This document shows, one piece after another, positions 1 to 64,000 of a DNA stretch of 64,000 nt. The first letter of the stretch is position 1, and each line of letters begins with the position of its first letter. The stretch is from Methanoculleus sp. (GTDB taxonomy: Archaea > Halobacteriota > Methanomicrobia > Methanomicrobiales > Methanomicrobiaceae). Made by a program: the position numbers and the translations under genes. The notes under the pieces were generated by a model. The model saw only the letters and a program-made list of their open reading frames with translations, made no database searches and was not told the DNA's origin. The stretch lies in the NCBI GenBank assembly GCA_011048835.1, contig DSDF01000022.1, positions 1 through 64,000 of the forward strand, in the 5' to 3' direction.

Positions 1-764
1 TGCACCCCCTTTGCCTGCGCACGCTGGGCGAGGGCGCCGAGGGTGAGGTACTCGGTCGCCTTTGCCATCCTGCCCGCGTCCACCACCGCACCGGGGCGCA
101 TCCCATCACCGAGGGAGACGCACACCTGCTCTTCGACGAGGATCTCAAGCAGATAGTCGTATTCCGCATACAGGGGGTTCTCCTCGCCCGTGTGCGCCAT
201 CATGGCCACGTGGAAGGCCCCGCCCCTGCTCACCACGCCCATGATGCGGGGGTCGCTTCGCAGGGCGTCGAGTGCGTTCCGGTTCACGCCGCAGTGGAGC
301 GTGAGGAAGTCCACGCCCTGCCGGCAGTGTTCACGGATCACCGAAAAGAGCAGGTCGGCGTCGACGTCCACCGCATTGCCCGCCCGCCGGACCGCCTCGT
401 AGATTGGCACCGTTCCCACAGTGGCATCGAGATTGAGGATCCGTTTCCGGATCGCCGGGAGATCGCCGCCGGTGGAGAGGTCCATGAGGGCGTCCGCACC
501 ATTGTCCAGTGCGGCGCGGGCTTTACGCTCCTCAAGATCGGGGTCGCAGCGGGTTCCCGAGGTGCCGATATTGACGTTCACCTTCACCCCGCAGCCTTCG
601 CCGATGGCACAGAGACGGTGCTCGCGCCGGGGGTTGGCCGGGATGACCACCCGTCCCCGGGCGATCGCCTTGGCCAGCTGCCGGGGATTGAGATACTCGA
701 GGGGGGCAACCTCTTCGACGATATCGGGAACGCCCGTGAGGCACTCCAGGATCAGGGTTTGCAT
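1..764 (-). CDS. thiC: Phosphomethylpyrimidine synthase ThiC, 3' part cut by window edge
   Basis: ThiC is a radical-SAM enzyme that converts aminoimidazole ribotide to hydroxymethylpyrimidine phosphate in thiamine synthesis. The visible N-terminal 254 residues match the family: MQTLILECLTG at the start, AIARGRVVIPANPRRE, a glycine-rich NIGTSG, MDLSTGGDLPAIR, and LHCGVNRNALDAL. The C-terminal CxxCxxxxC iron-sulfur motif would lie outside the window and cannot be checked. I chose the ATG at 764; another in-frame ATG at 773 adds only three residues and a stop lies just upstream of it. Only 34 bp separate this start from the divergent metallo-beta-lactamase gene, so the promoters must overlap each other or the neighbouring 5' ends. 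No TPP riboswitch can fit in that space. Confidence 0.93.
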   Translation of the reverse strand, partial: MQTLILECLTGVPDIVEEVAPLEYLNPRQLAKAIARGRVVIPANPRREHRLCAIGEGCGVKVNVNIGTSGTRCDPDLEERKARAALDNGADALMDLSTGGDLPAIRKRILNLDATVGTVPIYEAVRRAGNAVDVDADLLFSVIREHCRQGVDFLTLHCGVNRNALDALRSDPRIMGVVSRGGAFHVAMMAHTGEENPLYAEYDYLLEILVEEQVCVSLGDGMRPGAVVDAGRMAKATEYLTLGALAQRAQAKGV

Positions 765-798
765 AAAACACATTTGTCAGGGATTCTTATTACTTTGC

Positions 799-1401
799 AT
801 GGAAGTCCAGTGGATACCGGGTGAACAGGTGTTCGCCAATGCCTATGTGTCCGGCTCCGTACTGGTCGATGCGGGAGCGCTCCCCATGGCGGTGGAGCCG
901 TACCGGGACAGGATCGAGATCATCCTCCTCACCCACTGCCACTTCGACCACATCGCCCACGCCGCAGAGATCGCCCACATGTGCCACGCGGAGATCGTCA
1001 TCCACCGAAACGACGCGCCCGGCCTCACCGACGAGCGCCGCAACCTCTCCCTGCTCTTCGGGGCCCGCCTGCCTGCAATCGTCCCCGACAGGGTCGTTGC
1101 GGACGGCGACCGGATCGGGGATCTGGAGGTCCTCCACACCCCGGGGCACACCCCGGGGAGCATCTGCCTGTACGACCGGGATCACGCCGTCCTCTTCTCC
1201 GGCGACACGGTCTTCGCCGGGGGCGGATTCGGGCGGTTTGATTTCCCGTACGGCAGCATGCAGGCCCTGCGCACCTCCCTCGAACGCCTCGCCGCCCTTC
1301 GCGTCGAGCAACTCTATCCGGGCCACGGGGAACCGGTGACCGCCGACGCAGGCCGGCATATCGAGGCGGCCCGGCGTTTCATGGGCCGGACCTATGGATA
1401 A
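799..1401 (+). CDS. Metallo-beta-lactamase-fold hydrolase, glyoxalase II-like
   Basis: A compact metallo-beta-lactamase protein of 200 residues. The metal-binding motif HCHFDH is at about residues 46-51, followed by TPGHTPGS, then SGDTVFAGGGFGRFDF with the bridging aspartate, then YPGHGEP. This order is that of glyoxalase II-like hydrolases, enzymes that open thioesters or related bonds with a dinuclear metal site. The substrate cannot be told from sequence. The ATG at 799 starts right at the conserved N-terminus (MEVQWIPG). The last codons overlap the next gene by 8 bp, so the two are probably co-transcribed. The divergent neighbour is thiC. Confidence 0.88.
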   Translation: MEVQWIPGEQVFANAYVSGSVLVDAGALPMAVEPYRDRIEIILLTHCHFDHIAHAAEIAHMCHAEIVIHRNDAPGLTDERRNLSLLFGARLPAIVPDRVVADGDRIGDLEVLHTPGHTPGSICLYDRDHAVLFSGDTVFAGGGFGRFDFPYGSMQALRTSLERLAALRVEQLYPGHGEPVTADAGRHIEAARRFMGRTYG

Positions 1402-1855
1402 GGGTGTCTACTGCCTGGCGCTTCGAAACTGCGCCTGCAGCATCGATATCGGGCGGCTGGGAAGGTTCGCATTCGCCCCGGGGTGGCATGTCTACGTGGG
1501 CTCGGCGCTCGGCCCGGGGGGACTGAAACGGGCATGCCGCCACGCCCGCCTCGCCCGCATGCGGGACCGGGCGCCGAAATGGCATATCGATTACCTTCTG
1601 CTCTCCCCCTGCTTTTCGCTCGAGGCAATCTACTGCGCCCCGACTGGAGAGCCGGTGGAATGCGCCGTCGCACGGGGACTGGGCGGCGCGTGTGTGCCCG
1701 GCTTCGGCTGCAGCGACTGCGGGTGCGGCTCCCACCTGTTCTCTCGCTCCCGCGACCCCGGTGACGAGATCGAAGCCGCGCTGGCCGGGCTCGGGCTTGA
1801 GTGCCGGCGTCACGCCCCCCGCATAGTCCCGCCGGCGCAGATATCGGATCCATAG
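1394..1855 (+). CDS. DUF123 / GIY-YIG-like nuclease-domain protein
   Basis: A 153-residue protein of the DUF123 family, which is distantly related to GIY-YIG nucleases and common in archaea. Visible features are GVYCLALR near the start, the GWHVYVGSALGPGGLKRACRHAR segment (spanning about residues 29-51; a GIY-YIG-like strand followed by an arginine helix), WHIDYLL, and a cysteine cluster CVPGFGCSDCGCGSHLF at about residues 119-135. That cluster could bind a metal, which is inference. The family's cellular role is not established. It overlaps the 3' end of the upstream hydrolase by 8 bp. Confidence 0.82.
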   Translation: MDKGVYCLALRNCACSIDIGRLGRFAFAPGWHVYVGSALGPGGLKRACRHARLARMRDRAPKWHIDYLLLSPCFSLEAIYCAPTGEPVECAVARGLGGACVPGFGCSDCGCGSHLFSRSRDPGDEIEAALAGLGLECRRHAPRIVPPAQISDP

Positions 1856-2054
1856 CAGCACCGCCGGTCGCGCGACGCCGCCATTCCAGCCCCGGAGGGG
1901 GAGGGTTTTTGCGCCCGCCGCACCCGGACGGGCTGCCGGGCCATGGCGGATGATTCTTTGATACGGATCCTGAGGGATTCGGCACGCTGCACCGGTGCGC
2001 CGCCACATTGCTACGAGCAAAACTATGAAATAACTACACGCCAAGCATTAGACC

Positions 2055-2633
2055 ATGAAGGTGCTCGGGATCTCCGGAAGCAACAGGAAGGACGGCAATA
2101 CCGCATTTCTCGTCAAAAAGATTCTCGAACACGTCGACGAGGAGGAGTGTTCTGAGATCGAGACCGAATTCGTGTCCCTGGCAGGAAAGACAATCAAGCC
2201 GTGCACGGGATGCGAACTGTGCAAAGAGAAAAAATGGTGCGTGATCCAGAACGACGACTGGGACGACGTCGCGGAAAAAATCCTCGAGTGCGACGTGCTC
2301 GTCCTGGGTTCGCCCACTTACTACTACGATGTCTGCGGCCACCTGAAAAACTTCATGGACCGGACCTACTCGTTCTACCATGACCGCAAGCTCGCGGGAA
2401 GGAGCGCCATCGTCGTCTCCGTCTGCGCCGACCGCGGGTGCGAGCGCACCCTTGAGACCCTGGAGGGATTCGTCAACACCCACGAGTTCTCCTACCTTGG
2501 CTTCGTCGGGGGGCGAGGCTACCTTCCCGGCGATATCCTCCGGGACAAGCGCGCGCTGGCCAAGTGCAAGGAGGTCGCCGGCAAGGTCATCAAACTCCTG
2601 AGAAAAGATTCCGAGTTCATCAAGACGCTGTGA
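2055..2633 (+). CDS. Iron-sulfur flavoprotein, NADPH-dependent FMN reductase family
   Basis: A 192-residue flavodoxin-fold protein. MKVLGISGSNRKDGNT is the FMN-phosphate loop. CTGCELCKEKKWC at about residues 49-61 has the compact C-x2-C-x2-C-x5-C spacing that binds a 4Fe-4S cluster in the iron-sulfur flavoprotein (Isf) family known from Methanosarcina. LVLGSPTYYYDVCGHLKNFMDR is the second flavin-contact region. Isf proteins pass electrons and are thought to help reduce O2 or H2O2 in methanogens; the partner here is not visible. It stands alone, with about 200 bp of non-coding DNA upstream that contains an AT-rich stretch (around 2020-2040) able to hold a promoter. Confidence 0.9.
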   Translation: MKVLGISGSNRKDGNTAFLVKKILEHVDEEECSEIETEFVSLAGKTIKPCTGCELCKEKKWCVIQNDDWDDVAEKILECDVLVLGSPTYYYDVCGHLKNFMDRTYSFYHDRKLAGRSAIVVSVCADRGCERTLETLEGFVNTHEFSYLGFVGGRGYLPGDILRDKRALAKCKEVAGKVIKLLRKDSEFIKTL

Positions 2634-2728
2634 GGGGGGGCAGCGGGCAATCTCTTTTCCTGGAGCACGATACGCACACTCGGGGATGGTCGTGTGAGAG
2701 AGAAAAAGCGATGAAGGGGGCCGGGCCA

Positions 2729-3496
2729 TCATTTCGATTTCTGTTTCAGCTGCCCGGGCGGGATGCCTTTCTCCTTCACGGCGCCGTTGCCCCGTTCGGT
2801 GGAGGACAAGTTCTTTTTGACGGCGTTCCCGTTTCCTGGTATTTTTACCGTATCCTTCCCGGCGGCGGCCACCCCCTTGCCGGATGCGCCCGTCGCATTG
2901 ACCTGCAGCGTTGTCTCGTTATCTTCTGCATCCAGCCCGATTACCTGGCGCCTGAACTTGAGCATCAGGGTGCCCCCGTTCTTCATGTTCATGTGCACGC
3001 GTTCCGGTTCGGCGCCATTGAGGGTATAATTCCCATATTCCTCTGCGAGGTTCAGCCCGAAAGCGTCGGAAAGGGTGATGAACACCGTCATTATCCCGTT
3101 GCTCCAGGGATGTAATGATCTGGGCGCGATTTTCATGTCCAATGCCACCGGTTGCACGGTGACATTAAGGATGTCGGTCCCGTATCCCCCATCGATGTGC
3201 GTGACATTGACCTCCACGGCATACGTGCCCGCGGCCTCGTACACGTGCTGCGCCGCCACCGTGCAGTTCTGCTCGTCAACCTCTCTGGCATTTACCGCAT
3301 CGTCGCCCCAGGCAACCGCGGCGCTGTGATTGTCGACAAAAAGGGGGTCATCGAAGATTGCGGTGATGGCCACCGTCTCCGCCGTAGATACCGTCTGGTC
3401 TTCTCCTGCGTCCACCACGATGCCCGTGGCTGCTGCCAGGGGGCAGGCACACGCGAGCAGCAGGATGACCAGTACTCCATAATGTGATGTGTTCAT
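2729..3496 (-). CDS. Secreted protein with a PKD-like domain, function unknown
   Basis: About 255 residues. The N-terminus from the ATG at 3496 (MNTSHYGVLVILLLACACPLAAA) is a good signal peptide. It is followed by VDAGEDQTVSTAETVAITA, AVAWGDD and a HVYEAAGTYAVEVNVT segment typical of PKD/immunoglobulin-like folds found on methanogen surface proteins. The C-terminal third is rich in Lys, Gly and Asn and ends in a basic tail without a membrane anchor. The start was chosen over upstream in-frame codons because a GGTGG-type ribosome site precedes it and the signal peptide begins there. No enzyme motif is visible. Confidence 0.7.
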   Translation of the reverse strand: MNTSHYGVLVILLLACACPLAAATGIVVDAGEDQTVSTAETVAITAIFDDPLFVDNHSAAVAWGDDAVNAREVDEQNCTVAAQHVYEAAGTYAVEVNVTHIDGGYGTDILNVTVQPVALDMKIAPRSLHPWSNGIMTVFITLSDAFGLNLAEEYGNYTLNGAEPERVHMNMKNGGTLMLKFRRQVIGLDAEDNETTLQVNATGASGKGVAAAGKDTVKIPGNGNAVKKNLSSTERGNGAVKEKGIPPGQLKQKSK

Positions 3497-3533
3497 ATGC
3501 ACCACCTGCATGCAGGTACCGTATCTTTTTGCA

Positions 3534-3554
3534 GAAAGTATATAAAATATATGG
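3534..3554 (-). promoter_or_regulatory. TATA-box promoter of the secreted PKD-like protein
   Basis: On the minus strand an AT-only stretch ATATATTTTATATA lies about 40-55 bp upstream of the ATG at 3496. This is the expected place for an archaeal TATA box serving a transcript with a short leader. It is the strongest AT block in this part of the window. Confidence 0.5.
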
Positions 3555-3649
3555 TCGGTGATAATCACTGTTGATAACAGACCTGCCCGGCAACCCTTCC
3601 GATCCTTCCTCGGATGCGTGTACCATGGCCGGCGTTGCGTGGCATCCGT

Positions 3650-4744
3650 TCACAATAGATTGTACAGCGTCGTCCGCGGGGCGAGACTGCGGCCGATATC
3701 TTCTGCAATCCGCCGCATCTCCTCCGGATCGAGATAATCGGTACCCGAAGCGCCGGCGCCCTTGGAGATGCTCTCCTCGTACAGCGTCCCGCCAAGGTCG
3801 TTTGCGCCGGCAAGAAGAGCGAGCTGCGCCATCTTCAGCCCCACCTTCACCCAGGAGATCTGGATGTTGTCAAAGTTGTCCAGAAACAGCCTCGATACCG
3901 CATGCATCAGGAGATCCTCCCTGCCCGTGGCGCCGGGGCGGGCAATCCCCGAACGGTAGAGGGGGGTGCGGAGATGAATGAAAGAGAGGGGCACAAATTC
4001 CGTAAATCCTGCGGTGTCGTCCTGAATGTCCCTGATGAGGGAGAGGTGACGGATCCGGTCCGCCGCCGACTCCACATGCCCGTACATGATGGTGGCGGTG
4101 GTGGGGATGCCGAGGTCGTGCGCCTCCCTGATGATCCGCTCCCAGGTGGCGGTATCGATCTTTCCCGGGCAGATGACCTGCCGCACCTCGTCGACCAGGA
4201 TCTCCGCCGCGGTGCCGCACAGTGAATTCAGTCCCGCCTCCTGCAGGCGTTCGAGCATTTCGCGTGTCGTGATGCCGCTCTGCCGGGCACCGTAGGCGAC
4301 CTCCATCGGGTTGCTGGCGTGGATGTGCACGCGGGGGAGCGCCTCGCGGATCCAGCTGATGATGTCAGTGTAGGAATCGGCGCAAAAATCGGGATGGAGG
4401 CCGCTCACCGTACAGATCTCGGTCACCTCCCTCGATCCGGCGAGGTGCGCCTTCTCCTGCACCTCGCGTTTTTCACTACAGTATGCGTCCGGATCTCCCG
4501 GCTTCCTTGAAAAACCGCAAAATCCGCAGGAATTCACACAGAGGTTGGTCACATTGATATTCTGGTTGCGGACATAGGTCACTACCTTCCCGACGCGCTG
4601 CTCCCTGAGCGCATCGGCGGCCCGCGCGATATCCCAGACCTCGCGACCGCGTGCCGAGAGAAGCGCCGTGCCCTCATCCGCGGTCAGGCGATGCCCGGCG
4701 AGGACATCGGCGAGGAGGGTGGCGGTACGGGTGCCGGATTCCAT
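3650..4744 (-). CDS. cofH: CofH-type F420 synthase subunit (5-amino-6-ribitylaminouracil:tyrosine hydroxyphenyl transferase)
   Basis: A radical-SAM enzyme of 364 residues. CofH joins a tyrosine-derived fragment to 5-amino-6-ribitylaminouracil, the first half of making the deazaflavin Fo of coenzyme F420; CofG completes the ring. The radical-SAM cysteines are in CVNSCGFCGF at about residues 67-76 (C-x3-C-x2-C). Other family segments are TYVRNQNINVTN, TVSGLHPDF, GTAAEILVDEVR, TIMYGHVE and EFVPLSFIHLRTPLY. I chose the ATG at 4744 (MESGTRT); a TATA-like TTATACGC about 25-35 bp upstream suggests a leaderless transcript. A paralogue lies 2.3 kb away, beyond recQ. No CofG is in the window. Confidence 0.88.
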   Translation of the reverse strand: MESGTRTATLLADVLAGHRLTADEGTALLSARGREVWDIARAADALREQRVGKVVTYVRNQNINVTNLCVNSCGFCGFSRKPGDPDAYCSEKREVQEKAHLAGSREVTEICTVSGLHPDFCADSYTDIISWIREALPRVHIHASNPMEVAYGARQSGITTREMLERLQEAGLNSLCGTAAEILVDEVRQVICPGKIDTATWERIIREAHDLGIPTTATIMYGHVESAADRIRHLSLIRDIQDDTAGFTEFVPLSFIHLRTPLYRSGIARPGATGREDLLMHAVSRLFLDNFDNIQISWVKVGLKMAQLALLAGANDLGGTLYEESISKGAGASGTDYLDPEEMRRIAEDIGRSLAPRTTLYNLL

Positions 4745-4857
4745 GCTCCATGATAACAGGGCACGCGCGCGTATAAGTGTGTTCCTGTTCCACCCCCTGA
4801 TAACACTGGCACGTGCACAACAGCAAAAACACATCGCAGCAAAGATCTCTTGCAAGC

Positions 4858-7029
4858 ATGGAAGGTCCGCCCGATGCACTTGAGCGCAGTGACGCCTACC
4901 GGGTGCTGAAGCGCTATTTCGGCTACACATCGTTTCTCCCCCACCAGGAGGGGATTATACGCGCCGTCCTCGAAGGACGTGACGTGCTCGCCGTGGTTGC
5001 GACAGGCGGGGGAAAATCGCTCTGCTATCAGCTCCCCGCCCTCCTCGCAGACGGAATCACCATCGTGGTATCGCCGCTTATCGCCCTCATGAAGGACCAG
5101 GTGGACGCGTTGCGGGAATGCGGCATCGCCGCAGCCCATCTCAACAGCACGCTTTCCTATGACGAGCGGGTGCGCGTCGAAGGTGAGCTTTGCAGGGGCG
5201 CCCTCACAATCCTTTACGTCTCCCCGGAACGGGTGGTGCAGCCCGGGTTCCGGCGGCTCCTTCAGGGGCTCACCATCAGTCTGGTCGCCATCGACGAAGC
5301 GCACTGCATCTCCCAGTGGGGCCACGAGTTCCGGCCCGAGTACCGGCAGCTGGCACTCCTCAAGCGCACCTTCCCCGCAACCCCGGTCATCGCCCTGACC
5401 GCTACGGCAACCCCGGTGGTCCGGCAGGACATCCGCGAGCAGCTCCACCTCGATCGCCCGGAGGTGTTCGTCGGGAGTTTCCTTCGCCGCAACCTGCACT
5501 ACCGGGTGATCCCGAAGAGCAACGCCTATGCCCAGATCGTCGGCTACCTCTCGGGCCATCGCGGGGACTCGGGGATCATTTACTGCACGAGTAAAAAGAC
5601 GGTGGAGGATCTTGCACAGAAACTGAACCGGGACGGGTTTCTGGCGCTTCCCTACCACGCAGGGCTCGACGGCAGGATGCGGAGCCGGACGCAGGAGAAA
5701 TTCATCCATGATGCGGTGCGCATCATCGTGGCGACCGTCGCCTTCGGGATGGGGATCGACAAGCCCGATATACGCTTCGTCATCCACTATGACCTCCCCC
5801 AGACCCTGGAGCAGTACTACCAGGAGACCGGGCGGGCGGGACGGGACGGGGAGACGAGCGACTGCATCCTCCTGTATTCGCGGGGCGACCGGGCGAAGGT
5901 GCAGTACTTCATCGACAACAAGGGCAGCGAGGCCGAAAAAAGGGCTGCCCGGAGAAAGCTGGAACAGCTGATCGAGTTCTGCGAGAGCGGGTCATGCCGC
6001 GTGCGCATGATGCTGCGCTATTTCGGGGAGGAGCTCAATCCCCCTTCCTGCGGGACGTGCGACAACTGCCTCGAGCCCCGGCGGACCTTCGACGGCACGG
6101 AGATTGCACAAACCGTCATCGCCTGCGTCGCCCAGCTCGGCGCTCCCTTTGGTGCGGGGTACATTGCCGATGTGCTGCGGGGGGCGAAGAGCGGGAAGGT
6201 GAAGGCACGCGGGCATACCGCCGTTCCCGCATATGGCTCGGGAAAGGGGCGGACGAGGGAGCAGTGGACGGCATATATCGGGGAGCTCGTCCGCAAAGGG
6301 TACCTCTCCGTGGAGGGTGACCGCTACCCGGTGATCGTCCCCAACGAGCGGAGCCGGGAGGTCGCGGAAGGGCGCGCGGAGGTGGTGCTGAGCGAGCGTC
6401 GCGGTGCTGCGGCGGTGCGCCGCGCTTCGGCGGGAAAGGGGTATGATCCGGCCCTCTTCGCCTTCCTCAAAGACCTGCGGACCGATCTCTCCCGGGAAGA
6501 GAGGGTCGCCCCGTTCATGATCTTCTCCGACGCCACGCTCCGGGAGATGGCGGCGGTCATGCCCCGCACCCGGGACGACCTCCTTGCCATCAGGGGTGTC
6601 GGCGCACACAAGCTGCGCAAATACGGCGATGCGTTCCTGCAAGCGATCCGGGATGCATGCGAAACCCTCCCGGAGACCGCCGCACCCCCGCAGGCGGGGA
6701 CCGCCCTGTCCCCCGCATCGATCGCCGAGACCCTCGCCCTCTACCGCCGCGGCTACACCGTGCGGGAGATTGCGGCGGCCCGGGAGATGGCGGAAGAGAC
6801 CGTGGGGGCCCAGATCGAGGCCATCATTCTGGACGGCGAGGAGATTTCCCTCGACGACCTTGTCATGCACGCCAGGCAGGAGGCCATCCGGGACGCCATT
6901 GCCCGGTGCGGACACGAGAACCTCCGGCTCCTGAAATCGCATCTCGGCGACCGCTATTCCTACAACGAGATCCGTTTCGTGCGGGCGTGGGATGCGGTAC
7001 GCGGGCATCAACCGGCCGAACGTGCGTGA
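4858..7029 (+). CDS. recQ: RecQ-family ATP-dependent DNA helicase with HRDC and C-terminal HTH domain
   Basis: A 3'-5' superfamily 2 helicase of about 723 residues. Walker A is TGGGKSLCYQ, the DEAH box is AIDEAHCISQWGHEFRPEY, motif III is ALTATATP, and motif VI is QETGRAGRDG. The RQC zinc ligands are in SCRVRMML and CGTCDNC. An HRDC domain (DLRTDLSREERVAPFMIF to GVGAHKLRKYG) follows at about residues 525-600. The last 95 residues (RRGYTVREIAAAREMAEETV) form an extra helix-turn-helix domain. The ATG at 4858 fits the family N-terminus; an in-frame GTG at 4813 would add 15 residues, and a TATAAG at about 4771 would allow it. It probably acts in stalled-fork repair. It sits divergently beside cofH. 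Confidence 0.93.
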   Translation: MEGPPDALERSDAYRVLKRYFGYTSFLPHQEGIIRAVLEGRDVLAVVATGGGKSLCYQLPALLADGITIVVSPLIALMKDQVDALRECGIAAAHLNSTLSYDERVRVEGELCRGALTILYVSPERVVQPGFRRLLQGLTISLVAIDEAHCISQWGHEFRPEYRQLALLKRTFPATPVIALTATATPVVRQDIREQLHLDRPEVFVGSFLRRNLHYRVIPKSNAYAQIVGYLSGHRGDSGIIYCTSKKTVEDLAQKLNRDGFLALPYHAGLDGRMRSRTQEKFIHDAVRIIVATVAFGMGIDKPDIRFVIHYDLPQTLEQYYQETGRAGRDGETSDCILLYSRGDRAKVQYFIDNKGSEAEKRAARRKLEQLIEFCESGSCRVRMMLRYFGEELNPPSCGTCDNCLEPRRTFDGTEIAQTVIACVAQLGAPFGAGYIADVLRGAKSGKVKARGHTAVPAYGSGKGRTREQWTAYIGELVRKGYLSVEGDRYPVIVPNERSREVAEGRAEVVLSERRGAAAVRRASAGKGYDPALFAFLKDLRTDLSREERVAPFMIFSDATLREMAAVMPRTRDDLLAIRGVGAHKLRKYGDAFLQAIRDACETLPETAAPPQAGTALSPASIAETLALYRRGYTVREIAAAREMAEETVGAQIEAIILDGEEISLDDLVMHARQEAIRDAIARCGHENLRLLKSHLGDRYSYNEIRFVRAWDAVRGHQPAERA

Positions 7030-7079
7030 AGCAGACGCGATTGCTGCAGGGCACACAATTGGCCAGGGGGCCTCCCGTC

Positions 7080-8156
7080 TCAGACCGGCCCGTACGTCGT
7101 CGTCCGCTGCCGCAGCGTGAGCCCGAGGTCGTCGACGATGCGCCGCATCTCTTCCGGATCGAAGAATCCCCCCGCCTCCCCGCCGGCATCGGCGGAAACC
7201 GCATCGACGAACATCGTGCCGCCGATATCGTCGGCGCCCGCCCGCAGGAGCATCGAGGTCATCTTGAGGCCCACCTTCTGCCATGGGACCTGGATGTGGT
7301 CGAAATTGTCCAGAAACAGGCGTGCGACGGCGACGAGGAGCAGGTCTTCCCGGCCCGTGGCGCCGCGCGGTGCGATGCCCGACTCGAAGAGCGGGGTGTG
7401 CTCGTAGAGCCATGAGAGGGGGACCAGCTCGGTAAACCCTCCTGTTTCGTCCTGGATGTCACGCAGTATGGAGAGATGGCGGATGCGGTCTTCCGCCGTG
7501 TCCACCGAGCCGTACATGATGGTTGCCGTCGATTTGATCCCCATCGCGTGGGCCTCTTTGATGATCCGCACCCACCCGGCGGTGGACACCTTCCGGGGGC
7601 AGATGATCTCCCGTACCCTGTCCACCAGGATCTCCGCGGCGGTGCCCTGCAGTGTCCCGAGGCCCGCGTCCCGTAGCATCCGGATCACCTCCGCGGTGGA
7701 GATCCCGCTTTGCTTCGCCGCCCATGCGATCTCGTCCGGGCTGCAGGTATGGATGTCCGCCCGGGGGACGACCTCGCGCACCCAGGAGATAATGTCCCGG
7801 TACGATTCGGCGGTGAAATCGGGGTGAACCCCCGAGAGCAGGCAGATCTCGGTCACCCCGCGATCCTTTGCCAGTGCCGCCTGCTCCTGGATCTGCTCTT
7901 TGCCATAGAAGTATGTCCCTTTCGCTCCTTTCGGCTTCCCGAAGCTGCAAAAGCCGCAGATGTTCTTGCAGATATTGGTGACGTGCAGGTTCTGGTTGCG
8001 CACGTAGGTGACCGTGTCCCCTGCCTTGTGCTCCCGCATGCGGTCGGCGGCGGCGGCGATCTCCCATACCCCCCGGTCCCGGGTCTTCAGCAGCCCGACC
8101 GCCTCTTCCCCGGTGAGGCGGTGGCCTCCCAGTACATCGTCCAGCAGCTGTATCAT
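7080..8156 (-). CDS. cofH: Second CofH paralogue, radical SAM
   Basis: A 358-residue radical-SAM protein that aligns end to end with the product at 3650-4744. It has TYVRNQNLHVTN, the cluster motif CKNICGFCSF at about residues 61-70, LLSGVHPDF, GTAAEILVDRVR, TIMYGSVDTAEDRIRHLS, ELVPLSWLYEHTPLF, and LFLDNFDHIQVPWQKVGLKM. The motif is of CofH rather than CofG type. Differences in the substrate region (KPKGAKGTYFYG against KPGDPDAYCSEK) suggest that the two may not be fully redundant. Several methanogens carry more than one CofH-like gene, so the true substrate of each copy is open. The ATG at 8156 is near the signal peptidase gene in the same direction. Confidence 0.86.
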   Translation of the reverse strand: MIQLLDDVLGGHRLTGEEAVGLLKTRDRGVWEIAAAADRMREHKAGDTVTYVRNQNLHVTNICKNICGFCSFGKPKGAKGTYFYGKEQIQEQAALAKDRGVTEICLLSGVHPDFTAESYRDIISWVREVVPRADIHTCSPDEIAWAAKQSGISTAEVIRMLRDAGLGTLQGTAAEILVDRVREIICPRKVSTAGWVRIIKEAHAMGIKSTATIMYGSVDTAEDRIRHLSILRDIQDETGGFTELVPLSWLYEHTPLFESGIAPRGATGREDLLLVAVARLFLDNFDHIQVPWQKVGLKMTSMLLRAGADDIGGTMFVDAVSADAGGEAGGFFDPEEMRRIVDDLGLTLRQRTTTYGPV

Positions 8157-8175
8157 GTATCTCCTCCCCGATACC

Positions 8176-8865
8176 TTACGATTTTGGTTTTTTCTTCTTT
8201 TTGCCCGCAGGGCGGTCCTGCGGCGCTTCCCGCATGCGCAGCCATGCCTCGTGCAGGATCATGATGACCAGCACCACCACGGCGAGAGGGACGATGTTGA
8301 GGGGGAGGTAGCCCACGAGAGGGACGGCGAACAGTGCTTTGCCCACGATCCACTCCTCTCTGACCGGTTCGATCACTCCCACCCCCGGCAGAATCGTATT
8401 CTGGTCCACCACCGGGTTGTTGTCGCCTCTGGTGATGTAGCCGCCCTGCCCGGACCCGTCGGTCAATGCCATCGCCCGGTGGATGATGGGGTGGACCGAA
8501 TCCACCCCGTTCGGCCGGTAGATGATCACGTCGCCGTAGACCGGACGTCCGTCGCTGGCCGGATACGCATTGAACCGGCCGCTGCCCGTCCGTATCCCCT
8601 CCTCGTGCGTGAGGAGATCGCCGAAGCGGTTTTCTTCGACGACAAAAACGAGATCGCCCACCTTCATGTTGGGCACCATGCTCTCCGACTCCACAGCGAC
8701 CACGGCAGGCCAGGTGCCGCTCACCAGAAAGAGCACGAGGGCGATGGCCCCCACCACGCCGACAACCCAGAGGAGATCGCGGGCGAATGATGCTGCAGGA
8801 TGATCGCTTTTCAGCAGTCTCGAGAGCATCGAGGAGCCCTCCTCCCGCTTCCCCATGGGTTTCAT
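8176..8865 (-). CDS. Signal peptidase I, archaeal S26B (Sec11-like)
   Basis: A membrane serine protease that removes Sec signal peptides. One membrane helix near the N-terminus (LLWVVGVVGAIALVLFLVSG) is followed by the nucleophile motif SESMVPNMKVGD. PIIHRAM supplies the histidine that replaces the bacterial Lys, and YITRGDNNP is the third conserved box. A second hydrophobic helix (VPLAVVVLVIMILHEAWL) precedes a Lys-rich cytoplasmic tail KKKKKPKS. A Ser-His dyad is the archaeal/eukaryotic form. The start could be the ATG at 8865 (MKPMG) or a TTG at 8883 preceded closely by GGAGGGG; the protein differs by only six residues. It lies 19 bp upstream of the second cofH. Confidence 0.9.
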   Translation of the reverse strand: MKPMGKREEGSSMLSRLLKSDHPAASFARDLLWVVGVVGAIALVLFLVSGTWPAVVAVESESMVPNMKVGDLVFVVEENRFGDLLTHEEGIRTGSGRFNAYPASDGRPVYGDVIIYRPNGVDSVHPIIHRAMALTDGSGQGGYITRGDNNPVVDQNTILPGVGVIEPVREEWIVGKALFAVPLVGYLPLNIVPLAVVVLVIMILHEAWLRMREAPQDRPAGKKKKKPKS

Positions 8866-9026
8866 ATCTATCGGTATTGGCAATCCCCTCCCATAATAGT
8901 TTGTTACCCCGCGTTTTCCCCGCGGGGCAAAACGGCAGCGTTGTTCCGGAGGATACGGCCCCGGAGGGAGGGCGCCGGCACCGGTATCGACATCTTTTCT
9001 TCACCTCGCGCCAAACCATTTCAGCG

Positions 9027-10448
9027 ATGCTTTCCGATCAGGAGATCGTGTCCCGGTTTCTGGAGGCCAACCACCAGGTGCACCCGGAGGTCGTGCAGTT
9101 CCTCCGCGAGCACGGGACGCACTCCATGATCGACCAGATCGTTTCCGGCCTTCCCGCACACTGCCTGGTGGTTGCACCCCGGCACATCCCCGGCTGGAAA
9201 CCCGAGCGGGACGGTGCACGCTTCCTCGCCGACCCCGAACTCGACGTACTCGCCGGAAAAGCGGTATCAAGCGTCGAAAAGGCTGACTTCAACGACTTCT
9301 ACTTTTATTTCCGGGACCGCTACAACCAGCTCGCGGCCATGATGCGGTCTCGCGTCAACCCCCTGCCCATCGAGGCGCTCGCCAGGAACACCCGGTACCG
9401 GGACCAGGAATGCGGCCTTATCGGCATGGTGGTCGAGGCGCGATCCACTGCCAAAGGGCACCGGATGGCCGAGCTGGAGGATCCCACCGGCACCATCAAC
9501 GTGCTCTTCAACAAGGACCGCGACGTGTTTGCGGAGGCGGAAAAGATCGTGCCCGACGAGGTCATCGGCGTCAAGGGCAAGCTCTCCGGCGACGGCAGCC
9601 TCTTTTTCGCCGATACGCTCATCAGGCCGGACATCCCCCTCCAGCATGCACCCTTCACGAGCGAGACGCCCGGCACTGCGGTGCTCATCTCGGACGTGCA
9701 CGTGGGCAGCGACACGTTTATGGAGGAGGAATGGCTGCGGTTTTCCGACTGGCTCGATGATGCGCAGCCCCGGTACCTGCTCATCGCCGGCGACCTCGTG
9801 GACGGCATCGGCATCTATCCGGGGCAGGATCAGGAGCTGACCATCACCAGCATCGACGAGCAGTACGATGTATTCGCCTCCATGCTGCGCGATCTCCCCG
9901 CCTCTTGCCGGATCGTGGTCTCGCCCGGCAACCACGATGCCGTGCGGGGATCCGAGCCGCAGCCCGCATTGCCCGCACGGTTCTGCGAGAAGTTCCCCTC
10001 CAATGTCACGCTGGTGGAGAACCCGAGCCTGGTGAGCCTGCAGGGCGTCCGCGTGACGATGTACCACGGCCGCTCCTACGACGACCTGATTTCCATGATC
10101 CCGGGCGCCTCCTACACGAGGCCCGAGGAGATGATGGTGGAGATGCTCAAACGCCGGCACCTGGCCGCCACCTACGGGATGCGGACGCCCATCAAGCCGG
10201 CAAAACAGGACAGGCTGGTCATCGATCCCATCCCCGAGATCCTGCACACCGGGCACGTGCACATCTGCGGGATGACCCGCTACCGGGGGGTGCTTGGCGT
10301 CAATGCGGGTGCATGGCAGGCACAGACGCAGTTCCAGAAGCAGATGAATATCCAGCCCACACCGGCGCGGGCGGCGGTCGTCGACCTGCAGACGCTCGAG
10401 ACGCAATTTTTCGATTTCAATGGGCCGGGAGCGCCGCGCCCGATCTGA
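9027..10448 (+). CDS. polB: DNA polymerase D small subunit (DP1), 3'-5' exonuclease
   Basis: The small subunit of archaeal D-family polymerase, the replicative polymerase in Euryarchaeota. It has 473 residues. An OB-fold is seen as GLIGMVVEARSTAKGHRMAEL at about residues 130-200. It is followed by a calcineurin-like phosphoesterase domain with LISDVHVGSDTF, IAGDLVDGIG, SPGNHDAVRG, MYHGRSYDDL and HTGHVHICG, so the Mre11-type metal ligands appear intact and proofreading activity is likely. The ATG at 9027 starts directly at the conserved MLSDQEIVSRFLE. The large subunit DP2 is not in this window. The gene is divergent from the signal peptidase. Confidence 0.95.
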   Translation: MLSDQEIVSRFLEANHQVHPEVVQFLREHGTHSMIDQIVSGLPAHCLVVAPRHIPGWKPERDGARFLADPELDVLAGKAVSSVEKADFNDFYFYFRDRYNQLAAMMRSRVNPLPIEALARNTRYRDQECGLIGMVVEARSTAKGHRMAELEDPTGTINVLFNKDRDVFAEAEKIVPDEVIGVKGKLSGDGSLFFADTLIRPDIPLQHAPFTSETPGTAVLISDVHVGSDTFMEEEWLRFSDWLDDAQPRYLLIAGDLVDGIGIYPGQDQELTITSIDEQYDVFASMLRDLPASCRIVVSPGNHDAVRGSEPQPALPARFCEKFPSNVTLVENPSLVSLQGVRVTMYHGRSYDDLISMIPGASYTRPEEMMVEMLKRRHLAATYGMRTPIKPAKQDRLVIDPIPEILHTGHVHICGMTRYRGVLGVNAGAWQAQTQFQKQMNIQPTPARAAVVDLQTLETQFFDFNGPGAPRPI

Positions 10449-10620
10449 ACGCACCGTATTCTGCGGGAGCGGGGGCGAACGATCCTCATGCAGCGCCGGT
10501 ATGATGGATGGGGATACCGCTCCCGAAAAAAACGTTGTATTTTTATCATAAAAGTCGACAATTATAGTAAATCTCGATTTCGAGTTCTGTGCATGCAGTA
10601 GCACTCGGAGGACACGTTGA

Positions 10621-12648
10621 ATGGATTACTTACTCTATCTTGCACCTGTCTGTGCCCTTGTGGGCCTTCTCTTTGCCGGATATCAGTTCCTGAAAATCCG
10701 AAAAGAGGGCGAAGGCACGGAATTGATACAAAAGATCACCGCTGCGATCCACACCGGTGCGATGGTCTACTTAAACCGCCAGTACCGGGCCATCGCCGTA
10801 TTCGTGGTCGTGCTGGCCATCATCATCGCACTCATTCTGCCCAACGGTGCGCTTACCGCAGGATGTTTCGTCCTCGGTGCGGTGCTCTCCGCCACGGCGG
10901 GGTACATCGGGATGTTCACCGCAACGAGCGCGAACGGGCGGACTGCAAACGCCGCCCGGCGCGGCATTGCGGATGCCTTTAAGGTGTCGTTTGCGAGCGG
11001 TACGGTCATGGGCATGTCCGTCGTCGGCCTCGGGCTCTTCGGGCTCTCTGTCTGTTTCATCGCCCTCGGTTTCATTCTGCCCGAGATGGCGGAGTCCGAT
11101 CTCGTCAACATCCTTGCAGGGTTTTCGCTGGGTGCGAGTTCGATCGCCCTCTTCGCCCGTGTCGGCGGCGGTATTTTCACCAAAGCCGCTGATGTGGGCG
11201 CTGATCTCGTGGGAAAGGTCGAAGCCGGTATTCCCGAGGACGACCCCCGCAACCCCGCCGTGATCGCCGACAACGTGGGCGACAACGTGGGCGATATCGC
11301 CGGCATGGGCGCCGACCTCTACGAGAGCTACGTCGGCTCCATCCTTGCTACCATGCTGCTCGGCGCGGCGACCGGCGCTCTCCATCCCGACATTCCGGTC
11401 GCCAGCTTCATCGCCTTCCCGCTGATCCTTGCAGCGCTGGGCATCCTCGCCTCCATTGCAGGTACGTTCTTTGTCCGCACCAGCAAAACCGAGAGCAGCG
11501 CCATCCACAGCGCCTTTAACCGGGGCCTGATCATCGCCCTCGCTCTCGTCGTGGTCATCACCTATTTCACTGCCGATTTCCTCTTAGGAGACTTCGGGTT
11601 CGGCGTCTTCGTGGCAACCGTCGGCGGCCTGATCGCCGGATTCCTCATCGGACAGATCACCGAGTACTACACCTCGTTCGAGCGCTCCCCCACCCTCGCC
11701 ATTGCAATGTCCTGTGAGACCGGCGCGGCAACCAACATCATTACCGGGTTTGCCAAGGGCATGGAGTCCACGATCTTTCCCGTGATCATCATTTCCCTGG
11801 CCATTTACCTGGCCTACACGTTCGCCGGCCTCTACGGCATCGCCCTCGCCGCGGTGGGCATGCTCGCCACGCTCGGCATCTCCCTCGCCGTGGACGCCTA
11901 CGGTCCGGTGGCCGACAATGCCGGCGGCATCGCCGAGATGTCCCACCAGCCCCCGGAGGTCCGCAAGATTACCGATACGCTCGATGCGGTCGGCAACACC
12001 ACCGCGGCCATCGGCAAGGGATTCGCCATAGGGTCCGCGGCGCTCACCGCGCTCGCGCTCTTCTCCTCCTACGCCATCGCGGTGAACCTTGCCGAGATCA
12101 ACATCCTCGAGACCCCTGTCTTTATCGGGGTGCTCATCGGCGCGATGCTGCCCTTCCTCTTCTCCTCCATGACCATGCTGGCGGTCGGCAAGGCGGCCTA
12201 CCAGATCGTGCTCGAGGTCCGCCGCCAGTTCAAGGAGATTGCAGGGCTGATGGAGGGCACCGCCGAACCCGACTACGAGACCTGCATCGCCATCTCCACC
12301 ACATCCGCACTGCGGGAAATGATCCTCCCCGGGCTGCTCGCCATTGCCGCACCGGTGATCGTGGGCCTGACCCTCGGCGCCGGCGCACTGGGCGGCCTTC
12401 TCGCCGGATCCCTTGCGGCCGGATTCATGCTGGCCATCACCATGGCCAATGCGGGCGGTGCCTGGGATAACGCCAAGAAATTCATCGAGCAGGGCAATCT
12501 GGGCGGCAAGGGCTCCGATGCCCACAAGGCTGCGGTGACCGGCGACACGGTGGGCGATCCCTTCAAGGACACCTCCGGCCCCGCCATCAACATCCTGCTC
12601 AAGCTGATGTCCATCGTGGCAGTGGTCTTCGCACCCCTGTTCCTCTAA
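10621..12648 (+). CDS. hppA: Membrane-bound ion-pumping pyrophosphatase, K+-dependent type
   Basis: An integral membrane pump of 675 residues with about 16 helices that uses pyrophosphate hydrolysis to move H+ or Na+. The signature [20 protein letters not shown] and the second site [20 protein letters not shown] are intact. In the segment [16 protein letters not shown] the alanine after GNTT is the K+-dependent signature; K+-independent pumps have lysine there (established for the family). Whether H+ or Na+ is moved cannot be decided by eye. GGAGG is 9 bp upstream of the ATG. It would recover energy from pyrophosphate made in biosynthesis. Confidence 0.96.
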
Positions 12649-12663
12649 TTTTTTCTATTTTTT
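12649..12663 (+). terminator. T-rich terminator after hppA
   Basis: Directly after the TAA of hppA the coding strand reads six T, then CTA, then six T. Archaeal RNA polymerase stops at such T-tracts without needing a hairpin. Confidence 0.6.
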
Positions 12664-13053
12664 CAGCCCGTGGCATACCTGCGCAATGCGTATGCCTGCC
12701 CTGTGAACATGCGTCGTTTGCCATTCAATGGTCGGGGATGCAGACGCACCCTGCATCATCGCTGCCGGCGAAAACGGCACCGTCTCCGATCCGCCGGTGC
12801 GCGGGGAGGCGCACTGAATGCGGCGGGGATGATGGACGAGATCAGGTGCATGACGCCTGCGCATCCGGCACCGGCGGCCGCTCCCGCGCAGGGAGACTGG
12901 CGCTTCGCAGGAACGCGCGAACCCTGGTTTGTTTTCTGCGGTACGATCCTTCTCTCACCAAAACATCCTCACATCCTCCACACCAGCATTGCAGAAGACC
13001 GGGGAACACTCTTTTTCACCACTTCCGCCCATAGGTAGGAAGGAGGACAGACC
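12664..13053. other. Intergenic region without a convincing gene
   Basis: About 390 bp between hppA and gpmA. Possible reading frames here have no good ribosome site, low-complexity Arg/Pro/Ala composition and no recognisable motif. AGGAGG at about 13036-13045, just before the ATG at 13054, is the ribosome site of gpmA. I see no clear TATA box. Confidence 0.5.
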
Positions 13054-13806
13054 ATGCACACACTCGTACTGCTCCGGCACGGTGAAAGCACCTGGAACCG
13101 GGAGAACAGGTTCACCGGGTGGACCGACGTCGATCTCTCCGAGAAGGGGGTCGAGGAAGCGCACGAGGCGGCGCGGCTGCTTGCCGGCGGGGGGTATACC
13201 TTCGACGTCGCCTACACCTCGGTGCTCAAGCGGGCTATCCGCACCCTCTGGATCGTGCTCGATGATATGGACCTGATGTGGCTGCCGGTGCTGCGGTCGT
13301 GGCGGCTGAACGAACGCCATTACGGGGCGCTCCAGGGGCTCAACAAGGCCGAAACCGCGGAAAAATACGGCGATGATCAGGTGTTTGTCTGGCGCCGGAG
13401 CTACGATATCCCTCCCCCGGCGCTCGAACCCGACGACCCCCGCTCCCCCGCAAACGACCGCCGCTACGCCGATCTCTTCCCTGCGGAACTGCCGCGTACC
13501 GAGTGCCTCAAGGACACGGTGGAGCGCTTCCTGCCCTACTGGCGGGACGAGATTGCGCCGGTTATCCTTGGCGGAAAACGGGTGCTCATCGCCGCACACG
13601 GAAACTCACTGCGTGCGCTGGTCAAGTACCTGGATGCCATCTCCGATGAGGAGATCCCCCACCTCAACATCCCCACCGGCATCCCGCTCGTGTACGAGCT
13701 GGACGATGACCTGCAGCCCATCCGCCATTTTTATCTCGGCGATGCGGAGGCGGCAGCAGCAGCCGCAGAAGCGGTCGCCCGCCAGGGCATGGCAAAACAA
13801 GAATAA
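13054..13806 (+). CDS. gpmA: 2,3-bisphosphoglycerate-dependent phosphoglycerate mutase
   Basis: Interconverts 3- and 2-phosphoglycerate in glycolysis and gluconeogenesis. The 250 residues match the bacterial dPGM type: [10 protein letters not shown] with the phospho-histidine, [31 protein letters not shown] with the catalytic Glu, and [11 protein letters not shown] with the second histidine. Most archaea use the unrelated cofactor-independent enzyme, so a dPGM suggests acquisition from bacteria (inference). The last 20 residues are alanine-rich and end in AKQE. A strong AGGAGG ribosome site precedes the ATG. A T8 tract follows the stop. Confidence 0.94.
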
Positions 13807-13846
13807 TCCCGCGTGTGCCGGATCCCGGAAATACAGGTACCCGCTC

Positions 13847-13854
13847 TTTTTTTT
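13847..13854. terminator. T8 tract between convergent genes
   Basis: Eight consecutive T on the plus strand, 40 bp after the gpmA stop and just before the end of the convergent RNase III-domain gene. It would stop plus-strand transcription from gpmA. Confidence 0.5.
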
Positions 13855-13858
13855 GCAT

Positions 13859-14317
13859 TCAGATTTCGCAGCGAAGCCCGATTTTGGCGAGCACGCGCGC
13901 GGCCGCGTCGATGCCCCCGTCGAGGTAGACGGCGCCGATCAGCGCCTCCATGCACTCGGCGAGCACGCGCCCCGACGTCCAGACCCCCTGCGCCTCCTCC
14001 CCCTTGCCCCAGTACACGTATGTTTCGACCGACAGCTGTTCGGCGAGACGCCGCAGGACGGTCATATTGACGCAGTTGGTCTTGCGGTTGGTGATCAGCC
14101 CCTTGTCGTGCTCCCCGGCAGCGACAAGAGACTGGATGACCACCACGTCGATGACCGCATCCCCCAGGGTGGCGAGAGCGTCCATGTGCGCCGCCGGATC
14201 AAGCCCCCGCTCCTTGGCATAGGCGAGCCTGGTCAAGGCGCGGATGAGCAGGCGGCGATCGGAGAACGAGTACCCCATCGCCCGCTCGAGACCGGAAGCG
14301 TCATGCGGCTGGCGCAT
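13859..14317 (-). CDS. Stand-alone RNase III-domain protein with altered active site
   Basis: A 152-residue protein made of one RNase III catalytic fold and no double-stranded-RNA-binding domain. MGYSFSDRRLLIRALTRLAYA is the first helix. The signature box usually reads ERLEFLGDAVL; here it reads MDALATLGDAVID (about residues 45-57), so two acidic positions are changed (Glu to Asp, Glu to Ala) while the GD aspartate is kept. The second box reads LAECMEALIGAVYLDGG, with Asp to Glu and the final Glu kept. It may cleave RNA weakly, bind metal differently, or only bind RNA. The gene ends 24 bp upstream of the cyclophilin stop in the same direction order, so the pair is probably co-transcribed. Confidence 0.8.
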   Translation of the reverse strand: MRQPHDASGLERAMGYSFSDRRLLIRALTRLAYAKERGLDPAAHMDALATLGDAVIDVVVIQSLVAAGEHDKGLITNRKTNCVNMTVLRRLAEQLSVETYVYWGKGEEAQGVWTSGRVLAECMEALIGAVYLDGGIDAAARVLAKIGLRCEI

Positions 14318-14341
14318 ACGAACGTCGGGCGAGAAGAACCC

Positions 14342-14830
14342 TCAGAGGACTTCAGCGCGCTCGATGACCGCTTTTTTTATGGGGCGGGCCGCACGGTCGG
14401 TTTTCAGGGCGCCGATGGCGTCCACCACGTCCATTCCCTCGACCACCTTCCCGAACACGGGGTGCGCGTACGGGGTAGAGGGATTGTCCCAGTCGAGATA
14501 GGTATTGTCCACCATATTGATGAAGAACTGGCTCCCCCCGGTGTTTGGCTGTCCGGTGTTGGCCATGGCAATGGTGCCCCGGACGTTGGAGTGGCCCTTC
14601 ACCTTTTCGTCGGGGATTGTGTAGCCGGGCCCGCCCGTGCCGTCGCCTTTCGGGCACCCCGCCTGGATCATAAAGTCCCTGATCACGCGGTGAAAACCGA
14701 TCCCGTCATAAAAACCTTCCCGGACCAGTTTTTCGAAATTTCCTGCAGTGACGGGCATATCGTCAAAAAGCTCGATGATGATGTCGCCCATGTTCGTGTG
14801 CAGTGCCACCTTCGAGGTAGTATCACTCAT
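14342..14830 (-). CDS. Peptidyl-prolyl cis-trans isomerase, cyclophilin type
   Basis: A cytoplasmic single-domain cyclophilin of 162 residues that speeds proline isomerisation. Visible motifs are [44 protein letters not shown] with the catalytic Arg and Phe, [15 protein letters not shown] and [17 protein letters not shown]. No signal peptide or extra domain is present. The ATG at 14830 (MSDTTSK) has GGTGA six bases upstream and is preferred to an in-frame GTG three codons earlier. It lies upstream of the RNase III-domain gene. Confidence 0.95.
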
Positions 14831-14902
14831 CTGTTTCACCGTACCCTATGGATTGGTCGCAGGAGGCAAAAAAAGGAGCCCCCGGCAGGGATCCCCCCGC
14901 CC

Positions 14903-14913
14903 CCATATTTATC
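14903..14913 (+). promoter_or_regulatory. TATA-like box upstream of the DUF2238-like membrane protein
   Basis: CATATTTATCT sits about 80 bp before the preferred ATG at 14990 on the plus strand, in a short AT-rich island between divergent genes. Confidence 0.35.
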
Positions 14914-14989
14914 TATCACGAAAAATATTAATCTCCCATCACCCAAGTGAGCTTCACTGGAGCGTGGGAGGATGCAACGGGAGCGGGCG

Positions 14990-15631
14990 ATGCACGTGGT
15001 CTACAGCCTTCAGGGCCTGGTGCTGCTCTTCTCCCTTGTCACGTTCATGACAGGCGATTCCGGCCATGCGGCATCGGCTGCAATCGTCTTTGCCGTCACC
15101 CTCGTTCCCTATGCCCTCGAACAGCGGCACGAGGTAGTGTTCGAACCACCGGTGTACCTCGCCATATTCACCGCCATCTACCTGCACGGGGTGGGGGATC
15201 TGATGGGCTTCTACGACGATCTCCACCCGTACTTCGACAAGATCGCCCACGGTACCTCCGCCGCCATCATCACCATGCTCGCACTGGTGCTCGTGCTGCT
15301 CCTCGACCGCTCCAACCGCCACCCGCTCGAGGGAAAGATAATCTTCATCGGCATCGTCAGCATGACCATTACGCTGGGGGCGCTCTGGGAGGTCACGGAG
15401 TTTGCCGTCGACCAGATTTTTTCCACCACGCTTCAGCGGGGGCTCGACGACACCATGTTTGATCTGTGCTTCGATATCATCGGAGCGCTCGTCGCCGGCA
15501 CCGGCGGATACCTCTACCTGGCCGCTCTGCCAAGAAAACAGCTGGAAGGACGCTTTTTCCAGGAGCGGGGGGTGCCGAACAACCAGCACGGCCCGGGTGC
15601 GGCAGAAGGGAAGGTGATCGCAACCGAATAG
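14990..15631 (+). CDS. Multi-pass membrane protein, DUF2238/YjdF-like
   Basis: About 213 residues with five or six hydrophobic helices: LQGLVLLFSLVTFMTG, AASAAIVFAVTLVPYAL, VYLAIFTAIYLHGVGDLMG, AIITMLALVLVLLLD, IFIGIVSMTITLGALWEVTEF and a last one around FDIIGALVAGTGGYLYLAAL. The segments YFDKIAHGTSAAI and GALWEVTEFAVD, with conserved Asp, His and Glu at membrane borders, resemble DUF2238 proteins, whose function is unknown. The ATG at 14990 is preferred because the ATG at 14972 is directly next to the GGAGG ribosome site. Confidence 0.7.
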   Translation: MHVVYSLQGLVLLFSLVTFMTGDSGHAASAAIVFAVTLVPYALEQRHEVVFEPPVYLAIFTAIYLHGVGDLMGFYDDLHPYFDKIAHGTSAAIITMLALVLVLLLDRSNRHPLEGKIIFIGIVSMTITLGALWEVTEFAVDQIFSTTLQRGLDDTMFDLCFDIIGALVAGTGGYLYLAALPRKQLEGRFFQERGVPNNQHGPGAAEGKVIATE

Positions 15632-15664
15632 CCCCTGATCGGGAGTGGCGCTGTGCGGATGGCT

Positions 15665-16078
15665 TCAGGTTTCTTCCCGGCCCTGTCCTGTGGCATTGCA
15701 CGCGCACCGCAGGGCGCGGGCCAGCGCAGCGCAGCTATCCGCCAATCCTTCTTCCTTGGAAAGATACCGGGTGAGCACCCCGTCGAAGAGCGAGGGGATG
15801 AAATAACCCCGTGCCATTGATGTAAACAGGATAAACGGCACGCTCGTGTCCTGTGCCCGGAGCAATGCATGGAATTCGATGCCGTTCACCGGCTGCATGG
15901 CATAGTCGGAAACGACCGCTTTGAAGGTTTGCGTTTCAAGCAAGGCCAGTGCTTCAGGGGCAGAACGCGCCACATGCACGTTAAACTCGCCGTTTCGCTC
16001 AAGAGAGAGTCTGACTATCACCAGGAGAGAGGTATCATCATCGACCACGAGAAGGCGTGTCTTTGATGCTCCGGGCAT
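15665..16078 (-). CDS. Orphan response regulator receiver domain
   Basis: A single receiver domain of about 137 residues and no output domain. LLVVDDDTSLL holds the acidic pair, VVSDYAMQPVNG the phospho-accepting Asp, ILFTSMARG the conserved Thr/Ser, and RYLSKEE the conserved Lys. Single-domain receivers in methanogens usually pass phosphate to or from separate histidine kinases; no partner kinase is adjacent. I chose the ATG at 16078 (MPGASKTRLLVVDDD); an ATG at 16144 would add 22 residues of poor composition. A 48-bp palindrome lies upstream. Confidence 0.82.
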   Translation of the reverse strand: MPGASKTRLLVVDDDTSLLVIVRLSLERNGEFNVHVARSAPEALALLETQTFKAVVSDYAMQPVNGIEFHALLRAQDTSVPFILFTSMARGYFIPSLFDGVLTRYLSKEEGLADSCAALARALRCACNATGQGREET

Positions 16079-16157
16079 GCAGGTCCCCGGAATGGGGATG
16101 GAAAGGGGAGCGGGGGAAACGTCTCCCCGGATCTTTTTTTCCATTGACAGGGTTATT

Positions 16158-16205
16158 GGTAGATTCCAGTACTGTTGGAAATATTCAATGGTACTGAAAT
16201 CTACC
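16158..16205. repeat. 48-bp near-perfect palindrome between receiver and winged-helix genes
   Basis: The left arm GGTAGATTCCAGTACT (16158-16173) and right arm GGTACTGAAATCTACC (16190-16205) are inverted repeats. The central 16 bp also pair with each other. Of 24 base pairs, 19 are Watson-Crick and three of the five mismatches would be G-U pairs in RNA. It lies downstream of the winged-helix gene and upstream of the receiver gene, both on the minus strand. It could be a transcription stop or processing hairpin, or an operator. Confidence 0.8.
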
Positions 16206-16279
16206 TTTCAATGAGGAGGGGTCGGTATAAAAATGTTGTGAATTGATGGCCGGACGCAGGAACGCACCCTATCCCGCAT

Positions 16280-16972
16280 TCATCCCGTGCGTCTGTTTCC
16301 GGGCGGTGCGGGGACGCAGTCGCTCACCGCGGTCTCGATCAGCCCGGCAAGAAGCCCCGCCACCCTCCTGCCCACCGCTGTCAGGGTATAAAAGTCCCCC
16401 CGCTCGGCGATGAGGCCCATGGTGACAAGGGTAGCGAGATCATGCTCTTTTACGGCCTCCATCCCCCCGTAGAGCCGGCTGTATGCGCGTGCGGAGCGCT
16501 GCCCCTGCTGCAGGAAAAGGAGGAAGAGCAGCACACCCTCGTTGCCGATCAAAAACCGGACATCGCTGCGGTTGTCCTCGTAGACCTCGAACGGCGTTAT
16601 CGATTCGGGAAGTTCTTCCTCCACCGCCGCCGCCCGCCGCTCGTCCTCCATTATTTCCCCGAGGATTTCCTCCTGGTTCATCAACCCGACCGCGGCCACA
16701 AACCGGATCAGGCTGTCGGTGACCTCCCTGCCTCGTGCCGTCAGGTGGTAGCCACCGCTCCCCCGGGCGATGATGCCGTCCTGCACGCATCGGCGGATGT
16801 AGGGGAGCACCGAGAGGGAAATGCTGTCGGCGATATCCCATATCCTGGGCAGCGGTTTTTCGCCCTCGTGCAGAGAGAGCAGGATCATCAGGCAGGCGTG
16901 CGAAAAATAGTGCGACTGGAATGTTGAGCGGTTGTTCTGGTAGAGCTCTGCAGTACTGATCGCACCGGTCAT
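16280..16972 (-). CDS. Tandem winged-helix protein, probable regulator
   Basis: A 230-residue protein made of two similar halves. The first has ELYQNNRSTFQSHYFS, LMILLSLHEGE and IWDIADSISLSVLPYIRRCVQDGIIA. The second has EVYEDNRSDVRFLIGNEG, LLFLLFLQQGQ and GMEAVKEHDLATLVTMGLIAE. Each half looks like a winged-helix domain with a short hairpin (YHLTARGREVTDSL and YTLTAVGRRVAGLL). It resembles archaeal predicted transcription regulators, but no ligand domain is present. A TATA box 24-34 bp upstream and no ribosome site suggest a leaderless transcript. Confidence 0.68.
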   Translation of the reverse strand: MTGAISTAELYQNNRSTFQSHYFSHACLMILLSLHEGEKPLPRIWDIADSISLSVLPYIRRCVQDGIIARGSGGYHLTARGREVTDSLIRFVAAVGLMNQEEILGEIMEDERRAAAVEEELPESITPFEVYEDNRSDVRFLIGNEGVLLFLLFLQQGQRSARAYSRLYGGMEAVKEHDLATLVTMGLIAERGDFYTLTAVGRRVAGLLAGLIETAVSDCVPAPPGNRRTG

Positions 16973-16995
16973 GGATACACACGGATTGGTAGCTG

Positions 16996-17006
16996 CTTAT
17001 AAAAAA
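16996..17006 (-). promoter_or_regulatory. TATA box of the tandem winged-helix gene
   Basis: The minus strand reads TTTTTTATAAG ending 24 bp before the ATG at 16972. Archaeal transcription starts about 22-27 bp after the TATA box, so the mRNA would begin at or next to the start codon. Confidence 0.6.
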
Positions 17007-17074
17007 GTACTGCATGCCCCACCCCCGGATCCGCAGGGCATGCTGCATCACCCGCCGGCGTGAGGAGGTTCGTA

Positions 17075-17653
17075 TCAGCCGGTATCCTGCAGGTGTTCCA
17101 GAAACATGCAATGCAGGCGGGTATCGCCCCCCAGTTCGGGGTGAAAGGCAAGCGCCATGTGGCGTCCGGACCGCACCGCCACGACGCCGCGATCCACGCT
17201 CCCCAGCACGGTCGCCTTCGGGCCGACGCGGGATGCCACGGGAGCGCGGATAAACACGGCGTGAAAAGGAGTACGAAGCCCGGCGATATGCACATCAGTC
17301 TCGAACGACTCCCGCTGGCGGCCGAACGCGTTGCGTTCGACGATTATATCGATGCAGCCAAGGGGAGCGATCCGGGGATCGTCCACCTCCCGTGCCGCCA
17401 GCACCATGCCGGCGCAGGTGGCGAAGATGCCCCCCTCGAACGCCTCGATTGGCCGCCGCATTGCGTTTTTGTCCACGAGGCGGCAGATGGTCGTGGATTC
17501 GCCCCCCGGAATGGCAAGCCCGTCGAGGTCCGCGATCTCCTCCGGGCGCCGGACTGCGCACACCTCACCTTTGCCGTCCAGTGCATGCCGGAACGCGAGG
17601 ATGTGCTCGCTCACGTCGCCCTGCAGGGCTAACACGCCGATCCTAACGCCCAC
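17075..17653 (-). CDS. pdxT: Pyridoxal 5'-phosphate synthase glutaminase subunit PdxT
   Basis: Releases ammonia from glutamine and passes it to PdxS for vitamin B6 synthesis. The 192 residues show the class I amidotransferase layout: [12 protein letters not shown] at the start, [11 protein letters not shown] forming the oxyanion loop, [11 protein letters not shown] with the nucleophilic Cys, and [10 protein letters not shown] with the His and Glu of the triad. The start is a GTG that overlaps the end of pdxS by 11 bp, so the two are translationally coupled and expected in about equal amounts, as the 12+12 complex requires. Confidence 0.96.
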
Positions 17654-18539
17654 GGTACTGCAGCACCTCGTCTTCCCGGAGGGTGTGGACGTCGATGCCC
17701 GGCATGGCCTCGCCGAGCCCTCTGCTCACCCGGGCCAGGACAGCGGGATCGTCGTAACTATTGACCGCCTCCACGATGGCGCGGGCCATCCGCTCCGGGT
17801 GCCGGGAGAGGAAAATCCCCGATCCCACGAAGACGCCGTCCGCCCCCATCTGCATCATCAGGGCGGCATCCGCAGGCGTGGCGATGCCTCCCGCGGAGAA
17901 ATTGACCGTCGGAAGGCGTCCCATGCGGGCGCACTCGTCCACCAGCGCGGCCGGAGCCTCGATGGTGCGGGCGCGGTCCATCCGCTCCTGCGCACTCATC
18001 CCCTGGAGCTGGCGGATCTCGCCCATGATGGCCCGCATGTGCCGAACAGCCTCCACCACGTTGCCGGTGCCGGCCTCCCCCTTGGTGCGGATCATGGCGG
18101 CGCCCTCGTCGATGCGGCGGAGGGCCTCGCCGAGGTTCCGGGCACCGCAGACGAACGGCACGGTGAATTTCGTTTTCTCGATATGGTATTCCTCATCCGC
18201 GGGGGTGAGGACCTCGCTCTCGTCGATCATATCCACCCCGACGGCTTCGAGCACCTGCGCTTCTACCGTGTGCCCGATCCGGACCTTGCCCATCACCGGG
18301 ATGGAGACCGCGTCGATGATCTCGGCGATAATCTGCGGGTCGGCCATCCTGGCCACACCGCCCATTTTCCTGATATCGGCGGGCACCCTTTCGAGCGCCA
18401 TGACGGCCACCGCGCCTGCTTCCTCGGCAATCCTTGCCTGGTCGGCGTTCACCACATCCATGATGACGCCGCCCTTCTGCATGGAGGCAAAGCCCCGTTT
18501 GATAAGCTCGGTGCCGAATTTTAACTCCTCGAGCTTCAT
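17643..18539 (-). CDS. pdxS: Pyridoxal 5'-phosphate synthase subunit PdxS
   Basis: Builds PLP from ribose 5-phosphate, glyceraldehyde 3-phosphate and ammonia. The 298 residues follow the very conserved family: [35 protein letters not shown] (spanning about residues 15-49), [41 protein letters not shown] with the active-site lysine, [29 protein letters not shown], and [30 protein letters not shown]. The ATG directly follows the TAA of cbiB. Confidence 0.97.
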
Positions 18540-19463
18540 TTACCATAGATATGTCGGTACAAGGGTAATAAACACGAGGGTGGTGCCGAAAAGGAGGGCG
18601 GCGAGCAGGGTCACGGCCCGGACCGCGGCGACGATCTCCGCTCCCGCCTCCTGAAGGCTCCGCGCGTCCTCGCCGATCACATACTCCCCCGGCTTTTCGA
18701 ATCTGATGCCCACCCCGCCGGCCATCACGGCCATGGGAATGCCGCCGTTGATCCCGGGGCGCTTGCGGGCATCGCGCCGCCACATCCGCAGGGCGGGCTG
18801 CAGCCTTCCCTTCGTCGCAAAATACAGCAGGAGCAAAAGGCCGGTCAGGCGAGCGGGCACGAGGTTGAGCAGGTCGTCGAGGCGCGCCGGAAACCACCCG
18901 AGCAGGGCCCGTTCGTCTTTGTAGCCCAGCATGGCGTCCATCGTATTCACCGCACGGTAAAAAGCCGCCCCCCCGAGGCCGAAGAGCGTGTAGAAAAAGA
19001 GCGGCGAGACGATGCTATCCACCAGGTTTTCGGTCATGGACTCGTATGCCGCCGATCGCACCCCCGCCTCGTCGAGGGTGCCGGTGGCGCGGGAGACAAG
19101 GTAGCCAACCTTCTCCCTGCCTCCCTCCATCCCCCCTTCGAGGGCCTGCTCGACCGCACCAACATGCTCCTCGAGGCAGCGCCAGGCAAAACAGAGCTTG
19201 AGCAGCACGGGCCCGGCAACGATGAGGAGGAGCGGTGGCGCCGCCATGTCGACGAGGAGAAAAGGGAGAGCAAAGAGGGAGGCGGTCGCGAGGGCGCCCA
19301 CGAGGCCCGCACTGCGCTGCAGCGACGCCGGATAGCGTCCGGGCTGTCCCCACCACCCGATGAACCTGCCAAGATGGGCGGTGGGGTGCAACGCGTTCGG
19401 CGGGTCGCCGAAGACCCGGTCGACCGCCAGCGAAAGACAGAGGATCAGCGCCGGGAAAGCCAT
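18540..19463 (-). CDS. cbiB: Adenosylcobinamide-phosphate synthase CbiB/CobD
   Basis: A membrane enzyme that attaches the aminopropanol arm (or its phosphate) to adenosylcobyrate in cobalamin and corrinoid synthesis, needed for methyltransferases of methanogenesis. The 307 residues show CLSLAVDRVFGDPPNALHPTAHLGRFIGWW at the N-terminus (about residues 9-38), EHVGAVEQALEGG, YLVSRATGTLDEAGVRSAAYESMTENLVDSIVSPLFFY (about 106-143), and GGIPMAVMAGGVGIRFEKPGEYVIG near the end. Several hydrophobic helices are present. It overlaps the upstream membrane-protein gene by 19 bp and abuts pdxS. Confidence 0.95.
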   Translation of the reverse strand: MAFPALILCLSLAVDRVFGDPPNALHPTAHLGRFIGWWGQPGRYPASLQRSAGLVGALATASLFALPFLLVDMAAPPLLLIVAGPVLLKLCFAWRCLEEHVGAVEQALEGGMEGGREKVGYLVSRATGTLDEAGVRSAAYESMTENLVDSIVSPLFFYTLFGLGGAAFYRAVNTMDAMLGYKDERALLGWFPARLDDLLNLVPARLTGLLLLLYFATKGRLQPALRMWRRDARKRPGINGGIPMAVMAGGVGIRFEKPGEYVIGEDARSLQEAGAEIVAAVRAVTLLAALLFGTTLVFITLVPTYLW

Positions 19464-19969
19464 GCAACGAGGACCGCGCCCGAGAGCGCCGCAACGGCCC
19501 CATAATTGAGGATATCAACCCTCTCGACCATCCAGGCACCATACATCATGCCCGCAGCAAGAAGGAGGAGCACGACCAGTACAGGAAATGACCGATCCGG
19601 TTCGGGCGAGGCGACCTCGACGGGCGGCGCCTCGAGCACCTGTTCCTGTTTGGTGACGAACCTGCTGACATGCACGGCAAGAGTGCCCCGGTGCATGCCG
19701 TAGCCGGTGATCACGGCGAGATCGAACGACCCTTCGAACGCGTTCTCGTACAGGGGGATGCGGAACTCCTGCCGTTCCCTGAGATAGAGGTTCTCGTGGA
19801 AAAATTCCGTGAACGGAGCAGAATTGTCGGAGGAGAGGGTCAGGTGGACGGGAGGGCCGTGGTTGACGATGTCGAGGACCAGCGTCTCGCCCGCAGAAAT
19901 CTCCACCCGGGAAGGCACCTCGACACTGTTGATCCCCCGGCGGTTGATGTCGATCGCTGCCTGCACCAT
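19445..19969 (-). CDS. Membrane-anchored beta-domain protein, function unknown
   Basis: About 174 residues. The N-terminal 125 form a soluble beta-rich domain (INRRGINSVEVPSRVEISAGETLVLDIVNHG, about residues 7-37, then LYLRERQEFRIPLYENAFEGSFDLAVITGYG, about 60-90). Two C-terminal membrane helices follow (VLVVLLLLAAGMMYGAWMV and YGAVAALSGAVLVAWLSRR). The domain looks like an immunoglobulin-type fold; similar proteins are found next to Trm112 and purA in other Methanomicrobiales and haloarchaea, but I know no function. The ATG at 19969 has GAGGAACC as ribosome site and lies 8 bp after the Trm112 gene. Confidence 0.72.
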   Translation of the reverse strand: MVQAAIDINRRGINSVEVPSRVEISAGETLVLDIVNHGPPVHLTLSSDNSAPFTEFFHENLYLRERQEFRIPLYENAFEGSFDLAVITGYGMHRGTLAVHVSRFVTKQEQVLEAPPVEVASPEPDRSFPVLVVLLLLAAGMMYGAWMVERVDILNYGAVAALSGAVLVAWLSRR

Positions 19970-19976
19970 CGGTTCC

Positions 19977-20174
19977 TCAGCACTCCTCGTCGGTCCGGGG
20001 GAGAAGATCGGGAATTCCCTCATGGATAGGATATTCCACGTCGCAGGCGGCGCAGTAGAGCACCCCCTCGAGGATCTCCTCCTCTCCGTCGCCTCGTTCC
20101 TTCATCTCGTCCACCCGGAGATCAAGGTCACCTTTGCAGACCGGGCAGCAGAGGATTGCCATGGTCGACCGCAT
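19977..20174 (-). CDS. Trm112-family zinc protein
   Basis: A 65-residue zinc-binding protein. CCPVCKGDL near the N-terminus and CAACDVEYPIHEGIPDLLP near the C-terminus give the two CxxC pairs of Trm112-like proteins. In archaea and eukaryotes Trm112 activates several RNA and protein methyltransferases by binding them; the partner here is not evident. The ATG at 20174 overlaps the purA stop as TGATG and gives [11 protein letters not shown], which fits the usual family start; MAILCCP from 20162 is the alternative. Confidence 0.85.
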   Translation of the reverse strand: MRSTMAILCCPVCKGDLDLRVDEMKERGDGEEEILEGVLYCAACDVEYPIHEGIPDLLPRTDEEC

Positions 20175-21184
20175 CACAGCTCATCCCTCAGATCGATGAT
20201 CTGCGAAATATCGGGACCGGTGGAGATCAGCCCGACCGGGGCGCCGATGTCCTCTTCCGCCTGCTCGATAAACTCCCGGGCTTTTTTCGAGAGCCGGTCC
20301 GCGGTGGTCACCCCGAAGCAGTCGGGGTCGACATGGTCGATGCCGGTGATCGCCGCCACGGTGCAGCCGTTGATCATGGCCGAGTAGCGGGCCATCTCGC
20401 CGTCCCAGACGCCGATGCGGCGCTCCCGGTGGGTGATGGTGCCATATTCGACGATCCCGAGGCGATGCGACTCCTCGCGGGTCATCTCGGTGCCGAACGG
20501 CCCCTCTCCCACCCGGGTGGGATAGGCCTTGAAGACCACGATGACGTCGTCGATCCGGGTGGGGCCGACGCCGTTGTCGGCGGCGATCTGGGAAGCCGAG
20601 GTGTCCTTGCTCGTCACGAAGGGGTAGGTCCCGAAATAGAGGGAGATGCCGAACCCCTGGGTCCCCTCCAGGATGACGTTCTCTCCCCGGTCCAGGGCTC
20701 CGTTTACCTCCTCGGCCACGTCGGTGATGAACCTTGCGAGCTCAGGCACATCTTTGGCCTGCCGTGCGATCCGCATCACCCGGTCGACATTGGCGGGCCC
20801 GCACCCGGTGCCCGTCGAGCCGATGGTCTTGGCGAGATGTGAATCCCCGCGGTCACGCCGGATATGGTCCTCTTCGATGATGCTGCACCGCTTGTCGACA
20901 AAGATCCGGTCGGCCACCCCGAGCTCGTTCACCTCATGGAGAAACACCCGGGGGTCCACGAGCACACCGCTCCCGATGCAGAGCCGCGTTTGTGGGTACA
21001 CGAAACCCGACGGCACCATGCGGATACCGTACTCCCGCTCTCCGGCCTTGACGGTGTGGCCGGCATTGGGCCCCACCCCGCCCCGGGATATCACCGACGG
21101 GCGGTCATGATATGCGATGTGTGCAACGATCTTTCCTTTCCCCTCGTCACCAAAAAAACCGCCGACAACTATTGTACAGCTCAT
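20174..21184 (-). CDS. purA: Adenylosuccinate synthetase, short archaeal form
   Basis: Joins IMP and aspartate using GTP in AMP synthesis. The 336 residues are shorter than the ~430-residue bacterial enzyme but match the archaeal form. Motifs are [13 protein letters not shown] (phosphate loop), [12 protein letters not shown] with the catalytic His, [44 protein letters not shown] (spanning about residues 167-195) and [15 protein letters not shown]. The ATG at 21184 starts at MSCTIVVGG; longer in-frame extensions upstream are not conserved in type. A TTTATTG TATA-like box is about 30-40 bp upstream. Beyond lies the ORB-bearing intergenic region. Confidence 0.96.
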
Positions 21185-21350
21185 TGTTGTATCATGTAGG
21201 GTGGAGCAGTTCATAGCAATAAAGATTGATATGTGAAGCGAACCGTGAGCACACCCCTCGAGCCCCACCCGTACATCTGCTGCCGAACGACGGTAAAAAG
21301 ATAAATGTATATCGTATTTTATTCAAAAATACCTGTGAATATACGTTTTT

Positions 21351-21370
21351 GCAGTGGAAATCAAGGGGTC
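21351..21370 (+). repeat. Origin recognition box-like motif, copy 1
   Basis: Reads GCAGTGGAAATCAAGGGGTC. The core GTGGAAA and the G-string GGGGT match the archaeal ORB consensus recognised by Orc1/Cdc6; the left half of the dyad (TCCA) is degenerate. Confidence 0.6.
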
Positions 21371-21623
21371 ATGGCGCTCCTGCACATCGCGACGACATGT
21401 GTCAGGTACCCCCGATCGCCGCGCATATTCGCAGCATGAGAAAAACCTATTGAAATTTTAAGATTATGCATATTTTATACCTTTTTCGGAATCTCTGACC
21501 GGCAGGGAGTGATCGACATCCGCATTTATTGCCATCTCGAGTGCGGATTGCCGAAACGAGGTGCTGTACAGCACGGCTTTCGACGACCGTACCGATCGGT
21601 GTGCCATCACGCTTTTTCGACAT

Positions 21624-21645
21624 CTCCAGTGGAAATAAAGGGGTT
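21624..21645 (+). repeat. Origin recognition box-like motif, copy 2
   Basis: Contains CTCCAGTGGAAATAAAGGGG followed by TT. The short dyad TCCAGTGGA and the G-string are both present, a close match to the archaeal ORB. Confidence 0.75.
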
Positions 21646-21756
21646 CATCCCATCTTTTGCCTGACCGCTGCGAATACGGACATCGTCGGACGGTGGTCCC
21701 AGAATTAAAATTTATATCACCGTTTGTATTAAAAAAATGGTTGCAAAATATTCCTC

Positions 21757-22914
21757 TCAGAGCCCGGCCAGAAATGCCTCAATACGATCGAGGGCAACCC
21801 GCAGGTTGTCACGCGACACGGCATAGGCGCATCGCAGGTGGCCCCCGGCACACGCCCCGAACACCCGTCCCGGCACCACCGCGACCCCCTGCTCGGTCAG
21901 CAGGCGCTCGGCGAATTCGAGATCGGATAGACCGGTTTCCGCGACCGAGGGGAAGGCGTAAAACGCCCCCTTCGGCATGTGGCAGGGAAGGCCGATGCGG
22001 TTTAACCCGCGGACGAACATATTCCGGCGGATGCAGTACTCCCGCACCATTGCATCGCGTTCCCTGCTGCCGCGCCGGAGCGCCTCGATCGCCGCCACCT
22101 GGGCCATTACGGGAGCGCACATCATGACGTACTGGTGGATCTTCATCGCCGCGTCGCAGATTTCCTTCGGCGCGCAGAGGAACCCGATCCGCCACCCGGT
22201 CATGGCATAGGCCTTGGAAAACCCGTTCAGCGTGATGGTCCGCTCCCGCAGGTCGTCCACCGCCACCGCAGACGTCGGGGAGCCCTCATAGGTGAGCTCC
22301 GCGTAGATCTCGTCGCTGATCAGCAGCAGGTCCTGGTCCACGATGACCTCGGCGATCGCCCGGTAGTCCGCATCCCGCATCACCCCGCCCGTGGGGTTGT
22401 TGGGGAAATTGATCACCACGGCCTTGGTCTTCGGGGTGACCGCCTCCGCAAGCGCATCCGCGGTCAGCCTGAACTCGTCCTCCTCGCGGCACTGCACCGG
22501 CACCGGAATCCCGCCGGCGAGCATCACGCAGGGCGAGTGGGCCACAAACGAGGGTTCGGCGACGATCACCTCGTCCCCGGGGTCGACGACCGTCCTGATG
22601 GCAACGTCGAATGCTTCCGAGACCCCACTGGTCACCACGATCTCCGTCTCGGGGCTGTAGCGGATGGAAAAGCGGTCGTCGAGATAGCGGGCGATCTCCC
22701 GGCAGAGTGCGGGCATCCCCCGGTTGGCGGTATACGACGTCGAACCCAGCTCGATGGAATAAATCGCCGCCTCGCAGATACTCCACGGGGTGGCGAAATC
22801 GGGCTCTCCCACCCCGAGGGAGACGACATCTTCCCTGTCCTGGACCAGGTCGAAAAATTTCCTGATCCCGGAGGGGGGAATGGCCCGGGCCTGTGCTGCG
22901 ACGAAATCTCTCAT
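21757..22914 (-). CDS. PLP-dependent aminotransferase, class I/II
   Basis: A 385-residue aspartate/aromatic aminotransferase-type enzyme. VSLGVGEPDFATPW is the N-terminal substrate loop, TSYTANRGMPALCREIARY follows, VINFPNNPTGGVM holds the Asn that contacts PLP, LLISDEIYAELTY the Asp/Tyr pair, and NGFSKAYAMTGWRIGFLCAP the lysine that forms the Schiff base. The GHLRCAYAVS segment carries the conserved C-terminal Arg that binds the substrate carboxylate. Exact amino-acid specificity cannot be read from sequence. Its ATG overlaps the end of the Lrp gene by 4 bp (ATGA), so that regulator may control or sense the same amino acid. Confidence 0.92.
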   Translation of the reverse strand: MRDFVAAQARAIPPSGIRKFFDLVQDREDVVSLGVGEPDFATPWSICEAAIYSIELGSTSYTANRGMPALCREIARYLDDRFSIRYSPETEIVVTSGVSEAFDVAIRTVVDPGDEVIVAEPSFVAHSPCVMLAGGIPVPVQCREEDEFRLTADALAEAVTPKTKAVVINFPNNPTGGVMRDADYRAIAEVIVDQDLLLISDEIYAELTYEGSPTSAVAVDDLRERTITLNGFSKAYAMTGWRIGFLCAPKEICDAAMKIHQYVMMCAPVMAQVAAIEALRRGSRERDAMVREYCIRRNMFVRGLNRIGLPCHMPKGAFYAFPSVAETGLSDLEFAERLLTEQGVAVVPGRVFGACAGGHLRCAYAVSRDNLRVALDRIEAFLAGL

Positions 22915-23414
22915 GGAATCACATCAGAGTGAAATGGGAAGGCGGTCGCCTCCCCCCGCTCGAAGAACGTATGCCCGTTTTCCTTGTACGTCTTCATGAT
23001 GAGGATCGTCGCCGTTTCCCGGATATGGTCCATGGGGGCGATCTGCTCGGCCACAAACGAGGTGATCTCGTGGATGTTGCTGCCCACGACCATCACCTGG
23101 AGGTCGTAGACGCCGGAGATGAGGCGGATACTGCGCACCTGCGAAAACCGCGCGATGCGCTCGGCGATTTTGTCGTACCCGAAATCGCGTTCGGGGCTGA
23201 CCTTCAGCTCGATGATCGCCGCCACCTCGGGCTCGCCGGCCTGCTCCCAGTCCACCACGGCCCGGTATTTGCGGATCACCCCCTGCTCTTCCAGAATGCG
23301 GATGCGCGTGGCGACCTCCTCTTCGGAGAGATCGGCCATTTCAGATAGATTGCGTACCGGGATGTTGCTGTCGTCCTCGAGTATTGTGAGCAGTATGCGG
23401 TCTTTATCGTCCAT
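22911..23414 (-). CDS. Lrp/AsnC-family transcription regulator
   Basis: A 167-residue feast/famine regulator. An N-terminal HTH (MDDKDRILLTILEDDSNIPVRNLSEMADLSEEEVATRIRILEEQGVIRKYRAVVDW, about residues 1-56) is followed by the RAM ligand domain (VAAIIELKVSPERDFGYDKIAERIARFSQVRSIRLISGVYDLQVMVVG). The C-terminal tail is 20 residues longer than usual. The ATG at 23414 has GGTGAT four bases upstream; an ATG at 23420 overlapping the cdc6 stop (TGATG) is the alternative. It lies between cdc6 and the aminotransferase in one operon. Confidence 0.9.
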   Translation of the reverse strand: MDDKDRILLTILEDDSNIPVRNLSEMADLSEEEVATRIRILEEQGVIRKYRAVVDWEQAGEPEVAAIIELKVSPERDFGYDKIAERIARFSQVRSIRLISGVYDLQVMVVGSNIHEITSFVAEQIAPMDHIRETATILIMKTYKENGHTFFERGEATAFPFHSDVIP

Positions 23415-23419
23415 TAGCA

Positions 23420-24703
23420 TCACCTGAATAGCGTTTTAAATCGCGCCGTATCGATTTCGTTCAACCGTTCGTCATTGAGCCGGGTGTCCTTGAGGAGGGT
23501 GTCCCAGATCTTTTTGGTGCCGGTGCCAAATGACATCTCCTTGGTCCTGCCGTACCGGCCCCTGCTCACCACGCGCGCGTTGATCACGCCGAGCATGTTC
23601 AGCTCGGAGATGAGATCGGTGATGCGGCGGTGGGTGAGCACGTCGAGGTCCAGAATCCGTGCCACCTCGCGGTAGACCTGCGCGACCTCACCCGTCGTAA
23701 AGACATCCTTGTTGAGCTTGGTCAGGAAAAGCATCGAATAGAGAACCGCTTTGCTCTGCGTCGGGAGTGTGGAGACGCACTCGATGAGGCTGTCGGTCTC
23801 GATCCGCTGCATTGCCGCTCTCACGTTGGTCTCGGCGACCCGGTCCGTGTTCTCCCGCTCCGCAAGCTCCCCCGAGACGCGAAGAAGATCGAGCGCCCGG
23901 CGCGCGTCCCCGTGCTCCTGCGCGGCGAGGGCTGCACAGAGGGGGATGACCCCGTCATCCAGCGCTCCAGCGACAAACGCCACGTCGGCCCTCTGCTGGA
24001 GAATGTCCACGAGCTGCATCGCGTTGTATGGCGGAAAGACGATCTCCTCTTCCGAGAGCGAGGAGAGCACGCGCGGGTCGAGGAAATCGGTGAACCGGAG
24101 ATCGTTGGAGATCCCGATGATGCTCACCTTCGAATCCTTCAGGTCGGAGTTGATGCGGGTAAGGTTGTAGAGCGTCTCGTCGCCGCTCTTTTTCACCAGC
24201 TTGTCGATCTCGTCGAGGACAATGACATGCACCCCGCCCATCGCCTCCATCTGGTTCTTGAGCTCGGCGTACACCTGGTCGGTGGGCCACCCGGTCATGG
24301 GGATGCTGGTCCTGGGGCGATCGCTCGCACGGGCATCGGAATCATCCAGGTAGTTGGCGATCTGGGCGAGCACCCGGTACTGGGTATCGATCACCTCGCA
24401 GTTGAGGTGGATGACATGGCAGGCAGTACCCATTTCACTGCTGGCATTCTCCAGTTCTCGTCCCACGTACCGCACACAGGCGGTCTTTCCAGTCCCCGTT
24501 TTCCCGTAGATAAGAATATTGGAGGGCGTCTCATCCCGGAGAGACGATGCGAGGATCGAGGCGATGGAATCGATCTGGGGCTTTCTGTGGGGGAGCACGT
24601 TCGGGCAGTAGGAATGCCGGAGCACTTCCCGGTTTTTGAATATGCTTGTATTATGGAGGAACTTTTTAAACAATCCCATTGAGGGGCTTTCTTCATCGGA
24701 CAT
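23420..24703 (-). CDS. cdc6: Origin recognition protein Orc1/Cdc6
   Basis: Binds origin recognition boxes and loads the MCM helicase at archaeal replication origins. The 427 residues show an AAA+ ATPase: ILIYGKTGTGKTACVRYVG (Walker A), VHVIVLDEIDKLVKKSGDETLYNL (Walker B and lid), IIGISNDLRFTDFLDPRVLSSLSEEEIVFPPYNA (sensor 1 and the initiator-specific Arg region, about residues 205-238), and HGDARRALDLLRVSGELAE (sensor 2). The C-terminal 90 residues (HRRITDLISELNMLGVINARVVSRGRYGRTKEMSFG) form the winged helix that contacts the ORB. The ATG at 24703 starts MSDEESPSMGLF. ORB-like boxes lie immediately upstream, the normal layout of an archaeal origin. Confidence 0.96.
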   Translation of the reverse strand: MSDEESPSMGLFKKFLHNTSIFKNREVLRHSYCPNVLPHRKPQIDSIASILASSLRDETPSNILIYGKTGTGKTACVRYVGRELENASSEMGTACHVIHLNCEVIDTQYRVLAQIANYLDDSDARASDRPRTSIPMTGWPTDQVYAELKNQMEAMGGVHVIVLDEIDKLVKKSGDETLYNLTRINSDLKDSKVSIIGISNDLRFTDFLDPRVLSSLSEEEIVFPPYNAMQLVDILQQRADVAFVAGALDDGVIPLCAALAAQEHGDARRALDLLRVSGELAERENTDRVAETNVRAAMQRIETDSLIECVSTLPTQSKAVLYSMLFLTKLNKDVFTTGEVAQVYREVARILDLDVLTHRRITDLISELNMLGVINARVVSRGRYGRTKEMSFGTGTKKIWDTLLKDTRLNDERLNEIDTARFKTLFR

Positions 24704-24780
24704 ATCTACTCCAGAGCGCACGGGGAAAGCACAGTACCACCAATGCACGATCCAGTATATGTGATCATCTGAATCCTATT

Positions 24781-24802
24781 AACCCCTTTGTTTCCAGTGG
24801 AG
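24781..24802 (-). repeat. Origin recognition box-like motif, copy 3
   Basis: On the minus strand: CTCCACTGGAAACAAAGGGG followed by TT. This is the best match in the window, with an intact TCCACTGGA dyad and GGGG string. Confidence 0.85.
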
Positions 24803-24900
24803 CCGGCCCGGGCATACAAAACCCTGCTTCCTCGATAGCCACAGGATTTGAAGCACTCACCGGGGAATTGTCGACGCTCCCGGAGGAGGGTTGAAGGCCC

Positions 24901-24921
24901 ACCCCATGATTTCAAGTGGAG
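24901..24921 (-). repeat. Origin recognition box-like motif, copy 4
   Basis: On the minus strand: CTCCACTTGAAATCATGGGG then T. One change in the dyad (ACTTGAA for ACTGGAA) but the G-string is kept. Confidence 0.65.
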
Positions 24922-25105
24922 AGCTATGATGAGAAGACCTTCTTCTCATCAATATCAAAATAGGAGAAGACTCATTGATCAATCTCTCGTTCATGGTACT
25001 TAAGGTATCCGAATCGCGATCCGATCCCGCGGAAAAGCTTCCGGCAGGAGGAAGTCCCGAGTGCGGATTTGTGGCATGAGGAGAGGCGGCCGTGCACTCG
25101 ACTGG

Positions 25106-25126
25106 CTCCACTGGAAATGAAAGGGT
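25106..25126 (+). repeat. Origin recognition box-like motif, copy 5
   Basis: On the plus strand: CTCCACTGGAAATGAAAGGG then T. The dyad is intact and it faces copies 3 and 4 across the AT-rich centre. Confidence 0.75.
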
Positions 25127-25197
25127 CTCCCATCTCCTGGTCAACAACTTCCCACACCGACCACTATCCTCATCAGATCTCCCGTCAATGAGGATGC

Positions 25198-25686
25198 ATG
25201 GATCCGAGCCATATCAGGGATATTCCCCTCGCCGTTTCAGTCATCACGGTCTCCACGAGCCGGGATACATCCACCGACAGGAGTGGTCCGGTAGTCAGGG
25301 ATCTTCTCTCCTCCGCGTCCATCCCGGTGGTGCGGTCCCGCATCGTTCCCGACGATATCGAGGAGATCCGGCGCGAGCTCTTTGCTTCACTCGAGGTTGC
25401 CAACTGCGTGATCTTTTCGGGGGGGACGGGCCTCACCTCCGATGACTGCACCATCGAGGCCATCGAGCCCCTCCTCGAAAAAACCATGCCGGGGTTCGGT
25501 GAACTCTTTCGATCGCTCAGCGTCCGGGATATCGGGACCCGCGCGCTGCTCTCCCGCGCCCTCGGGGGGGTGACCCGGGGCAAAGCGGTCTTCTGTATCC
25601 CGGGGTCGACCGGGGCCGCGGACCTTGCGGTCCGGGAACTGATCATCCCGCAGCTCGCACACGTACTGACCCACGCGTCGCAGTAG
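25198..25686 (+). CDS. moaB: Molybdenum cofactor biosynthesis protein MoaB/MogA-type
   Basis: A 162-residue molybdopterin-binding-fold protein that adenylates molybdopterin before metal insertion; methanogens need it for formylmethanofuran dehydrogenase (tungsten or molybdenum). Motifs are VSVITVSTSRDTSTDRSGPVV at the N-terminus, IVPDDIEEIRREL, VIFSGGTGLTSDDCTIEAI (the conserved GGTG-T-DDxT loop) and GKAVFCIPGSTGAADLAV. GAGG lies five bases before the ATG. It is the first plus-strand gene to the right of the probable origin. Confidence 0.95.
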   Translation: MDPSHIRDIPLAVSVITVSTSRDTSTDRSGPVVRDLLSSASIPVVRSRIVPDDIEEIRRELFASLEVANCVIFSGGTGLTSDDCTIEAIEPLLEKTMPGFGELFRSLSVRDIGTRALLSRALGGVTRGKAVFCIPGSTGAADLAVRELIIPQLAHVLTHASQ

Positions 25687-25691
25687 AGGGG

Positions 25692-26204
25692 TCAGCGGTA
25701 GACATCGAGGAGGGCGACCCGCTCCCGGACCAGTTCGGGAAGGCGGTCCTTCCCGACGATCGCCAATTCCTCGCGTGGTATCCCGAAAAGATCCATCAGG
25801 CGACGTTTTTTTGCATCGTCAATCTCTTCCCAGTCTTCCTCGACGAAACAGACGAGGGCACGGAGGGCGTCGCGTGCGCCGGGCGAAGGCGGGCAGATGC
25901 AGACGTACCCCGCGTTGGCACCGCAATGAATGCCGAACCGCACAGCGTCCAGCACCTGCCTGCTTCCCGCGGCATAGAGCAGGGATTCCATTTCAAATGA
26001 ATTTGCAATCGGGCTTTCTCCAAAAAAGGAACGCTGTGCATGATCGAGGGCGGCGGCGACGTGAGCGCTTCCGGCCATATGCGCGGCATTGAACACAACG
26101 ATCCGCACCCCGAAGCGGTCGGCGATCTCCCGTAGATGTGCGAGGAAATCAGCTTCGTCATCCACCGAAAACCGGGCCTGTGCGATATCGCAGTCCACCT
26201 TCAT
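25692..26204 (-). CDS. cgi121: KEOPS complex subunit Cgi121
   Basis: A 170-residue protein of the Cgi121/TPRKB family. KEOPS makes t6A in tRNAs that read ANN codons; Cgi121 binds tRNA and helps Bud32. The family's key segment is seen as ANSFEMESLLYAAGSRQVLDAVRFGIHCGA (about residues 66-95), with the AHMAGSAHVAAALDHAQRSFF helix before it. The C-terminal part (LMDLFGIPREELAIVGKDRLPELVRERVALLDVY) also fits. It overlaps the end of hel308 by 4 bp, so it is translated from the same mRNA. Other KEOPS genes are not in the window. Confidence 0.85.
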   Translation of the reverse strand: MKVDCDIAQARFSVDDEADFLAHLREIADRFGVRIVVFNAAHMAGSAHVAAALDHAQRSFFGESPIANSFEMESLLYAAGSRQVLDAVRFGIHCGANAGYVCICPPSPGARDALRALVCFVEEDWEEIDDAKKRRLMDLFGIPREELAIVGKDRLPELVRERVALLDVYR

Positions 26205-28357
26205 CGCTGTTCCCCGAAAAAGGACAGGGTCTTCTGCCCAACATCCTCGTCGTCATCATCCCCGCCCCCCCCGTCCGGCCGGTCGAGCTGCGCGAAGATC
26301 GATTCCGCGGTCTTCTGGCCCAGGATCGTGCTGATGCGCTCCATGCCGGCAGCGCGCAGCGCCTCGGGGGAGGTGACGTTGTTGTTGAAGAGCCGGCGGG
26401 CGCGCACCCGCCCGATCCCCCGCAGGCGGATGAGCGGCAACAGCTCGCGCTTGATCCCGTGCTTGACCCGCAGCTCGGTCTCCCTGATGGGACCGGCACA
26501 TGCCGGCGCTGCCATGCCGGCAATCCTGCCCGCGGCGTGGATCAGCCACCCGATGCCCTCGACCGTATTGTAGATGTCCCCGGGACCTACGTTGTAGCGC
26601 TCGCAGAGTGCGGCTTCGCCGACCTCGCCCATCCAGTCGGCGATGAGCATCGCCGTCTTGAGGCTGCGGAAGTAGCCCTCGCCGTCGTCCCACGAAAATT
26701 CCACCCAGAGGTCGTCTTCATGGGCGTCGACGAACTGCTCCACGACGGTCAGGTCCTGTTTTCGCACGTAGAGGGTGTACATGTCGGGGGTGGCGCACAG
26801 CAGCTGGAGCAGGCCAATTTCGGACCAGCGCTCGTGGGACCGCAAGGCGTCGCTGATCATCTCCGCCCCGCGGGGGTCGATGTAGAGGCGGGAGACAAGG
26901 GTGCCGTAGGACGTTGCGTGCAGCAGCCCGCCCACATCGGTGATCATCTCGGCGCCGTGGAGGAACGCGGTTACGGATTCGACGATCCTCGAGAGATGGC
27001 GGCTGTTCTTTTTCTGGTGCACGTAGAATGTCTTTTCCAGAAACCCGATCAGGTCTTCGCTCGACGAGACGAACCCGGTGGCGATCAGGGAGAGGATGTG
27101 GGTGGTGAGCGCCGATTCCGAGGCGCACTTCGAGTGGATCCCCTCCGCCGGCGCCTCGATATAGGCGGCGAACAGGTCGTCGACCGCCCCGCGTTCCTTT
27201 GCGATGAGCACCGCTTCGCCGTAGGGGTCAAGGTGGGGCCTTCCTGCGCGGCCCGCCATCTGCCGGTACTCTCGCACCGGGATGGGCCGCATGCCCTCGC
27301 CGCCCTGGAAGCGGAGATAGTCGCGCACCACCACCCGTCGGGCGGGGAGGTTGAGGCCTGCTGCCAGGGTGGGCGTGGAGGAGATCACCTTGATCCGGTT
27401 CTCCCGGAATCCCCGCTCCACGATATGGCGCTGCTTTTTCGAGAGGCCGGCATGGTGGAACGCCGCCCCTTTCGCCACGCAGGCGGCGAGCACCGTGCCC
27501 ATGTCCGTTTCGGCCGCCGCCTCGAGCTCTCGGCCCAGCGCAGCGAGCACCGGGTCGTCAATGGTCAACGCCGATGCCGCGCGTTTGGCAAACCCCTCAG
27601 CGTTCTTGCGGGAGCTGACGAAGACGAGGCACTGTCCCCCTTCGGCGATGGTGTCCAGGCAGAGGTTGATGTCCTCGTACCTGGAGGGGGTGGCGATCGC
27701 TTTTTCGCCGTCGGCGAAGTGCACGGTGCCCCGGTAGCAGACCCCCTCGCGCAGGTCGACGGGGCGCCATTCCGAGGTGATCAATTCCGCATCCAGCCAG
27801 GCGGCGAGCTCTTCGGGGTTGCCGATGGTGGCGGAGAGGGCGACTGTCTGCATGGCGGGGTTGAGGGTGCGCAGTTTGATGATTACCATCTCAAGGGTCG
27901 CCCCGCGGTCCTCGGAATCGATCAGGTGCACCTCGTCGACCACGAGCAGGGAGATCTCCCGCAGCCAGTGCGTGGCATTGCGCAGCAGGGAATCCACCTT
28001 TTCGCTGGTGGCGATGATGATGTCGTTGCGTCCCAGGTACTCGTCCCGCCGGTCGTAGTCGCCGGTGGCGATCCCCACCGACGCCTGCTTTCCATTAAAA
28101 TCATCGTATTTTTCGCTGGCGAGCGCTTTCAGGGGGACGATGTAGAGGCACCGTCCCCCGCCGGCGATATGGTGGTGCATGGCCATTTCGGCGATGAGGG
28201 TCTTTCCGCTCGCGGTGGGGATGGCGATAAGAAGGTTGGCACCCGAAAAAAGCCCCGCCCCGATGCACTCCTCCTGCGGGGGGTAGAGTTCGGTGATCCC
28301 CCGTTCGCTGTACTGCTGCACCAGGTGGCCCGGTACCGGCAATGACTCGATTTTCAT
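26201..28357 (-). CDS. hel308: Hel308 Ski2-like DNA helicase with C-terminal PIP-box
   Basis: A 3'-5' helicase of 718 residues that unwinds lagging-strand forks. Motifs are YPPQEECIGAGLF (Q motif), IAIPTASGKTLIAEMAM (Walker A), LLVVDEVHLIDSEDRG (DExH), ALSATIGNPEELAAWL (motif III), SSTPTLAAGLNLPARRV and YRQMAGRAGRPHLDPYGEA (motif VI). A winged-helix and ratchet follow, then the helix-hairpin-helix LLPLIRLRGIGRVRARRLFNNN. The very end, QKTLSFFGEQR, has the QxxLxxFF form of a PCNA-interacting peptide. The ATG at 28357 starts MKIESLPVP. It is co-transcribed with cgi121. Confidence 0.95.
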   Translation of the reverse strand: MKIESLPVPGHLVQQYSERGITELYPPQEECIGAGLFSGANLLIAIPTASGKTLIAEMAMHHHIAGGGRCLYIVPLKALASEKYDDFNGKQASVGIATGDYDRRDEYLGRNDIIIATSEKVDSLLRNATHWLREISLLVVDEVHLIDSEDRGATLEMVIIKLRTLNPAMQTVALSATIGNPEELAAWLDAELITSEWRPVDLREGVCYRGTVHFADGEKAIATPSRYEDINLCLDTIAEGGQCLVFVSSRKNAEGFAKRAASALTIDDPVLAALGRELEAAAETDMGTVLAACVAKGAAFHHAGLSKKQRHIVERGFRENRIKVISSTPTLAAGLNLPARRVVVRDYLRFQGGEGMRPIPVREYRQMAGRAGRPHLDPYGEAVLIAKERGAVDDLFAAYIEAPAEGIHSKCASESALTTHILSLIATGFVSSSEDLIGFLEKTFYVHQKKNSRHLSRIVESVTAFLHGAEMITDVGGLLHATSYGTLVSRLYIDPRGAEMISDALRSHERWSEIGLLQLLCATPDMYTLYVRKQDLTVVEQFVDAHEDDLWVEFSWDDGEGYFRSLKTAMLIADWMGEVGEAALCERYNVGPGDIYNTVEGIGWLIHAAGRIAGMAAPACAGPIRETELRVKHGIKRELLPLIRLRGIGRVRARRLFNNNVTSPEALRAAGMERISTILGQKTAESIFAQLDRPDGGGGDDDDEDVGQKTLSFFGEQR

Positions 28358-28503
28358 CCAAAACCCTTTAATTCCACTGCACAATGCGGTTTCATCGCGC
28401 GCATTTGAAAACAGCGCTTACAGATCCGTTTCGCCGTCCAGTTGCAACGTTCCCTTTGCCGGAATGCTGTTATGCGGGATTATCCCGCTTTTTGCACCGG
28501 CAG

Positions 28504-29049
28504 TCAGTAGTAGTATTCGAGGATGTCTGTTTTCGCTTCTTTCTTTTTTCTATCCAGAAACGAAAAGACCGTCTCATGGGGCAGTCCTTCGAGCAGCATG
28601 TCCACGGCGGCCCGCGCCACCTTCAGCTGCTCGGGCATCCCGATCAGGGCGATGGTTTTGCCGTGGACGGAGACCGCCACCCCGGTCATGTCCTCGATCT
28701 GGGCGCGGGCCTTGCCGCCTTTGCCGATGATCCGCCCGCGGATCCGCTCCATCTGCTTGGTGGTGGTGCATACACCCGAGAGATCGATGATCTCCAGGAG
28801 CATGTCCTCGTCCTCGAGCAGCAGAAATGCCCGCTCAGGGGAGAACCCGCGGTTGATTGCTTTGATGATCTCGACGGTCCTGAGCACCGCAAGGGCGTCC
28901 TCCCCTTCCACGGTCACGGTCCCCTCCGAACTGTCGATGGCGAGCCCCGTGTCCGTCTTCTCCTCGATCAGCCGTTTTGTTGCGCCGCCTTTTCCGATAA
29001 TCACCGCAATACGGCTTGCGGTGACCTTTACTTCCTGTCTGGTCGTCAT
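28504..29049 (-). CDS. KH-domain RNA-binding protein, archaeal Dim2/Pno1 type
   Basis: A 181-residue protein with two KH domains. The first has VTASRIAVIIGKGGATKRLIEEKTD, the second GRIIGKGGKARAQIEDMTGVAVSVHGKTIALIG; both have the GKGG loop that grips RNA. In eukaryotes Pno1/Dim2 helps mature the 3' end of small-subunit rRNA with Rio kinases; the archaeal copy is commonly next to rio1, as here (19-bp spacing). The C-terminus ends in EYYY. The ATG at 29049 is used because it begins the conserved domain; longer frames have no similarity. Confidence 0.9.
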   Translation of the reverse strand: MTTRQEVKVTASRIAVIIGKGGATKRLIEEKTDTGLAIDSSEGTVTVEGEDALAVLRTVEIIKAINRGFSPERAFLLLEDEDMLLEIIDLSGVCTTTKQMERIRGRIIGKGGKARAQIEDMTGVAVSVHGKTIALIGMPEQLKVARAAVDMLLEGLPHETVFSFLDRKKKEAKTDILEYYY

Positions 29050-29068
29050 GGTGTGCTCCGTCCTGGTG

Positions 29069-29845
29069 TCATGGTTCGAACCGTCCCGGCCCGACGATCT
29101 CCTGAAATATCTCCTTCTCGTCACGCACAGCACAGTGTCTGGCAAAAAACCGGTTGATGTTTTTGATGTCCCGGACCAGGAAGGCCAGTGCCCGCGGGTG
29201 GTCGGGGGTGACCGCCTGGCCCATATCGATGAGATAGGGCTTTTCATGATAGAGGATATTGAACTCCGAGAGGTCGGCGTGGATGAGCCCGGCCGCGTTG
29301 AAGAGCGTATCCATGTAGCCGAGGATCCGTGCGTAGCATTCGACGGGGTCGTCGAGCTCTGCGAAGCGCAGCTGCGGGTAAGGTCGCTCCTCTTCGCCCA
29401 GAAATTCCATGAGCAGGATGTTGCGGTCGAAGGCGATCGGTTCGGGTACGGGGATGCCGGCGTCCCGCGCCCGCGAGATGTTGGAGAACTCCTTTTTGGT
29501 CCAGGCAAAGACGAGATCTTTCCTGGATTTCCTGATGGAGGCGAAGCGGGGGTCGCCCACGATGTACTCGCTCATCCCCTTGAAGTTCGCCGACCGTATA
29601 CGGTAGATCTTGATGGCGATGGCCGCCCCGTCCTTCTCCCCGTAGAAGACATTGGCTTCCTTGCCGGTGGAGATGGACCCCCCGATGACCGAGATATACT
29701 TTTTATGGACCAGGCGGTAGAGGGCGAGCAGTGTGACCTCGTCGAAGACGTTGTTCAGCACCTTCATCTGGTTGGCGTCCCTGATCCGGACGCCCATCTT
29801 CTCGACTTCGCGGTCGAATTTATCCTGCAATGAATCAAGGCTCAC
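29069..29845 (-). CDS. rio1: RIO1-type serine kinase/ATPase
   Basis: A 258-residue atypical kinase that acts in small-ribosomal-subunit maturation. The nucleotide loop is GGSISTGKEANVFYG, the catalytic loop is IHADLSEFNILY, and the metal-binding loop is PYLIDMGQAV, all in RIO1 form. SANFKGMSEYIVGDPRF is the RIO-specific flexible loop. The start is a GTG at 29845 with GAGGGAC upstream. It sits 9 bp after tyrS and 19 bp before the KH gene, so tyrS-rio1-KH form one operon for translation and ribosome biogenesis. Confidence 0.95.
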   Translation of the reverse strand: MSLDSLQDKFDREVEKMGVRIRDANQMKVLNNVFDEVTLLALYRLVHKKYISVIGGSISTGKEANVFYGEKDGAAIAIKIYRIRSANFKGMSEYIVGDPRFASIRKSRKDLVFAWTKKEFSNISRARDAGIPVPEPIAFDRNILLMEFLGEEERPYPQLRFAELDDPVECYARILGYMDTLFNAAGLIHADLSEFNILYHEKPYLIDMGQAVTPDHPRALAFLVRDIKNINRFFARHCAVRDEKEIFQEIVGPGRFEP

Positions 29846-29854
29846 GGTGTCCCT

Positions 29855-30799
29855 CTATTCGTTCATATAGGCGCATGCGTCGGCGAGGATCTCGATAAGC
29901 CCCTCGGCGGCTGCGTTCTTGAGGTCCACCGGGTGCACCTCTCCGGCGGCATATGCCTGCTCGAGCGCCTCATAGGCGGCAAAGTCGCGGTCCCCGCCGA
30001 ATTTCTCCTGGCGCCGCAATGAAAGGGTGCCGAGGCGGGGGAAGACGTGGTACTGCACGAGCTGCAGCACCGGGTTGTTCTCCCGCTCGGGCGGGCAGAA
30101 CGCTTTTTTGATCTTTTTCCTTATGACGTCCTCTGTATCGGCGATGGAAATATAGTTGCCTGCCGATGAGGACATCTTCGTGCCGTCCAGACCGTTGAGG
30201 ATGGGGGTATGGATGCAGACCGGTGCGGGCATCCCGAGGGAGGGGAGGTATTCCCGGGCGAGCATGTGGATCTTGCGCTGGTCGATCCCGCCGACCGCGG
30301 CATCCACCCCGAGGGTGGCGATGTCCACCATCTGCATGATGGGATAGATCATCTGCGAGACGGAGGGCGCCTCCATCTGCCGTCCCACCTCGTCCATGCT
30401 GCGCCGCGCCCGGTTGAGGGTGATCTGCTGGGAGAGCTCGAGCACCCGCAGCTCGTAGTCGGCATTCAGCTGCACGTCGGAGCCGAGCACGAACTCGACG
30501 TCGGTCAGGCCCACCGCCTCAAAACAGCGCCTGTTGTAGTCGGCGAGCTCGCGCACCTCCTCCATCGTGCCCTTTCTGTTGAGGAACGCATGCAGATCGG
30601 CGAGGAGCACCACGACATGGAAGCCCGCATCCCGCAGGTCCATGAGTTTGTTGATGGTCACCAGGTGCCCGAGGTGGATCTCCCCGCTCGGCTCGTACCC
30701 TGCATAGACCCTTTTGTTCTGCCGGGGGATGAGTGCCTGCAGTTCGTCGTCGGTGATGACTTCGACCGTATTTCTCGTCGCAAGTTCGTAATCATCCAT
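29855..30799 (-). CDS. tyrS: Tyrosyl-tRNA synthetase, archaeal
   Basis: A class I synthetase of 314 residues that charges tRNA-Tyr. PSGEIHLGHLV is the HIGH-type motif (about residues 37-47), VVLLADLHAFLNRKG follows, and DGTKMSSSAGNYI is the KMSKS motif. YPIMQMVDIATLGVDAAVGGIDQRKIHMLAREYLP (about 163-197) lines the tyrosine pocket. The length is typical of archaeal enzymes, which lack the bacterial S4 tail. The ATG at 30799 starts MDDYELATRN. It is first in the operon with rio1 and the KH gene. Confidence 0.96.
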   Translation of the reverse strand: MDDYELATRNTVEVITDDELQALIPRQNKRVYAGYEPSGEIHLGHLVTINKLMDLRDAGFHVVVLLADLHAFLNRKGTMEEVRELADYNRRCFEAVGLTDVEFVLGSDVQLNADYELRVLELSQQITLNRARRSMDEVGRQMEAPSVSQMIYPIMQMVDIATLGVDAAVGGIDQRKIHMLAREYLPSLGMPAPVCIHTPILNGLDGTKMSSSAGNYISIADTEDVIRKKIKKAFCPPERENNPVLQLVQYHVFPRLGTLSLRRQEKFGGDRDFAAYEALEQAYAAGEVHPVDLKNAAAEGLIEILADACAYMNE

Positions 30800-31115
30800 G
30801 CTGCAATTCGTTGGATGTGTGCCGCATTAATGGTTGCTCTCGGGGAAGGAGGAGTCGATTTGGATACCATTCGATGATTTGAGAGAGCCATGGTATTCCC
30901 GTCTGTTCATGGATAGAATCTCCCCAATCGGGCGTTGCTGTGGTGTGGTCGTAGTGCGACAGGCCTGTCAGGGTCTTTGAATTGCTTTGCGGAATGACCG
31001 CCATTCTGGTTCTCGAGCGATAGTGGAAGGTCCGGGAGAACGGCGTTCGCACCGGGAACCAGAAAACCGAAATTCAAATGATTGCTTGCGATTTGTGACA
31101 AGAAGTGAATCGGGA
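30800..31115. other. Intergenic region, no gene seen
   Basis: About 315 bp upstream of tyrS. It contains a 9-bp inverted repeat TTCTGGTTC (31004-31012) / GAACCAGAA (31056-31064) with a 43-bp loop. There is no plausible reading frame and no tRNA fold that I can see. Confidence 0.4.
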
Positions 31116-31292
31116 TTATTTTTTTCTCCCGAGGAAATAATACGCAATTGCGCCGAGAATGCCAAAGACCAAGGCAACGACGATCCAGATAATTTTCCAT
31201 CCTGTGGTAAGCCCTTTGTTCTGGGTGAGAACATCATAAATCACCCAGATAACAGATACCAACACCAGTAATCCCCAAATCATCTCAAGCAT
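31116..31292 (-). CDS. Small membrane protein, PLDc_N-like
   Basis: A 58-residue protein with two membrane helices (WGLLVLVSVIWVIYDVLTQ and IIWIVVALVFGILGAIAYYFLG) joined by a short Lys/Thr loop, ending in RKK. This layout is that of the phospholipase-D-nuclease N-terminal (PLDc_N) family, small proteins often found alone and without known function. I chose the ATG at 31292 (MLEMIWG) with GAGG nine bases upstream; a TTG seven codons earlier is less likely. Confidence 0.75.
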   Translation of the reverse strand: MLEMIWGLLVLVSVIWVIYDVLTQNKGLTTGWKIIWIVVALVFGILGAIAYYFLGRKK

Positions 31293-31607
31293 AAGCGGAT
31301 GCCTCAATAGCAATAAACGTAGTTTGCATATATTAAATTATCCAGGGATATGGTAATTTTACCAATAATTTAAGGTCTATCTTCACGTTAGGGGGAGGAT
31401 TCGGGACTCATGCAGTCTGTTTCCTTCTGGCGCATACAATCCCTGGATCGTTCCTTGCAATCTGCGAACCATACCTGGTAAAATCACGTCCGATCCAGAG
31501 ACTGGCCTCTTTTTACCGCCTTTTCGGATAAAAGAATGATCGTGGTCCGGAGACTGAAGCGGATGATTCGATCCGCCTTCAGACAGGACTTCCTGAGATG
31601 AACAATC
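31293..31607. other. Intergenic region, no gene seen
   Basis: About 315 bp. The left part is AT-rich (around 31320-31380, with TATTAAATTATCCAGG and TAATTTTACCAATAATTTAA) and probably holds the promoter of the small membrane protein. I see no open frame with a ribosome site. Confidence 0.4.
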
Positions 31608-32630
31608 CTATATCGCCGTGAAGCCGAGCGCTTCGTTGGTCATTCGGATGGATACCGCCGCATCCTCCACGGTGCCCGTAAGGGCGCGGATGGCGTCGAT
31701 GTTTTCGACCACCACGTCCGCTTCCTGGTGGATGGCCTGGAAGAGGTAGAGTTCAGTGTCGTTGACCACGGAGACCGATTCCTCGTAGACGGCGTTCTCC
31801 CAGAGATCGGCCCGTGGACGGCCCATGTCCAGCGCATATTCTTTGAGTTCTGCCGTGCTGGTAATTCCGGTGCCCTTCCGCACCAGCCCCATGCGGGGGT
31901 GTTCCTCGATGAGGGAGAGCACGCCCTCCCGGGTGGCCGCTTTTTCGAGGTCGATGTGGATCACGTGCATGTGCATGAACGTGGTGGGGACGATCATGGC
32001 AAGGGTGACGATATCGATGTGGGGGAGGACCGTCTGGACATCGGGCCCGTGGTGGCTTGGAATGGTCGGCGGGTTGAGCACCACTGCGTCTATCGGGCCT
32101 TTCTTGATCGCACCGGGGTCGGAGCCGCGGCGCACCATGGTGGCCCGTACTTTCCGCGCCCCGTACTTTTCATCAACAGCATTGACGATGCGGCAGAGCC
32201 CGGTGGTGTTGCAGGAGACCACCCGTGCGAACTGGCGGTTGAGGGCGTCTGCATAGTTGCAGGAAGCGTTGAAGGAGAAATCCGCAACCTCGTGCTTTTC
32301 GCCTCCCTGCCAGACGGCCTTGAGGTTGAAGAGCTGGTAGAGCGCCTTGTTCTTGGCGCCCACGCCGCCGGGCGTGGCATCCACCACGATATCGGCGTGC
32401 TTGAGCATCTCCTCCACGTCGCCGGCCACGTCGATGCCTGCGCGATCGAATGCAGGTTTGTTCTGGATATCCGCGATGTAGAGGGGATAGCCCCGCCTGT
32501 TGGCGATGTAGGCCTCCGCACTGGGTCGTGTCTTGGAGACGCCGATCACTTCCATGTCGGGCTGTGCGGCGACTGCATCGGCGACGCGCTTGCCGATGGT
32601 GCCGTACCCGTTTACTGCGACCTTAATCAT
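31608..32630 (-). CDS. gap: Glyceraldehyde-3-phosphate dehydrogenase, archaeal type II
   Basis: A 340-residue phosphorylating, NAD(P)-dependent enzyme that runs mainly in the gluconeogenic direction in methanogens. IKVAVNGYGTIGKRVADAV is the Rossmann loop, VDATPGGVGAKNK follows, and VVSCNTTGLCRIV holds the catalytic Cys in the archaeal context. RRGSDPGAIKKGPIDA and HIDIVTLAMIVPTTFMHMHVI are family segments; it has little in common with bacterial GAPDH. The ATG at 32630 begins MIKVAVNG. A CTTTATTA box is about 25-35 bp upstream, suggesting a leaderless or short-leader mRNA. Confidence 0.96.
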   Translation of the reverse strand: MIKVAVNGYGTIGKRVADAVAAQPDMEVIGVSKTRPSAEAYIANRRGYPLYIADIQNKPAFDRAGIDVAGDVEEMLKHADIVVDATPGGVGAKNKALYQLFNLKAVWQGGEKHEVADFSFNASCNYADALNRQFARVVSCNTTGLCRIVNAVDEKYGARKVRATMVRRGSDPGAIKKGPIDAVVLNPPTIPSHHGPDVQTVLPHIDIVTLAMIVPTTFMHMHVIHIDLEKAATREGVLSLIEEHPRMGLVRKGTGITSTAELKEYALDMGRPRADLWENAVYEESVSVVNDTELYLFQAIHQEADVVVENIDAIRALTGTVEDAAVSIRMTNEALGFTAI

Positions 32631-32897
32631 ACAATCGATGTCATACGGAAAGGATTGTAATAAAGGTTGCTGCCCCGGCGGAGGGGATACGGCGGCAGCC
32701 TGTATGCCCACGAAGTGTCTGTATTACGAATTTCAGGACTGCAGGAGGATTTTTTGTGTGGTGCTCCCCATCACCGGCGGGTGGGGACTGCATACTGTAT
32801 CGAGCATCTTGAAGCATTGATGGTAATATATCCGCCCCTGCATGCGCTCTATTCAAATGAGCGGATGCTATATGTTCAGAGGTGGAATGGATCTGTA

Positions 32898-33737
32898 ATG
32901 GATAATGCTGCGGCATATATCAAAATGCTGAGAATAGGGGACTGGATACGGTTCTATCCGATCTTCCCCCTCGCCGGGGCGCTCTGCGCCTGCGGGATTG
33001 CTCCGGAGCTTCTCCCCGTTCTGGTCATTTTTATGTGCATTACCGGATACGGCTTTGTGGTCAACAACTACTATGATGTGGAGATCGACCGCAGCCATGC
33101 AGGAAAGGTCGAAAAGAACACCAATCCTCTCGTCAGCGGGAAGGTGAGCAAAAAAGGCACCCTCGTCCTCATGGGCGTGCTGGTGTCCCTCTCCCTCTGC
33201 ATCGCCGCTGCAATGAGCCTCTCCGGCCTCGTGTGCTGCCTGCTCTGCATCGGGGCGCTCACCCTCTATTCGGCCGCGCCATTCCGGTTCAAGGACCGTT
33301 TTCTGGTCGATATCCTCACCCACGGGCTGATGTTCGGCGGCCTGCCCGTACTCGCCGGCTACGCCCTCGCCGGGGGAACGCTCGCATCTCCCGATCCCCT
33401 CCTGGTGGGCTGCGCCCTGATCGGGACGCTGGTGTGCTTCGAAGCGTTGATCGCCCACCAGATATGCGATTACTGGGAGGACAGGGATTCGGCGACGACC
33501 ACGGTGGTGCGGCTCGGGCACCGGATGGGCGGGATCCTTCTCGGCAGCATGATGGCAGTCTCGATCGCCGCACTGGAACTCCTTGCCCTTGCAATCCCCT
33601 TCAACGCCGTGCTGCACGCCGGGGTGCTGGTCTCTCTCGCCGCCTATCCCGCCCTCAGCTGCAGGCAGGAGGTCATGGTGCAGATGAAGAGCACCTACTC
33701 CCGGGTGCTCGTTGCCTGCATGAACCTGCAGCGCTGA
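32898..33737 (+). CDS. UbiA-family prenyltransferase
   Basis: A membrane prenyltransferase of 279 residues with about eight helices. The first Asp-rich motif is NNYYDVEIDRSHAGK (about residues 54-68) and the second is CDYWEDRDSAT (about 192-202); both bind Mg-diphosphate. EKNTNPLVSGKVSKKG after the first motif differs from the NRPxRPxxSG pattern of digeranylgeranylglyceryl phosphate synthase, so I would not call it a lipid-ether enzyme with certainty. It may attach a prenyl chain to a quinone-like, carotenoid or lipid acceptor. The ATG at 32898 begins MDNAAAYIKMLRIGDW. Confidence 0.85.
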   Translation: MDNAAAYIKMLRIGDWIRFYPIFPLAGALCACGIAPELLPVLVIFMCITGYGFVVNNYYDVEIDRSHAGKVEKNTNPLVSGKVSKKGTLVLMGVLVSLSLCIAAAMSLSGLVCCLLCIGALTLYSAAPFRFKDRFLVDILTHGLMFGGLPVLAGYALAGGTLASPDPLLVGCALIGTLVCFEALIAHQICDYWEDRDSATTTVVRLGHRMGGILLGSMMAVSIAALELLALAIPFNAVLHAGVLVSLAAYPALSCRQEVMVQMKSTYSRVLVACMNLQR

Positions 33738-33754
33738 AACCTTCTTTTTGAAAG

Positions 33755-33868
33755 ATGCGGATGAAGCGGAGCGTTCCTGACATCAGGGCCGAAGAACTTG
33801 CCGGCGCCCTTGCGTTCTCCCTCCTGCTGGCCTGGTTTCTCTGGCGGTTCTGGCCGTACCTCTCCTGA
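33755..33868 (+). CDS. Possible 37-residue single-helix membrane protein
   Basis: A short frame 17 bp after the UbiA gene in the same direction. It starts MRMKRSVPDIRAEELAG and has one hydrophobic helix LAFSLLLAWFLWRFWPYLS. A positive N-terminus followed by a single helix is the pattern of small membrane proteins. The ribosome site is weak (GAAAG). It may be a small partner of the prenyltransferase or a chance frame. Confidence 0.35.
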   Translation: MRMKRSVPDIRAEELAGALAFSLLLAWFLWRFWPYLS

Positions 33869-33942
33869 TCCACGACTGATGGTGCCTCTGCCGCCGGAGC
33901 GCCCCCGTCGGCAATCTGCCCCGGCGCCATGCAGTGTGGCGC

Positions 33943-34386
33943 TCACCCCCGCATTCTGCCGGGCCGGACGATGCCGGCGAGCCCGGTAATCACCACCACC
34001 ACAAAGACGACTGCTTTGAGGAATGGTGCAACCACCGCAAATATCGAAAATACCGTTATCCCGATGATTGTATCCACCAGTAGAAAGATGCGGATCAGGA
34101 ACTCCACCAGGAGCACCGCCCCGCCCGCATTGAGGAAGGGGGCGGCGATATTGACCGGAAAAGGGAATGCCGCGAGGATATCTGCGACGAGAAAGATGAG
34201 CGAGAAGAGGAGGACCAGCCAGACGTTGTCGGTGAGAAATGCGGCGATGGTGCGCACCGGTGCGATCTCCGTGGTGCCGGCAAGCCAGTTCAGCACCACG
34301 ACCACGATGAGGAAGACGGCGATGCCGATGATCCGGTGGAGGATCAGCCAGGGGAGGGGTTCCCGATCATGCCCGGCCGCGACCAT
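33943..34386 (-). CDS. Membrane protein of unknown function
   Basis: About 147 residues with four hydrophobic helices: IIGIAVFLIVVVVLNWLAG, TDNVWLVLLFSLIFLVADILAAF, LLVEFLIRIFLLVDTIIGI and VVAPFLKAVVFVVVVITGLAG. The C-terminus is basic (IVRPGRMRG). I recognise no family. The ATG at 34386 is preferred because GAGGAGG lies seven bases upstream; a longer frame upstream would put non-hydrophobic residues first. It is a single gene on the minus strand between plus-strand genes. Confidence 0.7.
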   Translation of the reverse strand: MVAAGHDREPLPWLILHRIIGIAVFLIVVVVLNWLAGTTEIAPVRTIAAFLTDNVWLVLLFSLIFLVADILAAFPFPVNIAAPFLNAGGAVLLVEFLIRIFLLVDTIIGITVFSIFAVVAPFLKAVVFVVVVITGLAGIVRPGRMRG

Positions 34387-34506
34387 TGCAGCCTCCTCCT
34401 CCGTGACGTCCCCCCGTGGTGCGCATGGTACCGGTATGGTATGCGCCCCCGCTATATAGGCATGCAGTGGCGATACCATTTTGGCGTCTGCCGGTCATGG
34501 AGCGTC

Positions 34507-34938
34507 ATGGCACGTGCTGATCGCGCGGTGGAGAATTTCCGGCAGGGCTGCAACTGCTCCCAGGCGGTGCTGACGGCATTTGCGGCGGATTACGGGATGG
34601 ATGAGACGACGGCGGCGCTGGTTGCCCGGGGGTTCGGCGGCGGGATGGGCCGCACCGGGGGCGTCTGCGGGGCGGTGAGCGGTGCGGTGATGGTGATCGG
34701 GCTGTCCACCCGCGCGATCGAGGATGCCGGCGAGGGAAAACAGCGGGCCTACGCACTTGTGCGGGAATTTTTCCGCCTTTTCGGCGAGCGACGGCCGTCG
34801 ATTGAGTGCAGGGCCCTGCTGGGCTATGCTATTGGCGACCCCGAGATGTACGTCCTCATCAAAGAGCAGGATCTCTTCGAGACTGTCTGTGCCGGGGTCA
34901 TCAGGGATGCCGCGGAGGTTCTCGAAGCGATCCTCTAA
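34507..34938 (+). CDS. C_GCAxxG_C_C family redox-cysteine protein
   Basis: A 143-residue protein with the family's cysteine pattern. GCNCSQAVLTAFA (about residues 14-26) starts it, VARGFGGGMGRTGGVCGAVSGAVMVIGL (about 39-66) gives the GxCGAxxG core, and later cysteines are in SIECRALLGY and ETVCAGVI. Members are found in anaerobes and are thought to bind a metal or act in redox chemistry; the reaction is unknown. No membrane helix or signal peptide. It precedes a DUF72 gene by 58 bp in the same direction. Confidence 0.85.
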   Translation: MARADRAVENFRQGCNCSQAVLTAFAADYGMDETTAALVARGFGGGMGRTGGVCGAVSGAVMVIGLSTRAIEDAGEGKQRAYALVREFFRLFGERRPSIECRALLGYAIGDPEMYVLIKEQDLFETVCAGVIRDAAEVLEAIL

Positions 34939-34995
34939 TGCCCGGAGGGCTCCTGTGCGGCCCCTTCGTCGATGGGGCCGGGGAGGAATGAAGGT

Positions 34996-35679
34996 ATGGA
35001 GGTCTATGTGGGTACGAGCGGATGGTACTACGCGTGGAACCGGGAGAAGTCGCTGGACTGGTTTTGTGCGCATGCCGGCCTGCATGCGGTGGAGTTGAAC
35101 GCCAGCTTCTACCGGTTCCCCTCTCCTGACCAGGTCCGATCGTGGGCGGAGAAGGGGGCCGACCTCTCCTGGTCGGTGAAGGTGCACCGCTCGGTCACCC
35201 ACGCCCACCTCTTCAACGAGGAGGGGTTTTCGGTCTGGGAGAGGTTCAGGGATGCCTTTGCTCCGCTGGACGACCGCATCGCCTTCTACCTCTTCCAGGC
35301 GCCGCCGCGGTTCGACGACCAAGAGAGGCTCATCACCTTCGCCGACGAGGCGGATCTCGGCGACCGCTGTGCCGTGGAGGTGCGCAACCCCGATCTCGTC
35401 GGCGACGATGATCTCTGCGCCATGATCAAGGATCATGCCGTGCTGGTCTCGGTCGACTCCCCGGATTTCCAGAACCGCATCTTTGCGGGCCCCCTCATCT
35501 ACCTGCGGATGCACGGACGGGGCGAATGGTACAGCTACAACTACTCCGGGGAAGAGCTGGAGGAGACGGCATCCATCGTCCGCTCGGGAGATCCAAAACG
35601 GGTGCATGTCTTTTTCAACAACGACCACGCCATGCTCGACAACGCACAGGCGATGGCCCGTCTTCTCGCGGAAGAATGA
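34996..35679 (+). CDS. DUF72 (YecE-like) TIM-barrel protein
   Basis: A 227-residue DUF72 protein. VYVGTSGWYYAWNR at the start, HAVELNASFYRFPSPDQVRSWAEK next, SWSVKVHRSVTHAHLF, DRIAFYLFQAPPRFDD, CAVEVRNPDLV and YLRMHGRGEWYSYNYSGEEL give the full family pattern. The fold is a TIM barrel related to endonuclease IV; the function is not established. The ATG at 34996 follows GGAGG/AAGGT; the nearby ATG at 34988 is out of frame. It is probably co-transcribed with the preceding redox-cysteine gene. Confidence 0.9.
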   Translation: MEVYVGTSGWYYAWNREKSLDWFCAHAGLHAVELNASFYRFPSPDQVRSWAEKGADLSWSVKVHRSVTHAHLFNEEGFSVWERFRDAFAPLDDRIAFYLFQAPPRFDDQERLITFADEADLGDRCAVEVRNPDLVGDDDLCAMIKDHAVLVSVDSPDFQNRIFAGPLIYLRMHGRGEWYSYNYSGEELEETASIVRSGDPKRVHVFFNNDHAMLDNAQAMARLLAEE

Positions 35680-35760
35680 GCCCTCACCGGGCCAGGCGGA
35701 GACGGGTGCCCGGCCTGTCTTCGTGCCTGACCCGCAGGGCAGAATCGGGGAATAATCCGG

Positions 35761-36270
35761 CTATTGCCGGCGTTTTATGCGCATCTCGCACATATCGCCG
35801 CCCATGCAGATGCCCCTGGCGGTGCGCACGTCGTAGTCGGGATTGAGGCTCTCTATTGCCGCAGTGGTGTAGGCCCTGCACGCGTTGCACACGACCCTCC
35901 CATCGAGCCCGATCTGCTGTGCACGCGAGGCCATCGGACATGCTGTGGTGATGATCACGGCGCCATCCCCCTCCCCGGGCTCGACACCGCCGCCGGCAAG
36001 TTCAGGGCCCAGGAATAATTTGGAAATCGCCACGAAGGTTTCGGCGACCTCTGGCGCGGTGCCCCGGGGGAGGTCGAATGCATCCGCAACCACGGTCTGC
36101 TGCTTTCCGGCCTGCCCCCAGAGGGCGGCGATGGCTTCGTTCAGTTCGTCTTCATAGGCGCCTTTCGTTGCCTCCTTGAATGCACGGCGGTAGCCGAAGA
36201 TCATATCATTTGCTGCTCTCGCTGCGATGTTCCATCTCGCTTCTGCCGGGATATCCTCGATATCCACCAT
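35761..36270 (-). CDS. Cysteine-containing protein, L-2-amino-thiazoline-4-carboxylate hydrolase-like
   Basis: A 169-residue protein. The N-terminal half is helical. The second half has TTACPMASRAQQIGLDG, VCNACRAYTTAAIESLNPDYD and ICMGGDMCEMRIK, a pattern of paired cysteines ending in CxGGDxCExxI that is seen in thiazoline-carboxylate hydrolase-like and V4R-like proteins of anaerobes. The cysteines may bind a metal or a small ligand; this is inference. GGTGAGAA precedes the ATG at 36270. It is a single gene facing the ABC operon. Confidence 0.65.
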   Translation of the reverse strand: MVDIEDIPAEARWNIAARAANDMIFGYRRAFKEATKGAYEDELNEAIAALWGQAGKQQTVVADAFDLPRGTAPEVAETFVAISKLFLGPELAGGGVEPGEGDGAVIITTACPMASRAQQIGLDGRVVCNACRAYTTAAIESLNPDYDVRTARGICMGGDMCEMRIKRRQ

Positions 36271-36358
36271 TTCTCACCAACCTCCGTCTCAACGGGACCG
36301 GGAGCGAATTTGCAACGGAATTTCGAATATGGCGTGAAGGAGACCCAGTCCCGCAACG

Positions 36359-36378
36359 GGTGAGCAGGAGCGCTCACC
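36359..36378. promoter_or_regulatory. Inverted repeat GGTGAGC-N6-GCTCACC
   Basis: Perfect 7-bp arms. It shares GTGAG and CTCAC half-sites with the repeat at 36546, but spacing between those half-sites is 8 bp rather than 6. It lies between the divergent genes, closer to the minus-strand one. Confidence 0.4.
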
Positions 36379-36545
36379 ATCTCCCCTTCCAGAGAAATAA
36401 GGGGAGTATATGGAAGTACAATAAGAATCTTTGTGCGGCGAAGGTGGCGAATCCGGTGCCTGGGCGAAACATCGCTTCGTGCGGTCCTGCCGGCGAACTC
36501 CCGGGTGAGATTTATCTATCGGCATGTGAAATCTTTCTAACATAG

Positions 36546-36563
36546 TGTGAGCAATTTCTCACA
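36546..36563. promoter_or_regulatory. Operator candidate TGTGAG-N6-CTCACA before the ABC operon
   Basis: Perfect 6-bp arms, 15 bp upstream of the ATG of the first operon gene and directly after the likely promoter. The operon's last gene encodes an XRE-type regulator, a plausible binder (inference). Confidence 0.5.
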
Positions 36564-36578
36564 GGACTGCGATGAACG

Positions 36579-37001
36579 ATGGCAGCAGCACAGAAACAAT
36601 TGCACAAAAGCCGCTGGTGGATGACCGCCATGTTCTTCTTCGGCGCGGCCCTCCTCGCAACCGGGCTCTTCCAGTCGCTCACCATGCCTGCCGGCGCGCT
36701 CGGCACCATCGCCGGCTCCGCGATCGCCACGGGGTTTGTCATGATGCTCCTCGCCGGCGCCCGGCTCTTGAAGGGCGAGTCGCACTCCATGCAGGACGAG
36801 CGGACGAAACGGATCGGCGCCTGGGGCCTCTCCTACTCGTGGTTTTTGACATTCCTGGCAATGTTTGCGGTCTTCTGGCTCGACCACCTCGGGACCGCCT
36901 CGCCCGATGCGGGGACGCTCTCGGTGGTATTCATCCTGCTGATGGGCCTTTCTGCGAAACTCTTCCAGAGCTACCGCTTCCGCAGGGGGGATGTTGCGTG
37001 A
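36579..37001 (+). CDS. Four-helix membrane protein, DUF2178-like
   Basis: A 140-residue protein with four membrane helices (MTAMFFFGAALLATGLFQ, AIATGFVMMLLAGARLL, FLTFLAMFAVFWLDHLG and LSVVFILLMGLSAKLFQ). The cytoplasmic loop HSMQDERTKRIGAWGLSYSW, with its DERTKRIG motif, is the hallmark of DUF2178-like proteins that are often coded next to XRE regulators in archaea. The function is unknown. It is first in a four-gene operon; its stop overlaps the GTG of the ATPase gene. Confidence 0.82.
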   Translation: MAAAQKQLHKSRWWMTAMFFFGAALLATGLFQSLTMPAGALGTIAGSAIATGFVMMLLAGARLLKGESHSMQDERTKRIGAWGLSYSWFLTFLAMFAVFWLDHLGTASPDAGTLSVVFILLMGLSAKLFQSYRFRRGDVA

Positions 37002-37930
37002 ACGTTATGGAGACGTCGTCTCTCGGCAAAGCCTTCGGGGGACGGACGGTGCTGGACGGCGTCAGCTTCGGCGTGAAGAAAGGAGAGGTCTTCGGGTTCC
37101 TGGGCCCCAACGGCGCGGGCAAGACCACCACGCTGCGCCTGCTCCTTGGCCTGCTCGAACCAGACGATGGCGAGGCGCTCGTCTTCGGGGATCGGCTCGC
37201 CGACCGGGATGACCTCCGCCGGCGCGTCGGCGTCCTGCTCGAGGGCAACGGGCTCTTCGACCAGCTCTCCGCCCGCGAGAACCTTGACTACTACGGACGC
37301 CTTTACGGTGTTCCCGATCTCGCGCAGCGGATCAGCGATATCCTCGTCCTCACCGGGCTCGAAGAGCGCGCCGGTTCGGCGGTCGGCACCTTCTCGACAG
37401 GCATGAAACGCAAGCTCGGCCTGGGCCGGGCGCTCCTCCATGAACCGGAGATCCTGTTTCTGGACGAGCCCTCGTCGGGGCTTGACCCGGAAGCCCAGCG
37501 GATGGTCAGGGAACTCATCATCGAGGTGTCACGGCATGAATCGGTCACCGTCTTTCTCAATTCGCATAACCTGGATGAGGTGCAACGGGTCTGCGATACG
37601 GTGGCCATCCTGGATCGAGGCCGGATACGGGCCTATGACCGGGTCGCCGCGCTTGTTGAGAACCGGGGCGGGGTGCATTTCACCCTCACCCTCGCGGATG
37701 CCGGGGACGCCTCCCGCGCAGAGGGTATTCTCGCCGCCATGGAGGAGGTGCGCGACTACCGGATCGCGGACGGCGTGATCACCACCGTGCTCCCGGAGGG
37801 CGCCGCTCCGGCGGAGGTGCTCGCCCGGCTGGTCAGGGAGGGCATCCTCATCGAAGAAGCAAGAAAAACCCGCCGATCTCTCGAGGAGATCTATCTCGAT
37901 GCGGTGGGACCCACGGAGGGATCAGCATGA
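36998..37930 (+). CDS. ABC transporter ATP-binding protein, ABC-2 type exporter
   Basis: A 310-residue ATPase. FLGPNGAGKTTTLRLLLGLL is Walker A, STGMKRKLGLGRALL is the ABC signature, ILFLDEPSSGLDPEAQRM is Walker B with the D-loop, and LNSHNLDEVQRVCD holds the switch histidine. The C-terminal 90 residues (after RIRAYDRVAALVE) are the extension typical of drug, antibiotic or lipid exporters of the ABC-2 kind. The GTG at 36998 overlaps the previous stop; an ATG at 37007 is an alternative. It pairs with the permease that follows with an ATGA overlap. Confidence 0.94.
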   Translation: MNVMETSSLGKAFGGRTVLDGVSFGVKKGEVFGFLGPNGAGKTTTLRLLLGLLEPDDGEALVFGDRLADRDDLRRRVGVLLEGNGLFDQLSARENLDYYGRLYGVPDLAQRISDILVLTGLEERAGSAVGTFSTGMKRKLGLGRALLHEPEILFLDEPSSGLDPEAQRMVRELIIEVSRHESVTVFLNSHNLDEVQRVCDTVAILDRGRIRAYDRVAALVENRGGVHFTLTLADAGDASRAEGILAAMEEVRDYRIADGVITTVLPEGAAPAEVLARLVREGILIEEARKTRRSLEEIYLDAVGPTEGSA

Positions 37931-38625
37931 ACCCGATGCTCACGGTGGCACGCAAGGAGATTGCCCAGCTCCTCCACAGCAGGATGTCCATGCTATCCAC
38001 GGCATTCCTGGCGATATTCTTCGCGTTTACCGCCGCACCAGCGGTTACCATGGACGGCGGAGGTCTCGCCATCCTCGACCAGCTCCTGTTTTCGATGGTT
38101 CCGGTGATCGGGCTCTTTGCAGGCTATATCTTCGCGTCCCAGATCTTTTTGCGCGAGAAGCAGCAGGGCGTCATCGAGACCCTCCTCTGCACCCCCCTCA
38201 CCGTACGCCAGCTCTGGGCCGGCAAAGTGCTGGGCGTCACCCTCCTCGCGTGGGCGATGGCCATGGGTGCCGCCATCCTCATCGTCGGGTTTTCCCGCGG
38301 CAGCGACGGAGTGCTCCTGCTCCCTTCGGCGCCGGTCATCGTCCACCTTGCGGTGGCGGTGCCCCTGTTCATCGTTGCGGGAACGGGCCTGCTGGGCCTG
38401 GCCCAGTTCATCCTGGGCATGCACCAGATCCAGATCGTCAATGTCGCGGTGATCTTTGTCCTCATCTTTCTGCTCACCCTGACCCAGCAGCTGGTCAATC
38501 CGGAGGCGGGCATCACCTGGCCGGTGGCGGGCGCATCCTTCCTGGCGGGGCATGCCGCACTGGGAGGCGTGTGGGCGGCGGGGAGATGTTTGAACACGGA
38601 GCGGATCGTGACCAGCCTCCCCTGA
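37927..38625 (+). CDS. ABC-2 type permease
   Basis: A 232-residue membrane protein with six helices, the standard ABC-2 permease size. The N-terminus MLTVARKEIAQLLHSRMSML is the coupling helix region, QIFLREKQQGVIETLLCTPLTVRQLWAGK (about residues 75-103) is the conserved motif after helix 2, and GLAQFILGMHQIQIVNVAVIFVLIF lies in the C-terminal half. It works with the ATPase encoded immediately upstream; the substrate is not known. Its stop is 9 bp before the XRE gene. Confidence 0.9.
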   Translation: MNPMLTVARKEIAQLLHSRMSMLSTAFLAIFFAFTAAPAVTMDGGGLAILDQLLFSMVPVIGLFAGYIFASQIFLREKQQGVIETLLCTPLTVRQLWAGKVLGVTLLAWAMAMGAAILIVGFSRGSDGVLLLPSAPVIVHLAVAVPLFIVAGTGLLGLAQFILGMHQIQIVNVAVIFVLIFLLTLTQQLVNPEAGITWPVAGASFLAGHAALGGVWAAGRCLNTERIVTSLP

Positions 38626-38634
38626 GGTGCCCGG

Positions 38635-38838
38635 ATGAAGACGCGTATCAGGGAGTTTCGGGCGAGAAAGAACCTGACGCAGGCTGAGCTTGCCATACTG
38701 GTCGGGGTGCGCAGGGAGACGATCGTCTTTCTGGAGAAGGGCACCTACAACCCTTCGTTGCGGCTCGCCCACCACGTCGCACAGGCGCTGGATGCAGGTA
38801 TCGAGGATATCTTTTCGTTCGACGACGAAGTGGACTGA
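38635..38838 (+). CDS. XRE-family helix-turn-helix regulator
   Basis: A 67-residue single-domain regulator. [62 protein letters not shown] spans almost the whole protein (described by its HTH core [16 protein letters not shown] and the YNPSL segment). It is the usual partner of DUF2178-like genes in archaea. As last gene of the operon it probably controls its own transcription through the palindrome at 36546 (inference). Confidence 0.92.
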
Positions 38839-38939
38839 GCGTTGCAGGCAAGCACCGCATCCGCTCCTGGCGGGGCGGTGGTGCGTGGATATCAGGATAA
38901 CAAAGAGGTTCGCTTGCTTATACGAGGGAAAAAGGAGAT

Positions 38940-39212
38940 TTAGTAGAATCTCCTGCTGCTGTTGAAGTCCCTGCGGGGCCGGGGCGGGCGAGCTTCGTCG
39001 ATCCGCAGTGTCCGGCCAGCAAATTCGGTTCCGTTCAACGCTTCCATTGCTTTTTCTGCTTCTTCAACGGTTTCAAATTCAACGAAACCGAATCCTTTGC
39101 GCTCGATGACACGAACGTCTTTGACATCGCCGTAACTTGAAAATAACTCTTTTAATTGAGCTTCATCTACAGAGTATGTCAGATTGCCGACATAGAGTTT
39201 GGGATTTTCCAT
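38940..39212 (-). CDS. RNA-binding protein with one RRM domain
   Basis: A 90-residue protein made of one RNA recognition motif. RNP2 is KLYVGNLTY (about residues 5-13) and RNP1 is RKGFGFVEF (about 38-46), so both aromatic RNA-contact sites are present. A short Arg/Pro tail (RPPRPRRDFNSSRRFY) follows. RRM proteins are common in bacteria such as cyanobacteria and in eukaryotes but patchy in archaea, so transfer is likely (inference). In bacteria such proteins are often cold-induced. GAGGAACG precedes the ATG. Confidence 0.94.
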   Translation of the reverse strand: MENPKLYVGNLTYSVDEAQLKELFSSYGDVKDVRVIERKGFGFVEFETVEEAEKAMEALNGTEFAGRTLRIDEARPPRPRRDFNSSRRFY

Positions 39213-39567
39213 TTACGTTCCTCGTTCCTATCTATATCGTAACCCATTATCAATTAAGTTTGGGTCACCGGCATCAACTACGCCTGTCGCAGCAGCGCAC
39301 TACGGGCCTCAGCGCGCTTCCATGTACCGGGTACGCGAGCGCCATCCCCCCTCTGCCGTGGGTGCCGGGGGCACCCCCCCGCAGAAGCCGGCGGGATGCA
39401 GGAGCGGGAGGAGGCTTGCGCGTCGTGCGGGCATGCGGGACACTCCCGGGATGAAACCGCTGTAAATACGCGTAAATCTTGAAAAGATAGCAGAATAACT
39501 TCGATTTTATTCGAAGTCAGGGCATGGTTTATCTGTGCGGGTGCGCTACTATCAAACGGTGAATACT
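39213..39567. other. Intergenic region with several palindromes
   Basis: About 355 bp between the divergent RRM and chagasin-like genes. The left end is AT-rich (the RRM promoter). In the middle is a GC hairpin GGGTGCC-GGG-GGCACCC at 39360-39376. On the right is ACTTCGA-N6-TCGAAGT at 39498-39517, 50 bp before the next start. No convincing frame. Confidence 0.5.
39498..39517. promoter_or_regulatory. Palindrome ACTTCGA-TTTTAT-TCGAAGT, operator or promoter
   Basis: Perfect 7-bp arms around TTTTAT, which could itself be a TATA box. It is 50 bp upstream of the GTG of the DUF333/chagasin protein. Confidence 0.45.
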
Positions 39568-40194
39568 GTGAACAGGATTGTGATGTACGCCATTGCCGCA
39601 CTGGCAGCAATCTGCCTTCTCGCCGCGGCGCTATGGGTGGTCTACGCCCCGGGAAAAGAGATCGCGGAGAGTGGAGGCGAGGCAGGCCTCGCCAACCCCG
39701 CCGCCGTCTGGTGCGTGGAGATGGGCTACCGCCACGAGATACGGACCGACGCGGATGGCAACCAGTATGGCGTGTGCATCTTCCCCGACGGCACCGAACG
39801 GGACGCCTGGGAGGCGTACTATGAGGCGCACCCCGGAGGAGCACCCCCGCTCGATGGGTCCGCCGGGGAGGGTGACATGGCCGTCCTCACCGAAGCTGAT
39901 GACGGAGAGACGGTGTCGTTTGAGACGGGCCGGGTGTTTGCCGTCCGCCTCGAGGAAAACCCGTCCACCGGGTATGCATGGACATTGAACACGACCGAAG
40001 GATTGGTCCTGGACAGCGATCGCTACGATCCCGCTCCCGGCGACGAAGGGCTCGTGGGGGCACCCGGCATGCACACATGGACCTTCCACGGGGACCAACC
40101 GGGCACGTACCGGATCGAGGGCGTCTATGCCCGGCCCTGGGAGGAGCCGACGGAATCGGATGAGCGTTTCACCCTCACCGTCGAGATCGTTTAA
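39568..40194 (+). CDS. Secreted DUF333 + chagasin-like (I42) protease-inhibitor protein
   Basis: About 208 residues. The N-terminus (MNRIVMYAIAALAAICLLAAALW) is a signal peptide or membrane anchor. A DUF333 domain (NPAAVWCVEMGYRH to YGVCIFPDGTERDAWEAY) carries two cysteines. The second domain is chagasin-like: NPSTGYAW, a glycine loop GLVGAPGMHTW, and ARPWEEP give the three loops that plug cysteine-protease active sites in I42 inhibitors. It probably acts outside the cell. The GTG at 39568 is favoured because GGTGA is five bases upstream; ATG 39583 and GTG 39559 are alternatives. Confidence 0.82.
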   Translation: MNRIVMYAIAALAAICLLAAALWVVYAPGKEIAESGGEAGLANPAAVWCVEMGYRHEIRTDADGNQYGVCIFPDGTERDAWEAYYEAHPGGAPPLDGSAGEGDMAVLTEADDGETVSFETGRVFAVRLEENPSTGYAWTLNTTEGLVLDSDRYDPAPGDEGLVGAPGMHTWTFHGDQPGTYRIEGVYARPWEEPTESDERFTLTVEIV

Positions 40195-40213
40195 CACAAG
40201 GGGCGGAGCCCCA

Positions 40214-41083
40214 TCACGCCCCCTCCTCGAAGATGAGGACCGGTTCTCCTGCGGCATTTTTCAAAACAAGCCTCCCTCCATCGATTTCTGCCGTCGCTGC
40301 GCACGCGAGCGCCGCAAGGAAGGCCGATTCCTGCTCCATGACCCCCGCAGGCCCGGCACAGTACATCAAGGTGGTGGCGACGTGGCCGGTGCGGATCGCA
40401 TTCCCTTCCTGCGTGAAGTCCGTGGCGTACCGGTTACAGCCTGCCGACCCCTCGAGGGTGCCGTCGTCACCGAAGACCGCGGTGATGCTCGTTCCCTCGA
40501 GCACCGGGCGGATCTCGCCGGGAGCGGTTGCAAGGGAGACCAGATGCCATGCGGTGCCGTTCAGGTCCGGCTGCCCGCCGGGCGCCTCCCCCGCCTCGAA
40601 TATGAGCAGCACCTCCCCCTCGTCGTCCTTCACATAGAGCTGCTGGGCAGCGAAGGAGTAGGCGGCCGCACGCTCCAGCGCGGTAAGAAACTCGATCTCC
40701 TGGCGCATCACGCCGGGCGGATCGAGACAGTATATCTCCGTCCATGCCAGCTCGGTGACCCGGAGGGAGCTGCCGTCGACGGTATAGCGCGCCGTGTAGT
40801 GGTTGCAGCCGGCATTTCCGGAGACTTCTCCCGGTGAATCATTGAATACCGCGGTGATATCGGTCCCCTCGAGTACCGGCTGGCCCGCACCCGTACCGTT
40901 GCGGTACGAGATCAGGTGCCATGTGGTGCCGGATAGCTCCATGACATGCGGCGGGGTGGGGGTACCCTCGGGCGTGGGCGCATAGACAGGGTCGCGCCCG
41001 TCAGGCACCGTACAGCCGCAGGCACAGGCGGTGAGAACGAGGAGAATCGCTGCACAGCACCGGATCAGGACATTAAACGTCAT
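40214..41083 (-). CDS. Lipoprotein-like protein with two META domains
   Basis: A 289-residue secreted protein. MTFNVLIRCCAAILLVLTACACGCTV is a signal peptide with a Cys-rich lipobox-like end. A Pro/Thr linker follows, then two META (HslJ-like) domains that are clearly copies of each other: LSGTTWHLISYRNG / GNAGCNHYTARYTV / EIYCLDPPGVMRQEIEFLTAL and LNGTAWHLVSLATA / GSAGCNRYATDFTQ / LMYCAGPAGVMEQESAFLAAL. META domains are tied to stress or motility in bacteria, but the function is not known. GGAGGAATACA precedes the ATG. It converges on the chagasin-like gene with 19 bp between. Confidence 0.85.
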   Translation of the reverse strand: MTFNVLIRCCAAILLVLTACACGCTVPDGRDPVYAPTPEGTPTPPHVMELSGTTWHLISYRNGTGAGQPVLEGTDITAVFNDSPGEVSGNAGCNHYTARYTVDGSSLRVTELAWTEIYCLDPPGVMRQEIEFLTALERAAAYSFAAQQLYVKDDEGEVLLIFEAGEAPGGQPDLNGTAWHLVSLATAPGEIRPVLEGTSITAVFGDDGTLEGSAGCNRYATDFTQEGNAIRTGHVATTLMYCAGPAGVMEQESAFLAALACAATAEIDGGRLVLKNAAGEPVLIFEEGA

Positions 41084-41159
41084 TGTATTCCTCCGTGAGG
41101 GGTATCCGCAGGGGGGATATAAAATGCTTTTCCGGGTGACGGTACTGCCGGGAGGTGGT

Positions 41160-43334
41160 TCAGGGCCGCCTGCGCAGCAGCAGGACAAGGGGGAGCGAGA
41201 GGAGCGGTGCGGCGGTGAGCGGGCTTTGTTGTGCCGGGGGATCGGATGAATCGGGCTGTTCGGGGGGTGCCGGCGCCCGTGAGGGAACGGGGGACGGGGC
41301 CGGTGCGGGGGTGATGGCGGCCTCTCGTCCCTCTCCGCTATTCTCCCGGGACGGGGGATCCTGCATGCAGGCGGCGGCGATAATGGAAGAACCCGGGCTT
41401 TCCACCCGGAACCAGACCATGCCATCTCGCTTCCCGGCAAACGATACGGGCAGCTCCTCCCAGGCGCCGTCGTGGAAGCGGAGCATGTCCACACCTGCCG
41501 GGGAGATCCCCTTACCTGCCAGCCATGGTGCCGGGAGTGCAAAGATGAAAGAAACGGTTTCAATTTCGTCTTCGCCGATCCGGTAGAATGTCACCGCAGT
41601 GCACGCGTAGAGGGTGGCGTCCGGGGAATCGAGCGGTGCGGGGATCCTGCACTCGTTCGCCGTCACCAGCACGGAATCGACCGGTGCCGTGACCCTGATG
41701 GTCACCGCCTGCAGGGCTCCCGACCTGAGCGCCAGCGTGCGGTTCTCCCCCGGCACGAGGTCCGCGGCATACGCCGCTGCGGTGGAGGAAGCCCCTCCCT
41801 CGCCGGACAGCGGGGCCCGGGGAGCCGGGGCAGGCTCAGGTGTCGGGTCGGGCGTGGGCGGTGTCGTGGGCGCGGGAGTTGCCGGCGCAATGACCGTGAA
41901 CCCGGCGGCGAGCGTGGCTTCCTGGCCGTCGGTGTTCCTGAGGGTCACGTCCCTAGCGCCGGGGACGGTGCCCCCGAGGTCAAGGGAGCAGGTGATATGG
42001 GTGCCGTTGATGTACACTACGTCGCCGGCGCAGAGGTCGGGGGTGCCGGCCCGGCGGCATATGACCTGCGGTGCGGGGAGGAACCCGGACCCCGTGATCC
42101 GCACCACGGCCAGTACGGTGCCCGAGACTCCCTCATCGGGCCAAATTGCGGTGATATGCGGCGGTTCGTGGGTCACGGCAAAGCCGTCGACGAGCACCCC
42201 CTCCTTCCCGTCGCCGTTGATCACCCGCACATCCCACGTGCCGGCGTCCGCGGATGAGAGGTTGAAGGTGCAGGTGATGGTCTCCGCCGAGAGGCGGGTG
42301 GCATTGCCCCCCGGGATAATGGTTGCGCCCTGTTGCAGGCTGACTGTGGGATTGTTCCGGAAATCGCTGCCGTTCACGGTAGCGTTCACGCAGGAGGACC
42401 CGCGCGTCGCCGAGGAGGGGGTGATCCCGGTCACGGCCGGGGCGGGCGGTATCCGGTAGACGTACACGCAGTCGCCGCCCGCCGAGGTCACGTAGACGCG
42501 GTTTTCGGCGCCAATGGCGATCCCGCAGGGATCGGTGCAGGCAAATGCCGCCACAAAATCGCCCGCCTGCGAAAAGATCTCCACGCGGTCGTTGTCCCTG
42601 TCGGTGACGAAGAGAAAGCCCGACCTGTTGATCGCCACAGCGTAGGGGTGGTCGAAGTCGCCCTCGGCAGTGCCGGAGATGATGTCAGAGGGCCATTTCC
42701 GGAGAAACGTGCCGGCCGCCGAAAAGACCTGGATGCGGTGGTTATTCGTGTCCGCGACGAACACCTCGCCTGCCGTCGCCGCGATGCCGGTGGGATTCCA
42801 GAACTGACCGGTGCCGCTGCCGGCACTCCCTATGGTGCCTTCCAGCGCATACGTGGTATTGTAGACGCTAATCCGGTCCAAAGCCCAGTCGGTGCAGAAG
42901 GTCCGTGAGCCCTCGTCCACCGCGATACCCTTTCCATCCCCGGGAAAGGGGTGGGTGGCGAGATGCACTCCCGAGGGGGTGAATAGTTTGAGTTTTTTAT
43001 TCTGGTTGTCGGCGACGTGCACCGCGCCGCTGCCGTTCACCGCCACGGCATAAGGGAACATGAACTGGTCGTCTCCTGATCCGAACGATCCCCAGCTGGT
43101 GACGTAGGTGCCGTCTGCCGAAAAGACCTGGATGCGGTGGTTGTAGGTATCGGCCACGTAGACAAAGCCGGACTCGTTCACCACGATGCCGTAGGGCCTG
43201 TCGAATTCTCCCCCGGCGGTGCCGGATCCCGCGAACGACGACTCGAGAACGTAGGTATCCGCCGACGCGGGAGCGATGAGCAGCGTCACGGCGAGGACGA
43301 CCGAAAAGAGCGGGACAGCGGGGCGTGTATGCAT
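41160..43334 (-). CDS. Surface protein with NHL propeller, two TIG domains and C-terminal anchor
   Basis: A 724-residue exported protein. MHTRPAVPLFSVVLAVTLLIAPASA is the signal peptide. Residues about 30-310 hold six NHL repeats (FDRPYGIVVNESGFVYVADTYNHRIQVFSADG is the first, about 43-74). Two IPT/TIG domains follow (VTGITPSSATRGSS and ITAIWPDEGVSGTV start them), then a Pro/Thr linker (TPAPTTPPTPDPTPEPAPAP). A PGF-pre-PGF-like beta domain comes next (PWLAGKGISPAGVDMLRFHDGAWEEL). The end is a hydrophobic helix PLLSLPLVLLLRRRP with basic stop, the form of archaeal sorted or membrane-anchored surface proteins. It is likely on the cell surface and may bind a ligand through the propeller. Confidence 0.88.
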   Translation of the reverse strand: MHTRPAVPLFSVVLAVTLLIAPASADTYVLESSFAGSGTAGGEFDRPYGIVVNESGFVYVADTYNHRIQVFSADGTYVTSWGSFGSGDDQFMFPYAVAVNGSGAVHVADNQNKKLKLFTPSGVHLATHPFPGDGKGIAVDEGSRTFCTDWALDRISVYNTTYALEGTIGSAGSGTGQFWNPTGIAATAGEVFVADTNNHRIQVFSAAGTFLRKWPSDIISGTAEGDFDHPYAVAINRSGFLFVTDRDNDRVEIFSQAGDFVAAFACTDPCGIAIGAENRVYVTSAGGDCVYVYRIPPAPAVTGITPSSATRGSSCVNATVNGSDFRNNPTVSLQQGATIIPGGNATRLSAETITCTFNLSSADAGTWDVRVINGDGKEGVLVDGFAVTHEPPHITAIWPDEGVSGTVLAVVRITGSGFLPAPQVICRRAGTPDLCAGDVVYINGTHITCSLDLGGTVPGARDVTLRNTDGQEATLAAGFTVIAPATPAPTTPPTPDPTPEPAPAPRAPLSGEGGASSTAAAYAADLVPGENRTLALRSGALQAVTIRVTAPVDSVLVTANECRIPAPLDSPDATLYACTAVTFYRIGEDEIETVSFIFALPAPWLAGKGISPAGVDMLRFHDGAWEELPVSFAGKRDGMVWFRVESPGSSIIAAACMQDPPSRENSGEGREAAITPAPAPSPVPSRAPAPPEQPDSSDPPAQQSPLTAAPLLSLPLVLLLRRRP

Positions 43335-43519
43335 ATATGGGGGTGAATTTTCCCCTGATAAATTCCTTCTTGTTTTTTCTCGGACTATCTGAGAGCAGAG
43401 GTTCTCAAATCGGCCTTGTCCGGGAGGATACCCCGCTGCTCCGGGGACCGGGATGGGTTCCGGTAGCCATAGGTAGATTATTATAGAAAGGAGTTGATGG
43501 CACCCGTGAGGTGCATGGG

Positions 43520-43768
43520 ATGGCATATGGAGATATTGATCAGATGCGCCAGGAGGGTGACCTGAAAGGCCTCTTCGGCCTGCTCGAAGGCGAAGACCAG
43601 TACGCGCGCAGGATGGCAACCGAAGCCCTCTGCACGCTCTGCAGTCCAGAGGCGGCAGAGAAGCTGGCACAGCTGAAGTTCCGGGACACCGATCAGCGTG
43701 TCCGCGACGTTGCAAGCCGCGGGCACGCGCAGGTCGTTGCTGCCCTGAAAGCGCGGGAAAGTCCCTGA
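43520..43768 (+). CDS. Small HEAT-repeat protein
   Basis: An 82-residue all-helical protein. DIDQMRQEGDLKGLFGLL, EDQYARRMATEALCTLC and PEAAEKLAQLKFRDTDQRVRDVASRGHAQVVAAL form two or three HEAT-like helix pairs. Such proteins usually bind other proteins. GAGGTG lies six bases before the ATG at 43520 and a TTATTATAG TATA-like box about 35 bp upstream. Both neighbours face away or toward it, so it is a single gene. Confidence 0.72.
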   Translation: MAYGDIDQMRQEGDLKGLFGLLEGEDQYARRMATEALCTLCSPEAAEKLAQLKFRDTDQRVRDVASRGHAQVVAALKARESP

Positions 43769-43987
43769 CCGTGCGGTCCGGTCGGCCCATGACTGCAGGG
43801 AAAATGCCGGTCATCGTTTGCATGCCGGGGCGTGAGCACCACCCCGGCAATGGCCGGCATCCGTCCCGGCTCCGCAAGTGTATCTCATGGCCGAAAACAT
43901 GCGGAAAAGCTGTTTCTTGAAGCCCTGACACCCGGGTGCACCGCAAGGGTTGCAGTATCCGCGCCCGCCGCTGCCCGCCGGGCACAG

Positions 43988-46150
43988 TCATGGGTTTTGG
44001 GCACGCGTTCTGGCAATGCCTGCCGGAACCACGATCGCAAAGCGCGCTCCCTCTCCTTCCCTGCCGCATTCGTGTATGGAAATGCCGGTGATGGAGAGTA
44101 TCTCCTTTGCCAGAAAGAGGCCGTATCCTTTGTGTTTGCCGACGCCCTTGCGGAAGATCTCCTCCTTCATCCCGTCAGGAACGCCCCTCCCGTCGTCCTC
44201 CACGAGGATCACGGCACCGCCGTCCCTCCCCCGGGCCGAAACCCGGATCGCCGTCACCTTCTCCCCGTGCTGGATCGAATTGCTGATCAGGTTGAAAAAG
44301 ACCTTTTCCAGCATCGGATCGGCGAACACTTCCAGCGTGCCGGTCTCGATGGAGAGATCGACGGGGCCGAGGGAGAGGCTTCCCCCCGCCTGCTCCACCG
44401 TCTGCTGGACGTTCTGCCATACCGGCTGCTTGACGCCCATGTCCTCGTAATCACGGGTGAACTGGATCTGGCCTTCGATACGGTGGGTGAGCTGCTCGAT
44501 GAGGTCGATATACCGCTGAATTTCTGGACTTTGCGGCACCTCATCTTTGAGCAGGGTGACGTAGGCCAGCAATGCCGTGATCTGGTTGAGGATGTCGTGC
44601 CGGGTGATGCTGGAGAGCAGCTGCAGTTTTTCGTTCGCCCGTAGTACCGCCTGTCCCAGCTGCTTCTGTTCGGTCATGTCGCGAGCGATGGCGCAGAGCG
44701 TGGTCACCCGGCCCCCCTCCCTGTGCAGTGGCACAACAGTCACGTCGGCCCAGCGATTGATCCGGGGGTCAAAAAAGGCAATACTGGCTTTATTTTCAGA
44801 ATCGAAGACCTTTTTGCAGAGATCTTTCGCCTGTTCGACCACCTCGGCGGGGATCAGCCCTTCGAAGCTACGGCCGTGCAGGGATGCACGATCCCTTCCC
44901 AGCAGCCGCCCCACGTAGGGGTTGAGGTAGGTGACCCGGCCTGCGCGGTCGATGATCACGACGGCGTCCTCGGCGCTCTCCACCAGGGTCCGGAACCGGC
45001 GTTCGCTCTCTTCGAGCGCTTTTTTTGCCTTGATCCGCTCCGTGATGTCCCGTCCCACGGTCTGCACGCCCACGACTTTGCCGTGCAGGACGATTGGGGA
45101 TTCACTGACCTCGATCACCGCGGCAGACCCGTCCTTGCGCCGGAATTCGATCATTTCGCCTTCGATCGTTTCGCCGCGTGCGACGGCGTCATAGCATCGC
45201 TGCCATGCATCGCGGCTCGATTCGAGGAGATAGTCCCTGCACTTTTTGCCGATCAGCTCATCCGGTGTATAGCCGAGGATACGCTCCACCGCGGGGGAGA
45301 TGTAGGTGATCCCCCCCTCGTGGTAGCAGGTGTAGATCATGTCCGAGCTGCGCTGGGCAATCATGCGGAACATCTCCTCACTCGTCCGTACGGCCTCCTC
45401 CGCCTGGATGCGCTCCCTGAGATCGCGGGCGATGGCGCAGACGACGGGTCGGTCGCCGATCATGACCATGGTTCCCCTGATCTCCACCGGGATCTCATCA
45501 CCGGTCCTCGTGCGATGAACAGTGCGAATAATCCCGCTCTTCTGCTGCGTGATATTCCGCCAGGCCTCTTCCCATGCCGCAGGGGAGAGCTCCGGGCTGA
45601 TGTCCGGCACCCGCATGCCCACCAGCTCGTCGCGGCAGAACCCGAGGAGACTGCAGGCGGCATCATTGACGTAGATGAACCGCCCATCCTCTTCCAACCA
45701 GAAAATCAGGTCCCCCGACCGGTCGATGGAATACTGGATCATCCGCAGCAGGTCCCGTGACCGTCGCCTCTCAGTGATATCGAGGGTTGTCTCCACCGCC
45801 CCCACGACCTCTCCCGCTTCATCGAGCAGCGGGTAGCCGCTGACAAACCATGCCCTCCCGTCGGGTGTGGTCATATCTGCGCTCTGCGGTTGTTGTGTCG
45901 TCATCGCCATCGCCACGGGGCACCCGGGGCATGGCAGGGTGCGCTGGTGCCAGAGCTCATAGCAGTGGCGCCCCACGATGTCGTCCGGCTTCATGGCGAT
46001 GGATTCTGCTGCCGCCCTGTTCGCCCAGAGGATGCGCAAGCTCGTGTCCTGGAAGGTGATGTTCTCCCGCACCGAATCGAGAATAATCCTCTTCTCTTTT
46101 TCGCTTGCCCTGAGCGCCGCTTCCGCCTCCTTGATCTCGTCGATGGGCAC
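43988..46150 (-). CDS. PAS-domain histidine kinase, 3' part of a hybrid kinase split by TAA
   Basis: A 720-residue kinase with no membrane segment. Four PAS domains occupy about residues 10-510 (the first holds CYELWHQRTLPCPGCPVAMA; the fourth ends near FDPRINRWADVTVVP). The histidine box is SSITRHDILNQITALLAY, the N box NLISNSIQHGEK, G1 VEDDGRGVPDG and G2 KHKGYGLFLAKEI, all intact. The GTG at 46150 is the first possible start after a TAA (46190-46192) that is in the same frame as the upstream receiver-PAS gene. The DNA between (DETGAVYAALEVAV if translated) continues the PAS domain, so this was one gene. It may be expressed by restart or be broken. Confidence 0.8.
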   Translation of the reverse strand: MPIDEIKEAEAALRASEKEKRIILDSVRENITFQDTSLRILWANRAAAESIAMKPDDIVGRHCYELWHQRTLPCPGCPVAMAMTTQQPQSADMTTPDGRAWFVSGYPLLDEAGEVVGAVETTLDITERRRSRDLLRMIQYSIDRSGDLIFWLEEDGRFIYVNDAACSLLGFCRDELVGMRVPDISPELSPAAWEEAWRNITQQKSGIIRTVHRTRTGDEIPVEIRGTMVMIGDRPVVCAIARDLRERIQAEEAVRTSEEMFRMIAQRSSDMIYTCYHEGGITYISPAVERILGYTPDELIGKKCRDYLLESSRDAWQRCYDAVARGETIEGEMIEFRRKDGSAAVIEVSESPIVLHGKVVGVQTVGRDITERIKAKKALEESERRFRTLVESAEDAVVIIDRAGRVTYLNPYVGRLLGRDRASLHGRSFEGLIPAEVVEQAKDLCKKVFDSENKASIAFFDPRINRWADVTVVPLHREGGRVTTLCAIARDMTEQKQLGQAVLRANEKLQLLSSITRHDILNQITALLAYVTLLKDEVPQSPEIQRYIDLIEQLTHRIEGQIQFTRDYEDMGVKQPVWQNVQQTVEQAGGSLSLGPVDLSIETGTLEVFADPMLEKVFFNLISNSIQHGEKVTAIRVSARGRDGGAVILVEDDGRGVPDGMKEEIFRKGVGKHKGYGLFLAKEILSITGISIHECGREGEGARFAIVVPAGIARTRAQNP

Positions 46151-46189
46151 GGCGACCTCGAGGGCGGCGTATACCGCTCCCGTCTCGTC

Positions 46190-46870
46190 TTAGAGCGGCG
46201 TGGCGATAACTTCGAAATGGTATTGTTCTCCCGCTTCCCCCGTGAATACCCGCTCAAAGATGGATCGCTCGACCTTGCTATCGAAGATCTGGCGGATGGT
46301 GCATCCGGGGCACTCATCGTCCCGCCCGTGAAGGGCGCGGTAGCAGAGATCTCCCTCCGTGTCTCCGCAGATCTCCCTGGTGACCCTATTGGTCCAGAGT
46401 ACATGGAACCTGGGGTCGATGATGGCAAGGCAGGCGCCGATATTCTCCGAGACCTGTTCGAGACGGTTTCTTTCTTCTTCCAGCGATTTCTCCGTTTCCC
46501 GCTGGCGGACCGCCTGCCTGATCTTGTGGGCAAGTTCGGTGAACTGGGCGGTGGCATCACCGCCTTTCTGCACATAAAAATTTGCTCCGCTGTTCAGCGC
46601 ATCGATCACCACGTCCTCCCGTCCCCTGCCGGTGAAGATGATGAACGGTATGACGCTTCCCCGTTCTCTCAATTCCCTGAGGAATTCGATACCGTCCATG
46701 CCCGGCATCTGGAAATCGGAGACCACGACGTCAAACGTGCCTTGCTCGAGAAGTTCGAGGCCTTCCTGTGCCGATGATGCGGTGTACACCCGGATGCCTT
46801 CCTCCCGCTCAAGAAAGAGTGCGCCGATATCGAGCAGCATCGGTTCGTCGTCGACGAGCAGAACATCCAT
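46190..46870 (-). CDS. Receiver + PAS protein, 5' part of a hybrid kinase split by TAA
   Basis: A 226-residue product. MDVLLVDDEPMLLDIG to GANFYVQKGG is a full receiver domain, with VVSDFQMPGMDG as phospho-Asp site and FTGRGR and QKGG as the Thr and Lys sites. A linker helix (RQAVRQRETEKSLEEERNRLEQ) leads into a PAS domain with ACLAIIDPRFHVLWTN and CYRALHGRDDECPGC. The PAS stops at VIATPL followed by TAA, where related domains continue with Tyr-Asp. The kinase part follows in the same frame. A TATA box (46913-46929) lies about 45-60 bp upstream of the ATG. Confidence 0.78.
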   Translation of the reverse strand: MDVLLVDDEPMLLDIGALFLEREEGIRVYTASSAQEGLELLEQGTFDVVVSDFQMPGMDGIEFLRELRERGSVIPFIIFTGRGREDVVIDALNSGANFYVQKGGDATAQFTELAHKIRQAVRQRETEKSLEEERNRLEQVSENIGACLAIIDPRFHVLWTNRVTREICGDTEGDLCYRALHGRDDECPGCTIRQIFDSKVERSIFERVFTGEAGEQYHFEVIATPL

Positions 46871-46912
46871 GGTCTCGTCCCCGGAGAAGTATTCGAGAAG
46901 AATAGATGTGCT

Positions 46913-46929
46913 CCATTTTTATATGTATG
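46913..46929 (-). promoter_or_regulatory. TATA box of the receiver-PAS/kinase gene
   Basis: The minus strand reads CATACATATAAAAATGG 43-59 bp before the ATG at 46870, giving a leader of about 15-20 nt. Confidence 0.5.
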
Positions 46930-46961
46930 CAGCGATACCCACTTCCAGTGCGGGGAGAAGT

Positions 46962-47102
46962 ATGGTGCGCATCCGTGCGGCAGAGGTCCCCGCTCTCGTT
47001 GGCGGTGCAGGAATGACTTTCCGCGCCTTCTGTGTCGTCATCCGGGGGCGGCGAACAGCAGTGATCATCGGAGACCCGCCCATTGCTCTCGCAATCGGGT
47101 GA
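46962..47102 (+). CDS. Possible 46-residue leader protein coupled to glgP
   Basis: A short frame that starts ATG GTG CGC with GGGGAGAAG as a well-placed ribosome site. It encodes MVRIRAAEVPALVGG, TFRAFCVVIRGRR, TAVIIGDPPIALAIG and ends in a TGA within the GGGTGATTGCC that also forms the ribosome site of glgP. The product has alternating hydrophobic stretches but no motif I know. The arrangement suggests translational coupling to the phosphorylase gene. It could also be a chance frame. Confidence 0.4.
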   Translation: MVRIRAAEVPALVGGAGMTFRAFCVVIRGRRTAVIIGDPPIALAIG

Positions 47103-47107
47103 TTGCC

Positions 47108-49252
47108 GTGCATGAGATAGACAGGGAACGCTTTGCCCACATTCCGGAAAGGGTTTCGGGGCTGGTCGATCTCGCCTATAACCTCTGGTGGAGCTGGCAC
47201 CCTGCAGCGAAGATGCTTTTCAAGCAGCTCAACCGGCAGGCCTGGAAGGAGAGCATCCATAACCCGGTCAAGATGCTGCAGCATATTCCCCCGGAGTATC
47301 TCGAGGCGGCCTGTGCGGATCCGGGATACCTCCACCGCTATGATATCATCATCGACCGTTTCAGGCGCTACATGGACAGCCGTGTATCGTGGTACGGGGA
47401 TGCGATCAGCGGTGAGCAATCCTCTGCGATAGCATATTTCTCCGCCGAATATGGCCTCCAGCATTCGCTCCCGTTTTTTGCCGGCGGTCTGGGCTTTCTG
47501 GCGGGCGACCACCTCAAGGAGTGCAGCGATCTCGGGGTTCCCATCATCGGCGTGGGGTTCATGTATGCGCAGGGCTACCTCGACCAGGACATCAGCACCG
47601 ATGGCTGGCAGGAGAGCATCGAGGAGCTGATCGATCGCGACGCCGCCCCCATCACGCGCGTGCTCGGCGGCGACGGGAGCCAGGTTGTCGTGCAGGTCCC
47701 GCTCATCGACCCCCCCATGTACGTCGCCGTCTGGAAGGTACAGGTGGGGCGCGTCCCGCTGTTTCTGCTGGATACCGATATCGACCGCAATCGTCCCGAG
47801 TACCGGACGATCTCCCACCGCCTCTATATCGGTGACCGGGAGCAGCGGCTGCGGCAGGAGATCGTGCTCGGCATCGGAGGATGGCGTGTGCTCCGGCACC
47901 TCGGGATCGCCGTCTCCGCGATCCACCTCAATGAAGGGCACCCCGCATTCGCCCTGCTCGAGCTGATCAGGGAGGCGCGGGAGGCGGGGATGGAGAGGGA
48001 GGAGGCCATGAAGGTGGTGCGGAACAGGACGGTGTTTACCACCCATTCCCCGGTTCCGGCGGCGATCGACACGTTCCCGGCAGACCTGATCGAACCGTAC
48101 TTCAGGTCCTACCTCCGGGCCGTCGGCATGGGGAATGCGGACTTTTTCGCACTCGGGGAGCGCCCGGGGTACCGTGACGAGGGCTTCAATATGACCGCGT
48201 TCGCCCTGAGGGCGACAGGCCACCACAACGCGGTCAGTCAGAAACACGGTTCGGTGGCGCGCCAGATGTGGCGGGAGCTCTGGCCCGAGATCCCCGAGGA
48301 CTTCGTGCCCATCGACTCCATCACCAACGGCGTGCACCTGCCCACATGGCTCAATGCGAGAATGGAAAGGCTCTACAGCAAGTATACCGGGGGAACATGC
48401 CCCTACTGGAAACAGGAGCATGATAACCCGGCGGTCTGGGCGTTGATCGACGAGATCCCCGACGGCGAGCTCTGGGAGCAGCACACCTGGCTCAAGAACA
48501 AATTGTTTAACCGGATCAAGGAGAGAAAACGGATGAAATGGGCGGAAGGGCTCGACGATCCCCTTAACCTGGTCGCAGAGGGGCTGATGCTCGATCCGAC
48601 GGTCCTCACGCTCGGCTTTGCACGGCGTTTTTCGGCCTATAAGCGCGCCGATCTCATCTTTTATGACCGCGAGCGTCTTAAGGCGCTCCTCAACAATCCC
48701 CTCAGGCCCGTCCAGGTTGTCTTTGCGGGGAAGGCGCATCCCGATGATACCGAGGGCAAGAGGATCCTCCAGAGCATCTACCGGTGTGCGCAGGACCCGT
48801 CGTTCGGGGGACGGATCGCGTTTCTCGAGGACTACGGTGAACAGTCAGCCCAGTACATGGTCCACGGCGTGGACGTCTGGCTCAACAATCCCCTTCCTCC
48901 CTGGGAGGCTTGCGGGACGAGCGGGATGAAGGCGGCAATGACCGGGGTGCTTAACCTGAGCATCCTCGACGGTTGGTGGATCGAAGGCTACAATGGCCGC
49001 AACGGCTGGGCGTTTGGCGATCATTCCCCACCGGTGAACCGCGACGCCGCCGATGCCGCCGCGATCTACGATCTGCTCGAGAAGGAGATCGTCCCGCTCT
49101 ATTACCGGCGGGCGCTCGACAACATTCCCCACGAGTGGGTGGCGATGATGAAGGCATCCATAAAAAGCATTGCACCTGCGTTCTGCTCCCGGCGGATGGT
49201 CAAGGAATACGTGCAGCGCTACTACCGCCACGTGCTCGGGACGCCTCCCTGA
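47108..49252 (+). CDS. glgP: Alpha-glucan (glycogen) phosphorylase
   Basis: Releases glucose 1-phosphate from stored glycogen. The 714 residues fit the shorter alpha-glucan phosphorylase group of archaea and bacteria. LVDLAYNLWWSWHPAAKMLF is the N-terminal family segment; AYFSAEYGLQHSLPFFAGGLGFLAGDHLK, HLNEGHPAFALLEL, TLGFARRFSAYKRADL and PWEACGTSGMKAAMTGVLNLSILDGWW (with the PLP lysine) are the active-site segments. The GTG at 47108 is preceded by GGTGAT at the right distance; a GTG at 47099 is the alternative. Together with gap and phosphoglycerate mutase it links glycogen storage to central carbon flow. Confidence 0.94.
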   Translation: MHEIDRERFAHIPERVSGLVDLAYNLWWSWHPAAKMLFKQLNRQAWKESIHNPVKMLQHIPPEYLEAACADPGYLHRYDIIIDRFRRYMDSRVSWYGDAISGEQSSAIAYFSAEYGLQHSLPFFAGGLGFLAGDHLKECSDLGVPIIGVGFMYAQGYLDQDISTDGWQESIEELIDRDAAPITRVLGGDGSQVVVQVPLIDPPMYVAVWKVQVGRVPLFLLDTDIDRNRPEYRTISHRLYIGDREQRLRQEIVLGIGGWRVLRHLGIAVSAIHLNEGHPAFALLELIREAREAGMEREEAMKVVRNRTVFTTHSPVPAAIDTFPADLIEPYFRSYLRAVGMGNADFFALGERPGYRDEGFNMTAFALRATGHHNAVSQKHGSVARQMWRELWPEIPEDFVPIDSITNGVHLPTWLNARMERLYSKYTGGTCPYWKQEHDNPAVWALIDEIPDGELWEQHTWLKNKLFNRIKERKRMKWAEGLDDPLNLVAEGLMLDPTVLTLGFARRFSAYKRADLIFYDRERLKALLNNPLRPVQVVFAGKAHPDDTEGKRILQSIYRCAQDPSFGGRIAFLEDYGEQSAQYMVHGVDVWLNNPLPPWEACGTSGMKAAMTGVLNLSILDGWWIEGYNGRNGWAFGDHSPPVNRDAADAAAIYDLLEKEIVPLYYRRALDNIPHEWVAMMKASIKSIAPAFCSRRMVKEYVQRYYRHVLGTPP

Positions 49253-49278
49253 GCCCTCGTAGCGGCGATTCGCCCGGC

Positions 49279-50295
49279 TCACGCGGAATTCTCGTAGGGC
49301 TCGATTTCTTCGAGCAGGATATGGTAGGCGGCAACGGCCAGGGTGACGAGCAGCGGGCCCAGGATAATCCCCACCACGCCCAGCAGGGCGAGGCCGCCGA
49401 AGATGCCGATCATCATGAGCACCGCATTGATGGCCACCCGGCCTGCCATCATCTGCGGCCTGAAATAGAAGTCGGCAAGCCCCGATATGAGGGGGTAGCC
49501 GAGCACCACGATGATCACCGCACCACGCGGATCGCCGATGGCGAGCGCGTAGATGGCGAGGATGAGGATGAGGATCTGGGGACCGAGAAAGGGCACCAGC
49601 TGGAACAACCCGGAAAGTGCCGAGAAAAAGAGAATATTGCCGTACCCCAGCACGTAGAATACGGGAATGGACAAAAAGAACGTGATGATCGCCACTTCGA
49701 GGTTCACCACGTAGACGGCGTAGAGGGTGTCGACGGTGATGGTGGCGAGCTTCGATGCCGACCGGCGCGTCCTGTGCGGGAGGCGGCAGACGAGGTCGTC
49801 CCAGATGCGGTCGCCCAGGAGCATAAAGAGGTAGAAGGCCAGCACCATCAGAAAGAGCTGGAACAGGAGGAAGGGGAGGCCGAGAGCAAACCCGGAAACC
49901 CCGGATTCGATGAACCGCACCAGGGCGGCGGCTCGTTCTGCAATCTCCTCGGGGGCGAGCGGGATGGCTTCGAGATCAATCTGGACGTTCCTGATGCCCG
50001 CAATGATTGCCCGGAGGATCTCGAAGAGGAGATCGAGGTTGCCGGCGATCAGTGAAACCTTGGCGAGAAAGAGGCCGGCGATGACGGCGGACGTGAGCAG
50101 GGTGGTGATCGTTGCAGCAGCCCAGGGAGGCAGTTGGTCGCGCAGGCGACGCTGCAGGGGCATGACCACCACGGCGAGCGAGAGGCTGAGGATGAACGCG
50201 GTCAGGAGCGGAACCGTCATGATAAGGATGATGAAAAAGATCGCGCCCACTATGATGAGAGAGCGGGTATCCGCCCGCCGCCGCTCCGGTGTCAT
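49279..50295 (-). CDS. AI-2E family transporter-like membrane protein
   Basis: A 338-residue membrane protein with about seven helices. LIIVGAIFFIILIMTVPLLTAF starts it, followed by a MPLQRRLRDQLPPWAAATIT loop. A central amphipathic region (IDLEAIPLAPEEIAERAAALVRFIES) and the conserved GLFQLVPFLGPQILI and GVVGIILGPLLVTLAVAAY segments are typical of the AI-2E (formerly UPF0118) family. Members export autoinducer-2 or exchange Na+/H+ in some bacteria; the substrate here is unknown. It converges on glgP. Confidence 0.88.
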   Translation of the reverse strand: MTPERRRADTRSLIIVGAIFFIILIMTVPLLTAFILSLSLAVVVMPLQRRLRDQLPPWAAATITTLLTSAVIAGLFLAKVSLIAGNLDLLFEILRAIIAGIRNVQIDLEAIPLAPEEIAERAAALVRFIESGVSGFALGLPFLLFQLFLMVLAFYLFMLLGDRIWDDLVCRLPHRTRRSASKLATITVDTLYAVYVVNLEVAIITFFLSIPVFYVLGYGNILFFSALSGLFQLVPFLGPQILILILAIYALAIGDPRGAVIIVVLGYPLISGLADFYFRPQMMAGRVAINAVLMMIGIFGGLALLGVVGIILGPLLVTLAVAAYHILLEEIEPYENSA

Positions 50296-50369
50296 CTCAT
50301 CCAGAGTATCGGTGCTGGAGCATAAAAGCGCATACCTTTGCTTTCGTCCGGATGAATTGCCCCCATCGG

Positions 50370-50867
50370 TTATTCATCCAGGTACAGCGCCTGGATTGCA
50401 ACGACTTCGGTGCTGTCCGCGGCAGCAGCGTACGCTTCGAGCGGTTCCGCGTTGACCTCGAAAAAGCGCATCCCCCAGCCGAACTGTCCCAATATCCGTT
50501 CCGCCTGACCGCGCTCCCCGAGAATGACGAGGGCGGCGGCAAGGGCTTCCACCGAGGTGAGCCGGAACGGGCGCCCGAAGTTGACCGGGTTTGCCGCCAC
50601 GAGGAAGGGGAGTGCACGCCTGCGTTTCCATGCCCGGACGGCATCGGTGTCCAGTACCTCCCAGGAGCAGTCGAGCGCCGTGATGGACGGCGCATCCCGG
50701 TCCGCAGGGGAGAGGGCTCGCGCTGCGGTGGGGTCGAGGAGAAGGGTGCTCCTCGGCACCTTCCTGAGCGAGGGCACGATGGTGATCAGGTCCTTTCGCG
50801 CCAGTTTTTTGACCGTGCATTTGCGGGGGTCGCAGGTATTGTCCCGGTACGCGAAAAGCGGTATCAT
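50370..50867 (-). CDS. tsr3: Tsr3, 16S rRNA aminocarboxypropyltransferase
   Basis: A 165-residue enzyme that moves the aminocarboxypropyl group of SAM to a uridine in small-subunit rRNA. DNTCDPRKCTVKKLAR at the N-terminus, LLLDPTAARALSPADR, ALDCSWEVLDTDAVRAWKRRRALPFLVAANPVNFGRPFRLTSVEALAAAL (spanning about residues 65-113) and ILGQFGWGMRFFEVN are the family's segments. Length and order match archaeal members. The start at 50867 is only 31 bp from the divergent desulfidase-deoxyribosyltransferase gene, so their promoters overlap. Confidence 0.93.
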   Translation of the reverse strand: MIPLFAYRDNTCDPRKCTVKKLARKDLITIVPSLRKVPRSTLLLDPTAARALSPADRDAPSITALDCSWEVLDTDAVRAWKRRRALPFLVAANPVNFGRPFRLTSVEALAAALVILGERGQAERILGQFGWGMRFFEVNAEPLEAYAAAADSTEVVAIQALYLDE

Positions 50868-50898
50868 CTATGTGAGGTAAGCGCCCACGTATCTATCA

Positions 50899-51735
50899 AT
50901 GTACGTACTGCTCTGCCCTTGTATTCTCGATCCCGGACTCCGGGCCCGCGGCATCACCCGCCAGTCCGACCTCGATTGCTTCTCCCGCTGCATCGAGCGG
51001 TGCAGGCACTTCGGCATCGAGACCGTGCCCCTCCCCTGCCCCGAGACCATGTATCTCGGGGCGGATCGCGCGCCGGGGAGCTTCGAGGAACGCCTCAACA
51101 CCCCCGCGTTCGAACGCCTCCTCGACCGCTGCGAGGAGAAGGTGCGGGACTATATCGACCGCCATGGAGAACCGCTCTGCATCCTCGGCGTGGACTCCTC
51201 GCCGGTGTGCGGGGTGACCTCCACCTTCCGCACGGATGAGCGGGAGCCCGGACGCGGCGCGTTTCTCTCCCGGTTTCCCGAACACCATGCAATAGACGTG
51301 AAAGCCTTCGCCCGCTACAGGATTTATCTCGCTGCCCCGCTCTTTTCCGAGGCCGAGCAGATGTACAACCGGGCGCTGTACGACGATCTCTCCGCCCACT
51401 TCTTCGAGGTCTACCTGCCGCAGGAGGTGGGGGATACGAGCAATACCCGGGAAAAAGTCGAGCACAGGGCGATATTTGCGCAGCACCTCGCTGCGCTGGA
51501 CGAGGCGGATATGGTGGTCGGAGTTGTCGACGGTGCCGATGCCGATTCGGGGACGTCGTGGGAGATGGGCTACGCGTTTGCGCGAGGAAAGCCCGTGATC
51601 GCCCTCAGGACCGACTTTCGCTGTGCGGGGCACCACGAGCTGGTCAACCTCATGCTGGAGGAGTCGTCGGCCGTGGTGACGGACAGAACCGGGCTTCCTG
51701 CGGCGCTCCAGTCCCCGCGTCTCCGGGAGCGCTGA
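50899..51735 (+). CDS. Fusion of a TudS-like desulfidase domain and a nucleoside 2-deoxyribosyltransferase domain
   Basis: A 278-residue two-domain protein. The N-terminal half shows the three-cysteine pattern of DUF523/TudS-related proteins: LLCPCILDPGLRARG (about residues 4-18), PLPCPETMYLG (about 44-54) and GVDSSPVCGVTSTFR (about 96-110), with GRGAFLSRF after. TudS uses a 4Fe-4S cluster to remove sulfur from thiouracil. The C-terminal half (from RYRIYLAAPLFSEAEQ, residue ~138) is a nucleoside 2-deoxyribosyltransferase with the catalytic Glu in DADSGTSWEMGYAFARGKPVIAL. The two activities together suggest salvage or clean-up of thiolated bases or nucleosides (inference). Confidence 0.8.
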   Translation: MYVLLCPCILDPGLRARGITRQSDLDCFSRCIERCRHFGIETVPLPCPETMYLGADRAPGSFEERLNTPAFERLLDRCEEKVRDYIDRHGEPLCILGVDSSPVCGVTSTFRTDEREPGRGAFLSRFPEHHAIDVKAFARYRIYLAAPLFSEAEQMYNRALYDDLSAHFFEVYLPQEVGDTSNTREKVEHRAIFAQHLAALDEADMVVGVVDGADADSGTSWEMGYAFARGKPVIALRTDFRCAGHHELVNLMLEESSAVVTDRTGLPAALQSPRLRER

Positions 51736-52127
51736 CCGGGAGAGGGGGGGGAGCGCCGCCCCGGTCTCGCACGCATGGACGGTCCTGCGTGGCATGCACC
51801 GGCGCCCACCCCCCCTTCCGTATGCGCTCCGGTCATCGCAAGGGGGGCGATGAATGCACCCACTGGATACACACGGCGGAAACGGGGCAGTGCTGCCGGC
51901 AGTGTACGCTGCGTAACCTCGTAGAGGCCCCGCTCCGACGAAAGGAGAGGAAATCGCCCCTGAAGGCAAATTTGGGGAGATCAATGCGGCGCCGTTTCCG
52001 GCTGCCGGGCGCCGCAGAACCGTGATGGTATGGATAATCCTTCAAAAATCGTTGAATAATCGGATCGGGGACAAATCGATGCTTTTTATAGTGGAATGGT
52101 GTCATCCTCTTTGCACAGGTGAACGGC
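51736..52127. other. Intergenic region with the ArsR gene promoter
   Basis: About 390 bp. Frames on both strands here are rich in Arg, Cys and His with no ribosome site and are not believable. A TATA box CTTTTTATAG lies at 52082-52091. Confidence 0.45.
52082..52091 (+). promoter_or_regulatory. TATA box of the ArsR-like gene
   Basis: CTTTTTATAG, 37-46 bp before the ATG at 52128. Transcription would start near 52114, just before the GGTGA ribosome site. Confidence 0.6.
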
Positions 52128-52475
52128 ATGAGGAAGAACGATCCGGGTTCCTTCCCGGACAACGGCAGCGATGAACGGGCGCCAGTCCTGTCTGCCATGC
52201 TTCCCGAGCAGGAGATCGAGCGTGCGAGCACCGTCTGCTACGCGCTCTCGAACCCCATCCGGATGAAAATACTCCTCCTTCTGGCCTCCCGCACGTATTT
52301 TGTCTATTCGATCAAGGATCTCTTTGCGATAAGCGATTCCAGGCTCTCCTACCACCTGAAAATTCTTCGTGACTGCGGCCTGATCGAAGGCAGCAGGGAC
52401 GGAAAATGCATCAATTATGCGACCACCCCGCAGGGGATGGAAATCTGCCGGATGTTCGGGTCATTCCGGTGGTGA
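52128..52475 (+). CDS. ArsR-type winged-helix regulator
   Basis: A 115-residue DNA-binding protein. After a 35-residue polar N-terminus comes IERASTVCYALSNPIRMKILLLLASRTYFVYSIKDLFAISDSRLSYHLKILRDCGLIEGSRDGKCINYATT, described by its parts: NPIRMKILLLLAS (helix 1), SDSRLSYHLKILRDCGLI (recognition helix) and GSRDGKCINYATT (wing). The metal-binding ELCVCDL box of ArsR is absent, so the signal is probably not a metal. The ATG at 52128 has GGTGA six bases upstream. The gene ends facing a histidine kinase. Confidence 0.88.
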   Translation: MRKNDPGSFPDNGSDERAPVLSAMLPEQEIERASTVCYALSNPIRMKILLLLASRTYFVYSIKDLFAISDSRLSYHLKILRDCGLIEGSRDGKCINYATTPQGMEICRMFGSFRW

Positions 52476-52497
52476 GGGGCGGCGCAAACAAATCGTC

Positions 52498-55155
52498 CTA
52501 TTTTGTTCTGTATTTGTCTATCAGGAGCGCCATCCGCTCCGGCACTGCTCCGGCATCTTCGCCGGTTTCATGCGCGGCCCTGTCGGGGATATCGGAGAAC
52601 GTGCCTTTTTTTAACAGGAACCGGAACGATACACCCTCCCCGGGCTGACCGGCGACGCGGTCCTCAACCCAGATCTCTCCGCCGTAGCGGGAGACCAGCG
52701 TCCGCACGATGTAGAGCCCGAGCCCCTTGCCGCTCGTGGATTTGCATCCACGCTGGAACCGGTCGAAAATGACGTTCTTCATCGCATCGGGTATCCCCGG
52801 GCCCGTATCCTCGACAATCACTTCGATCTCGCTGCGGTGCTCCTCCGCCCTGATGAACACGATCACCTCATCGCCGCCGAACTTGATGCTGTTGCCGATG
52901 AGGTTGGCAAATATCTCGGTGATGAGGTCGTCCGCGAGCACGGTATACCCCCCGGGATTGAAGTGGATGTGGTGGTCGGGGTAGCGGTCGACCTCCTTTC
53001 TGATCACCTCGTCGAGGTTCATGGGCTTTAACTGGGGTTTTTCCTCGTGCAGCCGCCGTATGGTGGAGACGTGGTCGGTAATCTCGATTGCCCTGCCGAT
53101 GCTTTCCATCAGTTTCTCGGCAAACTCCTTTGGTTTTCCGGCGATCATCTCGGTGAGCATATCCGCGTACATGACCGAGACGGTATTGGCGTTCTTGATA
53201 TCGTGGGTGAGGATGTCGAGGTAGAGATTTGCCTTCTCGTAGGACTCCTCCAGCTCCTGCTGGAGCAGACCGCGGTAGATGGCGGTCCCGATCTCTTTGC
53301 CCACCGTGATGAGCGTGTGCTGCTCCTCCGAGGAAAACCGCCTGCCGGTTCCCGATGAGGAGAGGAACAGCACGCCGACGACGGATCCACCGCCGGAGAG
53401 CGGGACCCAGGAGACCTGTCTCCGCGTGCCTGCATCCTCCGTGATCGTCTCATTGAACGCGGGAACCCCTTCCTGGAAGATGGAGGCAAAAGGTGCCCCG
53501 TCCAGCGGGAGCAGTTCGGAAAATGCGCTGGTAGTGTGTTCTTTTCCAGCGGTGCATGCCAGCACCGCATACCGCTCCTCGCCGTCAAGCAGGTAGATCG
53601 CCCCTTTCTCCATCCCCAGCACCGCAACGATCCGGTGCAGGGCATGCACAAGGAGATCGTAGAGCGTCTCCACCGACCCGGCGGCGGATATGATCTCATT
53701 GATGGCGGTGAGCTGGCGGTTGCGGCGCCGGATCTCCTCCTCATGCTCGCTGCGCTCGATGGTCGACCCTATTGCATCTGCCGCGGTTTTCAGGGCGTCG
53801 ACTTCGGGTTTGTGCCAGGTACGCTCCTCCGAGCAGTCTTCGAAGACCAGAAAACCCCAGCAACACCCTGCGACGGATATGGGCAGCACCGCAAAGGAGA
53901 GGACGGTCCGGGACGAAAAAAGAGCGGCGAGATCCGCGGACAGGTCCCGCACCGCGCCCGTGAGCACATGACCGAGGGTGAGGGCGGTTTTCCATTGCAC
54001 CAGCTCTTCTCTCTCCCAGAGCGATTTTTCGTCGATAGCGTTTTCCGGAAGTGCATGGCGCGAGTGTTCTGTCCAGTGGTACCGGCGTGGCTGCTGGTGG
54101 GCCTCGCTGCCGTTTTCGACCAGGTAGACCCTGCTCGCTCCCGTGCCGCTCCCGAGCGCCTTCAGTACCTCTTCGATATCGGTCTCCCATGACGGGGTGC
54201 GGTGGAGTCTGCCCGAAGCGATCATGACCGATTCGCATATCGCATCGTGCCGGGTGATGCGCTCTTCCATAAAATAGCGCTCCAGCACGCTGATGAGAAT
54301 ATCGCCGACCATTTTCAGGTGATCGCGGTACTGGTGGAAAGCGGTTGGATCGCCCTGGCCCGATTCGAATCCGAGGAACCCCTGGATGCTCTTTCCCCTG
54401 AGGGGGAGCACGAGGCTCTGGCGGTGCCGGGTGGCATTGTGGGTATGGATGATTGCGGGCTGCAGTCCGGCCTCGCCCGTCCATGGAGAACCGGTGATCC
54501 GCACCCCCGCAAGGCTCCGCGTGGGTGCATCCCGGTGGGCAAACCACTCGAAACTCCCCCCGGTTCCCGTGCGGTCGCCGTTGATCAGGGTGAGGTAGCA
54601 GTAGTCGGCACCGGCGCACGCCCCCAGGTCACGGATGATGGCGGTGATCCTGCGGTCGAACTCGGGGGGTGCAGCGTCGACGAACGAGGTGGAGATACGC
54701 GTCATTATATCTTCAAACGCGTGTTTCCTGCTTCTCTCCTCCTCGGCCTGCACTTTGCCGCTGACGAAGGAGATGATGTCGATGCGCCCTCCGGCAAGCG
54801 TGCCGGTGGTGATGGGAGCGCTTTTTACCTCAATCCACTCGTCTTTCCTTCCCCGTGGCACGAAATGGTAGACATGCGCGTGCAGACGCTCGTTGCGGTC
54901 GAGAGCACTGAAAAGATCGTGTAAGAATGATGCGGTTTCTTCGATGAACGGAGCGATGTAGGATGTAATCAGGTCGCGATACTCCATTCCCGTCGCTTTT
55001 TCCCTCGAAACGCCGGAGAATTCCTCCATCGCGGCATTGAGCCAGCGAATTTTACCCTGTTCGTCGCTCAGGAGCATCGGGATGTCGATTTCATCCTGCA
55101 GGTTGAAAAAGAAGGCCAGATCGCCGAAATCACTGCTTCTGGATGCTCCCGACAT
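52498..55155 (-). CDS. Cytoplasmic PAS-GAF sensor histidine kinase
   Basis: An 885-residue kinase without membrane segments. A PAS domain at about residues 20-135 (DIPMLLSDEQGKIRWLNAAME) is followed by three GAF-type domains (about 155-300, 310-465 and 490-635; LVLPLRGKSIQGFLGFESG and VLPISVAGCCWGFLVFEDC are core strands). The histidine box is YLDILTHDIKNANTVSVMYADML, the N box IFANLIGNSIKFGGDE, G1 VEDTGPGIPDAMK and G2 SGKGLGLYIVRTLV. GAF domains would bind small ligands or a cofactor. An 11-bp inverted repeat lies 45 bp upstream of the ATG. No receiver gene is adjacent. Confidence 0.92.
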   Translation of the reverse strand: MSGASRSSDFGDLAFFFNLQDEIDIPMLLSDEQGKIRWLNAAMEEFSGVSREKATGMEYRDLITSYIAPFIEETASFLHDLFSALDRNERLHAHVYHFVPRGRKDEWIEVKSAPITTGTLAGGRIDIISFVSGKVQAEEERSRKHAFEDIMTRISTSFVDAAPPEFDRRITAIIRDLGACAGADYCYLTLINGDRTGTGGSFEWFAHRDAPTRSLAGVRITGSPWTGEAGLQPAIIHTHNATRHRQSLVLPLRGKSIQGFLGFESGQGDPTAFHQYRDHLKMVGDILISVLERYFMEERITRHDAICESVMIASGRLHRTPSWETDIEEVLKALGSGTGASRVYLVENGSEAHQQPRRYHWTEHSRHALPENAIDEKSLWEREELVQWKTALTLGHVLTGAVRDLSADLAALFSSRTVLSFAVLPISVAGCCWGFLVFEDCSEERTWHKPEVDALKTAADAIGSTIERSEHEEEIRRRNRQLTAINEIISAAGSVETLYDLLVHALHRIVAVLGMEKGAIYLLDGEERYAVLACTAGKEHTTSAFSELLPLDGAPFASIFQEGVPAFNETITEDAGTRRQVSWVPLSGGGSVVGVLFLSSSGTGRRFSSEEQHTLITVGKEIGTAIYRGLLQQELEESYEKANLYLDILTHDIKNANTVSVMYADMLTEMIAGKPKEFAEKLMESIGRAIEITDHVSTIRRLHEEKPQLKPMNLDEVIRKEVDRYPDHHIHFNPGGYTVLADDLITEIFANLIGNSIKFGGDEVIVFIRAEEHRSEIEVIVEDTGPGIPDAMKNVIFDRFQRGCKSTSGKGLGLYIVRTLVSRYGGEIWVEDRVAGQPGEGVSFRFLLKKGTFSDIPDRAAHETGEDAGAVPERMALLIDKYRTK

Positions 55156-55764
55156 AAACGGCGCTCACTCCTGACGTATGAATGGATATGAGGGGCCCGG
55201 GGTATATCAGTTTTGCTTCTGATATGCCCATCATGCATAACGACCGAACCTGGTCGGCAGCGGCGGCAGCAGCGTGAGAACGCTGGTAAACCGGACGCGC
55301 CGGCGGCAGGTGCTCCCGAGGCTTCACGCCAGCCGATGCATGCCGCCGGCTATTCCGCGTGCGCGCTGACAAAAGATGTGGGGGGAGGGGCACCGTCTGG
55401 TTGAACGTGTGTGCGTTTGTGTGTGGACAACGGGTGGGTATGGTGCGGTCCCACCATGGATGTGATTGAGAGGTGCCCGGTGCCCCCCTCCCCGAGAAGG
55501 TGTGAGGTGTGGTTCCCTGTCTATGATGGTCCCGTCATCCGGGCCCGGTTCCCCAATCGGGCACCGGATGCAGATCGCATCCCATCTCCTGTCGAGTAGT
55601 GTAGAGATTCCAGAGCAGTCACCTGATCTGGTGATCACATGTTGTGACTGATCGAATATAAGAGTTACGTCTATTGCCTTGCATTAATGCGGGCATTGGT
55701 GCTGTCGACATTGGCATCATTAACGAAATCAATAAGTAGGCACCATGTGAATCTCTATACACGA
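55156..55764. other. Large intergenic region with inverted repeat
   Basis: About 610 bp between the divergent kinase and HTH-PAS genes. It has an 11-bp inverted repeat at 55200-55229 and a short GT-rich run (about 55403-55426). The right end (ATGTTGTGACTGATCGAATATAAGAGTTACG) has a TATA-like GAATATAAG at about 55652-55660. No frame here has a ribosome site or a known motif. Confidence 0.45.
55200..55229. promoter_or_regulatory. Inverted repeat GGGTATATCAG / CTGATATGCCC
   Basis: Eleven-base arms with one mismatch and an 8-bp loop (TTTTGCTT). It is 45-75 bp upstream of the PAS-GAF kinase start, where an operator or the promoter itself would be. Confidence 0.45.
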
Positions 55765-57459
55765 ATGAGCAGTTTTCCTGTGGAATTGCCAAAAATTCTT
55801 GAGATATTAAAGGCCAATCCCAGAGGCATGTCGGTGAGCGATATCGCGCAGGAACTCGGCGCAAACCGCAATACCGTATCCCGTTATCTGGATATGCTCC
55901 TTATTTCCGGCGAGGTTGAGATGAGGGCCTATGGGAAGGCCAAGGTCTTTTTTCTCTCGCAGCGCGTGCCCATCTCCGCGATGCTGAATTTTTCCTCGGA
56001 CATGGTGATCGTCCTCGACCAGGACCTCCGGGTCGTCCAGGTCAATACCCCGGTCTGCGAGTTTCTCGGCGCGACGCGCGATGAGATTCTCACCACCACG
56101 CTCAGGGAATCACCGCTCGTGATGTTCGACCACCCCGTGATCATTGAAAAAATCAGGGACGCGATGGCCGGCAGGGAGATTGCGGAGAACCTGCGGTTCC
56201 TGCGGGTGGACGAAGAACTCTTTTTCCGGTTCAAAATCGTGTCCACGGTGTTCAATGACGGATCGCCGGGCGTGACGCTGATCCTTGAAGACATCACCGA
56301 GCAGCAGACGGCAGAAGAGGCCCTCCGGAAAAGCGAAAGCACGTACCGGACGCTCGTCGAGGAGATCAATGACATCATCTGGGATATCGACGAGGAGAGC
56401 CGGTTTACCTTCGTCAGCCCCCGCGTTCGCGAGGTGCTGGGCTATTCCCCGGAGGAGATGCTCGGAAAACCGATCCGCGACTTCATGGACGACGCCGGGG
56501 AAGCACCGCAGCTCTTTTCCCCGGGCGCGCAGGCGCCGGGGGAGAGCTCGTATGCCGAGTACGACATACGCCACAAGGACGGCAGGCCTGTTCCCATGGA
56601 GACCAGCTGGCGCCTCATTCTCGATGAAATCGGGGAGCCGGCCGGGTTTCGGCTCGTGAGTCGTGATATCACGGAACGGAAGCAGGCCATGGGCCGCGTG
56701 CGGCAGTGGAAATCGTTTCTCCATTCCATCGTTCAGAATATTCCCGCCGTGGTGCTGGTCAGGGAAATGGGTGAAGGCCGCTACGTGTTTGTCAACAGGA
56801 TGGCGGAAACCCTGTTCGGGGTGACCCGGCAGGATGCGGGGGGACTGCGCGGGGACGAGATCTTTTCTCCCGCACTCGCTGCGGTGCTGGCCGAGGGAGA
56901 CGATGAAGTGGCGAATACAGCGTCCGCCACGGATATCGCGGAGAAAGAGCTTGCACTGCCCGCATGCGGAACGAAACCATTCCATTTGCGCAAGATCCCC
57001 ATCTTCAGCCAGGCAGGCGGCATCAAGTATATCCTCACCATTGCCGAAGACATCACCGGGCAGAAACGGGTCGAGGAGCAGATCCTTGCAGAGCGCGATC
57101 GCGCCGAGAGTTACCTTGATTCGGCCGGCGTGATGATCGCGGTGGTGGATGCCGGCGGGCGGATCAGCAGGATGAACCGAAAGGGGTGTGCAATCCTCGG
57201 CTACGGGGAGGATGAGCTGCTGGGGCAGGAGTGGTTTTCCACGCTCATCCCCGACCGCCTGCGGGACGAGCTGAGGGCGAATTTCAGGCGGTTCATCTCC
57301 GGGGACGGGCAGCAGTCCGAAGACGAGGTGGGGACGGTCATCACCCGCACCGGAGAGGAGCGCACCATCCGGTGGCACAACACCCTGCTCCGGGATGCGG
57401 ACGGAAGGATCGTGGCCATGGTCTCGGCAGGAGACGACATCACCGGCCACGCCGCCTGA
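55765..57459 (+). CDS. HTH-PAS multi-sensor protein without kinase domain
   Basis: A 564-residue protein. The N-terminus is a winged-helix domain (ILEILKANPRGMSVSDIAQELGANRNTVSRYLDMLLISGEVEMRAYGKAKVFFLS, about residues 10-64). Four PAS domains follow: DMVIVLDQDLRVVQVN, DIIWDIDEESRFTFVS, NIPAVVLVREMGEGRYVFVN and GVMIAVVDAGGRISRMN start them. LEDITEQQTAEEALRKSE is the linker typical between PAS units. There is no histidine kinase or ATPase domain, so it is probably a one-component regulator that senses through PAS and binds DNA through the HTH. The ATG at 55765 is preferred; a GTG at 55747 is possible. Confidence 0.85.
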   Translation: MSSFPVELPKILEILKANPRGMSVSDIAQELGANRNTVSRYLDMLLISGEVEMRAYGKAKVFFLSQRVPISAMLNFSSDMVIVLDQDLRVVQVNTPVCEFLGATRDEILTTTLRESPLVMFDHPVIIEKIRDAMAGREIAENLRFLRVDEELFFRFKIVSTVFNDGSPGVTLILEDITEQQTAEEALRKSESTYRTLVEEINDIIWDIDEESRFTFVSPRVREVLGYSPEEMLGKPIRDFMDDAGEAPQLFSPGAQAPGESSYAEYDIRHKDGRPVPMETSWRLILDEIGEPAGFRLVSRDITERKQAMGRVRQWKSFLHSIVQNIPAVVLVREMGEGRYVFVNRMAETLFGVTRQDAGGLRGDEIFSPALAAVLAEGDDEVANTASATDIAEKELALPACGTKPFHLRKIPIFSQAGGIKYILTIAEDITGQKRVEEQILAERDRAESYLDSAGVMIAVVDAGGRISRMNRKGCAILGYGEDELLGQEWFSTLIPDRLRDELRANFRRFISGDGQQSEDEVGTVITRTGEERTIRWHNTLLRDADGRIVAMVSAGDDITGHAA

Positions 57460-57470
57460 ATTTCAATTTT

Positions 57471-58997
57471 TTATCGTTGGTGCAGCCCCGAAGCATGGGT
57501 ATAGCGCATGCATCCGGCGGCAGGTGCGAACCCGTCCTCTTTGATAACCGAGACTGCGCCGTGGCCCCCACAGACGATGCACCGCCCGCCTGATCCCGGG
57601 ATTGATGATGTCGTCGCCCCGGCGAGTTCTGCGAGGGCCTTTCGTTCCTGACGGGCGCGACCGCTGTCCACGTTGACGGAGGTGATGAGGAAGTCCGCGT
57701 GGGAATTGTACCGCCGCCGCGCTTCGGTCAGGCTCCCGAAGTCAAAGAGGCTGTCGGCGGTAAACATCAGCCCGGTACCGGGCGAGAAGAGGAACACCTG
57801 CCCGTACAGGTGGCCGCCGAGGCTCTCCAGCACCTCGAAATCGATGTCGCAGATGCTCATCCTGTCGAGGACGGGAAAGATCGAGCGCATCTGGCTTCCT
57901 GCCGGGGGGAAGCGTTCGACCGATACGGGCGGGGAGAAGCGCGAGAATAGGTTGATCATGGTGGTGTACACCTCTTCGAGGATGGAGTCCTGGCTTGCAG
58001 AGCCGTAGGCCCGGTTCGCCTCCCTGATGATCTCCTGCGTGCCTCTGTGCATGCACGCAGGCGCATCATAGAGCCCGCCCGCGCCGCAGTGGTCGGCATC
58101 GGCGTGGGTGATGATGATACGGGTGATGCGAGACCCGTCGCCGAGTCCCATCGCCTGGAACATGCGCAGCACGTCCGCATGGTAGATGCCGTAGCCGGTG
58201 TCCACCATCACCTGCTCGTCGGCCCCGTCGAAGAGAAAAATATTCCCTCCGCCGGGCAGCTGGAAGCAGTAGAGGGTGGTGGCCGCATCGATGTCGATGC
58301 GCTGCACGTCGCAGTAAAAGCCCTCGCCGGTGGTGTTTTTGAGGGTGGTTCCGGTCTGCAGGATATTGTCGAACACCTCGAGGGGGTCTTTGCCGAGGCG
58401 GCAGAGCTCCTGGACGATGTGGTTGATGTCGTGGAGAAACGAGAGGAGAAACGCTTCCTCCGCGCATCCAATGATGGTGCGCAATTTCTGCGCCAGCTGG
58501 ATATAGAAGATGGTGGTGTCGAGCCGCTCGCCGGTGGTGTCGTACTCAAGGATCTCCATGGGATAGTGCGATTTGAGCCGGTTGAGGAGCTCGTCGACGA
58601 CCCTGCTTTCGGTGAGGTTGAGGCTCACGGTCACCCGGTCGGGGTGCTTGCCTGTCTCGTCGAAGTCGATGAAGGCGATGTTGGCGTTTGCCGCGGTGGT
58701 GTAGCCCAGAAACTCGAACAGCGCCCCGGGGCGGTGGGGGAGGTGGACGTTGAATGTGAGGAAACTGAGGTTGCCGAGCGTCGTCTGCAGGTAGCCGATT
58801 GCGGCGAGTTCTTCCTCGATCGCTGCATACGCCGGTCCCGGACACCTGACCTCGAAAAAGACGGTCTGCGGGTCGATCCGCCGGTCGTACTGGATCCGGG
58901 AGATATTGCCTTCGTAGCGCTTCATGATCTCCGCCGCACGGTGCAGCGCCCCGGGCTGGTTGGGCATTCGGGCGATAAACGAATGGGCATCAGGCAT
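57471..58997 (-). CDS. ACT-ACT-metallo-beta-lactamase protein
   Basis: A 508-residue protein with an unusual order. Two ACT domains come first: SFIARMPNQPGALHRAAEIMKRYEGNISRIQYDRR (residues ~6-40) and NVHLPHRPGALFEFLGYTTAANANIAFIDF (~82-112). ACT domains bind amino acids or similar small molecules. A helical linker follows, then a metallo-beta-lactamase domain from about residue 235, with ITHADADHCG as metal site (an Asp replaces one His of HxHxDH), a GGHLYGQ His and a TADSLFDFG Asp. The ACT part may switch the hydrolase. Its ATG overlaps the methyltransferase stop by 8 bp. Confidence 0.85.
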   Translation of the reverse strand: MPDAHSFIARMPNQPGALHRAAEIMKRYEGNISRIQYDRRIDPQTVFFEVRCPGPAYAAIEEELAAIGYLQTTLGNLSFLTFNVHLPHRPGALFEFLGYTTAANANIAFIDFDETGKHPDRVTVSLNLTESRVVDELLNRLKSHYPMEILEYDTTGERLDTTIFYIQLAQKLRTIIGCAEEAFLLSFLHDINHIVQELCRLGKDPLEVFDNILQTGTTLKNTTGEGFYCDVQRIDIDAATTLYCFQLPGGGNIFLFDGADEQVMVDTGYGIYHADVLRMFQAMGLGDGSRITRIIITHADADHCGAGGLYDAPACMHRGTQEIIREANRAYGSASQDSILEEVYTTMINLFSRFSPPVSVERFPPAGSQMRSIFPVLDRMSICDIDFEVLESLGGHLYGQVFLFSPGTGLMFTADSLFDFGSLTEARRRYNSHADFLITSVNVDSGRARQERKALAELAGATTSSIPGSGGRCIVCGGHGAVSVIKEDGFAPAAGCMRYTHASGLHQR

Positions 58998-59742
58998 GGC
59001 TCGCGTCCCTCCTCCCCCGGATCAGGTACATCGCCCACCCGAGGTATTCTCGCCCGAATGCAAGGTATTCCTCCTGCACGCGGTGGAAGTAGTCCAGTAC
59101 CTCCCCGTGGGAGGGATGGCCGGGATGGTCCTCGAGCCACGCGAGGCAGGACCGCCAGATCCCCGACTCATAGGCATCCCAGTCGTCGGTGCCGGAGCGC
59201 ACCACCGCCGCCAGTTCAAGGCCTCGCTCACGGACCATGCAGAGCAGTTCGTACTCCGTCGGGATTTCGCCCCACTCCCGGGCGAATTCGGGGGGGACCC
59301 GTTCGGCCCGCCAGTACCGGTCCCCCAGAATGACGGCGCCGGTGCCGTGCACCATGCTGCCGAGCGCATCGAGTGCCGGCCCGGTGCCGCCCCAGATGTC
59401 GGATGCCCCGAGGGCGACGGCCACATCGTAGGGCTCGTCCGGCGGTGCGAAGCGGGATGCGTCCATGCAGCGGATGTCCACCCGCCCCGCAGCGATCCCC
59501 TCCGCGAGCCTTGTTTCCGCCTGGCGGCACGCCTCCTCCCTGATCTCGATGCCTGTTCCGGCAATGCCGAACGCGTTTGTCCAGAGTGCAAGGACGGTCC
59601 CATTGCCGCAGCCGCATTCCACCACCCTCGTGGCCGACGAAAGCCCGGCAAGCGCTCCCATGGCCAGCACCTTATCCGGTGTGGTGGGGTTCATGATCGC
59701 CAGCGGTCCCTGTGAGATGGTGAGCAGGTCGAGGTGGTGCAT
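58990..59742 (-). CDS. SAM-dependent methyltransferase, class I
   Basis: A 250-residue enzyme. VVECGCGNGTVLALW (about residues 40-54) is the SAM glycine loop, GIEIREEACRQAE the acidic strand that binds ribose, IRCMDASRFAPPDEPYDVAVALGASDIWGG the adenine-contact and motif-IV region (about 88-117). The C-terminal 90 residues are helical (EYELLCMVRERGLELAAVV, HGEVLDYFHRVQEEYLAFGREYLG). The substrate is unknown. GGAGACCC precedes the ATG at 59742. It is upstream of and coupled to the ACT-MBL gene. Confidence 0.85.
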   Translation of the reverse strand: MHHLDLLTISQGPLAIMNPTTPDKVLAMGALAGLSSATRVVECGCGNGTVLALWTNAFGIAGTGIEIREEACRQAETRLAEGIAAGRVDIRCMDASRFAPPDEPYDVAVALGASDIWGGTGPALDALGSMVHGTGAVILGDRYWRAERVPPEFAREWGEIPTEYELLCMVRERGLELAAVVRSGTDDWDAYESGIWRSCLAWLEDHPGHPSHGEVLDYFHRVQEEYLAFGREYLGWAMYLIRGRRDASHA

Positions 59743-60286
59743 GGGTCTCCTTCCGGGCAAATCGTGCCGGCGGGGGCACGGGGAGTTTCATAAAGGTACT
59801 GTCGAGCGATCCGAAAAAGGTTCCATCCGCCCTCCGGCGGACAGGTCCCCCGCACGCCGTTCCGTGCGTGGCGGCACATCTCCCGCCAGATGGGCCCCGG
59901 CGCATTCCACCGCCCCGGGAGTCGTGTGGCAGAGCGGTATGGGAAAGCCCCGTATGCAGTTTCGTGGTGCGGCAAACCCGCCGGAACCGGAAAAATATAC
60001 CTTTCGGTAATAATTTTAATGCAAAATTACTGATAATAAATGCACACCAGTGATAATTTTAAACCGGCAAAATTCCTCCTCTTTTAAATAAATATGCGTA
60101 AATTACTCTTAAAATAGATTTTTATAAAATATTTACTGTTTTTCGATAGCGCCTGCTGAAAATGCCATAAAACGCCTTAAATCCGGCAAAAACACCATCT
60201 GGGGTATTATTAACCAGAAAATATTGTATCCTCGCTTTAAAAAAAAGGAATAGTAATTATACTACCGGCAGCGAATAATTCACGTA
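59743..60286. other. Intergenic region, very AT-rich 3' half, imperfect repeats
   Basis: About 545 bp. From about 59990 to 60286 the DNA is strongly AT-rich against a GC-rich background. An imperfect direct repeat AATAATTTTAATGCAAAATTA (60009-60029) / GATAATTTTAA-ACCGGCAAAATT (60052-60074) is present. This is probably the promoter and leader of the transporter gene. No frame is convincing. Confidence 0.5.
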
Positions 60287-61810
60287 ATGAAGAAAACTAT
60301 AGGAAAATTTCTTGGTGTTCTCGTCTTTCTCATCATTATCCTGTTTCCGGCCGATCCTTCCACCTTTCCTATAGAGGCAAAGTATGTCGCCGCCGCTACC
60401 TCCCTGATGATCGTCTGGTGGGTGACCGAAGCGATCCCCATCCAGGCGACGGCGCTGATCCCCATCGTGCTGTTTCCCCTGCTCGGGGTGCTTTCCGCCG
60501 GAGACGTGACCGCCGCATACGGCGACAAAATTATCTTTCTTTTTATGGGCGGGTTCATCATTGCCATGTCCATGCAGCGGTGGGGGCTGCATGAGCGCAT
60601 TGCCCTGTTCATTATCGATAAGATGGGCACCAGTCCGCGGCAGTTGATACTGGGGTTCATGGTGGCTACGGCGTTTCTTTCCATGTGGATCTCGAATACC
60701 GCCACCGCCATGATGATGATCCCGATCGCCATCGCCATTATCGCCACCGTCCTTCCCAAGATGGAGATGAACCTTGAGGAGATGAGCGATGAGCAGCGTG
60801 ACTTTTCAGAGTGTCTCGTCATTTCCATCGCTCATGCGGCGACCATCGGCGGGATCGCAACCATTATCGGGACCCCCCCGAACGGCATCTTCATCGCCCA
60901 GCTGGAGACCATCTTTCCCGGCGCTCCGACAATCGACTTTTTCACCTGGATGAAGTTCGGTGTTCCTCTGGCAATCGTGTTCATCCCCTTTTCGTGGCTG
61001 TGGCTCACCTACGGGCCCTATCGCCACATGCCGAAAACGATCTCTCACGGCAAGGAGATCATCCGGGAACGCATGGCAGAACTCGGTGCCATGAGCCGGG
61101 GAGAGAAGTGGACGCTTCTCGTCTTTTCCCTGACCGCGCTGGCGTGGATTTTCCGGACCTCGAAGGATATCGGGACCTTTACCATCCCCGGACTGAACGC
61201 CATATTCCCGGCAATCGACGATTCAACCATCGCTATATTCGGGGCGATCCTTCTCTTCCTCCTCCCCGTGGACCGCGAACAGGGCATCTATACCATGAAC
61301 TGGGAATGGGCCAAGAAAATCCCCTGGGGGATCCTGATCCTGTTCGGCGGAGGCATCGCTCTTTCAAAGGCCTTTATCTCCAGCGGGCTTGCCGGCGTCA
61401 TCGTCGAGTACCTGGCATCCTTCCACGCCCTGCCGATTATCGTCCTGATCATTCTGGTGGGCATCATGGTCTCCCTGCTCACCGAGGTCACGTCGAATAC
61501 GGCAATCGCCTCGGTGATGATGCCGGTGATGGCTGTCACGTCGGTCTCGCTGGGGATGCACCCCTACGTCCTCATGATCACCGCCGCGCTCGCCGCCTCG
61601 ATGGCGTTCATGCTCCCCGTGGCAACCCCCCCCAATGCGGTTGCCTACGGGACGGGGTACATCTCCATGCGGGACATGATACGCAGCGGCTGGGTGATCA
61701 ACTTCATCGGCATCGGCCTCACTGCCATATTCATGTTCACGGTCATTATGTGGGCGCTGGGCTTTACCGCCGAGGTGCCGGTCTGGGCTGTACCCGCCAT
61801 CGCCCCGTAA
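60287..61810 (+). CDS. DASS/SLC13-family sodium:anion symporter
   Basis: A 507-residue membrane transporter of the divalent anion:Na+ symporter family, which brings in dicarboxylates, sulfate or similar. About eleven helices. The two SNT motifs that form the Na+ and anion sites are AFLSMWISNTATAMMMIPI (about residues 128-146) and LLTEVTSNTAIASVMMPV (about 399-416). LYPIL-type helix ends such as TEAIPIQATALIPIVLFPLLGVL and the IIGTPPNGIFIAQL loop fit as well. The exact substrate is not clear. There is no good ribosome site before the ATG. Confidence 0.93.
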   Translation: MKKTIGKFLGVLVFLIIILFPADPSTFPIEAKYVAAATSLMIVWWVTEAIPIQATALIPIVLFPLLGVLSAGDVTAAYGDKIIFLFMGGFIIAMSMQRWGLHERIALFIIDKMGTSPRQLILGFMVATAFLSMWISNTATAMMMIPIAIAIIATVLPKMEMNLEEMSDEQRDFSECLVISIAHAATIGGIATIIGTPPNGIFIAQLETIFPGAPTIDFFTWMKFGVPLAIVFIPFSWLWLTYGPYRHMPKTISHGKEIIRERMAELGAMSRGEKWTLLVFSLTALAWIFRTSKDIGTFTIPGLNAIFPAIDDSTIAIFGAILLFLLPVDREQGIYTMNWEWAKKIPWGILILFGGGIALSKAFISSGLAGVIVEYLASFHALPIIVLIILVGIMVSLLTEVTSNTAIASVMMPVMAVTSVSLGMHPYVLMITAALAASMAFMLPVATPPNAVAYGTGYISMRDMIRSGWVINFIGIGLTAIFMFTVIMWALGFTAEVPVWAVPAIAP

Positions 61811-61876
61811 AGCTTCTTTTTTTCCTGCCGGACGCGGGAGAGATCATTCTTTATCCCTGTGCAGCTGATACAGGGT

Positions 61877-62101
61877 ATGAAACCGGGTGCAATCCAGCCT
61901 GGCGATTTCTCGGACGGGAGCGGTGTGGAAGGGCGCCGCCCGACAAAGAGGGATCCGCCCGTATCGCAGGGGGCGGATCCGGAAGCCGGCGCCGAAGGCT
62001 CCGCCGCCCCGCCCCGCAAGAAAAAGGATTTCAGGGGATCGGGCCGCCTGCACTTTCGTGAGGGCGGCGATGCCGATATCTTCGATTCGACAAAACCATA
62101 G
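61877..62101 (+). CDS. Possible small disordered protein
   Basis: A 74-residue frame (MKPGAIQPGDFSDGSG start) of low complexity, rich in Gly, Pro, Asp, Arg and Lys, ending GGDADIFDSTKP. No motif and no clear ribosome site. It may be an intrinsically disordered protein or a chance frame in GC-rich DNA. It lies 66 bp after the transporter and faces the OB-fold gene. Confidence 0.35.
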   Translation: MKPGAIQPGDFSDGSGVEGRRPTKRDPPVSQGADPEAGAEGSAAPPRKKKDFRGSGRLHFREGGDADIFDSTKP

Positions 62102-62103
62102 CG

Positions 62104-62469
62104 TCAGGGTATGTGCATGATGTCCCCGCCAGACCGGGGGACAATTTCTCGCTCCCCGCGATACTGCTGGACGATGCCGGTCACCCGTACGCGGTCACCC
62201 TCCCCGATGTCGACCTCAGCGGCGATGGGCGAGGGAAGAAACACCGTGGTGGTGTTGACGATAAGGATGAGGTGCCCTCCTGCCGCGGTGGCACGCACCC
62301 GCGTGACCACACCCTCAAGGATCACCAGATCCCCTTCCTGCGATGCAGGGGAAAATGGTGATGAAAAGGTCTCTTTTCCTATGAATTCCAGCGTGATGGC
62401 CGATAGAAGGATGATTGCAGCCACCCCCGCGAGCAGCAGCAGCGCCATGCGCTCCTCCCGTTCAAGCAT
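62104..62469 (-). CDS. Membrane-anchored OB-fold protein
   Basis: About 121 residues. MLEREERMALLLLAGVAAIILLSAITLEFIG gives one N-terminal membrane helix (about residues 9-28). The rest (GDLVILEGVVTRVRATAAGGHLILIVNTTTVFLPSP to VRVTGIVQQYRGEREIVPRSGGDI) is an OB-fold of the tRNA_anti/YhcR type that usually binds nucleic acid or oligosaccharide. With the anchor it would face either the cytoplasm or the outside; the sequence does not decide. It is divergent from the HTH gene and shares the GTTAAC palindrome region. Confidence 0.75.
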   Translation of the reverse strand: MLEREERMALLLLAGVAAIILLSAITLEFIGKETFSSPFSPASQEGDLVILEGVVTRVRATAAGGHLILIVNTTTVFLPSPIAAEVDIGEGDRVRVTGIVQQYRGEREIVPRSGGDIMHIP

Positions 62470-62514
62470 GCAGATCTGTTCGTCTTCATTGCACTTTAGT
62501 CGATACCTTCTTAT

Positions 62515-62529
62515 GTTAACAGCGTTAAC
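62515..62529. promoter_or_regulatory. Palindrome GTTAAC-AGC-GTTAAC between divergent genes
   Basis: Two GTTAAC hexamers, each itself palindromic, separated by three bases, 9 bp upstream of the HTH gene ATG at 62539. It is in the shared promoter region of the OB-fold and HTH genes, the classic place for an autoregulatory operator. Confidence 0.55.
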
Positions 62530-62538
62530 AATATCTAT

Positions 62539-62772
62539 ATGAGTGAGGTGAAGCTCCCGCCCTCCTCGAAGAGGATCATGAACATCCTCGATGAAGACGG
62601 CGAAATGACTCACAAAGAACTGGTGAACAGAAGCCATCTCGCGCCACGTACGGTGCGCTATGCCCTGAAGAAGCTCAAAGAGAACAAGCTCATCCAGGAG
62701 AAGTTCAACTTCAGGGACGCACGGCAGATCATCTACCAGTTGAAGTCCGCACCAGCACAGGTGCACGCATAA
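62539..62772 (+). CDS. Small winged-helix (MarR-like) regulator
   Basis: A 77-residue DNA-binding protein. KRIMNILDEDGEMTHKELVNRSHLAPRTVRYALKKLKENKLIQEKF is the whole winged helix (helices at MTHKELVNRS and APRTVRYALKKLKEN), followed by a short wing FNFRDARQIIYQLK. It has no ligand domain. It probably binds the GTTAAC palindrome directly before its start codon (inference). Confidence 0.88.
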   Translation: MSEVKLPPSSKRIMNILDEDGEMTHKELVNRSHLAPRTVRYALKKLKENKLIQEKFNFRDARQIIYQLKSAPAQVHA

Positions 62773-62779
62773 ACATCCA

Positions 62780-63061
62780 ATGAACAAGCACGACACAGCA
62801 TCCGGATCGGGCGTGGTGCACCGTATCGTCGGTGATTGCGCCTGCTGCGACCGTGAGGTCGCCACCCGCATCGGGCTTTCATGCGACGCTGTCGGCGAGC
62901 ATATGAAGAGGAAACAGCGGGGAGAGCTGATCGATGTCTCGGAGGAGTACGGCCCGGCCGTCGACCTTGCCGCAGGAGCGGCACACGCAGGCGGCGATGT
63001 CGCCGCTGCGCTGGGCGCCCTGTTTCCCTGCGAGGTTCAGCTCCGCCGCCTCCTCGCGTAG
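62780..63061 (+). CDS. Small protein with HTH-like segment, function unknown
   Basis: A 93-residue product, 7 bp after the HTH gene and so in the same operon. CDREVATRIGLSCDAVGEHMKRKQRGELIDVS looks like a second helix-turn-helix; the N-terminus has CACC and the C-terminal half is Ala/Gly-rich. I recognise no family. Its 3' end overlaps the end of the convergent phospholipase-D-like gene by 25 bp. Confidence 0.55.
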   Translation: MNKHDTASGSGVVHRIVGDCACCDREVATRIGLSCDAVGEHMKRKQRGELIDVSEEYGPAVDLAAGAAHAGGDVAAALGALFPCEVQLRRLLA

Positions 63062-64000
63062 AGCAGCACGAGTGCCAGCAGCACCCCTGCCGCGATTGCC
63101 ATCCTGATCTCCCCGGGACCGATCCCGTCAGTACCGAACGGCGCAGACGATGCGCCTGCGTGCCAGTCGTCCTCGAAGACGGCGGTGTAGTAGGCGCCGA
63201 TGTCGGGGTGCTCGAGGATCACTCCCGCTTCGCGGTTGAAGCACGGCGAGTTCTCGTTCCAGTTGATACTGCTGACGAGTACCCGTGTGCCGTCCACGAT
63301 AACGCCTTTATTGTGAATTTTCACCACGTTGTTCGCGTCGAGATCGGCACACCGCGCCTCTAAGGGGAGATTCTCTCTCCCGGCGATACCGTTGATGAGT
63401 GCCGCCATCTCGTCATTGTCATTGTCCCCTTCGATATTGTAGTAGAAGGAGTCGAGCAGCACCCGGACCCGCACGCCGCGCCGTGCGGCGTCGATGGCGG
63501 CGTCGAGGTAGGGGTTGGGTGCGTTTGCGCTCCAGTTGCTGATGTAGGCCTGCTCGATATCGATGCTCGATTCCGCACCGGCGATGAGTTCGGGGACGAG
63601 ATGGCTGGTATCGGGGGAGAGCACCGCCGTTACCCGGACGCCCGAGACGGTCAGGGGTGCGAATTCAGGCTCGAAGGCCCCCCCCGGCCAGACGTCCACC
63701 GTGGAGACCGCCCCCCCGTATGGGGTGATATCGCCGCCGGCGGCATCATGGGCAAATACCTCCCCGAAATAGGCTGCCACCCGCGCATCCTCGAGATAGG
63801 CCCCCCAGCCGCGGTTGCCGCGCATCCCCTGCTCGGGGAACCCGGTGGGCTTGAGATTTTCACTGGTGATGAAGACCCCTTTATCGTCCACGATGCAGTA
63901 TTTTGCATGATCGAACCGGTATTTCGCATGCGCCGCATCGGTGGTCCCCATCTGCAGCACCGATGCGCCGCAGTCGGCGAGTGTCCGTGCGATGCCCTTC
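63037..64000 (-). CDS. Phospholipase D-like protein, 5' part cut by window edge
   Basis: The visible 320 residues hold two HKD-type sites of the PLD superfamily: AHAKYRFDHAKYCIVDDKGVFITSENLKPTGF and VVKIHNKGVIVDGTRVLVSSINWNENS; both HxKxxxxD sequences are intact. The superfamily includes phospholipases, nucleases and cardiolipin synthases. Between the sites is ESSIDIEQAYISNWSANAPNPYLDAAIDAARRGVRVRVLLDS, a repeat of the first unit. The C-terminus has one membrane helix (IRMAIAAGVLLALVLLYARRRRS), so the enzyme is probably anchored with the catalytic part outside. The N-terminus, probably with a signal peptide, is beyond the window. Confidence 0.88.
   Translation of the reverse strand, partial: KGIARTLADCGASVLQMGTTDAAHAKYRFDHAKYCIVDDKGVFITSENLKPTGFPEQGMRGNRGWGAYLEDARVAAYFGEVFAHDAAGGDITPYGGAVSTVDVWPGGAFEPEFAPLTVSGVRVTAVLSPDTSHLVPELIAGAESSIDIEQAYISNWSANAPNPYLDAAIDAARRGVRVRVLLDSFYYNIEGDNDNDEMAALINGIAGRENLPLEARCADLDANNVVKIHNKGVIVDGTRVLVSSINWNENSPCFNREAGVILEHPDIGAYYTAVFEDDWHAGASSAPFGTDGIGPGEIRMAIAAGVLLALVLLYARRRRS

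Follow-up and report, generated by a model that had tools for sequence, protein, structure and literature searches.

The locus and its gene content

The window, i.e. the whole stretch of 64,000 nucleotides analysed here (contig DSDF01000022.1 of a Methanoculleus sp., order Methanomicrobiales, phylum Halobacteriota), contains on its minus strand a gene for a protein of 152 amino acids, which the initial annotation had described as an RNase III domain protein lacking an RNA-binding domain (Table 1). Both parts of this description are borne out. The open reading frame is real, and in profile searches its product exceeds the curated cut-offs of PF14622 (E = 3.3e-23, 82.7 bits, cut-off 35) and PF00636 (E = 1.9e-15, 57.9 bits, cut-off 27), the RNase III domain being the only domain found by Pfam. 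The predicted fold (AlphaFold2 monomer model with a mean pLDDT of 94.4, based on an alignment of 59 rows that combined the window protein with public loci) is matched best by the solved structure of the Campylobacter jejuni RNase III (3o2r; Z = 21.9, 1.6 Å over 140 residues, 28% identity), and the 50 structure matches listed comprise Dicers and RNase III from bacteria and yeast as well as mitoribosome chains and an RNase III-like protein from a plant. By profile as well as by fold the protein belongs to the RNase III superfamily. A double-stranded RNA-binding domain (dsRBD, PF00035) is absent from it according to both the Pfam scan and the model, in which the C-terminus follows directly on the last helix of the nuclease domain. 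The nearest public protein, from 'Methanomicrobiaceae archaeon' M17C-73-02, is 86% identical. This protein and its counterparts in other genomes are referred to as family A.

Table 1. Features at the family A locus and codons of the active-site positions.
Feature	Position	Strand	Remarks
Histidine phosphatase family protein (PF00300)	13054-13806	+	convergent with the family A gene, about 50 bases apart
RNase III-domain protein, family A, 152 aa, without dsRBD	13859-14317	-	ORF, Pfam, AlphaFold2, structure matches
E124 codon (Aquifex E110, catalytic Glu kept)	13946-13948	-	E in 37/37 family A rows
E121 codon (Aquifex D107 position)	13955-13957	-	E in 37/37 rows
K72 codon (E. coli E65 position)	14102-14104	-	K in 37/37 rows
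D53 codon (Aquifex D44, catalytic Asp kept)	14159-14161	-	D in 37/37 rows
T50 codon (Aquifex F41 / E. coli F42)	14168-14170	-	T in 31, V in 6 of 37 rows
A49 codon (Aquifex E40 position, acid lost)	14171-14173	-	A in 36/37, C in 1/37 rows
D46 codon (Aquifex E37 position)	14180-14182	-	D in 37/37 rows
Cyclophilin-type peptidyl-prolyl isomerase	14342-14839	-	directly upstream, same strand, 24-base gap
219-aa ORF	14972-15631	+	no Pfam match at 1e-5; membrane-like by eye

With respect to the gene neighbourhood, the cyclophilin gene adjoins family A in five of 22 other loci (G001, G002, G015, G030 and G045) and the histidine phosphatase gene is matched in three of 22, and no conserved neighbour or operon partner was found among the 22 loci besides that of the present genome. 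Flanking genes likewise vary among the loci of a second neighbourhood set (14 loci, four of them without a family A call).

A reduced but fixed active site

Residues of the active site were compared in an alignment of 138 rows, comprising 37 rows of family A from 37 genomes, 13 and 11 rows of the archaeal families B and C, respectively (see below), and 77 rows of bacterial RNase III. Duplicate loci (L001, L004, L005 and L028) were dropped before the residues were counted, and the family A copy of G027, which is split over frames, is absent from the 37 rows. Positions are named after the Aquifex residues which we take to correspond to them (E37, E40, D44, D107 and E110), and Aquifex F41, equivalent to E. 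coli F42, is presumably a dimer contact. The E. coli equivalents of the catalytic positions are given as E38, E41, D45, D114 and E117 in the accessible text of PMC8708148.

In place of the usual ERLEFLGD the protein reads DALATLGD, meaning that E37 is changed to D46, E40 to A49 and the phenylalanine to T50, and that D44 is kept as D53, just as the initial annotation had stated in pointing to two altered acids and a retained last one. Its further claim of a Glu in place of the second-site Asp likewise holds (D107 to E121), and E110, which it did not mention, is kept as E124. In the AlphaFold2 model D46, A49 and D53 share one predicted helix (residues 46-66), and E121 and E124 share another (residues 117-145). 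As D46, D53, E121 and E124 are invariant in family A and A49 is replaced only once (Table 1), the changed site is a kept feature of the family and not the result of local decay. Moreover, family A is under purifying selection, with dN/dS values of 0.28-0.33 within the genus and of 0.13-0.22 among four f4 genomes. The values between f1 and f4 pairs reach 0.45, which counts against an active enzyme.

Among the 77 bacterial rows, many of which are near-copies of each other, E40, D44 and E110 are held throughout, F41 in 75, and position 107 is occupied by D in 64, by N in eight and by other residues in five; in family C rows with an LGD motif, position 107 is D in only 19 of 55. Position 107 is hence variable outside family A as well, in keeping with an active enzyme. 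The combination found in family A, namely D37, A40, D44, E107 and E110 together with K at the E. coli E65 position and T or V at F41, is a distinct and fixed state that is identical to neither Mini-III nor class 1 RNase III. Since F41 is T or V in all family A rows, and Y or F in Mini-III, the dimer contact may have been remodelled or lost, which would argue against a standard homodimer.

RNase III families in the order

The accessible texts of earlier papers describe RNase III as bacteria-specific (PMC7694759), as absent from archaea (PMC8708148) or without described activity there (PMC8155600), as transferred into some Euryarchaeota (PMC4571572), or as sporadic in archaea, Pyrococcus having a protein annotated with an RNase III domain (PMC7758197). 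The initial annotation had likewise called it rare in archaea, which agrees with the lack of a PF00636 match in all four archaea known among 14 controls (M. jannaschii, H. volcanii, S. acidocaldarius and M. acetivorans) but not with its presence in 56 of 60 genomes comprising this one and its relatives. As far as the accessible and mainly open-access literature on archaea goes, no study of family A and no paper using the phrase 'archaeal RNase III' was found.

Of the 232 genomes of the order, counting the present one, 108 from 19 genera carry family A; 106 of them have matches of at least 150 bits and two have fragments (G027 and G110). Outside the order no family A match above 114 bits was found in 392 genomes drawn from the phylum. 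In 16 of 28 f1 genomes family A is the sole PF00636 match, and the proteins of 20 more loci obtained from weaker matches all lack, as judged by eye, an acid at E40.

Besides family A, the order and the phylum harbour further single-domain RNase III-like proteins (family B, e.g. L123-L130 and L325-L338). As in family A, E40 is mostly replaced in their 13 rows (R in four, C in three, S in two, A and Q in one each), but D is found in two; position 107 is E in nine and position 41 is T in 12, and both families fall into one clade. However, family B does not itself form a clade and its site is less fixed, with E110 changed to K in two rows and to Q in one, and D44 changed to G in one. Degenerate-looking paralogues of this family are L126, L128 and L131, with Q or K at E110 and, in L131, G at D44. 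In four f10 genomes from the phylum (L335-L338) a family B-like domain follows another domain within one frame of 422 to 526 amino acids, the preceding part being AIR carboxylase-like (PF00731 by Pfam) in the one frame that was scanned.

The present genome encodes a second RNase III-domain protein of about 239 amino acids (family D, G000:C22:11155-11418; L002 and L143), whose N-terminal part has no assignment and whose site, TLAWIGD ... TLVES, is Mini-III-like in having A at position 40 and T at position 107. Genomes of f1, f3 and f4 also yielded similar proteins, and a comparison of family D with solved structures yielded nothing clear.

Family C, finally, consists of RNase III proteins of the same order that carry a PF00035 dsRBD (e.g. 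L132-L142 and L213-L302). In contrast to family A they keep E40, mostly read ERLEFLG[D/N] and form a separate clade. PF00035 is found in three of the four family C proteins scanned, the protein from G001 being truncated, and in 21 of the 60 genomes, where most of the 24 matches lie in family C frames, the remaining few being in G040, G050 and G017, within short frames. Among the 28 f1 genomes it occurs only in G017, and the search of the present genome for a dsRBD partner acting in trans gave no PF00035 match.

Comparison with class 1 RNase III and Mini-III

With class 1 RNase III (rnc; E. coli, Aquifex, C. jejuni) family A shares the fold (Z = 17-22), D44, E110 and the glutamate at the E. coli E100 position, the latter in 37 of 37 rows. 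However, it lacks the dsRBD, has lost E40, F41 and the E. coli E65 acid, and stays below the cut-off of the NCBIfam equivalog TIGR02191 (91.4 versus 166.25 bits). That all 77 bacterial rows (near-copies included) have at E40 the acid that family A has lost speaks against an active enzyme, as do the changes at the E. coli E38 and E65 positions to D and K, and E. coli mutants with G, D or R at the F41 position are inactive. As listed in Table 1 of PMC8708148, E. coli E38A, E41A and D114A have weak in vitro activity in excess Mg, with E41A binding poorly, whereas E117K/A/Q have no activity and E38V and E65A are inactive in vivo.

Mini-III (MrnC, class 4; B. subtilis 4oun and 6tnn; 1u61 and 2gsl), like family A, is a single nuclease domain without dsRBD, and its wild type has Ala at E40 with D44 and E110 kept. 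It is thus the active enzyme with the same gap that the initial annotation had itself named as speaking against its reading of the site. Since Mini-III is active with Ala at this position, E40 is dispensable in a known enzyme, and its loss alone is no sign of a dead or exotic one. Of the suggestion that the protein works in an unusual way or binds RNA without cutting, the argument from E40 therefore falls away, while the combined state of the site is indeed distinct. The PDB rows of Mini-III read ALAYIGD, ALAYMGD or ELAFLGD at the first site and T-A-[FL]-E-A at the second. Of the B. subtilis chains in the PDB, 4oun has Q at E110 and 6tnn has N at D44. According to the accessible text of PMC5141509, the exchange E106Q at the E110 position renders the B. 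subtilis enzyme fully inactive.

The likeness raises the question of whether family A might be a genuine Mini-III with a role in pre-23S rRNA trimming like that of the B. subtilis enzyme. Both are of similar length (152 versus 143 amino acids), lack a dsRBD and have Ala at E40 with D44 and E110 kept, B. subtilis ALAYIGD and TAFEAL corresponding to ALATLGD and ECMEAL. In a profile comparison ALATLGDA is paired with ALAYIGDA, and ECMEALIG with TAFEALLG, but with a probability of 42.5% (E = 0.00026) this does not, any more than the tree, group family A with known Mini-III by sequence. Moreover, the Mini-III rows have L at 37, T at 107 and Y or F at 41, where family A has D, E and T or V. In the tree, family A forms a clade with archaeal B and D (support 98/99), with Mini-III, family C and the bacterial proteins outside, which suggests that family A is not Mini-III, although the three Mini-III rows and family D sit on long branches (4.85 and 4.82, respectively) and the deep order is unsure given these branches and the few columns. 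Since, in addition, relatives keep bulge-helix-bulge stems at the 23S flanks (12 of 12 genomes), with which later trimming would still be compatible, we regard a true Mini-III as very improbable.

A second alternative would make family A a pseudoenzyme that binds structured RNA or the ribosome without cutting, in the manner of the inactive mitoribosomal mL44 or of plant RNC1. The accessible text of PMC8708148 calls RNC1 inactive. In line with this alternative, the acids at E40 and the E. coli E65 position are lost and the dimer phenylalanine is gone. The mitoribosome chains among the structure matches (Z = 15.2-17.5) are presumably mL44, and against the mL44 model PF22935 (cut-off 27) two rows of family B reach 25.3 and 27.2 bits, but a search of family A itself with this model gave nothing at E <= 1. 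Moreover, all 37 rows share D44, E110 and the acids at positions 37 and 107, a set of four that one would not expect RNA binding by itself to preserve, while Mini-III is active without E40 and D107 (PMC5141509, accessible text). Taking both sides into account, a pseudoenzyme is unlikely, albeit the foremost competitor of an active family A.

Excision of rRNA

A replacement of EndA by family A in rRNA excision was considered and rejected as its main role, as relatives keep both EndA and the bulge-helix-bulge stems, which makes primary rRNA excision an unlikely function. EndA (PF01974) is present in 59 of 60 genomes, and at the 23S flanks, where the motif was found in all genomes inspected, 0 to 2 of 100 shuffles were as good; no 23S match was found in the present genome, so the stems were read in relatives. 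At the 16S flanks the motif is clear in nine of 12 genomes, and the other three (G055, G030 and G018, all with family A) have 7-base loops there. Their flanks (L303, L304 and L308) can be read as this motif if its 4-bp core is taken to contain one G.A mismatch; the four pairs of the core are kept in six other genomes with family A and in three without it.

A family C with asparagine at D44

Family C is found in 115 of the 232 genomes of the order. Its motif was read in 96 rows from 93 of these; of the 22 genomes outside this set 21 lack family A, and the match in G103, which has it, is short and lies close to the end of a contig. The motif is uncovered in G158 and in a second copy in G040 (L190, G040:C9), which is broken by an in-frame TGA. 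Asparagine replaces D44 (LGN instead of LGD) in 39 rows, comprising all motif-covered f4 rows, G001 (f1) and G032 (f6).

By comparing the presence of family A with this motif it is evident that the two co-occur, an association that is new: the 93 genomes divide into 32 with A and LGN, one with A and LGD (G017), 54 with LGD but no A, five with LGN but no detected A, and one uncovered, so that D44 is changed to N in 32 of 33 family C genomes read with A and kept in 54 of 59 without it. The association appears strong but goes back to few events, since the tree places a single D/N change (branch support 95/49, 96% of bootstrap trees) and the rows are thus not independent. Some weight is added by the f5 genera, of which g30, g34, g36 and g37 have A without C and other genera LGD-type C without A. 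A strict complementarity of A and C was rejected in view of G017 (91% complete, 4% contamination) and of the five genomes with LGN-type C but no detected A (G098, G108, G109, G112 and G124). G140 has an A-like protein of 140.1 bits, i.e. below the 150-bit line, alongside an LGD-type C.

These data might reflect a division of labour in which family A supplies the cutting domain and the D44-to-N family C the dsRBD, either in a heterodimer cutting one strand or with C as an RNA-protecting competitor. Apart from the co-occurrence (32 genomes against one), all 39 LGN-type rows keep E37, E40 and E110, 37 of them also D107, and these proteins are under purifying selection in the eight f4 rows tested (28 pairs; dN/dS 0.125-0.314, median 0.19, none above 0.314). 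The same exchange has moreover been introduced in the laboratory, both into Aquifex RNase III (2ez6) and into Mini-III (chain 6tnn). However, no family C match at E <= 1e-20 was obtained in 74 of the 108 genomes with family A, among them the present one, the change is one event, and LGN-type C may still cut, because the Aquifex D44N structure contains, by its title, a cleaved product and E. coli D45N is listed with weak rather than no activity when Mg is in excess (PMC8708148, Table 1). We therefore consider it rather doubtful that RNase III has been split such that A cuts, LGN-type C keeps the dsRBD and cuts weakly or not at all, and the pair forms an asymmetric one-strand cutter, with A acting alone in the present genome.

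Proposed function and implications

The reading we prefer, with a probability of roughly 0.6, is that family A is an archaeal RNase III without dsRBD that most likely cuts dsRNA or hairpin RNA with a divalent metal. It is carried by D44 and E110, which are never lost in the family A rows read, even though some family B rows lose one or the other; confidence is held back by the changes at F41 and the E. coli E65 position in all family A rows. In such an enzyme, D53 and E124 would be the indispensable metal ligands, supported by E121 and D46 and, as in Mini-III, without a carboxylate at E40, and the nuclease domain alone would bind the RNA. Substrates might be structured RNAs other than those of primary 16S and 23S excision, still apparently performed by EndA, such as sense-antisense duplexes or rRNA at a later trimming stage. 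Catalysis, dimer state and substrate are inferred.

This order of methanogens has several RNase III families, one of which is a single domain with a fixed, reduced active site. As the acid it lacks is missing family-wide and also in working Mini-III, family A is probably a genuine enzyme, and it belongs to a domain of life in which RNase III activity has hardly been tested. It makes archaeal dsRNA processing testable and offers a comparison, set up by nature, of the acids that an RNase III can do without, and the natural D44-to-N family often found beside it provides a second clean test. If RNase III were indeed split between the two, this would, by the accessible texts of the papers found, be the first time that such an activity is demonstrated in archaea.

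Follow-up and report, generated by a model that had tools for sequence, protein, structure and literature searches.

The interval between an orc1/cdc6 gene and a divergent moaB/mog-like gene in a Methanomicrobiaceae-related methanogen is very probably a chromosomal replication origin of the oriC1 (Orc1-1) type. The interval occupies positions 24704–25197 of the window, i.e., the whole 64,000-nucleotide stretch analysed, and separates orc1/cdc6 on the minus strand from the moaB/mog-like gene (25198–25686) on the plus strand. It contains three initiator boxes (ORBs), two facing orc1 and one inverted (Table 1). A preliminary description had proposed a probable chromosomal origin at this place, and the motif, the order-wide layout, the initiator class, and the turn-over of the GC skew all support the proposal.

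Table 1. Features of the locus and of the remote pair (window positions unless a contig is named; mismatches are counted against the published ORB motif).
Feature	Sequence	Position	Strand	Remarks
ORB, proximal box	TCCACTGGAAACAAAGGGGT	24782–24801	-	0 mismatches; counterpart in 77/79 related loci
ORB, second box	TCCACTTGAAATCATGGGGT	24901–24920	-	1 mismatch; counterpart in 73/78 loci
ORB, distal inverted box	TCCACTGGAAATGAAAGGGT	25107–25126	+	1 mismatch; counterpart in 59/62 loci
Probable duplex-unwinding stretch		24922–25000		37% GC; unwinding predicted
orc1/cdc6, Orc1-1 type initiator		23423–24703	-	NF001625, 596.5 bits (cut-off 501)
Aminotransferase and Lrp/AsnC-type regulator genes		21757–23423	-	collinear with orc1; between two ORB groups
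ORB	TGCAGTGGAAATCAAGGGGT	21350–21369	+	purA–aminotransferase gap; 2 mismatches
ORB	TCCAGTGGAAATAAAGGGGT	21625–21644	+	purA–aminotransferase gap; 0 mismatches
hel308-type DNA helicase gene		26201–28357	-	NF002654, 1025 bits (cut-off 887); ATG at 28357
Weak ORB	TGCAGTGGAATTAAAGGGTT	28362–28381	-	3 mismatches; centre 14 nt upstream of the hel308 ATG
Tandem ORB pair, contig C24		3058–3077 and 3128–3147		70 bp apart; downstream of acdA

The boxes were scored against the ORB motif TCCA[GC]T[GT]GAAA[CT][AG]A[AT]GGGGT, which was published for Methanomicrobia with Ori-Finder 2 (PMC4164010, Table 1) and is independent of the window. All three core boxes were recovered where they had previously been placed and on the strands given for them, with 0, 1, and 1 mismatches; as a set they were incomplete, the boxes at 21350, 21625, and 28362 having been overlooked. 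At up to three mismatches, the window contains six sites, against a mean of 0.11 in dinucleotide shuffles of the window, in which six sites were never reached. The number of ORBs, each a dyad followed by a G-string, is thus above chance expectation. The whole assembly (1.99 Mb in 139 contigs, 96% complete) contains exactly eight sites at the same threshold: six within 7 kb at the orc1 locus and the tandem pair on contig C24. A reversed control pattern of the motif gave 0 sites in the 1.99-Mb assembly. Since six of the eight sites are here and the other two on C24, no other part of the assembly has a richer ORB cluster, a point that the preliminary description had singled out for checking.

Judged from its sequence, the adjacent initiator belongs to the Orc1-1 class, by which oriC1 of Sulfolobus is defined (PMC12141716). 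Among solved structures, S. solfataricus Cdc6-1 (2qby_A, E 3.7e-105) is the nearest to it, and the A. pernix protein 2v1u (2v1u_A) comes next; the initiator carries the Walker A sequence GKTGTGKT and the Walker B sequence VIVLDE. The gene indeed starts at the left edge of the interval, as had been claimed, the likely start codon on the minus strand being the ATG at 24703; the first base of the 24782 box lies about 79 bp 5' of this ATG. The gene order orc1-lrp-aminotransferase is kept in related loci. An Rfam scan of 23–32 kb returned no match at the gathering threshold, and a search of PLSDB with the core sequence returned no plasmid relative. The other three orc1/cdc6 homologs of the genome (contigs C61, C43, and C39) are diverged: their Walker B ends in LDDAN rather than in LDE. 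The one on C43 adjoins an mch-like gene.

The preliminary description placed the opposed boxes around an AT-rich stretch. The inversion holds, and 24782–24804 and 25104–25126 form an 87% inverted repeat; the AT-richness is limited to 24922–25000, the interval 24922–25106 having 50.8% GC. The 24901 box directly abuts this AT-rich part, the candidate unwinding element. The least stable 60-mer of the core (24924–24983) ranks among the lowest 0.4% of the window for duplex stability, and a perfect palindrome, TGATGAGAAGA-CCT-TCTTCTCATCA, lies within the AT-rich stretch at 24927–24951; it is largely kept in the genus, with a conserved core. Among 62 related loci having both boxes, the AT-richest 60-mer lies no more than 60 bp from the second box in 40. 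A search of the inter-ORB interval for a common second motif gave mainly A/T runs, and we claim no ucm-like element other than the genus-level palindrome. Two 100-bp stretches, 60049–60148 and 31291–31390, are the least stable of the window and lie away from any ORB.

One feature counts against initiation in the core: a less stable 60-mer is found in the gap between purA and the aminotransferase gene (66.9 vs. 71.4 for the core). The gap (21269–21756) was therefore retained as a rival initiation site, in which forks would start while the orc1-proximal boxes would be regulatory, and it has two ORBs, one of them perfect. Yet the two boxes point in the same direction and flank no interval in inverted orientation, and the comparison across the order also speaks against the gap, so that we regard initiation there as quite unlikely. 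For this comparison, 80 related loci labelled Methanomicrobiales or unplaced Euryarchaeota were scanned, and each box was located by its distance from the orc1 start. Family sites formed part of the training set of the weight matrix behind the locus counts, and chance expectations were for this reason taken from the published motif. Duplicates among the loci (G003 = L018, G002 = L047, and G005 = L019) are taken into account by distinct-locus counts where relevant.

Across these Methanomicrobiales loci, the boxes around orc1 have kept their positions and orientations. A proximal box 88–150 bp upstream of orc1 and oriented toward it is present in 77 of 79 loci, a second box at 150–400 bp in 73 of 78, and the inverted distal box in 59 of 62, whereas boxes 2.95–3.6 kb downstream of the orc1 start, past lrp and the aminotransferase gene, occur in 30 of 71. 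The loci with downstream boxes are mostly labelled Methanoculleus, Methanomicrobiaceae, or near them. The body of orc1 has no box in the 80 loci, and of the 337 boxes in 1.22 Mb of loci, all but three fall within the expected zones and the hel308 zone. The orc1-proximal layout is thus near-universal in the order.

The preliminary description had also named a skew inflection as a feature to check. Along the contig of 86,330 bp, the cumulative GC skew declines as far as position 26706, its minimum, and then rises; an equally deep valley arose in 0–2 of 300 block shuffles of this contig, in which gene-strand effects persist. Because the chromosome of the window is in 139 contigs, whole-chromosome skew was examined in relatives alone, by sampling twenty 20-kb stretches from each of three single-contig assemblies (G009, G006, and G057). 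In G009, nine of ten stretches on the right replichore are positive and nine of ten on the left negative (Fisher p 0.0011), and the best-fitting origin, 1120–1200 kb, includes the ORBs at 1194–1198 kb. In G006, the means are +0.047 and -0.036 (Mann–Whitney p 0.006), with a best-fitting origin at 2140–2240 kb and ORBs at 2187–2200 kb. In these two genomes, the sign of the sampled skew switches at the cluster orthologous to the present one and again close to the antipode; for G057, no clear skew signal was obtained. In G003, a member of the same genus, the skew minimum of 200 kb lies at 88.5 kb, beside the cluster, and is of borderline depth (10 of 200 shuffles). The inflection is accordingly present in the contig and in two of the three relatives sampled.

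These data bear on the view that the boxes are purely transcriptional, Orc1 repressing orc1 itself along with nearby genes such as hel308, with replication starting elsewhere. Boxes do lie directly upstream of both orc1 and hel308, and a promoter/terminator scan found a TATA-like stretch after the 24782 box, the consensus of the scan being bacterial. Against this, the cluster coincides with a turn-over of the skew both on this contig and in two relatives, and no other ORB cluster of such size is present in the assembly. This view is the least probable of those considered, and we think it very improbable.

The boxes outside the core look like control sites around an ordinary initiator-box origin. 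Throughout the family, the 21625 box keeps a position of about +3050 relative to the orc1 start, and the genus alignment has 24 invariant columns at this box. A box at hel308, in the same orientation and about 40 nt or less from the start, is found in 36 of 52 rows, i.e., 34 of 49 distinct loci, and the hel308 boxes of many relatives match the motif better than the 28362 box. The likeliest role of the downstream, hel308, and remote boxes would be initiator titration or regulation; the literature searched yielded no description of hel308-leader, downstream, or remote boxes of this kind. The downstream boxes have a parallel in oriC2D, an ORB cluster downstream of cdc6 at the oriC2 origin of Haloarcula hispanica; oriC2D is a repressor of that origin, probably acting by titration (PMC3936714). 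Both systems have a second ORB group downstream of cdc6, opposite the origin side, but the initiator and the origin differ, the Lrp and aminotransferase genes intervene here, and the group has 2 boxes compared with 11 in Haloarcula (PMC3936714). Because of this low number, the locus was not classed as an oriC2D-like titration region.

The tandem pair on contig C24 occupies the gap that follows acdA (ADP-forming acyl-CoA synthetase type), a gene convergent with a PPDK-like one. A pair after acdA with the same 70-bp spacing is kept in all three genus members examined, including G002 and G003; that of G002 is without the PPDK-like neighbour. The acdA frame on C24 ends early (2800–2870) beside a run of G, and since homologs continue, the break looks like an assembly error or a frameshift.

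Given this conserved pair and the four orc1/cdc6 homologs of the genome, more than one origin may be active, the C24 pair or the loci of the other three homologs also firing. Such additional origins would be compatible with an origin at the orc1 locus; we consider them unlikely. The orthologous pair region in G003 (contig C11) has no skew minimum, the contig stretches around the three paralogs have no ORB, although these paralogs could use other box types, and one origin fits the sampled skew of G009 and G006.

A solitary box, TCCAGTGGAAATCAAGGGGT, is present in ten Methanoculleus-like genomes; where a single contig carries both, it is about 540–630 kb away from the origin. It follows a SET-domain-like gene (L170:9380–9399, with equivalents in L171–L177, L180, and L181). 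The noncoding DNA around it has an overall identity of about 70%, and within it about 25 bp at the box form an invariant island; this conservation implies that the box is under selection. An identity with the acdA locus was rejected, as acdA, PPDK, and the flanking proteins are unmatched there. In G005, which belongs to a different genus of the family, an ORB pair 50 bp apart on its contig C24 (L102:9011–9080) lies downstream of a cdc6-type paralog and an mch-like gene. G003 and G002 have in common a single strong ORB near a radical-SAM gene (L105:7025–7044 and L106:6766–6785); the genome of the window has the radical-SAM gene (C43:7491–8777) without an ORB there.

In E. coli, datA is an initiator titration locus. 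The remote boxes on C24 and in related genomes resemble it in being conserved initiator boxes far from the origin; they differ in comprising one or two boxes only and in that titration is a proposed role for them. The resemblance is one of analogy, not homology. It is conceivable, and we suggest it tentatively, that Methanomicrobiales have, beyond the core, a small network of Orc1-1 boxes maintained by selection, which titrates the initiator in a datA-like manner and/or couples hel308 expression to initiation. The network would comprise the pair downstream of the orc1 operon, the hel308-start box, and lineage-specific remote boxes, i.e., the post-acdA pair and the Methanoculleus-like solitary box.

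For the core itself, the closest models are Sulfolobus oriC1 and Pyrococcus oriC. The features in common are an origin beside orc1/cdc6, an Orc1-1 class initiator, multiple ORBs (a TCCA-N-TGGA dyad with a G-string) inverted around an interval with an AT-rich stretch, and a single skew inflection, here a base-composition extreme at the cluster. The present locus differs in its inter-ORB interval of about 185 bp, AT-rich in part only, in its three box groups across 7 kb, and in being a predicted origin known from sequence. It has the same ORB motif and the same gene-neighbourhood logic as the Methanomicrobia origins predicted in DoriC and by Ori-Finder 2 (PMC4164010). In Sulfolobus, ORB2 and ORB3 flank the DUE and both are required for origin activity (PMC12141716). 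By analogy, Orc1-1 from the adjacent gene would bind the inverted ORBs at 24782, 24901, and 25107 and open the AT-rich stretch 24922–25000 beside the 24901 box; MCM would then be loaded between the inverted boxes (24901 and 25107), and two forks would depart in opposite directions. The 24782 box beside the orc1 start probably lets Orc1 regulate its own transcription, and the satellite boxes (21350, 21625, 28362, and the C24 pair) would most likely hold Orc1 off the core or regulate neighbouring genes. In T. kodakarensis, an ORB-bearing, cdc6-adjacent origin can be dispensable (PMC5663688), and this was counted against the origin assignment.

Collectively, these observations give the placement of the chromosomal origin in an uncultured methanogen lineage a firm comparative basis, and the genome-wide list of initiator boxes is unusually clean (eight in about 2 Mb). 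The origin itself is ordinary, and the conserved satellite boxes are its less ordinary part. Control of archaeal initiation by initiator titration or by initiator-regulated repair genes, of which the literature searched provided one haloarchaeal example, is made testable by the conserved boxes outside the core.
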